From Candidatus Peregrinibacteria bacterium RIFOXYB2_FULL_33_20 (GTDB taxonomy: Bacteria > Patescibacteriota > Gracilibacteria > UBA1369 > GWF2-33-10), in contig MFXK01000021.1 of NCBI GenBank assembly GCA_001788835.1, positions 1-40,152 on the forward strand: a stretch of 40,152 nucleotides of DNA, in the 5' to 3' direction. Within the stretch, counting starts at the first letter, position 1. Each line of letters starts with the position of its first letter. A program made the translations under genes and the position numbers. This document shows positions 1 to 40,152 of this stretch, in pieces. A model generated the notes under the pieces. It had not been told where the DNA came from. It ran no database searches and was given only the letters and a program-made list of their open reading frames with translations.

Positions 1-2094
1 ACAGGAAGCAGTGACCAGGGTAGCACAGGAAGTAGTGATCAGGGTAGCACAGAAGGTGGATCAGGTGGAGAAGATATGAGTGAAGATCAGGGTAGCACAG
101 GAAGCAGTGACCAGGGTAGCACAGAAGGTGGATCAGGTGGAGAAGATATGAGTGAAGATCAGGGTAGCAGTGGAACAGAAGACGACAATCAAGAGACAAA
201 TAATGAAGATGTCAATGAAACATCTTCTATCCTTCCAGATTTAGTTATTAATGATCTTGGACTTAACGATGACGTAGGAGTTATATTCGCAGAAGTATGT
301 AGCAATAACAATCAATCTTCTGATATAGAATTGACCCTTAGCGCCAACGGAGAAAGCCAAGTGATTACGTTGGATCATTTAGCTGTTAATGGATGTTATA
401 AGGTGCATGACTGGGCTATGTATCATTTCAATTTTGTCCAAAACACCACTTATTCATTAGGAGCAACTGTTGATGCCAATCAACATATTCCAGAATCTAA
501 TGAAGATAATAATAGTGCTTTTACAACCGTCGAAATTGAAGATAATCCTAACAGTAGTTTGATTTCTGATAAAAAGGCTGATTTAACTGTGCAAGATTTA
601 GGGCTTAATGAAGATACTGGTACTTTTTATGCGACAGTGTGCAGTTATAATCAATCTACTGACGATATAGATGTCACTTTTGATGCTAATGGTAAAGATA
701 AAACAATTACTTTGGATAATTTAGCTGTTGATGGATGTTACACTCCTTATAATTGGGACATGTATATGTTTGATTTAGATCCAAATATTACCTATCTATT
801 AACAGTTAGTGTCGATGGTAATAATTTGATAGATGAAGAAAATGAAAATAATAATAGTGCTACAAGAGAAGTTAATTTATCTGGTGAAACGGAGGGAGAA
901 AATAATGGTGGTGATGGAGCAACTGAAGATGCAGACTTATCAGATGACATAGATGATAATACAGATGATACAGAAGGAGCGACCGAAGATGCAAATTTAT
1001 CAGATGATAGTGTAGAACAAGGCAATAATAATTCATCAGAATCAGAACACGAACACGAACATCAAGGTGAAGGTACTTCGTCTGGTGAAGAAGATCAGGG
1101 GACAGGAACAACGGATCAGGGTAGCACAGGAAGCAGTGATCAGGGGACAGGAACAGCGGATCAGGGTAGCACAGGAAGCAGTGATCAGGGTAGCACAGGA
1201 AGCAGTGATCAGGGGACAGGAACAGCGGATCAGGGTAGCATAGGAAGCAGTGATCAGGGTAGCACAGGAAGCAGTGATCAGGGGACAGGAACAGCGGATC
1301 AGGGTAGCACAGGAAGCAGTGATCAGGGGCAGGGTACAGCTACTGGAGGAGATCAAGGAACAACTAGCGACCAATCAACAGGTCCTCTTGATTTATATTT
1401 AACAAATTTTAAGATGAGTGATGATAATAGTGTCATTTATGTTGATTTATGCACTGTGAATAGTAGTGCTCAAAATATTAAAATGTCCTGGACAGCTAAT
1501 GGAGTAACCAGTAGTTATACTATAGATCAACAAGTGGCTAATAGTTGTGTGACAATACCAAATGGCGGCACTTATGATTTCTATTTTAATAATTATGATA
1601 CCAGCGATTTAACAATAACTGTTGATCCTGACAATAGCATTGAGGAAAGCGATGAAACTAATAACATGCTTGTCGCAACGGTGAATGGAATTTTAGGTGG
1701 TGGCGCCATGACAGGTGATCAAGGAAGTAGCGGTACTGACACTAGCGATCAGGGTACAACCACAGGAGACCAATCAACAGGCCCCCTTGATTTATATTTA
1801 ACAAATTTTAAGATGAGTGATGATAATAGTGTTATTTATGTTGATTTATGCACTGTGAATAGTAGTGCTCAAAATATTAAAATGTCCTGGACAGCTAATG
1901 GTCTTACAACCAATTACACAATAGATCAACAAGTGGCTAATAGTTGTGTAACAATACCAAATGGTGGCACTTATGATTTTTATTTTAATAATTATGATAC
2001 CAGTGATTTAACAATAACGGTGGACACAGAAAATACTATCGTGGAGTCTGATGAGACTAATAATGTGCTTACTGGAACGGTTATAAAAAAATAA
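1..2094 (+). CDS. Large CARDB-domain, low-complexity surface protein (5' end missing)
   Basis: The reading frame is open from base 1, so the N-terminus and any signal peptide lie outside the window. The first ATG, at 76, is inside a repeat and is unlikely to be the start. The visible part holds four CARDB-like beta-sandwich domains, beginning near bases 235, 577, 1387 and 1786. Each starts with a D-L-x-[VL/Y]-x-[DN] strand and ends with an E(S/E)(N/D)E-x-NN motif, typical of CARDB adhesion modules. They are separated by acidic and Ser/Gly/Thr/Gln linkers built from DQGSTGSS-type units. Domains 3 and 4 are almost identical at DNA level (offset 399 bp), which points to recent duplication. Each domain carries two or so Cys residues. 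No LPXTG sorting motif or membrane anchor is seen at the C-terminus, which ends in VIKK. The role is inferred as a secreted or surface adhesion or stalk protein; the substrate is unknown. Confidence 0.8.
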   Translation, partial: TGSSDQGSTGSSDQGSTEGGSGGEDMSEDQGSTGSSDQGSTEGGSGGEDMSEDQGSSGTEDDNQETNNEDVNETSSILPDLVINDLGLNDDVGVIFAEVCSNNNQSSDIELTLSANGESQVITLDHLAVNGCYKVHDWAMYHFNFVQNTTYSLGATVDANQHIPESNEDNNSAFTTVEIEDNPNSSLISDKKADLTVQDLGLNEDTGTFYATVCSYNQSTDDIDVTFDANGKDKTITLDNLAVDGCYTPYNWDMYMFDLDPNITYLLTVSVDGNNLIDEENENNNSATREVNLSGETEGENNGGDGATEDADLSDDIDDNTDDTEGATEDANLSDDSVEQGNNNSSESEHEHEHQGEGTSSGEEDQGTGTTDQGSTGSSDQGTGTADQGSTGSSDQGSTGSSDQGTGTADQGSIGSSDQGSTGSSDQGTGTADQGSTGSSDQGQGTATGGDQGTTSDQSTGPLDLYLTNFKMSDDNSVIYVDLCTVNSSAQNIKMSWTANGVTSSYTIDQQVANSCVTIPNGGTYDFYFNNYDTSDLTITVDPDNSIEESDETNNMLVATVNGILGGGAMTGDQGSSGTDTSDQGTTTGDQSTGPLDLYLTNFKMSDDNSVIYVDLCTVNSSAQNIKMSWTANGLTTNYTIDQQVANSCVTIPNGGTYDFYFNNYDTSDLTITVDTENTIVESDETNNVLTGTVIKK
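1093..1329 (+). repeat. Tandem 24-bp linker repeats in CARDB gene
   Basis: Imperfect tandem copies of GATCAGGGTAGCACAGGAAG followed by CAGT (encoding DQGSTGSS) alternate with a variant encoding DQGTGTA. Related copies lie at 1-170. All keep the reading frame. Their near-identity makes copy-number slippage likely; this is inferred from the sequence only. Confidence 0.85.
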
Positions 2095-2102
2095 AAACAG
2101 AT

Positions 2103-2171
2103 TAGTTGCGCTCCGGGATATGGATGGAGATAAGAGATTAGTACCATATCCTGGAGTTAAGCAACTATTTT
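2103..2171 (+). terminator. Long hairpin followed by a T run, candidate terminator of CARDB gene
   Basis: TAGTTGC (2103-2109) pairs with GCAACTA (2161-2167). Inside it CTCCGGGATATGG pairs with CCATATCCTGGAG, with one G-U pair and a loop of about 20 nt. TTTT follows the outer arm closely. It starts 8 bases after the stop codon. The stem is longer than a usual intrinsic terminator, so it could also be another dispersed hairpin element. Confidence 0.55.
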
Positions 2172-2214
2172 AAAAGAAGACGGAGGAATTGAAATAGTAT
2201 TTCAAAAGTGAGAT

Positions 2215-2242
2215 TTGCAAAAATATTTTTTTATGATATAGT
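2215..2242 (+). promoter_or_regulatory. Promoter candidate and structured leader of the DEAD-box helicase gene
   Basis: TTGCAA (2215-2220), a 16-bp spacer and TATAGT (2237-2242) fit a sigma-70 promoter. Transcription would begin near 2249 and leave a leader of about 110 nt. The leader contains a CGGCT...AGCCG stem and a GTGGCCT (2311-2317) / AGGTCAC (2330-2336) stem followed by a T-rich stretch just before the ATG. A second, weaker -35/-10 pair (TTGAAT/TATATG) lies near 2284-2311. Confidence 0.4.
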
Positions 2243-2360
2243 TACACTACTGACGGCTTTTCTATAGATTAGCCGAAAACGACTTGAATCGGTTTGTGTC
2301 ATAGATATATGTGGCCTAGAGCTGAAATCAGGTCACTTATATTTTTTATCATTTACTTAA

Positions 2361-3500
2361 ATGAATGAGACAATCCCTCGTTTTGACGAGCTTGGCATTA
2401 CGCCAGAACTTTTGAATATTATTAGTAAATATTTCCAAACACCTACCGCTATTCAGCACAAAGTGATTCCAACCGCGATCAAAGGTCAGGATGTTGTTGG
2501 TGTGGCCCAAACAGGCACTGGTAAGACTTTGGCTTTTGGAGTGCCTATGCTTCAAAGAATATTTTTGGAGCAAGGACAGGGAATAGTAATTCTTCCTACT
2601 CGTGAGCTTGCCTTGCAAGTGGATGAAATGCTTAGAAAAATTGCCGGTCCTAAATTTCGAACCGCAGTTTTGATTGGAGGAGCATCAATGTGGCAGCAAA
2701 AACAAAGTTTGAGGAGAAATCCCCATGTTGTTGTGGCTACTCCAGGTAGATTGATGGATCATCTTCAACAAAGAAGTTATAGCTTAGCTACAGTAAAAAT
2801 TGTGGTGCTAGATGAAGCTGATAGAATGCTGGACATTGGTTTTTTACCTCAAATTAAACAGATATTATCCAAGTGTCCAGTTCAGCGCCAGACGATGTTG
2901 TTTTCAGCAACGATGCCGATCGAGGTTTCCAGAATAGCGACTCAGTATATGAAAAATCCTGTTCGTGTTGAGGTAGAGCCTTCTGGAACTGTTTCCGCCA
3001 AAATTGAACAAGGTGTTTTTATTATGGATAGAAAAGATAAAATACATAAATTGAAAAAACTGTTGAATGAAAATGATGGCACAATTCTAGTATTTGTGAG
3101 GACAAAACACGGTGCCAGAAAAATTACCACTTCCTTGCGGGATATTGGACATAAAGCCGCTGAAATACATTCCAACCGATCTTTGGCACAACGCAAAGAG
3201 GCAATTGCCGGATTCAAAGGTGGTAGATATCGAATATTGGTAGCGACAGATATTGCTTCTCGAGGTATTGATGTGAAGGACATTTCTTTGGTGATTAATT
3301 ACGATTTACCGGAAAATAGGGAAGATTATGTACATCGTATTGGCCGTACTGGTCGAGCTGGGAAAACTGGCAAAGCTTTGAGTTTTGTTACTTATGAAGA
3401 GAAAAGATACATTAGACGTATAGAACAACTGATAGCCAAAAGACTACCAATTATTTCTGTAGAACCACGAAGTTTTAAAGCTCCTGTTCGTTTTAGATAA
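2361..3500 (+). CDS. DEAD-box ATP-dependent RNA helicase (RhlE-like)
   Basis: Unwinds structured RNA using ATP, probably in ribosome assembly or mRNA turnover in the cytoplasm. All superfamily 2 motifs are present in order: Q-motif region (PTAIQ), Walker A AQTGTGKT, PTRELALQ, TPGRL, Walker B DEAD, SAT, then in the second RecA domain ILVFVRTK, ATDIASRGID and HRIGRTGRAG. At 379 residues it is the bare two-domain core with a very short C-terminal tail and none of the basic or RNA-binding extensions of CsdA/DbpA. This is why I prefer RhlE-like and give no symbol. The ATG at 2361 starts just before the Q motif and has no clear Shine-Dalgarno box. The structured leader could give cold or autoregulatory control, as known for other DEAD-box genes; that is inference. 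Confidence 0.93.
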   Translation: MNETIPRFDELGITPELLNIISKYFQTPTAIQHKVIPTAIKGQDVVGVAQTGTGKTLAFGVPMLQRIFLEQGQGIVILPTRELALQVDEMLRKIAGPKFRTAVLIGGASMWQQKQSLRRNPHVVVATPGRLMDHLQQRSYSLATVKIVVLDEADRMLDIGFLPQIKQILSKCPVQRQTMLFSATMPIEVSRIATQYMKNPVRVEVEPSGTVSAKIEQGVFIMDRKDKIHKLKKLLNENDGTILVFVRTKHGARKITTSLRDIGHKAAEIHSNRSLAQRKEAIAGFKGGRYRILVATDIASRGIDVKDISLVINYDLPENREDYVHRIGRTGRAGKTGKALSFVTYEEKRYIRRIEQLIAKRLPIISVEPRSFKAPVRFR

Positions 3501-3506
3501 AAAAAC

Positions 3507-3536
3507 TTGACTAGTGAGCGTGTGTTCACCTATATT
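3507..3536 (+). promoter_or_regulatory. Promoter candidate of recQ
   Basis: TTGACT (3507-3512), an 18-bp spacer and TATATT (3531-3536) lie immediately after the helicase stop codon. A start of transcription near 3543 leaves about 25 nt before the ATG at 3568. The promoter covers the upstream part of the open frame, which argues against the earlier alternative start at 3514. Confidence 0.6.
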
Positions 3537-3567
3537 GCTTTTACTTGTTTTATATTTTTTTACACAT

Positions 3568-5724
3568 ATGTATGATAATTTTCAGGCTAAGATATTGCTT
3601 AAGCAATATTTTGGTTATGAAGAGTTTAAACCGCTTCAGGCAGAAATTATTGCTAACGTTTTAGCGGGTAAAGATTCTTTGGTTCTGATGCCAACTGGCG
3701 GTGGTAAGTCTATGTGTTATCAATTGCCAGCTTTATCTTTCCCAGGCTTGACTTTGGTGATTTCTCCTTTGATATCTTTGATGAAAGACCAGGTTGATGG
3801 TTTGAATACAATCGGAATTAAGGCCGCTTTTATTAATAGCACTCTGAACGACCAGGAAATAGCTCAGATCAAAGCAGAGGCTGTAAGTCAAAATTTGAAA
3901 ATTTTATATATTGCTCCAGAAAGATTGGTGACTCAAAATTTTCAGGATTTTCTATCTAAATTGCAAATAAATTTGATTGCTATTGATGAGGCTCATTGTA
4001 TTTCCGAGTATGGACATGATTTTCGTCCTGATTATCAAAATCTAACAATTTTAAGGAAAGTTTTTCCCACTGTGCCAATAATTGCTTTAACAGCTACGGC
4101 TACGACTAAGGTTCAAAAAGATATCATTGATCAGCTGAATATTCATGAAGCTAAAGTTTTTTTATCCAGTTTTGATCGTCAGAATTTATCTTACATTGTT
4201 TACCCTAAGAAAAATGCTTTTTCTTCGTTGCTTCAGTTATTAGAAAAATATCGGGATCAATCAGTTATTATTTATTGTCTATCCAGAAAAGATACTGAAA
4301 ATTTGGCTCTTAATTTGCAAAATAATGGATTTAAAGCTCTTGCTTATCATGCTGGTTTGGACAGTCAGAGACGTCATGAGATTCAAGACAAATTTATTAA
4401 AGACGAGGTGGATATAATTACGGCGACTATCGCTTTTGGTATGGGAATCGATAAACCAGATGTACGTTTGGTTGTACATTATGACTTGCCAAAAAATTTG
4501 GAAGGCTATTATCAGGAAACGGGTCGAGCTGGAAGGGATTCTCTTCCTTCAGAGTGCGTGCTTTTTTATTCTTACGGAGATAAGATCAAGCAAGATTTTT
4601 TTATTAAGCAAATTGAAAATCAGGAAGAAAAACAAAGAGCATTCCATAAATTGGAACAGATGATCAGTTTTTGTAAATTAAATAGTTGTCGACGGCAGTA
4701 TTTACTTCGATATTTTGGTGAAGATTATTTCAAAGAGAACTGTCAGGCTTGTGATGTTTGTTTGAATCCAGTAGAAGAATTTGATGGTACTGAAATCACC
4801 AAGAAAATTTTATCAGCTATTATTCGCGTTGGCCAAAATTTTGGGTCTGCTTATATTATTAGATTGTTGCTAGGTAGTAATGACCAGAGGATTTTGGACA
4901 ATAAGCATGATGGCCTATCAGTGTTTGGTATTGTGGCGGACTTTGACAGAAGCGAATTGAGAAACCTTGTTGAAGCTTTACTTCAAAAAGGTTTGATTCA
5001 AAAAAGTGAAGGTCAATATCCTACTTTGAAGGTTAGCGTCAAAGGCTTAGATTTTTTGAAAAAAAGTGAGCCGTTGTTTCTACCTAAGCCACGCAAATCA
5101 GAGCTTATCAAAAAAGAGAAAAAAGCGTTTCAATATGATGAGATTTTATTCCAAAAGTTGCGAATTTTAAGGAAAGAACTGGCTGATGAGAGAGGAGTGC
5201 CGCCTTTTATAATATTTAACGATAGTTCTTTGCAACAGATGGCTTGCTCCTGCCCAAAAACTTTAGCTGATTTTGCCAAAATTCATGGCGTAGGACAGGA
5301 AAAATTGAAATATTTTGGCTCTGTTTTTGTGGAATTAATTAAAAATTATTGCAGTGAAGCTGATATAGGTTTTGTTAGGAACCAGCATACTATAAGAAAT
5401 ATAAAAAGAGTTGGCTCGACTTATGATGAAACACTGCAATTGTTTTTACAAAAATTCTCTCTTAAACAAATAGCCGAGAAACGACAAGTTAAAATTGGCA
5501 CTATTATTGATCATATCGAAAAATTATTGACGATAAATGATAGTTTGGATATAGAGTATTTGAAGCCAGCTCCAGAAGTTTTTGATAAAATTGCTCAAGC
5601 TTTTCAAAACGTAGACGGGGTAGCTTTACGACCAGTTTTTGATTACTTGCGTGGTGAATATTCTTACGATGAAATTAAATTAATTAGGTTGTTTATAGTC
5701 ACAAATCAGAGAAAAATTCAGTAA
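3568..5724 (+). CDS. recQ: ATP-dependent DNA helicase RecQ
   Basis: 3'-5' DNA helicase of recombinational repair. I place the start at the ATG 3568 (718 residues) because the N-terminus then reads MYDNFQAKILLKQYFGYEEF, matching the family. The 18 codons upstream are hydrophobic junk translated from the promoter. Visible domains are Walker A PTGGGKS, Walker B DEAH, the RecQ loop CISEYGHDFRP (Tyr where Trp is usual), ATIAFGMGIDKPDVR, and QETGRAGRD. A zinc-binding Cys cluster (CRRQYLLRYFGE...CQACDVC) follows, then a winged-helix RQC region, an HRDC domain (LRILRKELADERGVPPFIIF) and a C-terminal helix-turn-helix unit (FSLKQIAEKRQV) of the type often appended to RecQ. All key residues appear intact. 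Confidence 0.96.
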   Translation: MYDNFQAKILLKQYFGYEEFKPLQAEIIANVLAGKDSLVLMPTGGGKSMCYQLPALSFPGLTLVISPLISLMKDQVDGLNTIGIKAAFINSTLNDQEIAQIKAEAVSQNLKILYIAPERLVTQNFQDFLSKLQINLIAIDEAHCISEYGHDFRPDYQNLTILRKVFPTVPIIALTATATTKVQKDIIDQLNIHEAKVFLSSFDRQNLSYIVYPKKNAFSSLLQLLEKYRDQSVIIYCLSRKDTENLALNLQNNGFKALAYHAGLDSQRRHEIQDKFIKDEVDIITATIAFGMGIDKPDVRLVVHYDLPKNLEGYYQETGRAGRDSLPSECVLFYSYGDKIKQDFFIKQIENQEEKQRAFHKLEQMISFCKLNSCRRQYLLRYFGEDYFKENCQACDVCLNPVEEFDGTEITKKILSAIIRVGQNFGSAYIIRLLLGSNDQRILDNKHDGLSVFGIVADFDRSELRNLVEALLQKGLIQKSEGQYPTLKVSVKGLDFLKKSEPLFLPKPRKSELIKKEKKAFQYDEILFQKLRILRKELADERGVPPFIIFNDSSLQQMACSCPKTLADFAKIHGVGQEKLKYFGSVFVELIKNYCSEADIGFVRNQHTIRNIKRVGSTYDETLQLFLQKFSLKQIAEKRQVKIGTIIDHIEKLLTINDSLDIEYLKPAPEVFDKIAQAFQNVDGVALRPVFDYLRGEYSYDEIKLIRLFIVTNQRKIQ

Positions 5725-5828
5725 AGAATTTGACTCGCACATAACATAACAGTATCTCATTTGGGAAAGGTGGTCAGTATCGCAGAGATGAGCTTTTTAA
5801 AATTTAGTTTAAATTCGTAATTATTGTT

Positions 5829-5836
5829 GATATACT
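5829..5836 (+). promoter_or_regulatory. Extended -10 promoter candidate of the lipoprotein gene
   Basis: TATACT (5831-5836) is preceded by TG (extended -10 form TGATATACT). No good -35 is visible. It lies about 35 nt upstream of the ATG at 5870. The 145 bp after recQ otherwise hold no recognisable element. Confidence 0.35.
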
Positions 5837-5869
5837 TGGAGTGTTTAATTTTTCAATAATATATTTTCC

Positions 5870-6448
5870 ATGAAAAAGTTTTTAATCACGATTTTGTTGT
5901 TTTTTGTTGCTGTGTTTGTATCTGCTTGTGGCGGGAGTAGTAATGATAATAGTGATACCACTGTTAATGATAATGTGAATTTTAAATTATATGCCAGTCA
6001 GGATTTCGCAATTCGTTATCCGATTGATTGGGAAGTGAAAACAGCTTTTGATGGTAAATTTCCTGATTCTACTGTGATCGTTTTTGTGAATATCACCGAT
6101 AAAGCTTCTTTGAAGGCTAATATTAATATTGATAGACGATCAGTTTCAAATGTTGACAATATTAGTTTTGCCAAGCAGATGCTGAATAGGCATGAAACGG
6201 ATTTGATTGAATATAAGAAAATTGCTGAACAGAATTTGAAAGTAAAAGTTAGCGGTGAAGCCAAAGATACCGTTATGACGGTGTTTGAAGGAAAAAATAA
6301 GACTGATGGCGATAGATTTCAATTTATTCAAATATACGCAGTGAAAGGCAGTTACGCCTATATCGCTACCGGCACCATGCTGGCTGCTGCAGATGAAGCT
6401 ACCATTCAAGCCATTACTTCCAGTTTGAAGACTTTGGAAATTAATTAA
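5870..6448 (+). CDS. Lipoprotein with PsbP-like fold
   Basis: The first 19 residues form a type II signal peptide, with lipobox VSA|C and the lipidated Cys at residue 20, followed by a Gly/Ser/Asn/Asp linker. The mature part begins FKLYASQDFAIRYPIDWEVK. The F-x-IRYPxxW signature, and the alternation of strands ending in a helix with the motif ITSSLKTLEI, resemble the PsbP/Mog1-type (DUF1795-like) fold found in many bacterial lipoproteins. The protein would sit on the outer face of the cytoplasmic membrane. No catalytic residues can be named. Its stop codon overlaps the stop of the convergent regulator gene by 4 bases, so the two share no room for a separate terminator. Confidence 0.75.
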   Translation: MKKFLITILLFFVAVFVSACGGSSNDNSDTTVNDNVNFKLYASQDFAIRYPIDWEVKTAFDGKFPDSTVIVFVNITDKASLKANINIDRRSVSNVDNISFAKQMLNRHETDLIEYKKIAEQNLKVKVSGEAKDTVMTVFEGKNKTDGDRFQFIQIYAVKGSYAYIATGTMLAAADEATIQAITSSLKTLEIN

Positions 6449-7119
6449 TCATGACTACCTAATTTGTAGCCAATGCCTCTGATAGTATGAATCAGATTTG
6501 GCTTATTTTCGATATTTATTTTTTTGCGGATATTGTTGATGTGGGAGTCAATAGTATTGTAAACAATGGCGGTATTGCTATCCCAAATATGGTTGAGGAT
6601 ATTAGTTCTCTGGATGGCGATATTTGGATGCATCAACAAATATTCCAGTAAATAAAATTCTTTTTTTCTTAGATAAATCATTTTGTTACCGCGCTTGACG
6701 ATGTGCTGTTTGCGATTAAGAGTCAGATCGGCGAAGGTCAAAACGTCTTGGGATTTTTCGTGTTTAGTTTCCTTAACGCACCAGCGAAGCAATGGCCCGA
6801 GGTTTTCAAAGTGAAAATTTGGCACTAAAAAACAATAACTTAGATGATCAGATTCTGGCGTTTTTTTGATCCTCAAAGTGCTTCGATGCAGGACTAAGAC
6901 TTTTAGTTCCGGATAATGATTTAGTAAAATGTGGGTTTCATATAATTCATCTTGGCTGATTTGACTATCTATTAACACAATATCAATTTTTTTATATAGA
7001 AATAAAACATGTAAATTACTGATATAGCTGACAGTAATTAAGTGGATATTTTCAGATTTTAATTTTTCTTTGATGTTTCGGGAAAAAATAAAATCGGTGC
7101 TGACAAGAATGGCATTCAT
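6445..7119 (-). CDS. OmpR/PhoB-type response regulator with degenerate receiver
   Basis: The start is chosen at 7119 (224 residues, MNAILVSTDFIFSRN), which places the N-terminus at the usual first strand of a receiver domain. The frame extends upstream only through unusual TTG codons. Asp51 in IVLIDSQ sits at the phospho-acceptor position and D9 is the only acidic residue of the N-terminal pocket. The Lys-Pro motif of beta-5 is replaced (FLVPNF), so normal phosphorylation-driven switching is doubtful. Residues from about 125 form a winged-helix Trans_reg_C domain with the typical DSHINNIRKKI recognition helix and IRGIGYKL wing. No histidine kinase gene is adjacent. It may act without a kinase; that is inference. 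Confidence 0.85.
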   Translation of the reverse strand: MNAILVSTDFIFSRNIKEKLKSENIHLITVSYISNLHVLFLYKKIDIVLIDSQISQDELYETHILLNHYPELKVLVLHRSTLRIKKTPESDHLSYCFLVPNFHFENLGPLLRWCVKETKHEKSQDVLTFADLTLNRKQHIVKRGNKMIYLRKKEFYLLEYLLMHPNIAIQRTNILNHIWDSNTAIVYNTIDSHINNIRKKINIENKPNLIHTIRGIGYKLGSHD

Positions 7120-7305
7120 AGTAAATAATAAAGACAACCTTAAGGTAGGCGCTATGTCTTTCAAAAAACAAAGTGGCAATTGGAAATGACATTGGAAATT
7201 GGCGTCAATCGGATATGTTTTTTGAAAAAGACTTTGATGATTGATTATTATTGGTATTATGAAAAATTTAAATGAGTCAAACTTATTTAATTCTGTTGAA
7301 AAATT

Positions 7306-7334
7306 TTGACAGAGAAAGTACTAGAGTTTATAAA
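7306..7334 (+). promoter_or_regulatory. Promoter candidate of exonuclease III gene
   Basis: A perfect TTGACA (7306-7311), a 17-bp spacer beginning GAGAAAG, and TATAAA (7329-7334). Transcription would start near 7341 and give a 60-nt leader without an obvious Shine-Dalgarno box. The spacer start resembles the TTGACAGAGAGAG boxes at 33124 and 35082. Confidence 0.7.
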
Positions 7335-7404
7335 ATAATAAAAATGAAAAAATTTTCGTTTGTACAGAAAATTTACAAAGTTGTTGTAAGAACAAACAAT
7401 TGCT

Positions 7405-8181
7405 ATGAAAATTATTTCTTGGAATGTTAATGGAATTAGAGCGATTTCCAAAAAAAGAGAATTTTGGGACTTTTTGGAGGATTTTTCACCTGATATTTTG
7501 GCTTTGCAGGAAGTGAAATCAGAAAAATATAAACTTTCTATGGATATTTTACAGCCACCTGGAGGATATTTTGCCTATTTTAATTGCGCCAAAAGGCCAG
7601 GATACAGTGGAGTGGCGATTTATAGTAAAAAACAAATTTTAAATATTTCACAAACAATTGGTATTAAAGAATTTGATGAAGAGGGGAGGTTTATGGAGAT
7701 AGATTTTGGAGATTTTATTTTATTTAATGTGTATTTCCCTAATGGCGGTTCAGGCGAGTTGCGTTTGAAATTTAAATTAGATTTTTATGATAAATTTTTA
7801 CAGCATATTTTAGATTTAAAATCGCAGGGAAAAGGTATTATTGTGGGGGGGGATTTCAATACTGCTCATACGGAAATTGATTTAGCCAGACCAAAAGAAA
7901 ATGAGAGTATTTCAGGCTTTATGCCGATTGAAAGGCACTGGGTGGATAAATATTTAAGACATGGTTTGGTAGATATTTTTCGACAAATTCATCCTGACAA
8001 AAAGAATGCCTATACTTGGTGGAGTATGAGAACCGCGGCTAGAGTCAGAAATATTGGCTGGCGGATTGATTATTTTCTGATAACGTCAGATTTAATGCCA
8101 AGGATCAAGCAGGCAGAAATTTTATCAGAAGTTATTGGTTCAGATCATTGCCCGATATTGTTGGAGATTGAGATGGATTAA
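7405..8181 (+). CDS. xth: Exodeoxyribonuclease III / AP endonuclease
   Basis: Mg2+-dependent enzyme of base-excision repair that cuts 5' of abasic sites. Its 258 residues match the family length. Catalytic landmarks are in order: MKIISWNVNGIRA with Asn7; LQEVK with the metal ligand Glu36; NVYFPNGG with Tyr110; GGDFN with Asp150 and Asn152; TWWS; RIDYFL; and the C-terminal SDH with Asp247 and His248. The start is the Met of the conserved first strand. The gene is monocistronic and ends 3 bp from the convergent tRNA gene. Confidence 0.96.
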   Translation: MKIISWNVNGIRAISKKREFWDFLEDFSPDILALQEVKSEKYKLSMDILQPPGGYFAYFNCAKRPGYSGVAIYSKKQILNISQTIGIKEFDEEGRFMEIDFGDFILFNVYFPNGGSGELRLKFKLDFYDKFLQHILDLKSQGKGIIVGGDFNTAHTEIDLARPKENESISGFMPIERHWVDKYLRHGLVDIFRQIHPDKKNAYTWWSMRTAARVRNIGWRIDYFLITSDLMPRIKQAEILSEVIGSDHCPILLEIEMD

Positions 8182-8184
8182 AAA

Positions 8185-8258
8185 TGGCTCCGGAACTTGG
8201 AGTCGAACCAAGATACTCGCCTCCAGAGGGCGATGTCCTACCATTAGACGATTCCGGA
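8185..8258 (-). tRNA. tRNA-Gln (anticodon CUG)
   Basis: Read on the minus strand, the acceptor arms TCCGGAA and TTCCGGA pair perfectly, followed by discriminator G and an encoded CCA. A 3-bp D stem (GTC/GAC), a 5-bp anticodon stem (TCGCC/GGCGA) with loop CTCTGGA, and a T arm with GGTTCGACTCC are present. The anticodon CTG reads CAG. U1-A72 is typical of tRNA-Gln. Length is 74 nt including CCA. Confidence 0.95.
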
Positions 8259-8278
8259 TCTTCCTCCACATTAAATCA

Positions 8279-8311
8279 TTTTTAGTTTGATCTGAAAAGT
8301 CAAACTAAAAA
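8279..8311. other. Perfect 12-bp inverted repeat upstream of tRNA-Gln
   Basis: TTTTTAGTTTGA and TCAAACTAAAAA flank a 9-nt loop. On the minus strand one arm carries a TTGACT box about 17 bp from a weak AATGAT, so the palindrome may overlap the tRNA promoter. On the plus strand it could end readthrough. Either function is unproven. Confidence 0.4.
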
Positions 8312-8411
8312 TTTTAAAAAATAATGTAATATTATTGTATTTTGATGTTTATGAAAATTTGCAATTTGTAGAAGAAAATTATACTTTTAAAGAGATTTTT
8401 AACCTAAAAAC

Positions 8412-9953
8412 ATGAAAAGATCGATTTATATTTTATTGTGTTTGATAATGGGATTTTTATTTATAAATCAAGTGTTAGCGGTGTCGACAGAGCAACTGCC
8501 TGATAATATTGATCAAGGCACGGAGACGACTGAACAGAGTTTGGATCCAATTATCACAGCAAATGATTCCGTTCCAATCAATAAAAAAGTGTTATTTTCG
8601 GCTTTGGATTCAACATTATTGGCACATTTAAATGTGCAACCTATTTTTAAATGGGATTTTGGCGATCAATCACCAGTGCAATTCGGAGATGAATTATTGC
8701 ATGAATTTAGCGCTAGCGGCAAATATGAAGTAATGCTTACCATTATTCAGGGTAATGTTGAGGCTCAGATCAGCAAAGAAGTGTTTGTGTATGAAAAAAG
8801 TGCCATATTGATCACTGATAAATTGGACCAGTTGAATGCTATTTCAGATCAGGCGATTGCTAATGGCCTGTTTCTTAAAGTCATTCCTGTTTCCAAAGCA
8901 GATACGGAATTTTTAAGCGAAGATCAATTGGTTAACCAGTTAACAACGGAAATTGATTCTTTAAAGAAATCTAATATTTTTATTTTTTATACCTCATCTT
9001 CAATTGGCATTAAAGCGTTTGCCAGATATTGGTCTAATTTGAGTGAAGACGCTAAATTTGACTTGCAGAGTAAATTGCTGATTAGCGTTACAGATATGCA
9101 GATGACGCTTACTAGTAAATTGATTCAGCAATCTTTTGAAGTGATCAGACCTAATTTTATCCTTTTAACTAGGAAAGAAGCTTTGAATCCGATTTTTGAT
9201 TCAAAGGATTTGAACATTATTACCAGTACTTTGGAAAATCGAGGTATTGAATACAAAATTATTAACGAAAATAGCCGCCCTTCCAATTTTTTATTTTTAT
9301 CTCGGATTGTTAATTACTTTGTGTTAAATGGTGTCCCGGCTAGTTCCATATATTTGATATTAGCCTTTCCTTTCATTGCTTTTATTATTGCTTTTTTTAG
9401 GCAAATTGTTGGTGTGGCAGCTTTCGGGGTCTATGCTCCAGCTATTACTGCTTTGGCTTTTATTACTTTGGGAGTCTCTTTTGGTTTAATTATATTTTTT
9501 GTAGTGATTGCGGTAAGCTATATAATTCGAAGAATTTTTAGTAAAGTAGAAATTCTTTATATTCCGAGGGTGAGTTTATTGTTGTCGCTTATTAGCTTAT
9601 CGTTTCTGGTTATTAGCTGGTTTGCAATATATTTGGGCAGTAAGGTTTCTTTGGCTTTGGCTATTTTTCCGATGTTGGTTATGTCAACAATTTCGGAAAA
9701 ATTTATTTCTGCCCAATCTGAACAAGGTCTAAAAGGAGCTTTATTCGGAGCACTACAAACAGTGCTGATGGCTACCATTTCTTATTTCGTGGTCGTATGG
9801 CAGCCAATGGTAGACTTGATTAATGGCTTTCCTGAAGTGGTTATTTTACCATTAATTGGAGAAATTATAGTCGGCAGATTTACTGGCCTAAGGCTAGCTG
9901 AATATTTTCGTTTTAGAAGTTTGCTAATGGACAGTTCAGAGGAGGAGGAATAA
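8412..9953 (+). CDS. PKD-domain protein with C-terminal 7TM membrane module
   Basis: Residues 1-23 are a signal peptide or anchor (ends NQVLA). Residues about 55-125 form a PKD-type Ig fold with the hallmark WDFGD, then KYEVMLTI. Residues about 130-290 look like an alpha/beta domain (FLKVIPVSK, IFIFYTSSSIG). From about residue 300 several hydrophobic helices follow, including FGVYAPAITALAFITLG and FPMLVMSTISEKFI. This matches my memory of the 7TM module usually fused to an inactive transglutaminase domain (PF14402 type). Here the transglutaminase part seems replaced by PKD plus the alpha/beta domain. Probably an envelope protein facing outside; no activity can be assigned. It is followed by a dispersed hairpin that separates it from the convergent lipoprotein gene. 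Confidence 0.75.
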   Translation: MKRSIYILLCLIMGFLFINQVLAVSTEQLPDNIDQGTETTEQSLDPIITANDSVPINKKVLFSALDSTLLAHLNVQPIFKWDFGDQSPVQFGDELLHEFSASGKYEVMLTIIQGNVEAQISKEVFVYEKSAILITDKLDQLNAISDQAIANGLFLKVIPVSKADTEFLSEDQLVNQLTTEIDSLKKSNIFIFYTSSSIGIKAFARYWSNLSEDAKFDLQSKLLISVTDMQMTLTSKLIQQSFEVIRPNFILLTRKEALNPIFDSKDLNIITSTLENRGIEYKIINENSRPSNFLFLSRIVNYFVLNGVPASSIYLILAFPFIAFIIAFFRQIVGVAAFGVYAPAITALAFITLGVSFGLIIFFVVIAVSYIIRRIFSKVEILYIPRVSLLLSLISLSFLVISWFAIYLGSKVSLALAIFPMLVMSTISEKFISAQSEQGLKGALFGALQTVLMATISYFVVVWQPMVDLINGFPEVVILPLIGEIIVGRFTGLRLAEYFRFRSLLMDSSEEEE

Positions 9954-9955
9954 AA

Positions 9956-10013
9956 GATGTAGTCAGAAGTGAGTAATCAGAAATAAGTTCGAACAGATTA
10001 CTGACTGCTAAAA
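9956..10013. repeat. Dispersed TAGTCAG-type hairpin, copy 1
   Basis: Begins GATGTAGTCAG, passes through a central GTTCGAAC and ends GATTACTGACTGC, so the arms are imperfectly complementary. It fills the space between two convergent genes and could act as a bidirectional terminator. Other copies are at 19115, 21017 and 32992. Confidence 0.7.
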
Positions 10014-10022
10014 ATAAGGTAA

Positions 10023-10820
10023 TTAATATTCATATAATTTTGCATCACAGCCTTTTGATAGCAGATAATTTTTGATTAGATCGGCATTTTTTGCTTCACC
10101 TGATAGTTCGGTTAATCTGTTTTTAATAAATTGTTTTTCTTGATCAGCATTTAAAAAAGCTATTAGTTCATCAAAAGTATTTTCTTGCATTTGTTTAGCT
10201 CTGTCATCATCGTTCATAGAATCAAAGGCGGTCCTGTCAATTTTGATAGATGGCGTTTTAATATTTTGTTGCCATAATTTAATCTGATCCAAAATGTCAT
10301 CCAGTAGTTTTTGCCTTTCGCTAGGTGTTTTTTGATAGGTCATGATGAGGGTTTCTTTTATCCAATTTTGTTGCTCTTCATTAGCCTGAAAAATTAAAAA
10401 TGATTCAATCATGATTTTTGGTCTTCTAGAACTTTCTGTGGTGATATGTATTTCATTTATTTTATTATCTTTAAGCATGGCTTTTGCTGTTTCCAGGGTT
10501 TGGTAATTAGTAATGCTACAGCGATCCAAATCAGCTTTTATGCCGAAATCATCTAGGACAGGCATAATAGAATCAGCTTCAGAAAGTGAATTTTGCGGAT
10601 CAGAATATGGTCCGCTGACAATAGTTTTATCAATGTTGTTGGTTTGAAAAGTGGCAATAACTATATGAAGATAGGATTTATAATCTTGTTTGGCATTATC
10701 AAGCAAGCCATAGGTAGGCACAATTAATACATTAACTGTTTTTTGTCTCCATGAGCAAGATGTCAGTAACATGGCGGTGACTAATATTATTAGAGTCAAA
10801 AGGAGTTTTTTGGATGGCAT
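10023..10820 (-). CDS. Lipoprotein with DUF218 (YdcF/SanA-like) domain
   Basis: A type II signal peptide ends with the lipobox LLTS|C, Cys22 being lipidated. The following region (IVPTYGLLDNAKQDY..., IVSGPYSDPQNSLSEADSIM, then FGIKADL and the S/T-rich LETAK helix) follows the order of conserved blocks in the DUF218 family: a nucleotide-fold first strand, SG, SEA...M, and a late T-x-ETA helix. The typical glycine-rich first motif is weak, so the domain is probably diverged. The C-terminal third (about 150-265) is helical and charged and is not recognised. Membrane-anchored, external. DUF218 proteins are linked to envelope metabolism in other bacteria, but no substrate can be given here. Confidence 0.6.
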   Translation of the reverse strand: MPSKKLLLTLIILVTAMLLTSCSWRQKTVNVLIVPTYGLLDNAKQDYKSYLHIVIATFQTNNIDKTIVSGPYSDPQNSLSEADSIMPVLDDFGIKADLDRCSITNYQTLETAKAMLKDNKINEIHITTESSRRPKIMIESFLIFQANEEQQNWIKETLIMTYQKTPSERQKLLDDILDQIKLWQQNIKTPSIKIDRTAFDSMNDDDRAKQMQENTFDELIAFLNADQEKQFIKNRLTELSGEAKNADLIKNYLLSKGCDAKLYEY

Positions 10821-10948
10821 AAAATATTTTAAAGTCTATAGTTATAATAATAATTTTTCTGTTTTTATCAAATTTTTTTTTGATTAAACCTATGAAATTA
10901 TTTTTATTTACTTTACAATCACAGCACTAAATATTTAATAATAATCAA

Positions 10949-12682
10949 ATGCCTAAGTTTATAAAAATTTTTGCCATTTTTGTTTTAGTTCTATTTATAG
11001 AATGTAACGCTGGTGTGGTCTTGGCTTATGATGAGACACAAGCCAACAGCGCTGCTCAGTATTTAGAAACAGCCTGTCTTGATACTAGTATTGTAAGCAC
11101 GATTAAAGATCAAAAAACTATTAAACGCATAGATGCAGTTACTTATCTTATAAACCTTATTAGTTCTTGCGATAATTCTAAATTGCAGACTTATGTTAAT
11201 ACGGAGCTTCCATATCAAGATCTTAATGATTTGACTGATGATGAATTAGTTGCTTTAAAAACAGCTTATGCCTTACAAACAGTTGATGATGGGCAATATT
11301 TTTTACCTAACCGGTTTGTGAATAGATTGGATTTATTAAAAATGAGTTTGAAATTATATGGCATACCAGCTAATCCTTTATTTACTGACTCTGAAGCGGA
11401 TTTTTTTGATTTATCAAATGCCAACGATCAAGCTTACGCAAAAATAGGCGTGAAAATTGGATTTCCATTGGAGCAAGCTAGTCAATTTTTGCCTAATAAA
11501 TGGCTGGACGGGGCTGAATATCTGATTTGGATTGCTAAGATCGATGAATTTGCGAAAGGATTGTTAGGGGCAGGGGCAAGTCAGGAAGAAATTTTTGCCG
11601 AGCCTGATGGTACAGCTATTAGTGATAGAAATATAAAAGATATTGTTGAGTTTTGGAATTTGATTAAGAAATATTTAGTCTCTCCTCTTGATAAAAAAAT
11701 TGATTATACAGCCTTAGAGGAAAAAATGATGGAAAGTTTTTTTAAACAATTAAATGAGACAGTTGATCCATATGCTTATTATGTGCCTGCTTCTGAAGCC
11801 CCTTTGACTAAACAAGAAGCTTATGGTGGAATTGGAGCTTCTTTGGGTATAAATGATAATCAGCAAATTTATATTGATACTGTGTTTCCAGATACCCCAG
11901 CAGAAAAAGCCGGGCTTGAACCTTTGGATGTGGTTTTAAAAGTTGACAATACAAAAATTGAAAATATGACAACTACTGATGTTAGTTTTTTGATTAGAGG
12001 TGAAGAAGGGACTACTGTGTCTTTGACTATCTATCGTTCATCAGATAAAAAACAACATGTTTATAACATTGTTCGAGAAATTATTAATTTGAGCTATGTT
12101 GATTCTACGGTAACCAAATATAATGGCGAATATTATTTATATTCCAAAATTTTAACTTTTAATTCCATTGGAGTAATTAATACTTTTCAAGAACATTTAA
12201 ACGAAGTGTTGGCGTCTGATTATAAAATTAAAGGCATTATTATTGATTTAAGAGGAAATGGCGGTGGTTATGTGTCTGAAGCTATTCAATTGATAGAATT
12301 ATTTTTGGGTAAAGGAAATACCGCTTTTAGTTTCCAGTATAGTGATGGTTCCAAGGAGGTATATAAAACCAAGAATGAGGCTCTTACGATTTTGCCGGTG
12401 GTAATTTTGGTGAATGATTCGTCAGCTTCAGCTTCAGAAATTGTGGCCTTGGCTATGCAAGGTAATAAAAGAGCGGAAATTATTGGAGAAAAAACTTATG
12501 GTAAATTTGTAGCGCAACAAGTATTTACTTTGGATAAAACAACAAAAGCTGAGATAAGATTTACGATTGCTAAATGGTATGGACCAAATGATACTTTGGC
12601 CCCAGTTACGCCTGATGAAATAGTGGATGGAGAAGAGAATCAATTAATGGCTGGCTATAAATGGTTGGATGAAGAGAAGTAG
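10949..12682 (+). CDS. S41 carboxyl-terminal processing protease with SLH-like N-terminus
   Basis: Extracytoplasmic serine protease of the CtpA/CtpB type. A signal peptide covers about residues 1-26. Residues about 45-215 hold segments resembling degenerate S-layer homology repeats (PYQDLNDLTDDELVALKTAY; FLPNRFVNRLDLLKMSLKLY). A PDZ domain follows at about 290-365 (YGGIGASLG, PAEKAGLEPLDVVLKVD). The catalytic core has LRGNGGG, Ser494 in SSASASE, Lys519 in GKF and Gln523, reproducing the S-x24-K-x3-Q spacing of CtpB. The protein should therefore be active. The SLH-like part suggests wall or glycan attachment. A weak promoter (TTTACA 10912, TTAATA 10935) precedes it. The C-terminus is followed closely by the convergent Cys-rich gene. 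Confidence 0.9.
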   Translation: MPKFIKIFAIFVLVLFIECNAGVVLAYDETQANSAAQYLETACLDTSIVSTIKDQKTIKRIDAVTYLINLISSCDNSKLQTYVNTELPYQDLNDLTDDELVALKTAYALQTVDDGQYFLPNRFVNRLDLLKMSLKLYGIPANPLFTDSEADFFDLSNANDQAYAKIGVKIGFPLEQASQFLPNKWLDGAEYLIWIAKIDEFAKGLLGAGASQEEIFAEPDGTAISDRNIKDIVEFWNLIKKYLVSPLDKKIDYTALEEKMMESFFKQLNETVDPYAYYVPASEAPLTKQEAYGGIGASLGINDNQQIYIDTVFPDTPAEKAGLEPLDVVLKVDNTKIENMTTTDVSFLIRGEEGTTVSLTIYRSSDKKQHVYNIVREIINLSYVDSTVTKYNGEYYLYSKILTFNSIGVINTFQEHLNEVLASDYKIKGIIIDLRGNGGGYVSEAIQLIELFLGKGNTAFSFQYSDGSKEVYKTKNEALTILPVVILVNDSSASASEIVALAMQGNKRAEIIGEKTYGKFVAQQVFTLDKTTKAEIRFTIAKWYGPNDTLAPVTPDEIVDGEENQLMAGYKWLDEEK

Positions 12683-12708
12683 GGAGGCTGAGGCTTCGCA
12701 GGAGGCAA

Positions 12709-14451
12709 TTAATATACTTCTTTTGAATAACAATTGTCACAGCAGGTAATTTCTGGTCGGGAAGGCGCATAAGTAGTTTTAATTTTTTCTCCACATTTCA
12801 TACAATTTCTATCCCAGAGTTTTCTTGGGTTTCTGAGGGCAAGTCTTTCTTGGTGTCTTTGATCGGGGCATTTTTTAGGAACAGGTAAATTCATTTGTCG
12901 ATAAAAATTCAACTCTTGTGGGATGATTTTATAAAGTTTTCCTGTTATCTCACATCTTAAAATTGCATTAGAAATATCATCCTTCACATCTTGAATATTT
13001 TCTTGAATTTTATATTCAGGACCTTGATGTTGCGAAGATAAATCTTCATCTTTCCATTTGAATTTTTTTGCAATTGCCTGATCTTTTGTTAAATGGAAAT
13101 ATTCTTGAGCAATGCTTTCATTATAACCAAAAGTGGAGATTGATGACGGGAAGAACTCTCCAAATTCTGGGAACGAATCCCCTAAATCCCCTTTATCAAG
13201 GGGACTTTTTTGTCCCCCCTTGATAAAGGGGGCTAGGGGGATTGGTTTTTGCATTTGTTCAATAATTTTTGGTACCAAAATTTCATATTTCTCTTTAGTA
13301 TATTGTTTATTTAAAATGCAATAATTTTTATGTTTTAATCCAACACACCCGAAACAGTTATTGGTATTTTGTGTGCAATTTGAACAATAAAATAGGTTGT
13401 TTATTCCATCCCAACAAAGATAACAAAATGAATTAAATGAAGAATGATAAAATCCACTACATTCATATTGCATTTCACCATTTTCTCCAAAATCACTATC
13501 CATCGAATCTTTTATCTCTAACATTTGTGACATAAATTTAACATCCTCGCATTTTTCAGCATTAAAAGTAAAAAATGTATTTTTGGAATTAAAAATATAA
13601 TTGCCTGAAAAATTTTCATTATTTAACCCAACATAATATTTATGAGGAATTTTGAGCTTTAATTCATTTAGCTGTCTATCCATTTCTTTGATAATAAGGT
13701 GGTCGCTAAAATTAGTTTGATTAATGATTTTTTCATATTCATTTTTAGAATATTGTTTATTTAAAATACAAAATTCTTTTTGATTTAATCCAACGCACGC
13801 CAAACAATTATTTGAATTTGTGACTTCATAACAAAATCTTAAATTAAAAGAATTTGCACAATTTTGACAGTTCGAACAACTATATAATTTATCGCTATCT
13901 ATGCATTCATAGCAAAGTTCGGAATTTCGTAAAACTAAAGAATCAATACAATTTTTACAATTATATGGACTTCCATAAAAACAATCTTCACAATTAATTG
14001 ATCCGAAAATTAAATAGCAATTACGTGAAGTCCCAACAACATTACAAAAACTACAGTTTTCATTTTTATATGAAATTAAAGATTGATGTGGCGTTTTATC
14101 TCGTACTTCTTTAAATTGTTCGAAAAAAGATTTGTCGAAATTATATTCTTGTCCAGAATTTAATCCGTCCCATTTGTCAGAATACCATTCATCCTGTGAA
14201 TATACCGGAAACGGACATGATGAATGATACATCGAAATTATTTGTTTTCCTGTCATATCACATTTTCTGTGATATAAATTCCTTTCATTTCTGATTGCCA
14301 TTCTTCTTTGCTGTCTGCAACTTGGACAAAAAGTCGGAGCTGGAATTTGATATTTTTTACCATTAAAAACAGGTGAAATCTTGTCATAAAATTTCAGATC
14401 ATCAGTTGTGATTTCAAAATTTTGTTGGCAATTTTTGCAAGCTTTAAACAT
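12709..14451 (-). CDS. Cys-rich zinc-ribbon repeat protein, paralogue 1
   Basis: Unrecognised function. The N-terminus has a CxxC...CxxC zinc-binding pair (Cys5, Cys8, Cys42, Cys45) followed by R-rich QQRR and Cys64. A central region (about 115-390) is a dense array of C-x2-C and x-C-x-C motifs. It is divided in two by a helical linker, and each half ends with a near-copy of GLxxKxYCILNKQYxKEEYE. Then come an in-frame palindromic insertion (13176-13243), the block SSQHQGPEY, and a C-terminal ribbon NCMKCGEKIKTTYAPSRPEI...C-x2-C. No signal peptide or membrane helix is seen, so it is probably cytoplasmic. Multiple metal ions are a reasonable inference. The start is 10 bp downstream of the PLP-enzyme stop, so the two are likely co-transcribed. 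Confidence 0.85.
   Translation of the reverse strand: MFKACKNCQQNFEITTDDLKFYDKISPVFNGKKYQIPAPTFCPSCRQQRRMAIRNERNLYHRKCDMTGKQIISMYHSSCPFPVYSQDEWYSDKWDGLNSGQEYNFDKSFFEQFKEVRDKTPHQSLISYKNENCSFCNVVGTSRNCYLIFGSINCEDCFYGSPYNCKNCIDSLVLRNSELCYECIDSDKLYSCSNCQNCANSFNLRFCYEVTNSNNCLACVGLNQKEFCILNKQYSKNEYEKIINQTNFSDHLIIKEMDRQLNELKLKIPHKYYVGLNNENFSGNYIFNSKNTFFTFNAEKCEDVKFMSQMLEIKDSMDSDFGENGEMQYECSGFYHSSFNSFCYLCWDGINNLFYCSNCTQNTNNCFGCVGLKHKNYCILNKQYTKEKYEILVPKIIEQMQKPIPLAPFIKGGQKSPLDKGDLGDSFPEFGEFFPSSISTFGYNESIAQEYFHLTKDQAIAKKFKWKDEDLSSQHQGPEYKIQENIQDVKDDISNAILRCEITGKLYKIIPQELNFYRQMNLPVPKKCPDQRHQERLALRNPRKLWDRNCMKCGEKIKTTYAPSRPEITCCDNCYSKEVY
13176..13243. repeat. In-frame palindromic repeat in paralogue 1
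   Basis: AATCCCCTAAATCCCC, TTTATCAAGGGG, a loop, then CCCCCTTGATAAAGGGGG and an AGGGGGATT end: two nested inverted arms. It encodes PLAPFIKGG...SPLDKGDLGD on the minus strand. Copies at the same protein position are at 15983, 17821 and 19727. Confidence 0.9.
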
Positions 14452-14461
14452 GTTAAAAATT

Positions 14462-15481
14462 TTAAATTTTTACTTTTCCAGTATTAATAATTAATATTTT
14501 TTTATTTTTTGGAATAAATTTTTGCATTTGTAAAAACAATGCAAGTCCTGCTATTCCTGAAGCTTCACAAGTAATTTTCTGAGATTTAGCAATATTCATA
14601 GCTTCTTCCAAAAATTGTTCTTTTAATAAATATATATTAGTTTCATTTCCACAATAACCAGCATACTTATATAATCTTATCCATTGTTCATCAAAATGTA
14701 CAAAAGGCAAATGTGGAGAATATAATTTATCAGCTTTTGATTTTGGATTATTGGTGGTTGCACCACAAAAATTACATTTTCTTAAAATATCAATTTTCCC
14801 TTGAAACCTTGGATCATGAATTTGTTGTGAAACCTCTTTTCTATTAATATTTAAAATATTTTCAAATAAATTTCCTGTGCCAAAAGGAATCAAGCAATAA
14901 TCAGGTGAAAAATTAATAATTTCATAACTTAACCAATCATAAAATCTTGTAGTTGGAGCTAAAGCTTCACTAGATGTAATATCCAAGCCATTAGGATTGT
15001 GAGTTAAAAAGAGAATTTCTTGCCAATCAAATGCTTTTTTACTTAAGTCAGTTATATAAATTTCACAACCTAATTTTTCCATAGCAGTTATAATTTTTTT
15101 ATCAATGTTTGAATCAACTAATACTTTTAGATTTGGTAAATTATATTTTTTTAATTGAGTTTGAATAGCAATTGCGGCAGAACCAGAAGAAATAATTGAC
15201 ATTGCTGGAAGCTCTACTTTTAATTGTTCGATTTTTTTTGCAATCAAAAAATCTCTATAAGTGACAATAATTTCCCATGCCATACGATCTTTATGTGTAC
15301 CTGTTAAATTATAACTTTCATCCTTTACCCAAATGTTGGAAAATTCTGCAACTTTAATTTTATAAATAGGAGTTGCAGGAAATTTGGGATTATCTGCAGG
15401 AAATTCAGGTTTACTAGGATCATTTTCTGATGCCACAGTAATTGAGTTTAATATTTGTTCTTCTTTCTTAGTTAAAGTCAT
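14462..15481 (-). CDS. Fold-type II PLP-dependent enzyme (threonine synthase-like)
   Basis: Resembles the threonine synthase/cysteine synthase/dehydratase superfamily. The PLP lysine is Lys64 in NLTGTHKDRMA, equivalent to PTGSFKDR. A phosphate/substrate loop ISSGSAAIA (about 97-105), GTGNLF (201-206, cofactor glycines) and a terminal INTGKV follow in the canonical order. At 339 residues it is close to the length of the short members. It carries a CNFC pair (Cys236, Cys239) not typical of the fold, perhaps a metal site echoing its neighbours. The specific substrate cannot be read from the sequence. It lies inside the Cys-rich paralogue array, 40 bp after paralogue 2 and 10 bp before paralogue 1, and so is probably part of that transcription unit. 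Confidence 0.85.
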   Translation of the reverse strand: MTLTKKEEQILNSITVASENDPSKPEFPADNPKFPATPIYKIKVAEFSNIWVKDESYNLTGTHKDRMAWEIIVTYRDFLIAKKIEQLKVELPAMSIISSGSAAIAIQTQLKKYNLPNLKVLVDSNIDKKIITAMEKLGCEIYITDLSKKAFDWQEILFLTHNPNGLDITSSEALAPTTRFYDWLSYEIINFSPDYCLIPFGTGNLFENILNINRKEVSQQIHDPRFQGKIDILRKCNFCGATTNNPKSKADKLYSPHLPFVHFDEQWIRLYKYAGYCGNETNIYLLKEQFLEEAMNIAKSQKITCEASGIAGLALFLQMQKFIPKNKKILIINTGKVKI

Positions 15482-15521
15482 AATTAATTTTAAATATACT
15501 TTTAGTAATTAGCGATTAATA

Positions 15522-17261
15522 TTAATATAAAGATTCCAAATAGCATTTCTCGCAATACACAATCTCTGGTCGGGAAGGAGCGTAAGTAGTTATAATTTTT
15601 TCTCCACACTTCATACAATTTCGAGTCCAGAGTTTTCTTGGGTTTCGAAGAGCGGTTCTATTTTTTTGCCTTTGTTCAGGACATTTCCTAGGAATTGGTA
15701 AATTCATCTGTCTATAAAATTTTAGTTCTTGAGGAATAATTTTATAAAGTTTTCCTGTCGTGTCGCATGTCAAAATTGCATTACAAATATCATCTTTAAT
15801 GTCTTTGATGTTGTCTGAAATTTGATAATTTGGTCCCTGATGTTGTGAAGATAAATCTTCATTTTTCCAACTATATTTTTTTGCTAAAGCTTCATTTTTT
15901 GTTAATTGGAATTCTTCATTTGCAAGTGTTTCATTATAAGAAAATACGGAAATAGATATTGGGAAAAATTCTCCCCATTCACAATCCCCCAAGCCCCCTT
16001 TGTCAAGGGGGTGTCCAAGTCCCCTTGTTAAAGGGGATTTAGGGAATTTCATCGCTTCAATAATTTTTGGTACTAATTTTTCATATTCTTCTTTTGTATA
16101 TTGTTGATTTAGAATGCAATAACTTTTATGTTTTAAACTTATACAGCCAAAGCAATTATTACATGTAGTGCAATGATCACAGTAAATTAAATCACTACAA
16201 TCTCCCCAACATAAATTACAAAATTTAAGATTAAAAACATTATAACCACAAGCTTGTGATTCATAAATCATTTCGGCATTCATACCCCAATGGACATAAT
16301 CCATACAATTTTTCACATTACTTTCAAGTCTCATACAATACTTAACATCTTCGCAATCATAGCATTCATAACTTTCAAAAGTATTTTTACAATTGTTTAT
16401 AATATTACCACTTATATTTTCATTCTGACTGCCAAAATATTCTTTTACAATCATATTTTTCGTGAATTCTTTAAAATCAGATTTTGCTTTTTCTAATATT
16501 TTAAATGAACTTAAGTCTAAATTTTTTAAAATATTTTTATAATTTTCTTTTGTATATTGTTTGTTAAAAATATAGTAATTTTTGTTATGTAAATTTGTAC
16601 AAAAAATTGAATTTTGCGTGCCAATACAATTTTTAAGGAAATAACTGTCACTGCAATTTTTGCATTGTTGTGAAAATTTTAAATTATAACAGTCTTTGCA
16701 ATCAATACATTCATAACAAAGCTCGCCTTGCAGTAAACATTGATTGTCAATACAGTTTTTTGAATAATTTATCCATGAACCATAATAACAATCCTCACAA
16801 TGATTAGTGGAAAAAACCAAATAACAATTTTTATTTCTGCTTGCACAATTGCAATAATCACTATTTTCCATTGGCTTTTGTTGCTGTAAATTCATGCGAG
16901 GCACTTTGTTTCTTAATATTTCGAATTGCTCAAGAAATGATTTATTGAAATCAAAATTAATTCCATATGATAGAGGGTCCCATTTGTCGCTCCACCATGA
17001 ATCTATGTCATAAATAGGATAAGGTTTGTCTTGTGAAGCAGAAGATATAATCTCTTTCCCAGTCATATCACATTTTCTGTGGTATAAAAAACGTTCATTG
17101 CGATAACTAAGTCTTCTTTGCATTCTGCAACTTGGACAAAAAGTCGGAGATGGAATTTGATATTTTTTATTATTAAATACAGGTGAAATTTTGTCATAAA
17201 ATGTTAGATCTTCGTTACTGATTTCAAAAGTATCGCCGCAGTTTTTACAATTTGTTTGCAT
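15522..17261 (-). CDS. Cys-rich zinc-ribbon repeat protein, paralogue 2
   Basis: Same architecture as paralogue 1: intact N-terminal CKNC...CPSC pair and RKCDMTGKEI, two Cys-rich halves, two KQYTKE-type segments, the palindromic insertion (15983-16048), SSQHQGPNY and the C-terminal CMKCGEKI...CEKC ribbon. The central part differs most in sequence (EYFGSQNENISGNIINNCKN). The insertion is the most diverged of the four (TRGLGHPLDKGGLGD). The start is the ATG directly before the conserved TNCKNC. The upstream 86 bp are filled by a pair of inverted 24-bp hairpins, so this gene may start a new transcript or rely on readthrough from paralogue 3. Confidence 0.85.
   Translation of the reverse strand: MQTNCKNCGDTFEISNEDLTFYDKISPVFNNKKYQIPSPTFCPSCRMQRRLSYRNERFLYHRKCDMTGKEIISSASQDKPYPIYDIDSWWSDKWDPLSYGINFDFNKSFLEQFEILRNKVPRMNLQQQKPMENSDYCNCASRNKNCYLVFSTNHCEDCYYGSWINYSKNCIDNQCLLQGELCYECIDCKDCYNLKFSQQCKNCSDSYFLKNCIGTQNSIFCTNLHNKNYYIFNKQYTKENYKNILKNLDLSSFKILEKAKSDFKEFTKNMIVKEYFGSQNENISGNIINNCKNTFESYECYDCEDVKYCMRLESNVKNCMDYVHWGMNAEMIYESQACGYNVFNLKFCNLCWGDCSDLIYCDHCTTCNNCFGCISLKHKSYCILNQQYTKEEYEKLVPKIIEAMKFPKSPLTRGLGHPLDKGGLGDCEWGEFFPISISVFSYNETLANEEFQLTKNEALAKKYSWKNEDLSSQHQGPNYQISDNIKDIKDDICNAILTCDTTGKLYKIIPQELKFYRQMNLPIPRKCPEQRQKNRTALRNPRKLWTRNCMKCGEKIITTYAPSRPEIVYCEKCYLESLY
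15983..16048. repeat. In-frame palindromic repeat in paralogue 2
   Basis: AATCCCCCAAGCCCCC, TTTGTCAAGGGGG, loop, CCCCTTGTTAAAGGGG and TTTAGGGAATT. The arms are more diverged than in the other copies but still pair over most of their length. Confidence 0.85.
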
Positions 17262-17270
17262 AGTTTGAAT

Positions 17271-17338
17271 GTCATTCCTGTGGAAACAGGAATCTTAATT
17301 TATATATGAAACGAGATTCCCGTTTTCACGGGAATGAC
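17271..17338. repeat. Inverted pair of 24-bp ATTCC hairpins
   Basis: GTCATTCCTG...CAGGAATC (17271-17294) and GATTCCCG...CGGGAATGAC (17315-17338) are copies in opposite orientation, separated by 20 bp. Each has its own stem and the pair can also fold onto each other. They occupy nearly the whole gap between paralogues 3 and 2 and may act as a terminator or RNA-processing site; function is inferred. Confidence 0.85.
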
Positions 17339-17347
17339 AGCTGCCAT

Positions 17348-19087
17348 TTAATATACTTTCTCCAAATAGCACTTTTCGCAATAAATAATTTCTAATCGTT
17401 CAGGAGCGTAAGTAGTTTTAATATTACTCCCACATTTCAGGCAATTTCTATCGTATAACACAAATGGATTTCTATTAAGAAGTCGGAGTCTATATCTTTC
17501 TTGCGGACATTTTCTTGGTATTGGGATTTTTTGTTCTCGATAGAATTTCAGTTCATGAGGAATTATTTTATATAATTTATTTGTTGATTCACATTTCAAA
17601 ATTGCCTCTTTGATATCATCTTTCACATCATTAATATTGTCTGGAATAATATATTCAACTCCTTGATGTTGATAACTTGCATCTGGGTCTTTCCAAACAT
17701 ATTTTTTGGCTAGAGTTTCTTCTTTGGTTAATGGACAATAATCATAAGCAACAGAATCATTATAAGGGAATGGAGACATTGAAATTGGGAAAAATTCGCC
17801 CCACTCGGGCTGCAAATCCAAATCCCCTAAATCCCCTTTATCAAGGGGACTTGTCGATCGCCCCCTTGATAAAGGGGGATGGGGGGATTGCATCGATTCA
17901 ATAATTTTTGCTACTAATTTTTCATACTCTTCTTTTGTATATTGTTTATTAAAAATACAGTATTCTTTATGTTGAAGTCCTGAACATCCAAAACAGTTTT
18001 TTGAATTAAAACAATTACTGCAATACCACATGTTGCTTGAATAAAAAACGTATGTACAAAAATGAATATTGTAAGTTTCAAGTGTGCCCATCACTTCATA
18101 TGAAAGTTCTGGCTTGATATACATATTTGAACAATCCAGGCAGTCTTTTATTTTGACTCCAACTTGTATGTATTTAGAATCTTCAGAGTCGTTCATTTCA
18201 TAACAATCAATACAGTTTTTACAATTATTAATAAAATCGCCAGTACAGTTTTCGCAGTTAATTATGGTTGCATATTTATAGATTCTTTTAAGCCTTAAAT
18301 CATCAAACATTTTTTTTGCGACAGTAAAATTTTGATAACTTCCAACAAATTCTTTTACTCTGTTTTCATATTCTTCTTTTGAAAGTTGTTGATTGAAAAA
18401 ATGATATTTTTTGCCAACAAGATTTGTACAAAGGAAACAATTTTGACAGTTTTTACAGTCATCGCAAAACCAGCAATCAATTATATTTTGTGAATAATAA
18501 ACGAATTTGCAGTTATATCCATTCCTAACGTTAAAGCATTCATACATTAATTCCGAGTCATAAATAAAAGCACAATCAATACAGTTTTTTGAACTTTGAA
18601 TTAATTTGCCATAATAACAATCTTCACAATATTCAGAAGAATTTATTAAATAACAATTTTTACACATTCCTGTACCACAGGTATAATCACAATTTTCACA
18701 TTTCATATTTATCATGGCAACTTTTGGAACTTTTTTATTTAAATGCTCAAATTGTTCGAAAAAATTTTTATTAAAATTAAAATCCTGACCATAGCTAAGA
18801 GCATCCCATTTGTCAGAAAAAAATTCTTCTTGAGAATATATTTTATATTCGCTGTCTGATCTATAAATAGAGATTAAAGGTTTTCCGCTTAATGCTGATT
18901 TGTTATGATGATATACGTTTTCATTTCTATGGCCAGTTCTTCTCCTTATTCTTTCTTCTGGACATATTGTTGGTGGTGGAATTTGAAAAAATTTGCCATC
19001 AAAAGTTGGTGAAATTTTTTTTAGAAATTCTAGATCGCTATCTGTAACTTCGAATTTTTGATTGGTGATTTTGCAGGTTTGAAACAT
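17348..19087 (-). CDS. Cys-rich repeat protein, paralogue 3, degenerate N-terminal zinc site
   Basis: The same overall plan and the same 579-residue length as paralogue 2, but the N-terminal zinc site has decayed. Cys8 is Thr, Cys45 is Glu (CPEE instead of CPSC) and Cys64 is Ser, leaving only Cys5 and Cys42. The central arrays are as Cys-dense as in the others (CDDCKNCQNCFLC), although the first KQYTKEEYE segment reads FFNQQLSKEEYE. The C-terminal ribbon CLKCGSNI...CEKC is intact. It carries the palindromic insertion at 17821-17889. The ATG is preceded by a pyrimidine-rich leader (minus-strand sense) and the TAGTCAG hairpin at 19115. This copy could be specialised rather than dead, since the frame and length are fully kept. 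Confidence 0.85.
   Translation of the reverse strand: MFQTCKITNQKFEVTDSDLEFLKKISPTFDGKFFQIPPPTICPEERIRRRTGHRNENVYHHNKSALSGKPLISIYRSDSEYKIYSQEEFFSDKWDALSYGQDFNFNKNFFEQFEHLNKKVPKVAMINMKCENCDYTCGTGMCKNCYLINSSEYCEDCYYGKLIQSSKNCIDCAFIYDSELMYECFNVRNGYNCKFVYYSQNIIDCWFCDDCKNCQNCFLCTNLVGKKYHFFNQQLSKEEYENRVKEFVGSYQNFTVAKKMFDDLRLKRIYKYATIINCENCTGDFINNCKNCIDCYEMNDSEDSKYIQVGVKIKDCLDCSNMYIKPELSYEVMGTLETYNIHFCTYVFYSSNMWYCSNCFNSKNCFGCSGLQHKEYCIFNKQYTKEEYEKLVAKIIESMQSPHPPLSRGRSTSPLDKGDLGDLDLQPEWGEFFPISMSPFPYNDSVAYDYCPLTKEETLAKKYVWKDPDASYQHQGVEYIIPDNINDVKDDIKEAILKCESTNKLYKIIPHELKFYREQKIPIPRKCPQERYRLRLLNRNPFVLYDRNCLKCGSNIKTTYAPERLEIIYCEKCYLEKVY
17821..17889. repeat. In-frame palindromic repeat in paralogue 3
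   Basis: AATCCCCTAAATCCCC, TTTATCAAGGGG, loop TTGTCGATCG, CCCCCTTGATAAAGGGGG and ATGGGGGGATT. Nearly identical to the copy in paralogue 4; encodes PPLSRGRSTSPLDKGDLGD. Confidence 0.9.
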
Positions 19088-19114
19088 AGGGGGAAGTGTG
19101 AAGGAGGGAGGAAC

Positions 19115-19210
19115 GATGTAGTCAGTAGTCGGAAGTCAGTTCGAACTGACCACTGACTACTGACCACTGACTACTGACCACTGACCACTGACTACTGACC
19201 ACTGACTACA
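19115..19210. repeat. Dispersed TAGTCAG-type hairpin, copy 2 (expanded)
   Basis: GATGTAGTCAGTAGTC, a central CAGTTCGAACTG, then about ten tandem CTGACTAC/CTGACCA units. The right arm is expanded compared with copies 1, 3 and 4. It is intergenic between paralogues 4 and 3. It has tandem units but no spacers, so it is not a CRISPR. Confidence 0.85.
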
Positions 19211-19253
19211 AATGTCTTCCCTAAAGATTATGGGCAGGCCAGAATGACAATGA

Positions 19254-20990
19254 TTAATAGACATTTTCCAAATAACATTTCTCGCAATAAACAATTTCTG
19301 GGCGGTCAGGTGCATAAGTAGTTTTAATTTTTTCTCCGCATTTCATACAATTTCGATCAAAAAGTTTTCTTGGATTTCTGAGGGCAAGTCTTTTTTGATG
19401 TCGGATGTCAGGGCATTTCTTTGGAATCGGCAAATTCATTTGTCTGTAAAACTTCAATTCCTGAGGGATGATTTTATAAAGTTTAGATGTTGCTTCACAT
19501 TTTAAAATCGAATCACAAATTTCATCCTTCACATCTTTTATATCTTCTGGAATTTGATATTCAGGGCCTTGATGTTGCGAAGATAAATCTTCATCTTTCC
19601 ATTTATAACCTTTTGAAAGTGCTTGTTCTTTGGTTAAGGGAAAATATTCTTGTGCAACCGTTTCATTATAACAAAAAGGAGAGATTGAAGATGGAAAAAA
19701 TTCTCCCCATTCGGACTGCAAAGACAAATCCCCTAAATCCCCTTTATCAAGGGGACTATCCGATCTCCCCCTTGATAAAGGGGGATGGGGGGATTGCATT
19801 GATTCAATAATTTTTGGAACTAATTTTTCATATTCCTCTTTGCTGTATTGTTTGTTTAGAATGCAATACTGTTTATTTTTTAAACCAACACATCCAAATA
19901 AATTTTTTGATGAATAGCATGAATCGCAGTACATTGCTTCATGAACACGATTACAAAATTTTGTAAAAAGCAGTCTGGAATTTTGATATGAACTAATATA
20001 TTCACAGCAAAGTTCATTTTCTTCAGTATAATTATTGTCATAACAGTCTTTGAGATTAACAACCTGAGTACAATATGCACAATCTTGAGATTTATCAGTA
20101 TAATAAGAGTCTTTTATATTTTTGGATTCATATACATAATTTCCACTTACATTTTCCACTTGATTGCTTTGCATATATTTATGTGGGACTCTTAATTTAA
20201 GTTCATTTAATTTTTCTTTAATAATTTCATGAGATTTTTTTATGCATAAATTTAATTCATTTTTCATTTTTTGAAATTCCTCTTTTGAAAATTGTTGATT
20301 AAAAATACAATTTTTTTTATTTCTCAAACCCACGCATCCTATGCAATCAGAACAACTTTGAAGATCATAACAATAAATTAAATTATTGCAATTAGTGCAG
20401 TCCTGGCAATAAAAACTTTGATAAAGTTTTCTACAATCTGTGCATTCATAACAAAATTCACATTCTCGAACAAGAAGAGTATCAACGCAGTTTTTTGAAT
20501 AATAAGGCGATCCATAAAAACAATCTTCACTATAAACTGATCCAAAAATCAGATAAGAATTTTTTACATTCCCAGCATAATTGCAAAAATTGCTATTTTC
20601 CGAGAACCAAACAGAAAGTGCTAATTGAGGTACATCTTGATAAAGTTTTTTGAATTGATTGAAAAAAGATTCATTAAAATTAAATTCTCTCCCATATTCA
20701 GAAGCGTCCCACTTGTCTGACCACCAAAATTCATTTTCATATATTTTTATTCCTGTATCTTGATTCAAATTAGAAATTAACTGTTTTCCTGTTTTACTAC
20801 ATTTTCGGTAATACAAATTTCTTTCATTTCTAAAAGTGAATCTTCTTTGTCTTCTGCAACTCGGACACAAAGTCGGAGCTGGAATTTGATATTTTTTATC
20901 ATTAAAAACAGGAGAAATTTTGTCGTAAAATTTCAAATCAACATCAGTAATTTCAAAGGATTCGCCGCAGTTTTTACAGGTTTGGAACAT
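19254..20990 (-). CDS. Cys-rich zinc-ribbon repeat protein, paralogue 4 (first of the array)
   Basis: 578 residues with, by my count, about 39 Cys (roughly one in fifteen). N-terminal CKNC...CPSC pair and RKCSKTGK are intact; two Cys-rich halves end in KKNCIFNQQFSKEEF and KQYCILNKQYSKEEYE. The palindromic insertion (19727-19795), SSQHQGPEY and the C-terminal CMKCGEKI...CEKC ribbon follow. The N-terminal segment FYDKISP...CPSCRRQRR...RNERNLYYRKC and the C-terminal segment FYRQMNLPIPKKCPDIRHQK...RNPRKLFDRNC look homologous, suggesting that the protein arose by internal duplication. It is the upstream gene of the minus-strand set. A promoter candidate lies at 21234-21264 and a TAGTCAG hairpin lies between promoter and gene. 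Confidence 0.85.
   Translation of the reverse strand: MFQTCKNCGESFEITDVDLKFYDKISPVFNDKKYQIPAPTLCPSCRRQRRFTFRNERNLYYRKCSKTGKQLISNLNQDTGIKIYENEFWWSDKWDASEYGREFNFNESFFNQFKKLYQDVPQLALSVWFSENSNFCNYAGNVKNSYLIFGSVYSEDCFYGSPYYSKNCVDTLLVRECEFCYECTDCRKLYQSFYCQDCTNCNNLIYCYDLQSCSDCIGCVGLRNKKNCIFNQQFSKEEFQKMKNELNLCIKKSHEIIKEKLNELKLRVPHKYMQSNQVENVSGNYVYESKNIKDSYYTDKSQDCAYCTQVVNLKDCYDNNYTEENELCCEYISSYQNSRLLFTKFCNRVHEAMYCDSCYSSKNLFGCVGLKNKQYCILNKQYSKEEYEKLVPKIIESMQSPHPPLSRGRSDSPLDKGDLGDLSLQSEWGEFFPSSISPFCYNETVAQEYFPLTKEQALSKGYKWKDEDLSSQHQGPEYQIPEDIKDVKDEICDSILKCEATSKLYKIIPQELKFYRQMNLPIPKKCPDIRHQKRLALRNPRKLFDRNCMKCGEKIKTTYAPDRPEIVYCEKCYLENVY
19727..19795. repeat. In-frame palindromic repeat in paralogue 4
   Basis: Same arms as the copy at 17821, differing mainly in the loop (ATCCGATCT). 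Encodes PPLSRGRSDSPLDKGDLGD. Confidence 0.9.
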
Positions 20991-21016
20991 TGGAGGAGTG
21001 TGAAGGGAGGAAAAAG

Positions 21017-21094
21017 GATGTAGTCAGAGGTGAGTAATCAGTAGTCAGTTAGTTACAATTTTACCGATTACTGATTACTGATCACCGACTACAT
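21017..21094. repeat. Dispersed TAGTCAG-type hairpin, copy 3
   Basis: GATGTAGTCAGAGGTGAGTA, then AGTAGTCAG, a loop without the TTCGAA centre, and GATTACTGATTACTGATCAC with CGACTACAT. It lies in the presumed 5' untranslated region of paralogue 4. Confidence 0.75.
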
Positions 21095-21417
21095 TAGTAA
21101 AATATCACAAAATTGCTTCTGTAGTTTTTTCGTGCACAACAAAACAAGCTTTTGTGAATTTGGATTTACATGCCAAACACAAAATACATTTTTTTATATA
21201 ATTTTTTTTGAGAGCTGATTTGTTCGTTTCGCTTCTATACTTGTTTCTTTTCTGTTTTTGTCAAAGCATAACAAATATAGCAAAATGATGAAAAATTGTA
21301 AAATGAGTTAAGAAAAAAGCATGAAAGAAAAAAGAAAATTTTTTTAGAGTTAGCTTTTGATCAGCTCTTGTGTGTTATCATTTTTTAAAATTTTCTGTAA
21401 AATAAATTTTACAATAT
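21095..21417. other. Intergenic region without a recognisable gene
   Basis: About 320 bp between the TAGTCAG hairpin and the TrmB-like gene, rich in T runs on the left and A runs on the right. Apart from the minus-strand promoter candidate at 21234-21264 I see no ORF, tRNA or strong hairpin. The two flanking genes diverge, so this is their shared control region. Confidence 0.5.
21234..21264 (-). promoter_or_regulatory. Promoter candidate for the Cys-rich paralogue array
   Basis: On the minus strand TTGACA (21259-21264) is followed after 19 bp by TATAGA (21234-21239). The spacing is longer than ideal. It would give a leader of about 235 nt containing the TAGTCAG hairpin. Confidence 0.4.
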
Positions 21418-21447
21418 TTGAATTTTAAGATACAATTATTATATAAA
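21418..21447 (+). promoter_or_regulatory. Promoter candidate of the TrmB-like gene
   Basis: TTGAAT (21418-21423) and TATATA/TATAAA (21440-21447) with 16-18 bp spacing, directly upstream of the hairpin at 21453. Confidence 0.4.
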
Positions 21448-21452
21448 AATAA

Positions 21453-21476
21453 GATTCCTGTTTTTACAGGAATGAC
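21453..21476. repeat. 24-bp ATTCC hairpin upstream of the TrmB-like gene
   Basis: GATTCCTG, central TTTTTA, CAGGAATGAC: an 8-bp perfect stem. It lies 10 bp before the ATG at 21487, inside the presumed leader, where it could affect ribosome access. Confidence 0.85.
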
Positions 21477-21486
21477 AAGCTTCATT

Positions 21487-22242
21487 ATGTTAAAAGAATT
21501 AGAAAATCTAGGACTTTCAAAAGAAGAGGCAAAAGTATATTTGGCTGTGCTGGAGTTGAAAACATCTTATGTGAGCCTGATCGCAAGTAGGGCAAAAGTA
21601 AAAAGGGAGAATTGTTATTATATTTTGGATAGATTGCATAAAAGGGGATTTGTTAGTTATTACATCCATAAAAAAATTAAGTATTTTTCAGCTGAATCAC
21701 CGAAGAAATTTGTGAATTATTTTGAGGATAAACTTTTTGAAGCAAGACAGATTATTCCGGAATTAATGGTGATTCATCAAAGTGCCCTTAATCGTCCCAA
21801 AATTCATTTTTTTGATGGGATGGAGGGGATTAAGACTGTGTTTGAAGAAACATTGGAAACAAAAGAGGAGCTTTTGGGGTATACTGATCTGAAAGCCATG
21901 CAAAGTCTTTTTCCGTCTTATTTGGAATATTATTTTGATAAAATTGTGGAGACAAAAATCAAAGTAAGACTTCTTAGCCCAACAAGTAATGAAGGTCTTA
22001 AATTTCGTGAAAAATATTATAAAAGTGAAGAAGCAAAAGAACTTGTGGAAATTTTATTTATCAATCCAGAAGAATTTGATTTTAAAAACCAGATTTTGAT
22101 TTATGAAAACAAAGTGGCAATTATATCTTTAAAAGAAGAGGAACTTATCGGTGTGTTGTTAGAAAGTGAAACTGTAGCAGATACGCAAAGAGCTATTTAT
22201 AATTTGTCTTGGCTGGGTGCAACGAGTTTTGTGGCGAGGTAA
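21487..22242 (+). CDS. TrmB-family transcriptional regulator
   Basis: 251 residues from the ATG 21487 (MLKELENLGLSKEEAKVYLA). This opening is the hallmark of the TrmB winged helix: a helix, then LxxxEAxVYxxLL. The HTH continues with ASRAKVKRENCYYILDRLHKRGFV. A longer frame exists upstream, but it translates the dispersed hairpin (IPVFTGMT) and is rejected. The C-terminal part (from about 95) contains the phospholipase-D-like TrmB sensor fold (FFDGMEGIKTVFEETLETKEE, then IKVRLLSP and VAIISLKEEELIGVLLES). The family often binds sugars or other metabolites; the ligand is unknown here. It is transcribed away from the Cys-rich array and might regulate it; that is inference from position only. Confidence 0.85.
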   Translation: MLKELENLGLSKEEAKVYLAVLELKTSYVSLIASRAKVKRENCYYILDRLHKRGFVSYYIHKKIKYFSAESPKKFVNYFEDKLFEARQIIPELMVIHQSALNRPKIHFFDGMEGIKTVFEETLETKEELLGYTDLKAMQSLFPSYLEYYFDKIVETKIKVRLLSPTSNEGLKFREKYYKSEEAKELVEILFINPEEFDFKNQILIYENKVAIISLKEEELIGVLLESETVADTQRAIYNLSWLGATSFVAR

Positions 22243-22288
22243 TTTAGGAATGGTTCTTGTTGATAATTGCAATCAGTTATGTTGTTTT

Positions 22289-23020
22289 TTATTTCCTACC
22301 AATTAAACATAAATTAAAACTTTTATACCAAGGAACGATTTGTCCGTTTTTTGATGTGAAAAATTTTTCTATTCTGAATCCAGATTTTGTAAAAGTTTTT
22401 TTAAGTTCGTTTGAAGTAAAAGCATAGTAGAAGCGATCAACAAAAGTTTCGCCTCTTCGCCAAGAAATGAATAAATTTTTTATTCGTAATGGGTTTTTAA
22501 AAAAAGCTTTTACAATTTGTTTTAAATATTTGAACTGCCATAAATTCCATACTGTCAGGACTAAAATTCCATTTTTTTTCAAAACTCTATAAATTTCTTT
22601 CGTGCCTTTACCTTGAAACTTTTTTGGTAAATGATGAAATGCTGCGATGCACCAGATTTGATCGAATGAATTATCTGGGAAGGGGATTCGGAGGATGTCG
22701 CCGAAGACAAATTCTAAATTCTTAATTTTGAATTTTGAATATTGAATATTAGCTTGTTTTAAAAGTTCAGTTGAATTATCTACACCTATATATTTAAAAT
22801 TCTGCGAATCGTGAACTGCGAACTGCGAATTTAAGAAATTATAAAGTCTGCCATTGCCACAGGCTAGGTCAAGGATTTTTAGCTGTGAGCTGTGAGTTAT
22901 GGGCTGTGAGTTTTTAAAAAGCAATTCAAAGTCTTTCCATGGGTATTTGCGGGTATCAGAAAAACTTTTAGCGATTTTATTATAATCAGATTGGACTTTT
23001 TGGAGAAGAGTTTGTGACAT
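22289..23020 (-). CDS. Class I SAM-dependent methyltransferase with in-frame micro-repeats
   Basis: Motif I is ILDLACGNGRLYNFL, followed by an acidic YIGVDNS strand, GDILRIPFPDNSFDQIWCIAAFHHL (motif post-I to II) and YRVLKKNGILVLTVWNL. This is the pattern of the Methyltransf_11 type, as in UbiE-like and tRNA Trm9-like enzymes. The tail (about 165-240) carries WRRGETFVDRFYYAFTSNELKKTF, reminiscent of Trm9/TRM9-like proteins, so a tRNA wobble-uridine methyltransferase is possible. That would fit the neighbouring Elp3, but it is only inference. Three low-complexity insertions (residues about 37-47, 64-73, 91-101) come from short DNA repeats. It diverges from elp3. Confidence 0.85.
   Translation of the reverse strand: MSQTLLQKVQSDYNKIAKSFSDTRKYPWKDFELLFKNSQPITHSSQLKILDLACGNGRLYNFLNSQFAVHDSQNFKYIGVDNSTELLKQANIQYSKFKIKNLEFVFGDILRIPFPDNSFDQIWCIAAFHHLPKKFQGKGTKEIYRVLKKNGILVLTVWNLWQFKYLKQIVKAFFKNPLRIKNLFISWRRGETFVDRFYYAFTSNELKKTFTKSGFRIEKFFTSKNGQIVPWYKSFNLCLIGRK
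22711..22915. repeat. Three in-frame micro-repeat tracts in the methyltransferase gene
   Basis: Tract 1 at 22711-22750: ATTTTGAAT/ATTGAATATT units. Tract 2 at 22801-22832: GAACTGCGAACTGCGAAT. Tract 3 at 22881-22915: AGCTGTGAGCTGTGAGTT. Each uses a different short motif and each keeps the frame of the protein. Confidence 0.75.
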
Positions 23021-23064
23021 AATTAAATTTTACTGTTAATAATAAAAAAATAAAGAATAAATAG

Positions 23065-23092
23065 CATTCAAAATTTGATTTTATTTTGAATG
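23065..23092. other. 9-bp hairpin between divergent genes
   Basis: CATTCAAAA and TTTTGAATG flank a 10-nt loop, followed by TTT. It sits between the methyltransferase and elp3 starts; possible operator or stray terminator. Confidence 0.3.
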
Positions 23093-23101
23093 TTTAACAT
23101 A

Positions 23102-23173
23102 ATGGTCAATGTAATGATTAATATTTTAGATTATGAACTGTTTGAAAAATATATTAAAGAAAAAGTAAAGTAA
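23102..23173 (+). CDS. Possible 23-codon upstream ORF before elp3
   Basis: ATG to TAA encoding MVNVMINILDYELFEKYIKE plus three residues, ending 25 bp before elp3. There is no clear ribosome-binding site. It could be a leader peptide, a remnant or chance; weak support. Confidence 0.15.
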   Translation: MVNVMINILDYELFEKYIKEKVK

Positions 23174-23198
23174 AATATTGAGTTTTTAAGTTATTTTT

Positions 23199-24854
23199 AT
23201 GATTTTATCTCAAATTACAAAACATTTTGTGCAAGAAGCTTTGAAACGAAAAATCTTGAATATTAATGATTTGCAAAAGTTAAAGAATGAATTTTCGAGC
23301 AAGTACAAAATTAAAAGTCTGCTTAATCGGGAGTTAATTTTAGCGTATAAAAAAATTGTTCAAGAAAAGTCAGATTTAAAAAGTTTATCTTTTGAAAGAG
23401 TGATTCGTAAAAGATCAGTGCGTACTGAATCTGGTATCACTTCCGTCACAATTGTTACTAAACCTTATGCCTGTCCCGGTAAATGCGTGTTTTGTCCTAC
23501 TGAAAAAGGCATTCCTAAGAGTTATGCCTCGAATGAGCCTGGTATTATGAGGGCAATTTTGAACGATTTTGACCCGAAACGCCAGGTAAAGAACAGATTA
23601 CAGGCTTATATCGGTAATGGACATACGGCTGATAAGGTGGAAATGATTATTTTGGGAGGCACTTTTTCGTTTTATCCACATCGATATCAAACGGACTTTG
23701 TGAGAAAAATGTATGAAGCCCTGAATGAGGGGTTAGGAGCTAAAATGAAAGATGAAAAATGTAAAATTGAAAATGTAGGCTCTAAAATGGCGAAAACATT
23801 GCAAAAAGCACAGGCCTTAAATGAAAAAGCAGAGCATAGATGTGTAGGGTTATCAGTGGAAACTCGACCTGATTATATTACCGAGAAAGAGCTTTTAAGA
23901 TTTAGGAAATTAGGAGTAACCCGTATTGAAATTGGTGTTCAGCATACTGTGGATAGGATTTTAACTTTTAATAAAAGAGGGCATGATATTGGGGCGGTTA
24001 AAGATGCGATGAGATTGATGAAAGACGCTGGTTTCAAAATCACTTCCCATTTGATGCCTAATTTGCCGGGAGCAACTATTACTGAAGATTATCAAATGTT
24101 TTTGGATGTTTTCAATGATCCAGATTTAAGAACTGATTGGTTGAAAATTTATCCTTGCAGCGTGGTGCCTTTTTCTGAATTGGAACAGTGGTTTAAGCAA
24201 GGCAGGTATCAGTCTTATGAACAACAAGATTTGATTGATTTATTAATTAGGGTGAAGCAAATTGTACCGCTATATATTCGTATTACCAGATTAATTCGCG
24301 ATATTCCTGATACTAGCATTTTGAGTAGCGCTAGCGTATCTAATTTAAGGCAAGAAATTCATCAAATTATTAGTAAAAATCAATCGAAATTTCAAATGTG
24401 CCAATGTATCAGGTGTAGGGAAATCAGATCAGCTGAAGTTAATTTAGCAAAAACTGAATTAAATATTTTGGAATATGAGGCTCAAGGAGGAAAAGAGTTT
24501 TTTATCAGTATTGATGATATGAGTCAAAATAAGTTATGCGCTAATTTGCGCCTTAGATTCCCTTCTCAGTATTTTTCCAGACAAAAGCATTTTATTAAGG
24601 AATTGGAAGGAGCGGCTTTGATACGAGAGTTACATGTGTTTGGTAATGAAAGTAGCATTGGCAGCAATCAAAGAGGATTGGCACAACATAAAGGTTTTGG
24701 AGGACAGCTTTTGCAACAAGCTGAGTTAAAGGCAAAACAGGCTGGTTTCTCAAAAATTGCCGTTATTAGCGGTATCGGGGTGCGAGAATATTATCGAAAA
24801 AATGGTTACCACTTGGAGGGTAGTTATATGTTGAAAGTTTTGCGTAAATCATAA
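23199..24854 (+). CDS. elp3: Elp3-type tRNA uridine(34) acetyltransferase (radical SAM + GNAT)
   Basis: Adds a carboxymethyl group to the wobble uridine of tRNA, using acetyl-CoA and a radical SAM cluster. The 551 residues show the complete layout: an N-terminal basic helical tRNA-binding part; Cys92, Cys96 and Cys99 in ACPGKCVFCP binding the iron-sulphur cluster; GGTFSFYP; VETRPDYI; TRIEIGVQH; HLMPNLPG; and the extra Cys motif CQCIRCREIR. The C-terminal GNAT domain (LHVFGNESSIGS, GFGGQLLQQAELKA, YYRKNGYHLEGSYM) completes it. The family is best known from eukaryotes and archaea but also occurs in some bacteria. The 3' end overlaps the convergent RSH gene by 6 bp. A possible tRNA-modification partner is the divergent methyltransferase. 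Confidence 0.95.
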   Translation: MILSQITKHFVQEALKRKILNINDLQKLKNEFSSKYKIKSLLNRELILAYKKIVQEKSDLKSLSFERVIRKRSVRTESGITSVTIVTKPYACPGKCVFCPTEKGIPKSYASNEPGIMRAILNDFDPKRQVKNRLQAYIGNGHTADKVEMIILGGTFSFYPHRYQTDFVRKMYEALNEGLGAKMKDEKCKIENVGSKMAKTLQKAQALNEKAEHRCVGLSVETRPDYITEKELLRFRKLGVTRIEIGVQHTVDRILTFNKRGHDIGAVKDAMRLMKDAGFKITSHLMPNLPGATITEDYQMFLDVFNDPDLRTDWLKIYPCSVVPFSELEQWFKQGRYQSYEQQDLIDLLIRVKQIVPLYIRITRLIRDIPDTSILSSASVSNLRQEIHQIISKNQSKFQMCQCIRCREIRSAEVNLAKTELNILEYEAQGGKEFFISIDDMSQNKLCANLRLRFPSQYFSRQKHFIKELEGAALIRELHVFGNESSIGSNQRGLAQHKGFGGQLLQQAELKAKQAGFSKIAVISGIGVREYYRKNGYHLEGSYMLKVLRKS

Positions 24855-27146
24855 TTTTTTTATTCGGTCTTTTTCTTTGCTATAAATAAAATATAGCCGA
24901 CTATATAATAAAACTATGCCTAATAAAAATAAAATAGTAAATATTTGTAGTTTAAAAATAATGATCTCAGCTATCGCCACTATTAGGCCCAAAACACTCA
25001 TAATCAAAGAAGCTAGCCAGATTTGACCCATTTTGTTTTTTTCCGCTAGCGTGATACTGAACAATCTTTCGTTTACTAAAGTAAAAATATAAATAATTAC
25101 TAAAGAAGTATAAGGTAGAATGATGTAAAAAAATGGATGATTTGGGGTGACATAAGTAATGACATACTTAATGACAAAGGGGTGAATTGCTAATAAGCTA
25201 AATATTAAAATAAAACCAAGAATAAGCAACACACTTCTGTAGGGAGTCATTCGTTCGATTCTTCTGACCATTGGCACATTGGCGATGCTTTCCATAATTT
25301 GCCTGATTTGTTTTATATCTTGAATTTTGGCGTAGATTTTAATTTCTGCTTCTGATTTTTGTAGCAAACTTTCTGTGCCTAATATTTTCGTTATATTAAT
25401 ATCTAATTCTTTAAAAATTTTTAAACAATCAATACATACGCCAACAGAGTTATCGATAATTATTTTAAATTTCACATTATATTCATGAATTTTACTTTTA
25501 TTGATTTGATCAATAACTTCATTTGGATTTAATTTTCCCTCGCCGATTGCAATATATAGATCTTCTAAACTGCTATATGGAGAGCTGTTGAGAAATTTTT
25601 TAAAGGTAGAGCTGGATATGCTGGCTAAATTAAGGCCTTTGCTTAGATATAGTTCCTTTTGGAATCTTTCTTTGCCCATTAAAATTTGTTTTTCTTTTGA
25701 TTCTTGATTTATGGCCTCTTTTATTTTACGTTTTGCTAAACTTGTTTGAGTGTAGTCAAGCCATGTGCTACTGGGATGATTTTCTTTGTTGGTGATGATT
25801 TTTACTGTGTCTCCTGATTTAAGGGTGGTATTGATGTTGACTTCAAAATCATTAATTTCTGCTTTTTCAGCATGATCACCTATAGCAGAATGGATGGCAT
25901 AGGCTAAATCAATACAGGTGGCGTTTTTCGGTAAATCAATTACGTCGCCATTGGGAGTGAATACAAAAATTCTATCTTGAAAAATATCGAATTTAAGTTG
26001 TTCAATTATTTTGGAATGAGGATCACTGAATTGTTTTTTTAATTCTAATATTTTTGTGGCCCATTGTTTTTTGGATTTGTGGGCAATCGATAAATCTTTA
26101 TCATGTCCATATGAATAAAAATAATGAGCCGCTATGCCATATTCCGCTTCTAAGTGCATGCTTAAAGTTCTGATTTGAAATTCAGTGGGCAGCCCATGTA
26201 GACCAAAGACAGCGGTGTGAAGGCTCTGATAGCCATTAGCTTTTGGCAGGGCAATATAATCCTTGATCTTATATGGTTTTGGGGTGAATAAATTATGGAT
26301 AATGCCAAGCATTTTATAGCAGTCAGGAACTGTTTCGCAAATTACCCTAACTCCAATTAGATCAGATATGCCCCTGAAACTATAATTTTTTCTTTGTAGT
26401 TTTTTGTAAATAGAGTAGGTATTTTTTTGTCGGCCCTGGAGGTCCACAATTTTGATGTGTTGTTTTTTTGTCGCTTCATTAATTTTTTTTATGGTTTTTT
26501 GTAGATAGAAATTAGAGTTTTTTTGGTTTTCGTTCAATTTAGCGACAATAGAGTTATATTGTTGCGGTTGTAAAGTTTTAAAGCATAAATCCTCTAATTC
26601 GTTTTTTAATTCCCATACGTTTAATAAATTGGCGATTGGTACATAGATTTCCATCGTTTCTTTAGCAATTCTTAGCACTTTTTCAGGTTTGTCAATGTAA
26701 TCGATGGTATGCATATTATGCAATCTATCTGCTAGTTTGATTAAAATTACTCTAATGTCTTTAGCGCTGTGGATGAGAAGTTTTTTTAAAGATTCAATTT
26801 GCCTTTCGGCCATGTTATTGCGGTAATGGACTTTTGATAATTTGGTGATGCCTTTGACCAAGAACCCCACTTCTTCGCCGAATTGTTTTTTAATAACTGA
26901 TAAATTGATAGTGGTGTCTTCAGGAACATCATGTAGTAAAGCGGCAATAATAGTATCTTCATCGACGTGCAAAGTCGTAAGATTTAAGGCGGTTTCCAGG
27001 GGATGGGAAATGTAATCTTCTCCTGATTTGCGTTTTTGCCCGAAGTGAGCTAATTGAGCAAATTTATAAGCACGTTTAATCTTCTCCTCATTACAGTTGG
27101 GATTATATTTTTTGATGCGGTCGATAAGAGCGGTGATCGTTGACAT
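24849..27146 (-). CDS. Bifunctional RelA/SpoT (p)ppGpp enzyme with C-terminal membrane domain
   Basis: Domains in order: hydrolase HD domain (His34, His48, His72-Asp73, Glu76-Asp77 in GQKRKSGEDYISHP and LLHDVPEDT); synthetase (SIYKKLQRKNYSF, DLIGVRVICE, DYIALPKANGYQSLHT, TEFQIRT); TGS (IFVFTPNGDVIDLPKNAT); helical part; and an ACT domain (about 555-632, FKIIIDNSVGVCIDCLKIF). Catalytic residues of both activities look intact, so it should make and degrade (p)ppGpp. Unusually, residues about 633-765 add four strong hydrophobic helices (about 638-660, 672-692, 709-730, 733-755), which would anchor the enzyme in the membrane. Classical RSH proteins end after ACT. There is no frameshift, and the extension keeps the reading frame and composition. 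Convergent with elp3, with a 6-bp overlap. Confidence 0.93.
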   Translation of the reverse strand: MSTITALIDRIKKYNPNCNEEKIKRAYKFAQLAHFGQKRKSGEDYISHPLETALNLTTLHVDEDTIIAALLHDVPEDTTINLSVIKKQFGEEVGFLVKGITKLSKVHYRNNMAERQIESLKKLLIHSAKDIRVILIKLADRLHNMHTIDYIDKPEKVLRIAKETMEIYVPIANLLNVWELKNELEDLCFKTLQPQQYNSIVAKLNENQKNSNFYLQKTIKKINEATKKQHIKIVDLQGRQKNTYSIYKKLQRKNYSFRGISDLIGVRVICETVPDCYKMLGIIHNLFTPKPYKIKDYIALPKANGYQSLHTAVFGLHGLPTEFQIRTLSMHLEAEYGIAAHYFYSYGHDKDLSIAHKSKKQWATKILELKKQFSDPHSKIIEQLKFDIFQDRIFVFTPNGDVIDLPKNATCIDLAYAIHSAIGDHAEKAEINDFEVNINTTLKSGDTVKIITNKENHPSSTWLDYTQTSLAKRKIKEAINQESKEKQILMGKERFQKELYLSKGLNLASISSSTFKKFLNSSPYSSLEDLYIAIGEGKLNPNEVIDQINKSKIHEYNVKFKIIIDNSVGVCIDCLKIFKELDINITKILGTESLLQKSEAEIKIYAKIQDIKQIRQIMESIANVPMVRRIERMTPYRSVLLILGFILIFSLLAIHPFVIKYVITYVTPNHPFFYIILPYTSLVIIYIFTLVNERLFSITLAEKNKMGQIWLASLIMSVLGLIVAIAEIIIFKLQIFTILFLLGIVLLYSRLYFIYSKEKDRIKKL

Positions 27147-27232
27147 AGAATCATTGTATGAGTCAAATTTATCTTATACCAAAAAGATAGGCTTAAAACA
27201 AGTTTTATTGGCTGAATAAAAATCAAATTTCT

Positions 27233-27240
27233 GATATAAT
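27233..27240 (+). promoter_or_regulatory. Extended -10 promoter candidate of the sortase gene
   Basis: TGA followed by a perfect TATAAT (27235-27240); the -35 region is poor (CTGAAT at 27212). Transcription would start near 27247. Confidence 0.45.
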
Positions 27241-27269
27241 TAAAAGATTTTATATTTTATGTTCTATTT

Positions 27270-28049
27270 GTGACGATAGTAACTAAGATCAAAAAGGCCT
27301 GGCAAACGATACCTATGATTATGAGTAAAATTAATTATGCCCATACTTTTAAGTATGTTTTCACTTCTGCCGTGATATTTTGTCTGATTTTTTTAGGGTT
27401 GTATGGTAAAACCTATTTTGAAGTTTTTTCTTGGAGAGTTGAACAGGCATTGGGATTAAATGAGACTTTGGCGGTTGAATCGGATCAGGAAATTCTCAAA
27501 TCAAATAATGCTTTATTGCAGATTAATAAGATTGATCCGCAAAAAAATATTAATTTAGCTGATTTACATTTAATTCTTGCCCCGCCTGATAATAGAGTGA
27601 TTCTGCCTAAAGTTTATAAAAATTTTCCGATCGTGGAAATTGATGATGGGGCGTTAAGAGAACTCAAGGCGGATGATTTGCAAGATGCTTTGCTTAAAGG
27701 TTTAGAATCAGGTATTGTTCATTATCCTTTGACTGCTAAGCCAGGCAGTGCCGGCAATGTTGTTTTAACAGGACATAGTTCATATTATTCATGGGCGGAA
27801 GGGGATTTTAAAGATGCTTTTGCTGTGATGCATAACATGGAAATCGGAGATAAAATTATTGTTTATTATGGGCAGAAAAAATATGTATATCAAATTTTTG
27901 AGAAAAAAATTGTTGAACCTGAAGATATTGGTGTTCTTGAGCAGTTAAATGATAAACATTGGCTGACTACTATTACCTGCACGCCAATAGGAAGCAATAA
28001 AAAGCGCTTGGTTGATGTTGCTAAGCAGATTTATCCGCCTGTAGAATAA
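27270..28049 (+). CDS. Sortase (LPXTG-type transpeptidase family)
   Basis: A membrane-bound cysteine transpeptidase that joins surface proteins to the wall or to each other. The N-terminal membrane helix is at about 28-45. Catalytic His169 is in VVLTGHSSY, Cys237 in TTITCTP and Arg246 in KKRLVD, the expected His-Cys-Arg set. The C-terminal region VFEKKIVEPEDI is typical of the sortase beta-barrel. I keep the GTG at 27270 as the start, but ATG 27315 or 27321 are possible; either would shorten the cytoplasmic tail only. No substrate with an LPXTG-like end was seen in the window. The proteins encoded at 1-2094 and 38926-40152 are possible surface partners but lack a visible C-terminal signal. 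Confidence 0.9.
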   Translation: MTIVTKIKKAWQTIPMIMSKINYAHTFKYVFTSAVIFCLIFLGLYGKTYFEVFSWRVEQALGLNETLAVESDQEILKSNNALLQINKIDPQKNINLADLHLILAPPDNRVILPKVYKNFPIVEIDDGALRELKADDLQDALLKGLESGIVHYPLTAKPGSAGNVVLTGHSSYYSWAEGDFKDAFAVMHNMEIGDKIIVYYGQKKYVYQIFEKKIVEPEDIGVLEQLNDKHWLTTITCTPIGSNKKRLVDVAKQIYPPVE

Positions 28050-28059
28050 TTCTGAAATT

Positions 28060-28506
28060 TTATATGTTATTTAATTGATCCAGGAGCTGGGCTTCTTTAT
28101 CATTTTCTTCTGACTTATTTTCAGCTTCAGCTTGCTTTATGGCTTGAATTTTTTCTTTGGCTTCAGGGGCGTTAAATTTTTTCCAGGAGTCAGCATTTTT
28201 TTGATTAATATGAGACATTTCTTGCTTGTATTCTTCATCCAGTTTGCTTAATTGCTGTTTTTCGGTGATTAGGATGTTTCTCAGTCTGTCAACCTGTTCT
28301 GTGGTCATGATTGGTAGAATCTGAAACCAGTATGATTTTTCCTGGTCATTCATTGATTCAGTTTCAATAATCAATGGTATCAAATCTGAATATTTTTCTT
28401 TGACAACATCTGGGATATTGAATTTTGCCACTTTTGGATCGTTGAATTGCGTTTGAGTAGCGCTGCTAGCGCTTGTTTGGGTCGGATTTATTACAGGATC
28501 AGCCAT
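28060..28506 (-). CDS. Conserved-looking small coiled-coil protein, function unknown
   Basis: 148 residues, soluble, with no signal peptide. The N-terminus is Ser/Thr/Gln rich and disordered. A compact segment follows (DVVKEKYSDLIPLIIETESM; KSYWFQILPIMTTEQVDRLR). Then comes a long charged helix (about 85-145) with heptad-like spacing, probably coiled coil. I do not recognise the family, although the WFQILPxMTxEQxxRL phrase looks like a conserved core. It is the last gene in the dnaX-ruvB-gshA direction, 63 bp after gshA, so it may be co-transcribed. Convergent with the sortase gene, with a 10-bp gap. Confidence 0.7.
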   Translation of the reverse strand: MADPVINPTQTSASSATQTQFNDPKVAKFNIPDVVKEKYSDLIPLIIETESMNDQEKSYWFQILPIMTTEQVDRLRNILITEKQQLSKLDEEYKQEMSHINQKNADSWKKFNAPEAKEKIQAIKQAEAENKSEENDKEAQLLDQLNNI

Positions 28507-28569
28507 GTGATTTAAGTGTTAATTATAGTATTCATTATATTTTAACTTAATTTGACCAAAATTAAAAGG

Positions 28570-29811
28570 TTAAATAGCTAGAAATTGATTTTCCAAGCTA
28601 GCGGCGATGCTGGCAATTTGAGCTAAAGTGTAATAAATTTTTTTTAAGTGTTCAGGCTGTATGTCTTCTTGATTGGCATTGTTATAAACCAAAATTTCAT
28701 GGAAACAGAGCTTGGAAAAGCTCATTCCTTTGGAATTTAAATTTTCTTTGTCATTTTTTCGATCATTTAAACGAAAAAACCCGCCAATCGGCTCATTATT
28801 GACCAAATAAATTACCGGTTCAGCAATAAATTGTTTATACCTATCGACAGTTTGGATACCTTCCTGAATAATTACTTTGTGGATTTTTTGACTACCTTTG
28901 CCTACACTTAATTTATTTCTTTGTTTCCGATTCATATTTAAAAATTCTTGCACACTATTAAAGCTTTCTACTCCAATTCCATATGTTCCAGAGGCATTTT
29001 TGATAAAGATATACGGTTCTAGGTTAATGCTGTATTCGTTAAATTTTTTTTTGGTTAATTTTATAATATTATTTATAACCTCAGCAATTTGAGATACTCC
29101 TTGTTTGCTTTGGAAATCAATTTCTTCTACTAATTCAGATATGGGATAAAATAACCAAGGGTCAAGATCCAACAGCTCCGCAAATTCTGTAATTAGCTGT
29201 TGGTAAAAAATTATGTTGTTTATTTTGTTTCTTTTGAACCAGCCCAGTTGAGGGTTGGGAATGATAGGCTGGTCAATATTTAATAAAATATAAGGGATGT
29301 GATTGGAAAAATCATTATTGGAGATTATCAAATCAGGGATAAAATTAGAAATAGTGCTTAAAGTGTTTTGGCTTTTTTTTAATTTATGCAAAATCAACTG
29401 ATCTTTGTCATTAATTTTGACCTGCTGTTGTTCTCCAAAGTTATCAAGATTATGTCCGATTAAGGTTTCAAAGCCAGCTTCTATTAAAATATTTTGAAGA
29501 TGCAGTAAGTTTTCGAAATAAAATAAATTTTTAGTGTGAGATTCAGGAAAAATTAGGATTTTTTTTGCTTGAGAATAATGCTTGTTTAGATAGTTTTTGA
29601 AAGCTTGACTGGCTGATCTAGAATATTTAGGGCAGATATTATTCCAGCCTGCCGGAAAAATGTTTACATCAATAGCCGCGATTTTGAAGCCACTGTTCCT
29701 TAAATCTACCGAGCTATATATCAATCCTGGTAAATTTGCCGTTTTTTTAAAAAGCCAATTTTGAATTTTTTCTTCATTATCAATGAATTTTTGCTGAAAA
29801 AATTTTAACAT
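28570..29811 (-). CDS. gshA: Glutamate-cysteine ligase, GshA type III
   Basis: Matches the proteobacterial/ferrooxidans-type glutamate-cysteine ligase family (Pfam GshA), which makes gamma-glutamylcysteine, the first step to glutathione. Recognisable blocks are SVDLRNSGFKIAAIDVNIFP, PAGWNNICPKYS, the loop PNPQLGWFKRNK, FIKNASGTYGIGVESF (ATP-grasp-like glycine motif), QEGIQTVDRYKQFIAEPVIY and GGFFRLNDRK. At 413 residues it is close to the family length. No glutathione synthetase (gshB) is visible in the window, so the product might be gamma-Glu-Cys or a related ligation product. It is the fourth gene of the dnaX unit, 21 bp after ruvB. Confidence 0.8.
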   Translation of the reverse strand: MLKFFQQKFIDNEEKIQNWLFKKTANLPGLIYSSVDLRNSGFKIAAIDVNIFPAGWNNICPKYSRSASQAFKNYLNKHYSQAKKILIFPESHTKNLFYFENLLHLQNILIEAGFETLIGHNLDNFGEQQQVKINDKDQLILHKLKKSQNTLSTISNFIPDLIISNNDFSNHIPYILLNIDQPIIPNPQLGWFKRNKINNIIFYQQLITEFAELLDLDPWLFYPISELVEEIDFQSKQGVSQIAEVINNIIKLTKKKFNEYSINLEPYIFIKNASGTYGIGVESFNSVQEFLNMNRKQRNKLSVGKGSQKIHKVIIQEGIQTVDRYKQFIAEPVIYLVNNEPIGGFFRLNDRKNDKENLNSKGMSFSKLCFHEILVYNNANQEDIQPEHLKKIYYTLAQIASIAASLENQFLAI

Positions 29812-29832
29812 TTTTTATCTGTTAATCTATAC

Positions 29833-30861
29833 TTAAGATGTAAATTTATAATTATTGATGTTGAGGTGTTTGTAGGCGTGTTCGGTGACTACGCGGCCTC
29901 TGGCGGTACGTTCAATAAAGCCGATTTTGATTAGATATGGCTCATAGGCATCTTCAATAGTGTTTTCATCTTCGGATACTGCTGCGGCGATAGTATTTAA
30001 ACCTACTGGTCCACCTCGAAATTTATCAATAATAGTAATTAAGATTTCTCTATCAGTTTTGTTCAGGCCAATGTTATCTATTTTTAATAATTCTAAACAG
30101 GCAGTCACAATTTGAACGTCAATAGTTTCCATGTCATTAATAATTGCTAGATCATGACAGCGTTTGAGGAGTCGATTGGCAATACGTGGAGTTTGTCGGG
30201 CGGATTTTGATAAAATTTTAGCGGCTTCGTGATTTATAGAGCATTTTAAAATGTTTGCTGATCGATTAATAATTTCTCCAATTTCTTCATCAGAATAAAA
30301 ATCTAATTTTAAGATGTGTCCGAAACGATCTCTTAGCGGTGAAGATAACATGCTCATCTTAGTTGTTGCTCCGATTAAAGTGAATTGTGGAATTTTTAGC
30401 CGCATGGTTCTGGCTCCCGGGCCTTTACCAATGATAATATCGATGCGAAAATCTTCCATGGCGCTATATAATATTTCTTCGATGGTTGGTTTAAGGCGAT
30501 GAATCTCATCAATAAATAATATTTCGTGCTCTTTTAAATTTGTCAAAACTGAAGCCAAATCTCCAGGTTTTTCTAGGGCCGGACCAGAAGTTATTTTGAT
30601 ATTAACTGCACATTCATTGGCAATAATATTGGCTAAAGTGGTTTTGCCAAGACCGGCTGCTCCATAAATTAATAAATGATCCATTGGTTCCTGTTTTTTT
30701 TTGGATGCCTTGATCGAGATTTGCAGATTATCTTTGATAGGATTTTGTCCGATGTATTCAGTCAATAATTTCGGTCGCAAATTAATTTCCTCCACTAGAA
30801 TGTCAGGCGCCACTTTTTCTGAATTAGTAATTTTTTCTTTTTTTTGTCTGATTATAGTCAT
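29833..30861 (-). CDS. ruvB: Holliday junction DNA helicase RuvB
   Basis: AAA+ motor that drives Holliday-junction branch migration with RuvA and RuvC. Walker A GAAGLGKTT (67-75), Walker B LFIDEIHRL, sensor 1 GATTKMSMLSSPLRDRFG with the arginine finger region, and the C-terminal winged helix ending ERTARGRVVTEHAYKHL are all present. 342 residues, full length. ruvA and ruvC are not in the window. The gene lies between the PH-domain gene (14 bp) and gshA (21 bp). Confidence 0.96.
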   Translation of the reverse strand: MTIIRQKKEKITNSEKVAPDILVEEINLRPKLLTEYIGQNPIKDNLQISIKASKKKQEPMDHLLIYGAAGLGKTTLANIIANECAVNIKITSGPALEKPGDLASVLTNLKEHEILFIDEIHRLKPTIEEILYSAMEDFRIDIIIGKGPGARTMRLKIPQFTLIGATTKMSMLSSPLRDRFGHILKLDFYSDEEIGEIINRSANILKCSINHEAAKILSKSARQTPRIANRLLKRCHDLAIINDMETIDVQIVTACLELLKIDNIGLNKTDREILITIIDKFRGGPVGLNTIAAAVSEDENTIEDAYEPYLIKIGFIERTARGRVVTEHAYKHLNINNYKFTS

Positions 30862-30875
30862 AATTTAATAAAAAT

Positions 30876-31418
30876 TTAATTACTTTGTCTGTCGGGTGTG
30901 GGTAAAATTTTACTTATCCAGCATTTAATTTTATATGGCTTTGGCGCTTCGAGAAAAGTGATCTTGTCCACCGTTGAGGTTCCTTCAATTTCAATTGTTC
31001 CATAATTTAAAAAGGATATCAAATCATCAATAATGCCCTTGTTTTCGATGTTAATTTGCTTGATATCTCTGAGTACGATATCGTTGATTTTTTTATGGGT
31101 TAAAGTAATCCAATCAACATGTATGACTCGTTCGGAAGTTATGACTAGTTTGTCAAACCAGTAAATTAGAGATGTGTAGATATAGATTAAGATATTTATC
31201 ATAATCAACACGCTTAAAATATGTCCGTAAGGGAGAATAGAAGCTATCGCTCCATTCATAATATATACTAAAAAATAGAACGGGGAAAAAACGATAGTGA
31301 CAGTAAAAATACGTAAAATAAATGGTATGTTGTGGTGTCTATACACCTTTAAAACCACTTCATTTTCCTTCAGCCATTTAGGACGGCGAAGCAAAGTTCT
31401 TTTTAGTTGTTTAAACAT
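30876..31418 (-). CDS. Bacterial PH-domain (bPH2, YdbT-like) membrane protein
   Basis: 180 residues. Two membrane helices at about 33-55 and 65-87 (ILRIFTVTIVFSPFYFLVYI and HILSVLIMINILIYIYTSLI) precede the PH-like domain. That domain has the family signature: a [YW]-D...LVITSERVIHVD strand, then VLRDIKQINIENKGIIDDLI, YGTIEIEG and ITFLEAPKP. Such proteins are found next to envelope or transport genes and their molecular function is not established. It lies between dnaX and ruvB with 9- and 14-bp spacers, so it belongs to that transcription unit. Confidence 0.85.
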   Translation of the reverse strand: MFKQLKRTLLRRPKWLKENEVVLKVYRHHNIPFILRIFTVTIVFSPFYFLVYIMNGAIASILPYGHILSVLIMINILIYIYTSLIYWFDKLVITSERVIHVDWITLTHKKINDIVLRDIKQINIENKGIIDDLISFLNYGTIEIEGTSTVDKITFLEAPKPYKIKCWISKILPTPDRQSN

Positions 31419-31427
31419 ATATTGATT

Positions 31428-32936
31428 CTACCACTGTCCACCAAAAATATCCATTGCTTCTTTTGTTTTATCAATGGGGCTTTGTTCTGAATTTTCTGCT
31501 GGCTTTTCCAAAGAGCATGTTACTTTTGCTTCAGTATCGAAAATTTGTTTGATGGCGTTTTCTAAGCTGCAGATATGAGCAGCTTTATTAAATTTTTCAA
31601 AATGGAAGGCGGTATTAAAGATCAAAGTAATATTACTATCCTTGATTTCTTTGATATTTGATTGTTTGAGGGATTGTCTAATTGCTGGAGGATCAATGAG
31701 ATTCAAAATCTGTTCCCATTTATTTAAAAGATCGGAAGGAGTAAGAGGTAAAGGTGAGTCTGAAGGTCCAATTAGCGGCTGATTATTCATTATTGATTGT
31801 GGATTGCTGGTTGTTGGGTGTTGATCAGCCATTTTATTCGTTAGATTTTGCGTATTGCCATGATGGGTATTATTTTTATCTAAATTATTGGGATTTGGGG
31901 ATTGGGCTTTGATGTCTGGTATTCGGTGGCAAATCTCCATTACCGCGATTTCTAATGGTAATTGAGGAATGACTGAAGAGTTGATTTTTAGTTTGGCCTG
32001 CGAGAAGATTTCAATCATGCTTAGAATTAAATTTAAATTTGATACGGAATTGGCATTAACGGCTTCGATCATTTTTTGTCGTAAATATTCAAGAAAAGTG
32101 CGAGCAAAATCATTGAGATCTAAACCTTGTTGATAAATTTGATTAATTATTGCCAATCCTTTTATAGCATTTTTGTCGATAAGGCTTTGAAATAAATTTT
32201 CAATTGCGGCGATATCACTAATTCCTAATGATTTTTTTACTTTATCTAGAGTTAAATTTCCTTCGCTACTTAACTGATCTAAAATTGAAATTGCATCTCT
32301 TAGCCCTCCTTTCACTGATTTCGCAATCTGCTCCATAGCTTCTTCTTCATAATTTAAATTTTCTTGCTCTGCAATATATTTAAGCCTGTTTACAAGTTCT
32401 GCAATTGCTATTCTATGGAAATCAAATTTTTGGCATCTTGAAATAATAGTTGCTGGGACTTTGTGCGTTTCAGTGGTGGCTAAAATGAAATAAGCATGAG
32501 CTGGTGGTTCTTCAAGAGTTTTCAGCAGTGCATTAAAAGCTTCTTTCGTTAGCATATGTACTTCATCAATTATATAAACTTTTGCTCTTGCCTGGCTTGG
32601 CGCAAATCTGATTTTTTCTCTTAAATCACGAATTTCATCAATACCACGATTTGATGCCGCATCTATTTCTATCAAGTCGACTAAAGATCCTTCTTGAGCA
32701 GATTTGCATGTGAAGCATTCATTACAGTGATGGCCAAATTCAAGCGGATTCTGACAATTAATGGATTTTGCAATTAATCTGGCAGTGGTTGTTTTTCCAG
32801 TTCCTCTTGGCCCACAAAAAAGATAGGCATGAGAAATTTTTTTTTCCTTCAAGGCATTCAGAAGCGTAGTTTTGATATGTTCTTGGCCAATCAGGTTATC
32901 AAAATCTTTCGGACGGTATTTGAGGTAGAGGGACAA
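31428..32936 (-). CDS. dnaX: DNA polymerase III subunit gamma/tau
   Basis: Clamp-loader ATPase of the replisome. Walker A GPRGTGKTT (42-50), a four-Cys zinc module (Cys61, Cys71, Cys74, Cys77), Walker B YIIDEVHML, sensor ATTETHKVPATIISRCQ and the domain III helices are in order. The region about 345-400 is a disordered Asn/Pro/Ser/Gln-rich linker, and a small C-terminal domain (WEQILNLIDPPAIRQSLK) follows. The 502 residues look complete. The start is a TTG at 32936, because no ATG lies in frame close by and MSLYLKYRPKDF matches the family. Upstream comes a pyrimidine-rich leader and the TAGTCAG hairpin copy 4. No programmed frameshift slippery site was searched exhaustively. Confidence 0.95.
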   Translation of the reverse strand: MSLYLKYRPKDFDNLIGQEHIKTTLLNALKEKKISHAYLFCGPRGTGKTTTARLIAKSINCQNPLEFGHHCNECFTCKSAQEGSLVDLIEIDAASNRGIDEIRDLREKIRFAPSQARAKVYIIDEVHMLTKEAFNALLKTLEEPPAHAYFILATTETHKVPATIISRCQKFDFHRIAIAELVNRLKYIAEQENLNYEEEAMEQIAKSVKGGLRDAISILDQLSSEGNLTLDKVKKSLGISDIAAIENLFQSLIDKNAIKGLAIINQIYQQGLDLNDFARTFLEYLRQKMIEAVNANSVSNLNLILSMIEIFSQAKLKINSSVIPQLPLEIAVMEICHRIPDIKAQSPNPNNLDKNNTHHGNTQNLTNKMADQHPTTSNPQSIMNNQPLIGPSDSPLPLTPSDLLNKWEQILNLIDPPAIRQSLKQSNIKEIKDSNITLIFNTAFHFEKFNKAAHICSLENAIKQIFDTEAKVTCSLEKPAENSEQSPIDKTKEAMDIFGGQW

Positions 32937-32991
32937 GGGGGAGGGGGGAAGTGAATATAGAATAGTGTGAAAGTGTGAAGGAGGGGAGGAG

Positions 32992-33059
32992 GATGTAGTC
33001 GGTAGTTAGTAGTCAGTAGTCGGTTTGAACTGATTACTCATTACCGATTTCTGATTACA
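32992..33059. repeat. Dispersed TAGTCAG-type hairpin, copy 4
   Basis: GATGTAGTCGGTAGTTAG, TAGTCAGTAGTCGG, centre TTTGAAC, then GATTACTCATTACCGATTTC and TGATTACA. It lies directly upstream of dnaX, with the purine-rich (plus strand) segment GTGTGAAGGAGGGGAGGA between it and the TTG start. Confidence 0.8.
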
Positions 33060-33123
33060 ATTTTCTTTCTTTATCACTATATAAGATTCTATCTTTTACA
33101 AAAATGATATTAAAAATTCAAAC

Positions 33124-33152
33124 TTGACAGAGAGAGAGAGTAATGTTATTCT
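33124..33152 (+). promoter_or_regulatory. Promoter candidate with a (GA)n tract in its spacer
   Basis: TTGACA (33124-33129), a 17-bp spacer that begins with an uninterrupted 11-nt GAGAGAGAGAG, and TATTCT (33147-33152). The gene start at 33181 is about 22 nt after the predicted transcription start. A change of one GA unit would shift the spacing by 2 bp. Confidence 0.6.
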
Positions 33153-33180
33153 ATGTATGTTTTTAGTTAAAAATATTTTT

Positions 33181-33687
33181 ATGAGCACATCGCAAGAATC
33201 ATTATTATTACCTACCATACCTCGTAGCTGTATAGAAAGATTAGAACGGGGTGAGTGTTTATCTCCTGAGCTTTTAGATGAAATGAAGAATGGGAGAGTC
33301 CGTGTATATGCTTCTTTGGAAGATATAAGAAATTATGACCCAAGACACAGTATGTCTCTTTTTAGTGGTTTAGAGTTATATACTCAGACGAATGCCTGTG
33401 ATGTGTTTACTCCTTTAGGTAATAAAAAAATAAATATATTAGTTAATCATGCATTAACTCTTGATGAGTCAGATGAATTGTTTAGAAGTATAGTTTTGGT
33501 TTTATTAAAGAATGAAAAAGCTCATTTAAATGATTTAATAGCTTCAGAAAATAGACAAATTAGGATTGCTCTTTCATCAGAAGAGGAATATGAGGCAATG
33601 CTGTTTCGCAGAAAAAAAAGATTGAAGGAGATTGAGGGTATTTTGAGTGAAATAGATAAAAATCTTGAAAACACTTCATTTAAATGA
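33181..33687 (+). CDS. Unrecognised protein with a possible degenerate metallopeptidase motif
   Basis: I do not recognise this 168-residue protein. The start is set at ATG 33181 because the longer frame from 33124 overlaps a good promoter. Visible parts are ERLERGECLSPELLDEMKNG and RVYASLEDIRN near the start, a hydrophobic segment INILVNHALTLDESDELF, and RSIVLVLLKNEKAHLNDLI in the middle. The last 50 residues form a charged helix (FRRKKRLKEIEGILSEIDKN), possibly coiled coil. The order ILVNxxL...E...F...NEKAH loosely resembles ImmA/IrrE-type zinc peptidases (ILVNxxL...HExxH), with the first His of HExxH changed to Asn. If real it would be inactive. This is speculative. It is convergent with the next gene and shares a terminator-like palindrome. 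Confidence 0.65.
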   Translation: MSTSQESLLLPTIPRSCIERLERGECLSPELLDEMKNGRVRVYASLEDIRNYDPRHSMSLFSGLELYTQTNACDVFTPLGNKKINILVNHALTLDESDELFRSIVLVLLKNEKAHLNDLIASENRQIRIALSSEEEYEAMLFRRKKRLKEIEGILSEIDKNLENTSFK

Positions 33688-33692
33688 AGTGT
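33671..33692. terminator. 22-bp perfect palindrome between convergent genes
   Basis: ACACTTCATTT and AAATGAAGTGT form an 11-bp perfect self-complementary palindrome (no separate loop; in RNA a tetraloop would form). It overlaps the plus gene's TGA stop. On the minus strand it is followed by TTTT, so it may terminate the minus gene. The plus side lacks a T run. Confidence 0.5.
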
Positions 33693-33727
33693 ATCAAAAA
33701 ATAGATATACATTTTGGAAGGGAGAAA

Positions 33728-34120
33728 TTACCATGATGCCTTCACATAATGAGAGTCTGATGTTACGACTAAGACTGGTTGTTCATTAATTGTTCCAAGG
33801 AGGTAGCGGTTGATAATGCTAAAGATTTTTTTACTAAATGTTAGGCGTACATCTGTAACAATTTCTGCTAGAATTCTTTGCAGGTCGCCCTCCATTAATG
33901 TGTCTACTGGTTCAGATATAAGATCAATAGTTTCTTGTGGGAGTGGAACGCCGTTTTTAGCATGGATAGTAAGACCTACGGAGTATTTATTTCTCGGATT
34001 TTCGAGGGGAGAGACTTTTGGAGATCTCGACCCTGCGTTGCTTGCGTCAAAAACTGTTGGCCATTTTAATGCTGATTCTATTTCTGGAGGCATTTGAGGC
34101 ATTTCGTTTCTTTTTTTCAT
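33728..34120 (-). CDS. Unrecognised 130-residue protein
   Basis: No family recognised. It starts MKKRNEMPQMPPEIESALKW, has no signal peptide or membrane helix, and is predicted mixed alpha/beta: NKYSVGLTIHAKNGVPL, a helical EGDLQRILAEIVTDVRLTF, then PVLVVTSD. The base composition of the first 60 codons is somewhat less AT-rich than its neighbours (for example the SNAGSRSPKV segment), a weak hint of separate origin. It is convergent with the gene at 33181 and head-to-tail after the glycosyltransferase gene (54-bp gap). Whether the frame is truly expressed needs comparative evidence; synonymous-site conservation in relatives would decide it. Confidence 0.6.
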   Translation of the reverse strand: MKKRNEMPQMPPEIESALKWPTVFDASNAGSRSPKVSPLENPRNKYSVGLTIHAKNGVPLPQETIDLISEPVDTLMEGDLQRILAEIVTDVRLTFSKKIFSIINRYLLGTINEQPVLVVTSDSHYVKASW

Positions 34121-34174
34121 AATTTAAATTTTAAAAATAATATTTTAGATAAATATAATTTATATTATGTGATT

Positions 34175-34999
34175 TTACAAATTTTTCAAAAATTTCCACG
34201 GAAATACAAAAACAGCATTGAAAATTCTTTTCCATCTTTTTGGTTCGATAAAAAGTCGATAAAGCCATTCAATTCCAAGTTTTTGAAAGAATTTTGGAGC
34301 ACGTTTTTTTTCATTAGCCCAGAAATCAAATGCACCTCCAACACCAATGGCAATTTTTACAGAAGGCATTTTGGAAAGATTTTTATTTATCCAGATTTCT
34401 TGATTAGGAGAGCCAAAGGCTACGAAGAGGATGTCTGGGGAGAATTTGTTGATTTTGGAAAGGATTTCATGTTCGTCTGATTCCTTTGGACTGCCAGCAA
34501 AAGATTTAACGTGATTAAGATTCCTGTTTTCACAGGAATGACATAGTGACAAAGCCGCTTTTTCAGCTATGCCTTCTTTTGCGCCAAGGAGAAAGATTTT
34601 TTTGTCAGGGAAATTTTTAAAAATTTCTGCCATGAGATCTGTGCCTGTAATTCTAGACTTTATAATTTTTTTATTTGCTTTTGGATAAATTGCTATGCAT
34701 ATGAGATAAAAAACGCCTATTGGATATTTTAAAATTGACCTTAATACTTTATATTTAATGTTTAATACTTTTTCCTGCACACTCGCCGCCCATAAAATTC
34801 CAGTGCCATCTGGGGTATTTAATGATGTATTTTGAAGAATTTTTTTAAATTCTGGGTTTTCTAAACTTTCCAACAAAAATTCAGGATTTGGAGTGGCTAT
34901 ATGGTGTTGTCTATTTGAACAAATAAATTGTTCAACGACCCTCAAGGTTTCTTTAAAATCTAGTGTAGAGAAGGGGATTTGAAAAATTTTAGTTGACAT
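34175..34999 (-). CDS. WecG/TagA/CpsF-family glycosyltransferase (GT26)
   Basis: Transfers a sugar (typically N-acetylmannosamine or its acid) from a UDP donor onto a lipid-linked precursor of wall polysaccharide at the inner membrane face. Family motifs in order: HIATPNPEFLLESLEN, NTPDGTGILWA (with the key Asp), RITGTDLM, FLLGAKEGIAEKAA, VAFGSPNQEIWI, and GVGGAFDFWANEKKRAPKFF leading to GIEWLYRLFIEPKRWKR. Two low-complexity stretches interrupt it: KVLNIKYKVLR (an AT-rich direct repeat) and LCHSCENRNLN, which translates the 24-bp hairpin at 34519-34542. Both lie between motifs and keep the frame, so the enzyme is probably functional. The start is the ATG before KIFQIPFSTLDF. Confidence 0.9.
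   Translation of the reverse strand: MSTKIFQIPFSTLDFKETLRVVEQFICSNRQHHIATPNPEFLLESLENPEFKKILQNTSLNTPDGTGILWAASVQEKVLNIKYKVLRSILKYPIGVFYLICIAIYPKANKKIIKSRITGTDLMAEIFKNFPDKKIFLLGAKEGIAEKAALSLCHSCENRNLNHVKSFAGSPKESDEHEILSKINKFSPDILFVAFGSPNQEIWINKNLSKMPSVKIAIGVGGAFDFWANEKKRAPKFFQKLGIEWLYRLFIEPKRWKRIFNAVFVFPWKFLKNL
34519..34542. repeat. 24-bp ATTCC hairpin inside the glycosyltransferase gene
   Basis: GATTCCTG, TTTTCA, CAGGAATGAC: same element as at 17271, 17315 and 21453. Here it is in frame in a coding region and encodes CHSCENRNL on the minus strand. Confidence 0.9.
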
Positions 35000-35081
35000 G
35001 AAATTTAGGACATTATAATTGTTTCAAATTTAATTGTAGGTTTTAAATTTTAGATTATAAATTAAAAAAGAAAATTAAATT

Positions 35082-35104
35082 TTGACAGAGAGAGAGTAAT
35101 GTTA
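35082..35104 (+). promoter_or_regulatory. TTGACA box with a (GA)n tract
   Basis: TTGACA (35082-35087), then GAGAGAGAG and TAATGTTA. It is nearly identical to the box at 33124 but with 9 instead of 11 nt of GA. Its -10 partner is not clear (TTAATA would be 19 bp away). It lies upstream of the stronger promoter at 35129. Confidence 0.4.
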
Positions 35105-35128
35105 CCTTAATATCTGATTTACACCCTC

Positions 35129-35157
35129 TTGTCAAAATATAAATATCATGTTATAAT
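35129..35157 (+). promoter_or_regulatory. Strong promoter candidate of the MFS/HEAT gene
   Basis: TTGTCA (35129-35134), 17-bp spacer, consensus TATAAT (35152-35157). Transcription would start near 35164, 31 nt before the ATG. Confidence 0.75.
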
Positions 35158-35194
35158 TTGATATCTTTTTAAAAATTTAAAACAAAAACAAAAC

Positions 35195-37714
35195 ATGATA
35201 GTTAATATCAATAAATTGTTTAATATCCATTCTAATGAGTGGCCGCGAGTGGGGGCGTCGTGGATTTTGGGTCTGTTGGTAAGGGTCAGTTATGTGATTG
35301 CATGGACGGTAGTTATGGTGATTTTTATCAGCCGACTAGGTGTAAATTCTTTAGTGGTTTTGTTCCTTTTGAATGCCGTGAGTATTATGTTTGGAAGTTT
35401 GATATATAGTGCGTTAATTAAGAAATTTTCAGGTAAAAGTATTACTTTGTTTACGGCTTTATGCGGATCACTGTCATTCGCAGGTAGTTATTTTTTGGCG
35501 GATAATAAGAATTTGGAATGGTTATTTTTGACGGTGATGATTGTTAGCATTTCAGTGTTTTTATCTCAATTAGGAATTTTGATCAACATCTTTATAGAAG
35601 AACTTTTTACACCTTTGGAGAGTCAAAGGACATTCCCGGTGATTGAGTCTTATGAAGTTGTCGGAGGAGTGGTTGGTGGTTTTATTATTACGGAATTGTC
35701 ATCCAAAGCGAATTTAAGTTTTTTTATTGCTTTAATTGCCGTGTTATTGATCGCTTTACTGGTGTTATTTAAATATTTTTATTTATATGCTAAAGAAATT
35801 CCTTTTTTGAATTTTCATCATGAGAAATTAAAAAAATCGTCCAAAATTTTTCAAATTAAAGATAGTTTGACAGTCGTGAATAAGCATCCTTTTACGAAAC
35901 TTTTGGCTGTCGCGGTTATTTTTCAATTTGTTTTGTTCACTTTTGTGGAGTTTCAATTTGCGAAAGGGGTGGAATTAGATTTGGAACAACAGGGAAGCCA
36001 TCAGGAAGATCTCACTTTTAAGCCCGAACATTTAGCGGTGTCTTTAATGCACGCCGATACCCTTAATGTGCAAGAGAATGTTGGTCAAGAACTTGAGTCT
36101 AATCTGCATGAAAGAGCTACCGCTGAAACCGCTACTTCAACCCCGACTGAACAGGATGTAGCTCATGTGTTCGGTTTAATTATGATGATTGCCAGTATTT
36201 CCACTTTTCTTTTGGAAATGTTTTTCTCTAGCAAAGTATTGAAAAAATTAGGAGTGATCAAAAGCATGATGGTTCATCCGATTGTATTAATGATCAATGG
36301 AATGATTCTAGGTTTGCGATTTGGTTTTGTTTCTGCCAGTAATCTGAAAATTTGGTTTGAAGGGACAAATAGCATTTATTTAAATGCTTATAATGCTTCT
36401 TATTATAATTTGCATGAAGAAGATCGGGCTACGGTAAAGGAGTTTTTTGACGGCATCATGAAACCGTTTGGCATTATTATGGCAACTTTAACCATTTGGG
36501 CCGTTTATAAATTTTTTCCAAGTGGTATTGCTGTTTTATATATTAATATGGCTCTCATTTTATCAGCTTTTATTTTGTTTTTACTCTTGATTAAAGTTAA
36601 AGAAAAATATACAGATCTGTCTTTGCATCATCTTAAACTATCCGATAATGATTTAGCCACTAAACTTAATGCGGTGGAAATTTTATCTCAACATGGACAT
36701 AGAAATATTGTGGCTGATTTGGCACAAGAATTATTCAAAGATAATTTACATGAAAGATTAAAGGTAAAATTGTTAGCGGCTATGGGATATATTGGATATC
36801 CAGTGTGTTTACAGTATATTTTGAAATTTCTTGATGATAATTCCTATCAGGTCAGGTTAGCGAGTATTTACGCTTTAAAAAATTTTATTAAGCGCACTAA
36901 AAAGATTTTTTCCAAACCTTTTACTATCCATCAAATCACCACGAGATTAAAGATAATGTTTAAGATTGAAAGTGATTCTGTGATAAAGATGTTGATAACC
37001 AAAGCTCTTTTTCAGCTGAAAGAGCCAAAAGTCACTGAATTAATTTTGGAAGCTTTAAATGAAGCGCATGATTTAGATATTACGGCCAGCACTATTAATA
37101 TTTGTAAAATTTTTAAAGATGAAGTTTTGGCTCATCATTTGGAAATATTTTTGAAGCATAAGGATATCAGAATCAGAACTAACGCGATCACCGCTCTTTG
37201 GAATTTACCCGAGTATAGAGAAAATTTAGCTGTGGAGTTAATTAATATGTTTAACGCCAAAGATAGAAATACTTTGATATCGGCATTTTTTATTGCTGGT
37301 GAGACTAAGGCTCAAGAAACAAAAGATTTTTTGAAAAATTATTTAAAGTCTAATGATTTAGAGTTAAGGGTAAATTCGGCCTTAGCTTTGGCGAAAATGG
37401 AAGATCCTGATTGTCTTAAGGAAATTGTAAAATTATTGACTCATGAAAAGCCTGAAATTGCCAAACAAATGAAACAGGCGTTATTGGCAGTAAAACCAAA
37501 GTTTAAATGGCTGATTGAAAAAAATTTGAGTAGTGAGCTCTATCGTAAAATAAATAAAATTTTAGAAAATTATAAAAATAAAAATATTAGCAATATCCCC
37601 TGCAATGTTTTGTTGCGCCTTAAAGTTTATTATGAAATAGCTGATCATTTTGAAGAAGCCTTAAGGATTGAAAGATTTTTAAATTCCAAACAAAACCCTT
37701 TAGCAATTACTTGA
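35195..37714 (+). CDS. MFS-like membrane protein fused to HEAT repeats
   Basis: 839 residues. The first half has about ten to twelve hydrophobic helices. A long acidic soluble loop (about 265-325, HQEDLTFKPEH and neighbours) interrupts them. The first helices and the EWPRV start resemble the nucleotide transporter (Npt/ATP-ADP exchange) and MFS-like families known to be fused to HEAT repeats. The second half (about 480-800) is an alpha-solenoid of HEAT-type pairs, e.g. KLLAAMGYIGYPVCLQYIL, YQVRLASIYALKNF, IRIRTNAITALWNLPEY and LELRVNSALALAKMEDP. These probably form a cytoplasmic protein-binding arm. The substrate cannot be deduced. It is followed 37 bp later by queA, which may be co-transcribed. 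Confidence 0.75.
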   Translation: MIVNINKLFNIHSNEWPRVGASWILGLLVRVSYVIAWTVVMVIFISRLGVNSLVVLFLLNAVSIMFGSLIYSALIKKFSGKSITLFTALCGSLSFAGSYFLADNKNLEWLFLTVMIVSISVFLSQLGILINIFIEELFTPLESQRTFPVIESYEVVGGVVGGFIITELSSKANLSFFIALIAVLLIALLVLFKYFYLYAKEIPFLNFHHEKLKKSSKIFQIKDSLTVVNKHPFTKLLAVAVIFQFVLFTFVEFQFAKGVELDLEQQGSHQEDLTFKPEHLAVSLMHADTLNVQENVGQELESNLHERATAETATSTPTEQDVAHVFGLIMMIASISTFLLEMFFSSKVLKKLGVIKSMMVHPIVLMINGMILGLRFGFVSASNLKIWFEGTNSIYLNAYNASYYNLHEEDRATVKEFFDGIMKPFGIIMATLTIWAVYKFFPSGIAVLYINMALILSAFILFLLLIKVKEKYTDLSLHHLKLSDNDLATKLNAVEILSQHGHRNIVADLAQELFKDNLHERLKVKLLAAMGYIGYPVCLQYILKFLDDNSYQVRLASIYALKNFIKRTKKIFSKPFTIHQITTRLKIMFKIESDSVIKMLITKALFQLKEPKVTELILEALNEAHDLDITASTINICKIFKDEVLAHHLEIFLKHKDIRIRTNAITALWNLPEYRENLAVELINMFNAKDRNTLISAFFIAGETKAQETKDFLKNYLKSNDLELRVNSALALAKMEDPDCLKEIVKLLTHEKPEIAKQMKQALLAVKPKFKWLIEKNLSSELYRKINKILENYKNKNISNIPCNVLLRLKVYYEIADHFEEALRIERFLNSKQNPLAIT

Positions 37715-37751
37715 AATCAGCTACTGTGTGTCTGATTTAATTTTTATTATT

Positions 37752-38825
37752 ATGTTTAAGTCTGATTTTTATTTTGATCTGCCACAGGAGTTGATCGCGC
37801 AAAATCCGGCTTTTTCACGAGATCATTCGAGATTGATGGTTTTAGACGGAATGAATAAAAAAATAGTTCATAAACGTTTTTACGATTTAGAAAAATTGTT
37901 AGGTCCAAATGATGTGTTGGTTTTTAATAATTCCAAAGTTATTCCAGCCAGATTATATGCACAGGAAGATAATAAAGAGGGTAGAATTTGTGAGATTTTA
38001 CTTCTACAAGAGATAAAGGAAAATGTTTGGGAGGCGATGGTGAAACCTGGAAAAAAATTTAAACTTGGCTCTAAATTTCAAATTTTGAAAAAGGACAGGG
38101 GATCTTTATCAGATATGTTTTGTAATATAGAAAAAATAAATGATGATGGAACGAGAATTATTAAAATAGAGAATGTTGGGGAAAATAATGAAAAATTATT
38201 TCAATTAGGACATGTGCCTTTACCTCCATATATAACATTTGATAATGAGAAAGAGGAAATATACGAAACAAGGTACCAAACTATTTATGCTGACGAACAA
38301 AAAGCGGCTAGTGTGGCTGCTCCAACTGCTGGTTTGCATTTTACCGAAGAGCTCTTGTCCAATTTAGCAGACAAAGGCGTGCAAATGGAATTTGTGACTT
38401 TACATGTGGGGGCGGGAACTTTTTTGCCAGTCAAATCGCAAAATATTGAAGATCATCAAATGCATAGCGAGTATTTTTCTTTGGATCAAAAAACCGCTGA
38501 CCATTTAAATCAAGCTAAGAAAAACGGGAAAAGAATCATTGCCGTGGGAACAACTTCTATTCGGGTCCTGGAAAGTTGTGCCAATGATGATGAAATTTTG
38601 AAATCCAAGAGCGGAGAAACTAATATTTTTATTAAACCAGGTTATAAGTTTAAATTTGTGGATAGCATCATTACTAATTTTCATTTGCCAGAAAGTACTT
38701 TGATCATTCTCATTTGTGCTTTTGGCGGTAAAGATTTCATTTTGAATGCGTATCAAGAAGCAATAAAGAAAAAATATCGATTTTATAGCTTCGGAGATGC
38801 GATGTTGATCCAATTTTCCGTTTGA
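37752..38825 (+). CDS. queA: S-adenosylmethionine:tRNA ribosyltransferase-isomerase QueA
   Basis: Converts preQ1-tRNA to epoxyqueuosine using S-adenosylmethionine. The start is the ATG 37752 (357 residues), because FDLPQELIAQNPAFSRDHSR is the family opening and the eight extra codons upstream are unlike it. The signatures VFNNSKVIPARL, LGHVPLPPYI, RYQTIYADEQKAASVAAPT, AGLHFTEELL, TLHVGAGTF, DHQMHSEYF, IAVGTTSIRVLE and FGDAMLI are all present. No other queuosine genes are in the window. The stop is TGA, at the normal family end, supporting the standard genetic code. Confidence 0.96.
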   Translation: MFKSDFYFDLPQELIAQNPAFSRDHSRLMVLDGMNKKIVHKRFYDLEKLLGPNDVLVFNNSKVIPARLYAQEDNKEGRICEILLLQEIKENVWEAMVKPGKKFKLGSKFQILKKDRGSLSDMFCNIEKINDDGTRIIKIENVGENNEKLFQLGHVPLPPYITFDNEKEEIYETRYQTIYADEQKAASVAAPTAGLHFTEELLSNLADKGVQMEFVTLHVGAGTFLPVKSQNIEDHQMHSEYFSLDQKTADHLNQAKKNGKRIIAVGTTSIRVLESCANDDEILKSKSGETNIFIKPGYKFKFVDSIITNFHLPESTLIILICAFGGKDFILNAYQEAIKKKYRFYSFGDAMLIQFSV

Positions 38826-38841
38826 CAATCTGAAAAAATAT

Positions 38842-38870
38842 TTGCAAATCTTCAATTGAAATGATATAAT
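38842..38870 (+). promoter_or_regulatory. Promoter candidate of the 3'-end CARDB gene
   Basis: TTGCAA (38842-38847), 17-bp spacer and consensus TATAAT (38865-38870) with an upstream TG. Start of transcription near 38877; leader about 49 nt. Confidence 0.7.
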
Positions 38871-38925
38871 AATATGATATTCACAAAATATCAATTTTAT
38901 TACTTTATAATTTTTAATTAAATAT

Positions 38926-40152
38926 ATGAAGCATTCTATATTTAAAAAGCTATCAATTGGCTTTGTTTCGCTGGTTTGTACCAGTTTATTGCTATTATCA
39001 GTCCAATTTATACATGCTGATACTGCAGAAAATGTATATATAAATGATATTGGAGTCGATAGTGCTTATCCAAGTGCTTTTTTTGTGCAAATATGTACAA
39101 GAGATGCTCAGGCAACAGGTGTGGGTTTCACTACCACTGCTAATGGCGTAAATAATACTTTGACATATGCACCAACTATAATTGCTGGTGATTGTGAAAA
39201 AGTATATACATGGGGTTTTAGTTATTTTGGCGTTGAAGCTGGGAAAACATATTCAGTAGTAGTTCAAGTAACAGGTTCATCTACAAATTATTCAGAATCA
39301 ATAATTATACCTGCTACACAAAGTGCAACATTGACATCAAGTCCTTCTGCAGATTCTTCAGGAAATTTAGCGGTAAAGGTAGGAGATAGCATCACTTTTA
39401 CAGGTAGTTCAGCAACTGATAGTTATTCTCCTGTTATTCAATACTGGGGGGCAGTATTAACATGCCCTACAAGTTTAAGTGCAACATCGTTTAAATGTAC
39501 AGCAATTGCTACAGGTAATTCAGATGTGCAAATGATTTATTATTATAAAGATGATTATGATACGATCGCTTATAAATCAAATATTATTAAACTTAGTGTT
39601 TCCGACTCCAAACCTGATCTAAAAGTCTCAAGTGTTACATTGGATAGTTCTAATTATTTAACAATCCAGATAAAAAACGAAGGCAATAAGGATGTGGAAT
39701 CAACAACGCAAGGGAATACCTATATTTATATAGATGATGTATTAACATGGACATATAATTGGTCAACTTTGAGTGATAAGAATTTCTTGAAAGCAGGTTA
39801 TACATCAACAATGCAACCACAAGTTTTGACAGGCAAACATAAGATCAAGGTATATGTAGATGCAACAGGATTGGTAACAGAATCAGATGAAAGTGATAAC
39901 ACAAAAGAGGTTACTTTGGGCACAGATCCAGTAGCAACATATCCTGATCTAAAAGTTTCAAGTGTTACATTGGATAGTTCTAATTATTTAACAATCCAGA
40001 TAAAAAACGAAGGTAACAAGGATGTGGAATCAACAACGCAAGGAAATACCTATATTTATATAGATGATGTACTGACATGGACATATAATTGGTCAACTTT
40101 GAGTGATAAGAATTTCTTGAAAGCAGGTTATACATCAACAATGCAACCACAA
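38926..40152 (+). CDS. CARDB-repeat secreted protein (3' end missing)
   Basis: The frame is open from the ATG 38926 to the last base of the window (409 codons). The N-terminus MKHSIFKKLSIGFVSLVC is followed by a hydrophobic core and an Ala-Asp cleavage region around residue 32 (FIHADTAEN), so it is secreted. A first domain (about 33-130) resembles the CARDB domains of the gene at 1-2094, with Cys in QICTRD and GDCEKV. A second beta-rich domain (about 135-225) follows. Then come tandem 110-residue CARDB units beginning PDLKVSSVTLDSS and ending VTESDESDNTKEVTL. The two visible units are almost identical in DNA (period 330 bp), and the array continues beyond the window. It probably belongs to the same surface-protein group as the first gene. 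Confidence 0.85.
   Translation, partial: MKHSIFKKLSIGFVSLVCTSLLLLSVQFIHADTAENVYINDIGVDSAYPSAFFVQICTRDAQATGVGFTTTANGVNNTLTYAPTIIAGDCEKVYTWGFSYFGVEAGKTYSVVVQVTGSSTNYSESIIIPATQSATLTSSPSADSSGNLAVKVGDSITFTGSSATDSYSPVIQYWGAVLTCPTSLSATSFKCTAIATGNSDVQMIYYYKDDYDTIAYKSNIIKLSVSDSKPDLKVSSVTLDSSNYLTIQIKNEGNKDVESTTQGNTYIYIDDVLTWTYNWSTLSDKNFLKAGYTSTMQPQVLTGKHKIKVYVDATGLVTESDESDNTKEVTLGTDPVATYPDLKVSSVTLDSSNYLTIQIKNEGNKDVESTTQGNTYIYIDDVLTWTYNWSTLSDKNFLKAGYTSTMQPQ
39613..40152 (+). repeat. 330-bp near-identical tandem CARDB repeats
   Basis: The segment beginning CCTGATCTAAAAGT at 39613 recurs at 39943 with only scattered, mostly synonymous changes. The second unit runs off the window, so the total copy number is unknown. 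Confidence 0.9.

What the first reader, a model, noticed from the sequence alone, without database searches (positions are those of the whole stretch)
24849..27146. RelA/SpoT enzyme with a four-helix C-terminal membrane anchor
The HD, synthetase, TGS and ACT domains look intact, but residues 633-765 add four hydrophobic helices. Standard RSH proteins are soluble and end after ACT. Anchoring would place (p)ppGpp metabolism at the membrane and could couple it to an envelope signal instead of, or besides, the ribosome.
Basis: partly seen in the sequence, partly recalled or inferred. Interest (0 to 1): 0.7.

Follow-up and report, generated by a model that had tools for sequence, protein, structure and literature searches.

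The report
Membrane-anchored stringent-response enzyme in Gracilibacteria
In a large group of tiny, mostly uncultured bacteria, the enzyme predicted to destroy the starvation alarm molecule (p)ppGpp ends in a conserved four-helix membrane domain, and in relatives it is fused to, or encoded beside, a membrane transporter, so alarm control appears to have moved to the cell membrane.

Summary
The gene lies on the minus strand, 24849-27146. It encodes a 765-aa long RSH (HD, synthetase, TGS, helical, ACT) plus a tail of four predicted membrane helices.

The tail is no artefact. It occurs in 69 of 89 genomes of the order, in uninterrupted RSH frames where the frame is complete. All 46 tails analysed fit an N-in/C-in four-helix topology, with conserved W..HP and E residues on the predicted outer side.

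The window's genome has a second, soluble RSH with a ZFD, an intact synthetase and a destroyed hydrolase. The membrane RSH therefore holds the only recognisable intact (p)ppGpp hydrolase found there. Across the class, membrane RSHs always keep the hydrolase (91 of 91), while the synthetase was lost repeatedly.

Relatives fuse the RSH to an EamA/DMT transporter. In the order, the matching stand-alone EamA subfamily occurs in five genomes, each time directly after the tailed RSH. The window's genome lacks that partner.

Best reading: a membrane-anchored, SpoT-like (p)ppGpp hydrolase/synthetase whose balance is probably set by a membrane or nutrient cue. Anchoring is strongly predicted; the signal is inferred. 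I found no earlier description in the open literature I could search.

The parts
24849..27146 (-). Whole gene: 765-aa long RSH with four-helix membrane tail
26613..27071 (-). HD (p)ppGpp hydrolase domain, residues 26-178; all eight checked catalytic residues present (R39, H48, H72, D73, E76, D77, D140, N144)
   Evidence: Pfam HD_4; residue table
26106..26435 (-). Synthetase domain, residues 238-347; 10 of 10 checked residues present (among them R239, K241, D262, Y306, E322)
   Evidence: Pfam RelA_SpoT; residue table
25791..25970 (-). TGS domain, residues 393-452, with H419 aligned to B. subtilis Rel H420 (tRNA 3' end contact)
   Evidence: Pfam TGS; alignment to 6yxa; PMC7058999
25488..25736 (-). 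Helical (AH) domain, residues 471-553; followed directly by ACT, so the ZFD/CC domain is absent
   Evidence: weak partial AH_RIS match; helices 469-548 in the model
25251..25484 (-). ACT/RRM domain, residues 555-632
   Evidence: Pfam ACT_4; beta-alpha-beta pattern 556-633
25149..25244 (-). Membrane helix 1, residues 635-666; carries H655-P656 of the conserved W..HP motif (this protein has L652 where 40/43 relatives have W)
25050..25136 (-). Membrane helix 2, residues 671-699
24957..25040 (-). Membrane helix 3, residues 703-730, with conserved E727 at its predicted outer end (41/46 relatives)
24855..24938 (-). Membrane helix 4, residues 737-764, with a basic, predicted cytoplasmic C-terminus

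Best explanation
This is the SpoT-like member of a two-RSH system in which (p)ppGpp breakdown has been moved to the membrane. A soluble, ZFD-bearing, RelA-like paralog with a dead hydrolase would make (p)ppGpp at starved ribosomes. The window protein, without a ZFD, is held in the cytoplasmic membrane by four helices with both ends inside. It carries the only recognisable intact (p)ppGpp hydrolase found in the genome, and a synthetase that looks intact. A change at the membrane domain (a ligand at the outer-side W..HP/E site, transport, or membrane state) is transmitted through the adjoining ACT domain and shifts the HD/synthetase balance. Predicted from sequence: domain order, membrane helices, topology, active-site residues, the paralog's broken hydrolase, conservation, and the fusions and neighbours in relatives. 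Inferred: membrane location in the cell, enzyme activity, the direction of control, and the signal.
For: Tail conserved in 69/89 genomes of the order, 50/62 of high quality. Four helices with N-in/C-in charge bias in 46/46 tails. No ZFD. The genome holds only two RSH proteins; the other has R39S, D73E, E76P and D77N in its hydrolase (window numbering), an intact synthetase and a ZFD. Membrane RSHs keep HD motifs in 46/46 (4TM), 31/31 (EamA) and 14/14 (4TM+EamA), while the synthetase is lost in 12/46, 31/31 and 14/14; ZFD paralogs keep the synthetase in 34/34 and HD in only 10/34. On the tree, the synthetase state changes at least 8 times among membrane rows, while HD is intact in all 72 of them. 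RSH-EamA fusions. The partner EamA subfamily occurs in 5/89 genomes of the order, always directly after the tailed RSH.
Against: No experiment; the host group is mostly uncultured. The window's genome lacks the partner EamA subfamily, so the transporter link is not direct for this protein. About a fifth of the order lacks the tail, and soluble ZFD-less forms nested in the tailed clade suggest the tail can be lost. The TGS histidine is retained in 35/46, so tRNA sensing may persist. An independent-pairs test of membrane location against activity motifs had too few pairs to be informative. The window protein lacks the W of W..HP and the P of the FP loop motif. The tail model matches no solved structure.
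Confidence: 0.62

Rival explanations
1. The tail is a passive anchor. It concentrates (p)ppGpp turnover at the membrane but carries no signal; regulation comes from the ACT/TGS domains or soluble partners.
For: Tail sequence is only 11-25% identical to the window tail across relatives, and it can be lost. Membrane location alone could serve local GTP/(p)ppGpp control.
Against: A passive anchor would not need near-invariant polar residues on the outer side (H 39/43, P 38/43, W 40/43, E 41/46), a fixed four-helix form, or a dedicated transporter partner fused or adjacent in relatives.
Confidence: 0.25
2. Control runs outwards: the RSH reads (p)ppGpp or GTP and gates a transporter, with the 4TM tail as the docking or transporter-like subunit. 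Hydrolysis is secondary.
For: RSH-EamA fusions in which the synthetase is destroyed but the HD pocket kept. Partner EamA directly downstream in 5/5 genomes that have it. Weak profile similarity of the tail to both ends of EamA.
Against: The metal-binding and catalytic HD residues are intact in 91/91 membrane RSHs, which suggests hydrolysis and not only binding. The window's genome has no such EamA. In the window's genome the enzyme would be the only hydrolase.
Confidence: 0.15
3. Artefact: a frameshift, misassembly or chance fusion of an unrelated membrane gene.
For: None found.
Against: Same architecture in uninterrupted frames across many genera and assemblies (50 of 67 genera carry the tail).
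Confidence: 0.01
4. Still a ribosome-controlled Rel whose tail only brings membrane-bound ribosomes and enzyme together.
For: The TGS histidine is kept in the window protein (H419) and in 35/46 tailed RSHs; the ACT/RRM domain is present.
Against: The ZFD, whose conserved cysteine and arginine mutations impair 70S binding in B. subtilis Rel (PMC7058999), is absent, and nearly all genomes examined carry a separate ZFD-bearing paralog.
Confidence: 0.1

Closest known systems
SpoT of Beta-/Gammaproteobacteria (e.g. A. baumannii SpoT, PDB 7qpr)
   Same: Long RSH paired with a RelA-type synthetase; keeps the hydrolase, and the synthetase may be lost; regulated by non-ribosomal partners such as acyl carrier protein (PMC9974481).
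   Different: SpoT is soluble and ends after ACT. The window protein lacks the ZFD and ends in four membrane helices. The two RSH types here form their own groups on a tree of Gracilibacteria and nearby RSHs; E. coli RelA and SpoT were not in that tree.
Bifunctional Rel (B. subtilis, PDB 6yxa)
   Same: Best sequence and fold match for HD-synthetase-TGS-helical; catalytic residues shared.
   Different: Rel has a ZFD and no membrane tail, and is the ribosome-bound sensor; here those roles appear to belong to the soluble paralog.
Plant RSH1 (Arabidopsis)
   Same: Long RSH for which C-terminal transmembrane segments were once proposed (811-827 and 848-864), with the CC domain not conserved (PMC5633626, PMC3153485).
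   Different: A chloroplast protein with two putative segments of uncertain status; no four-helix domain and no transporter partner described.
EamA/DMT transporters (PF00892)
   Same: Fused to RSH in relatives (Pfam hits in L263, L221, L222); tail helices 1-2 and 3-4 weakly resemble the two ends of EamA.
   Different: The window tail scores no Pfam family above cut-off and its model matches no solved DMT structure.

Membership tests
Long RSH (Rel/RelA/SpoT) | HD + synthetase + TGS + ACT in order | tested here: met
   Pfam, all four above cut-off; TIGR00691 above cut-off
Long RSH (Rel/RelA/SpoT) | Full six-domain form including the CC/ZFD domain | tested here: not met
   Helical domain runs straight into ACT; rare RSHs without CC are known (PMC3153485), so this is not a defining feature of the wider family
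Bifunctional RSH | Intact hydrolase and synthetase active-site residues | tested here: met
   8/8 HD and 10/10 synthetase residues; activity itself not testable here
Ribosome-bound Rel/RelA | ZFD for 70S binding plus TGS His for the tRNA end | tested here: not met
   ZFD absent; TGS His H419 present
SpoT role (hydrolase partner of a hydrolase-dead RelA) | Paralog with dead hydrolase and intact synthetase in the same genome | tested here: met
   G000:C5 paralog; only two HD_4 and two RelA_SpoT proteins in the 96%-complete genome
Integral membrane protein | Multiple conserved TM helices obeying the positive-inside rule | tested here: met
   (hydropathy, model and charge; no dedicated topology program was available)
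EamA/DMT transporter (tail) | Sequence match to PF00892 | tested here: not met
   EamA is not among the Pfam matches listed for 21 tails, and the window tail reaches no family's cut-off
EamA/DMT transporter (tail) | Profile similarity or shared fold with DMT proteins | tested here: inconclusive
   hhalign best P 1e-3 to 1e-13 depending on the EamA set, against reversed controls of 0.006 or more; no fold match in the PDB

The most novel reading that the evidence does not exclude
Gracilibacteria evolved a transporter-coupled stringent response. RSH hydrolases are physically joined to EamA-type transporters, or to a four-helix domain derived from one, so that passage or binding of a nutrient at the membrane directly sets (p)ppGpp breakdown, independently of the ribosome.
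Probability: 0.3. Interest if true: 0.9.

Novelty: new variant of a known kind. Interest (0 to 1): 0.74.

Why it matters
Long RSH enzymes are understood as soluble, ribosome-linked sensors; how non-amino-acid nutrient states reach SpoT/Rel has long been open. A whole clade in which the hydrolase is built into the membrane, and in relatives into one polypeptide with a transporter, gives a directly testable case of membrane or nutrient input into (p)ppGpp. It also fits organisms thought to live by scavenging nutrients from others, and offers a fusion protein that could be expressed, purified and assayed.

Tried and rejected
Frameshift, misassembly or accidental fusion: rejected by conservation across the order. 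Tail as a known Pfam family: the window tail reaches no cut-off. Tail matching a solved structure: no sequence hit of note and no fold hit. Tail simply a shrunken EamA: profile evidence is suggestive but rests on few sequences, and fold evidence is absent, so not claimed. EamA neighbour as a general feature: rejected; present in only 5/89 genomes and absent from the window's genome. Tail across the whole phylum: rejected; outside the class no listed RSH frame exceeded about 760 aa. Membrane location causing hydrolase retention: not provable from the tree. Naming the organism through close relatives: the first scan found nothing; a second gave Peregrinibacteria/Peribacteria/Gracilibacteria labels for relatives. 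Literature: eight searches found no description of membrane-integral long bacterial RSHs or RSH-EamA fusions, but only open-licence papers were searchable.

Full report
What is there. The ORF at 24849-27146 is on the minus strand and encodes 765 residues. Pfam finds HD_4 (26-178), RelA_SpoT (238-347), TGS (393-452) and ACT_4 (555-632), all above cut-off, and a weak partial helical/AH hit at 471-553. The helical domain runs straight into ACT, so the conserved-cysteine/zinc-finger (ZFD) domain is missing. All eight hydrolase and ten synthetase residues checked are intact. Solved relatives are B. subtilis Rel (6yxa), SpoT (7qpr) and ribosome-bound RelA.

The tail. Residues 633-765 contain four hydrophobic peaks. 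AlphaFold2 gives four helices directly after the last ACT strand, in the full-length model and, with 46 aligned tails, at pLDDT 88. Mean K+R counts are 3.2 before helix 1, 1.1 in loop 1, 4.0 in loop 2, 0.4 in loop 3 and 3.1 at the C-terminus; in 46 of 46 tails the inside exceeds the outside. With the enzyme in the cytoplasm, both ends are inside. The conserved W..HP (outer half of helix 1) and E727 (end of helix 3) then lie towards the outer side. The window protein has H655, P656 and E727, but L instead of W at 652.

Distribution. A profile of the tail finds it in 69 of 89 genomes of the order (50 of 62 of high quality; 50 of 67 genera), within RSH frames of about 770-870 aa where the frame is complete. 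In a phylum sample every strong tail hit lay in the same order. Outside the class, no listed RSH frame exceeded about 760 aa. The tail is thus an old, order-wide feature.

Two RSHs per genome. The window's genome (96% complete) has exactly two RSH proteins by three searches. The other one (G000:C5, 720 aa) has a ZFD and an intact synthetase, but its hydrolase has R39S, D73E, E76P and D77N (window numbering). The membrane RSH is therefore the only recognisable intact (p)ppGpp hydrolase found, the position SpoT holds in E. coli. Across Gracilibacteria the pattern repeats. Tailed RSHs: hydrolase motifs intact 46/46, synthetase 34/46. Soluble ZFD paralogs: synthetase 34/34, hydrolase 10/34. On a FastTree phylogeny the ZFD paralogs form one clade (support 100), and most tailed RSHs form another (99) with a few soluble, ZFD-less members nested inside, best read as tail loss. 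Within membrane forms the synthetase state changed at least eight times, whereas the hydrolase is intact in all 72 rows. A test of membrane location against activity had too few independent pairs to be informative, so this is a pattern and not a proof of cause.

Link to a transporter. Searching the class with one long relative found two further architectures, mainly in family f18 of the same class: RSH fused directly to about ten membrane helices (31 proteins, 910-1014 aa) and RSH-4TM plus about ten helices (14 proteins, 1083-1269 aa). In several, the large membrane part is EamA by Pfam (L263 58 bits, L221 34.9, L222 30.3); others are recognised by alignment only. All these fusions keep the hydrolase motifs and have lost the synthetase motifs. 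The 4TM segment of the second type is related to the window tail (hhalign P 4e-7 against reversed controls of 0.006 or more). In the window's order, the EamA subfamily nearest the fused domain occurs in five of 89 genomes, and in all five it is the gene directly after the tailed RSH (positions compared). That combination of fusion and exclusive adjacency argues for a functional unit. The window's genome has no member of that subfamily, so for this protein the link is evolutionary. Whether the 4TM tail itself descends from EamA is open: profile similarity at both ends is suggestive, but no fold match was found.

Mechanism. Most likely the soluble ZFD paralog makes (p)ppGpp at starved ribosomes and the membrane enzyme degrades it, with some synthesis of its own. 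The membrane domain adjoins ACT, the regulatory domain in long RSHs, so a change in it could shift the HD/synthetase balance. Loss of the ZFD, whose mutation impairs 70S binding in B. subtilis Rel (PMC7058999), fits a non-ribosomal input; the retained TGS histidine (H419) leaves room for tRNA sensing. Predicted from sequence: domains, residues, topology, conservation, paralog division, fusions and neighbours. Inferred: localisation, activities, direction of signalling and ligand.

Novelty. Classical long RSHs are described as HD-synthetase-TGS-helical-CC-ACT (PMC3153485), and that paper's text does not contain the word transmembrane. Plant RSH1 was once proposed to have two C-terminal segments (PMC5633626). 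SpoT is a soluble hub bound by acyl carrier protein (PMC9974481). I found no description of membrane-integral bacterial long RSHs or RSH-transporter fusions, within an open-licence library only. I file it as a new variant of the long RSH family.

Noticed in passing
L223:7305-10616 (G035): A 1103-aa RSH with intact hydrolase and synthetase, a 4TM tail and a further ~300-aa C-terminal domain without a Pfam match (methyltransferase-like by eye), in the same locus as a second ZFD-less RSH of 644 aa.
   Followed up: partly
L129:1646-4897, L263:304-3654, L254:107-3601, L221:3642-6416, L222:3809-6640: RSH-EamA and RSH-4TM-EamA fusion proteins in Gracilibacteria; all have an intact HD motif and a degraded synthetase.
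   Followed up: yes
window 23199-24854 (+): Radical SAM protein (PF04055 and PF16199), Elp3-like by eye, whose 3' end overlaps the convergent 3' end of the RSH gene by six bases.
   Followed up: no
window 35195-37714 (+): 839-aa protein with an MFS-like membrane part (just below the Pfam cut-off) and C-terminal HEAT repeats.
   Followed up: no
window 12709-20990 (-): Four ORFs of nearly equal length (578-580 aa) on the same strand, possibly paralogs; not compared.
   Followed up: no
window 28570-29811 (-): Glutamate-cysteine ligase (GshA, PF08886) in a small-genome Patescibacteria relative.
   Followed up: no
G547, G577, G538, G544: RSH genes of some families in the class contain 8-12 in-frame TGA codons, as expected if those lineages read TGA as an amino acid.
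   Followed up: no
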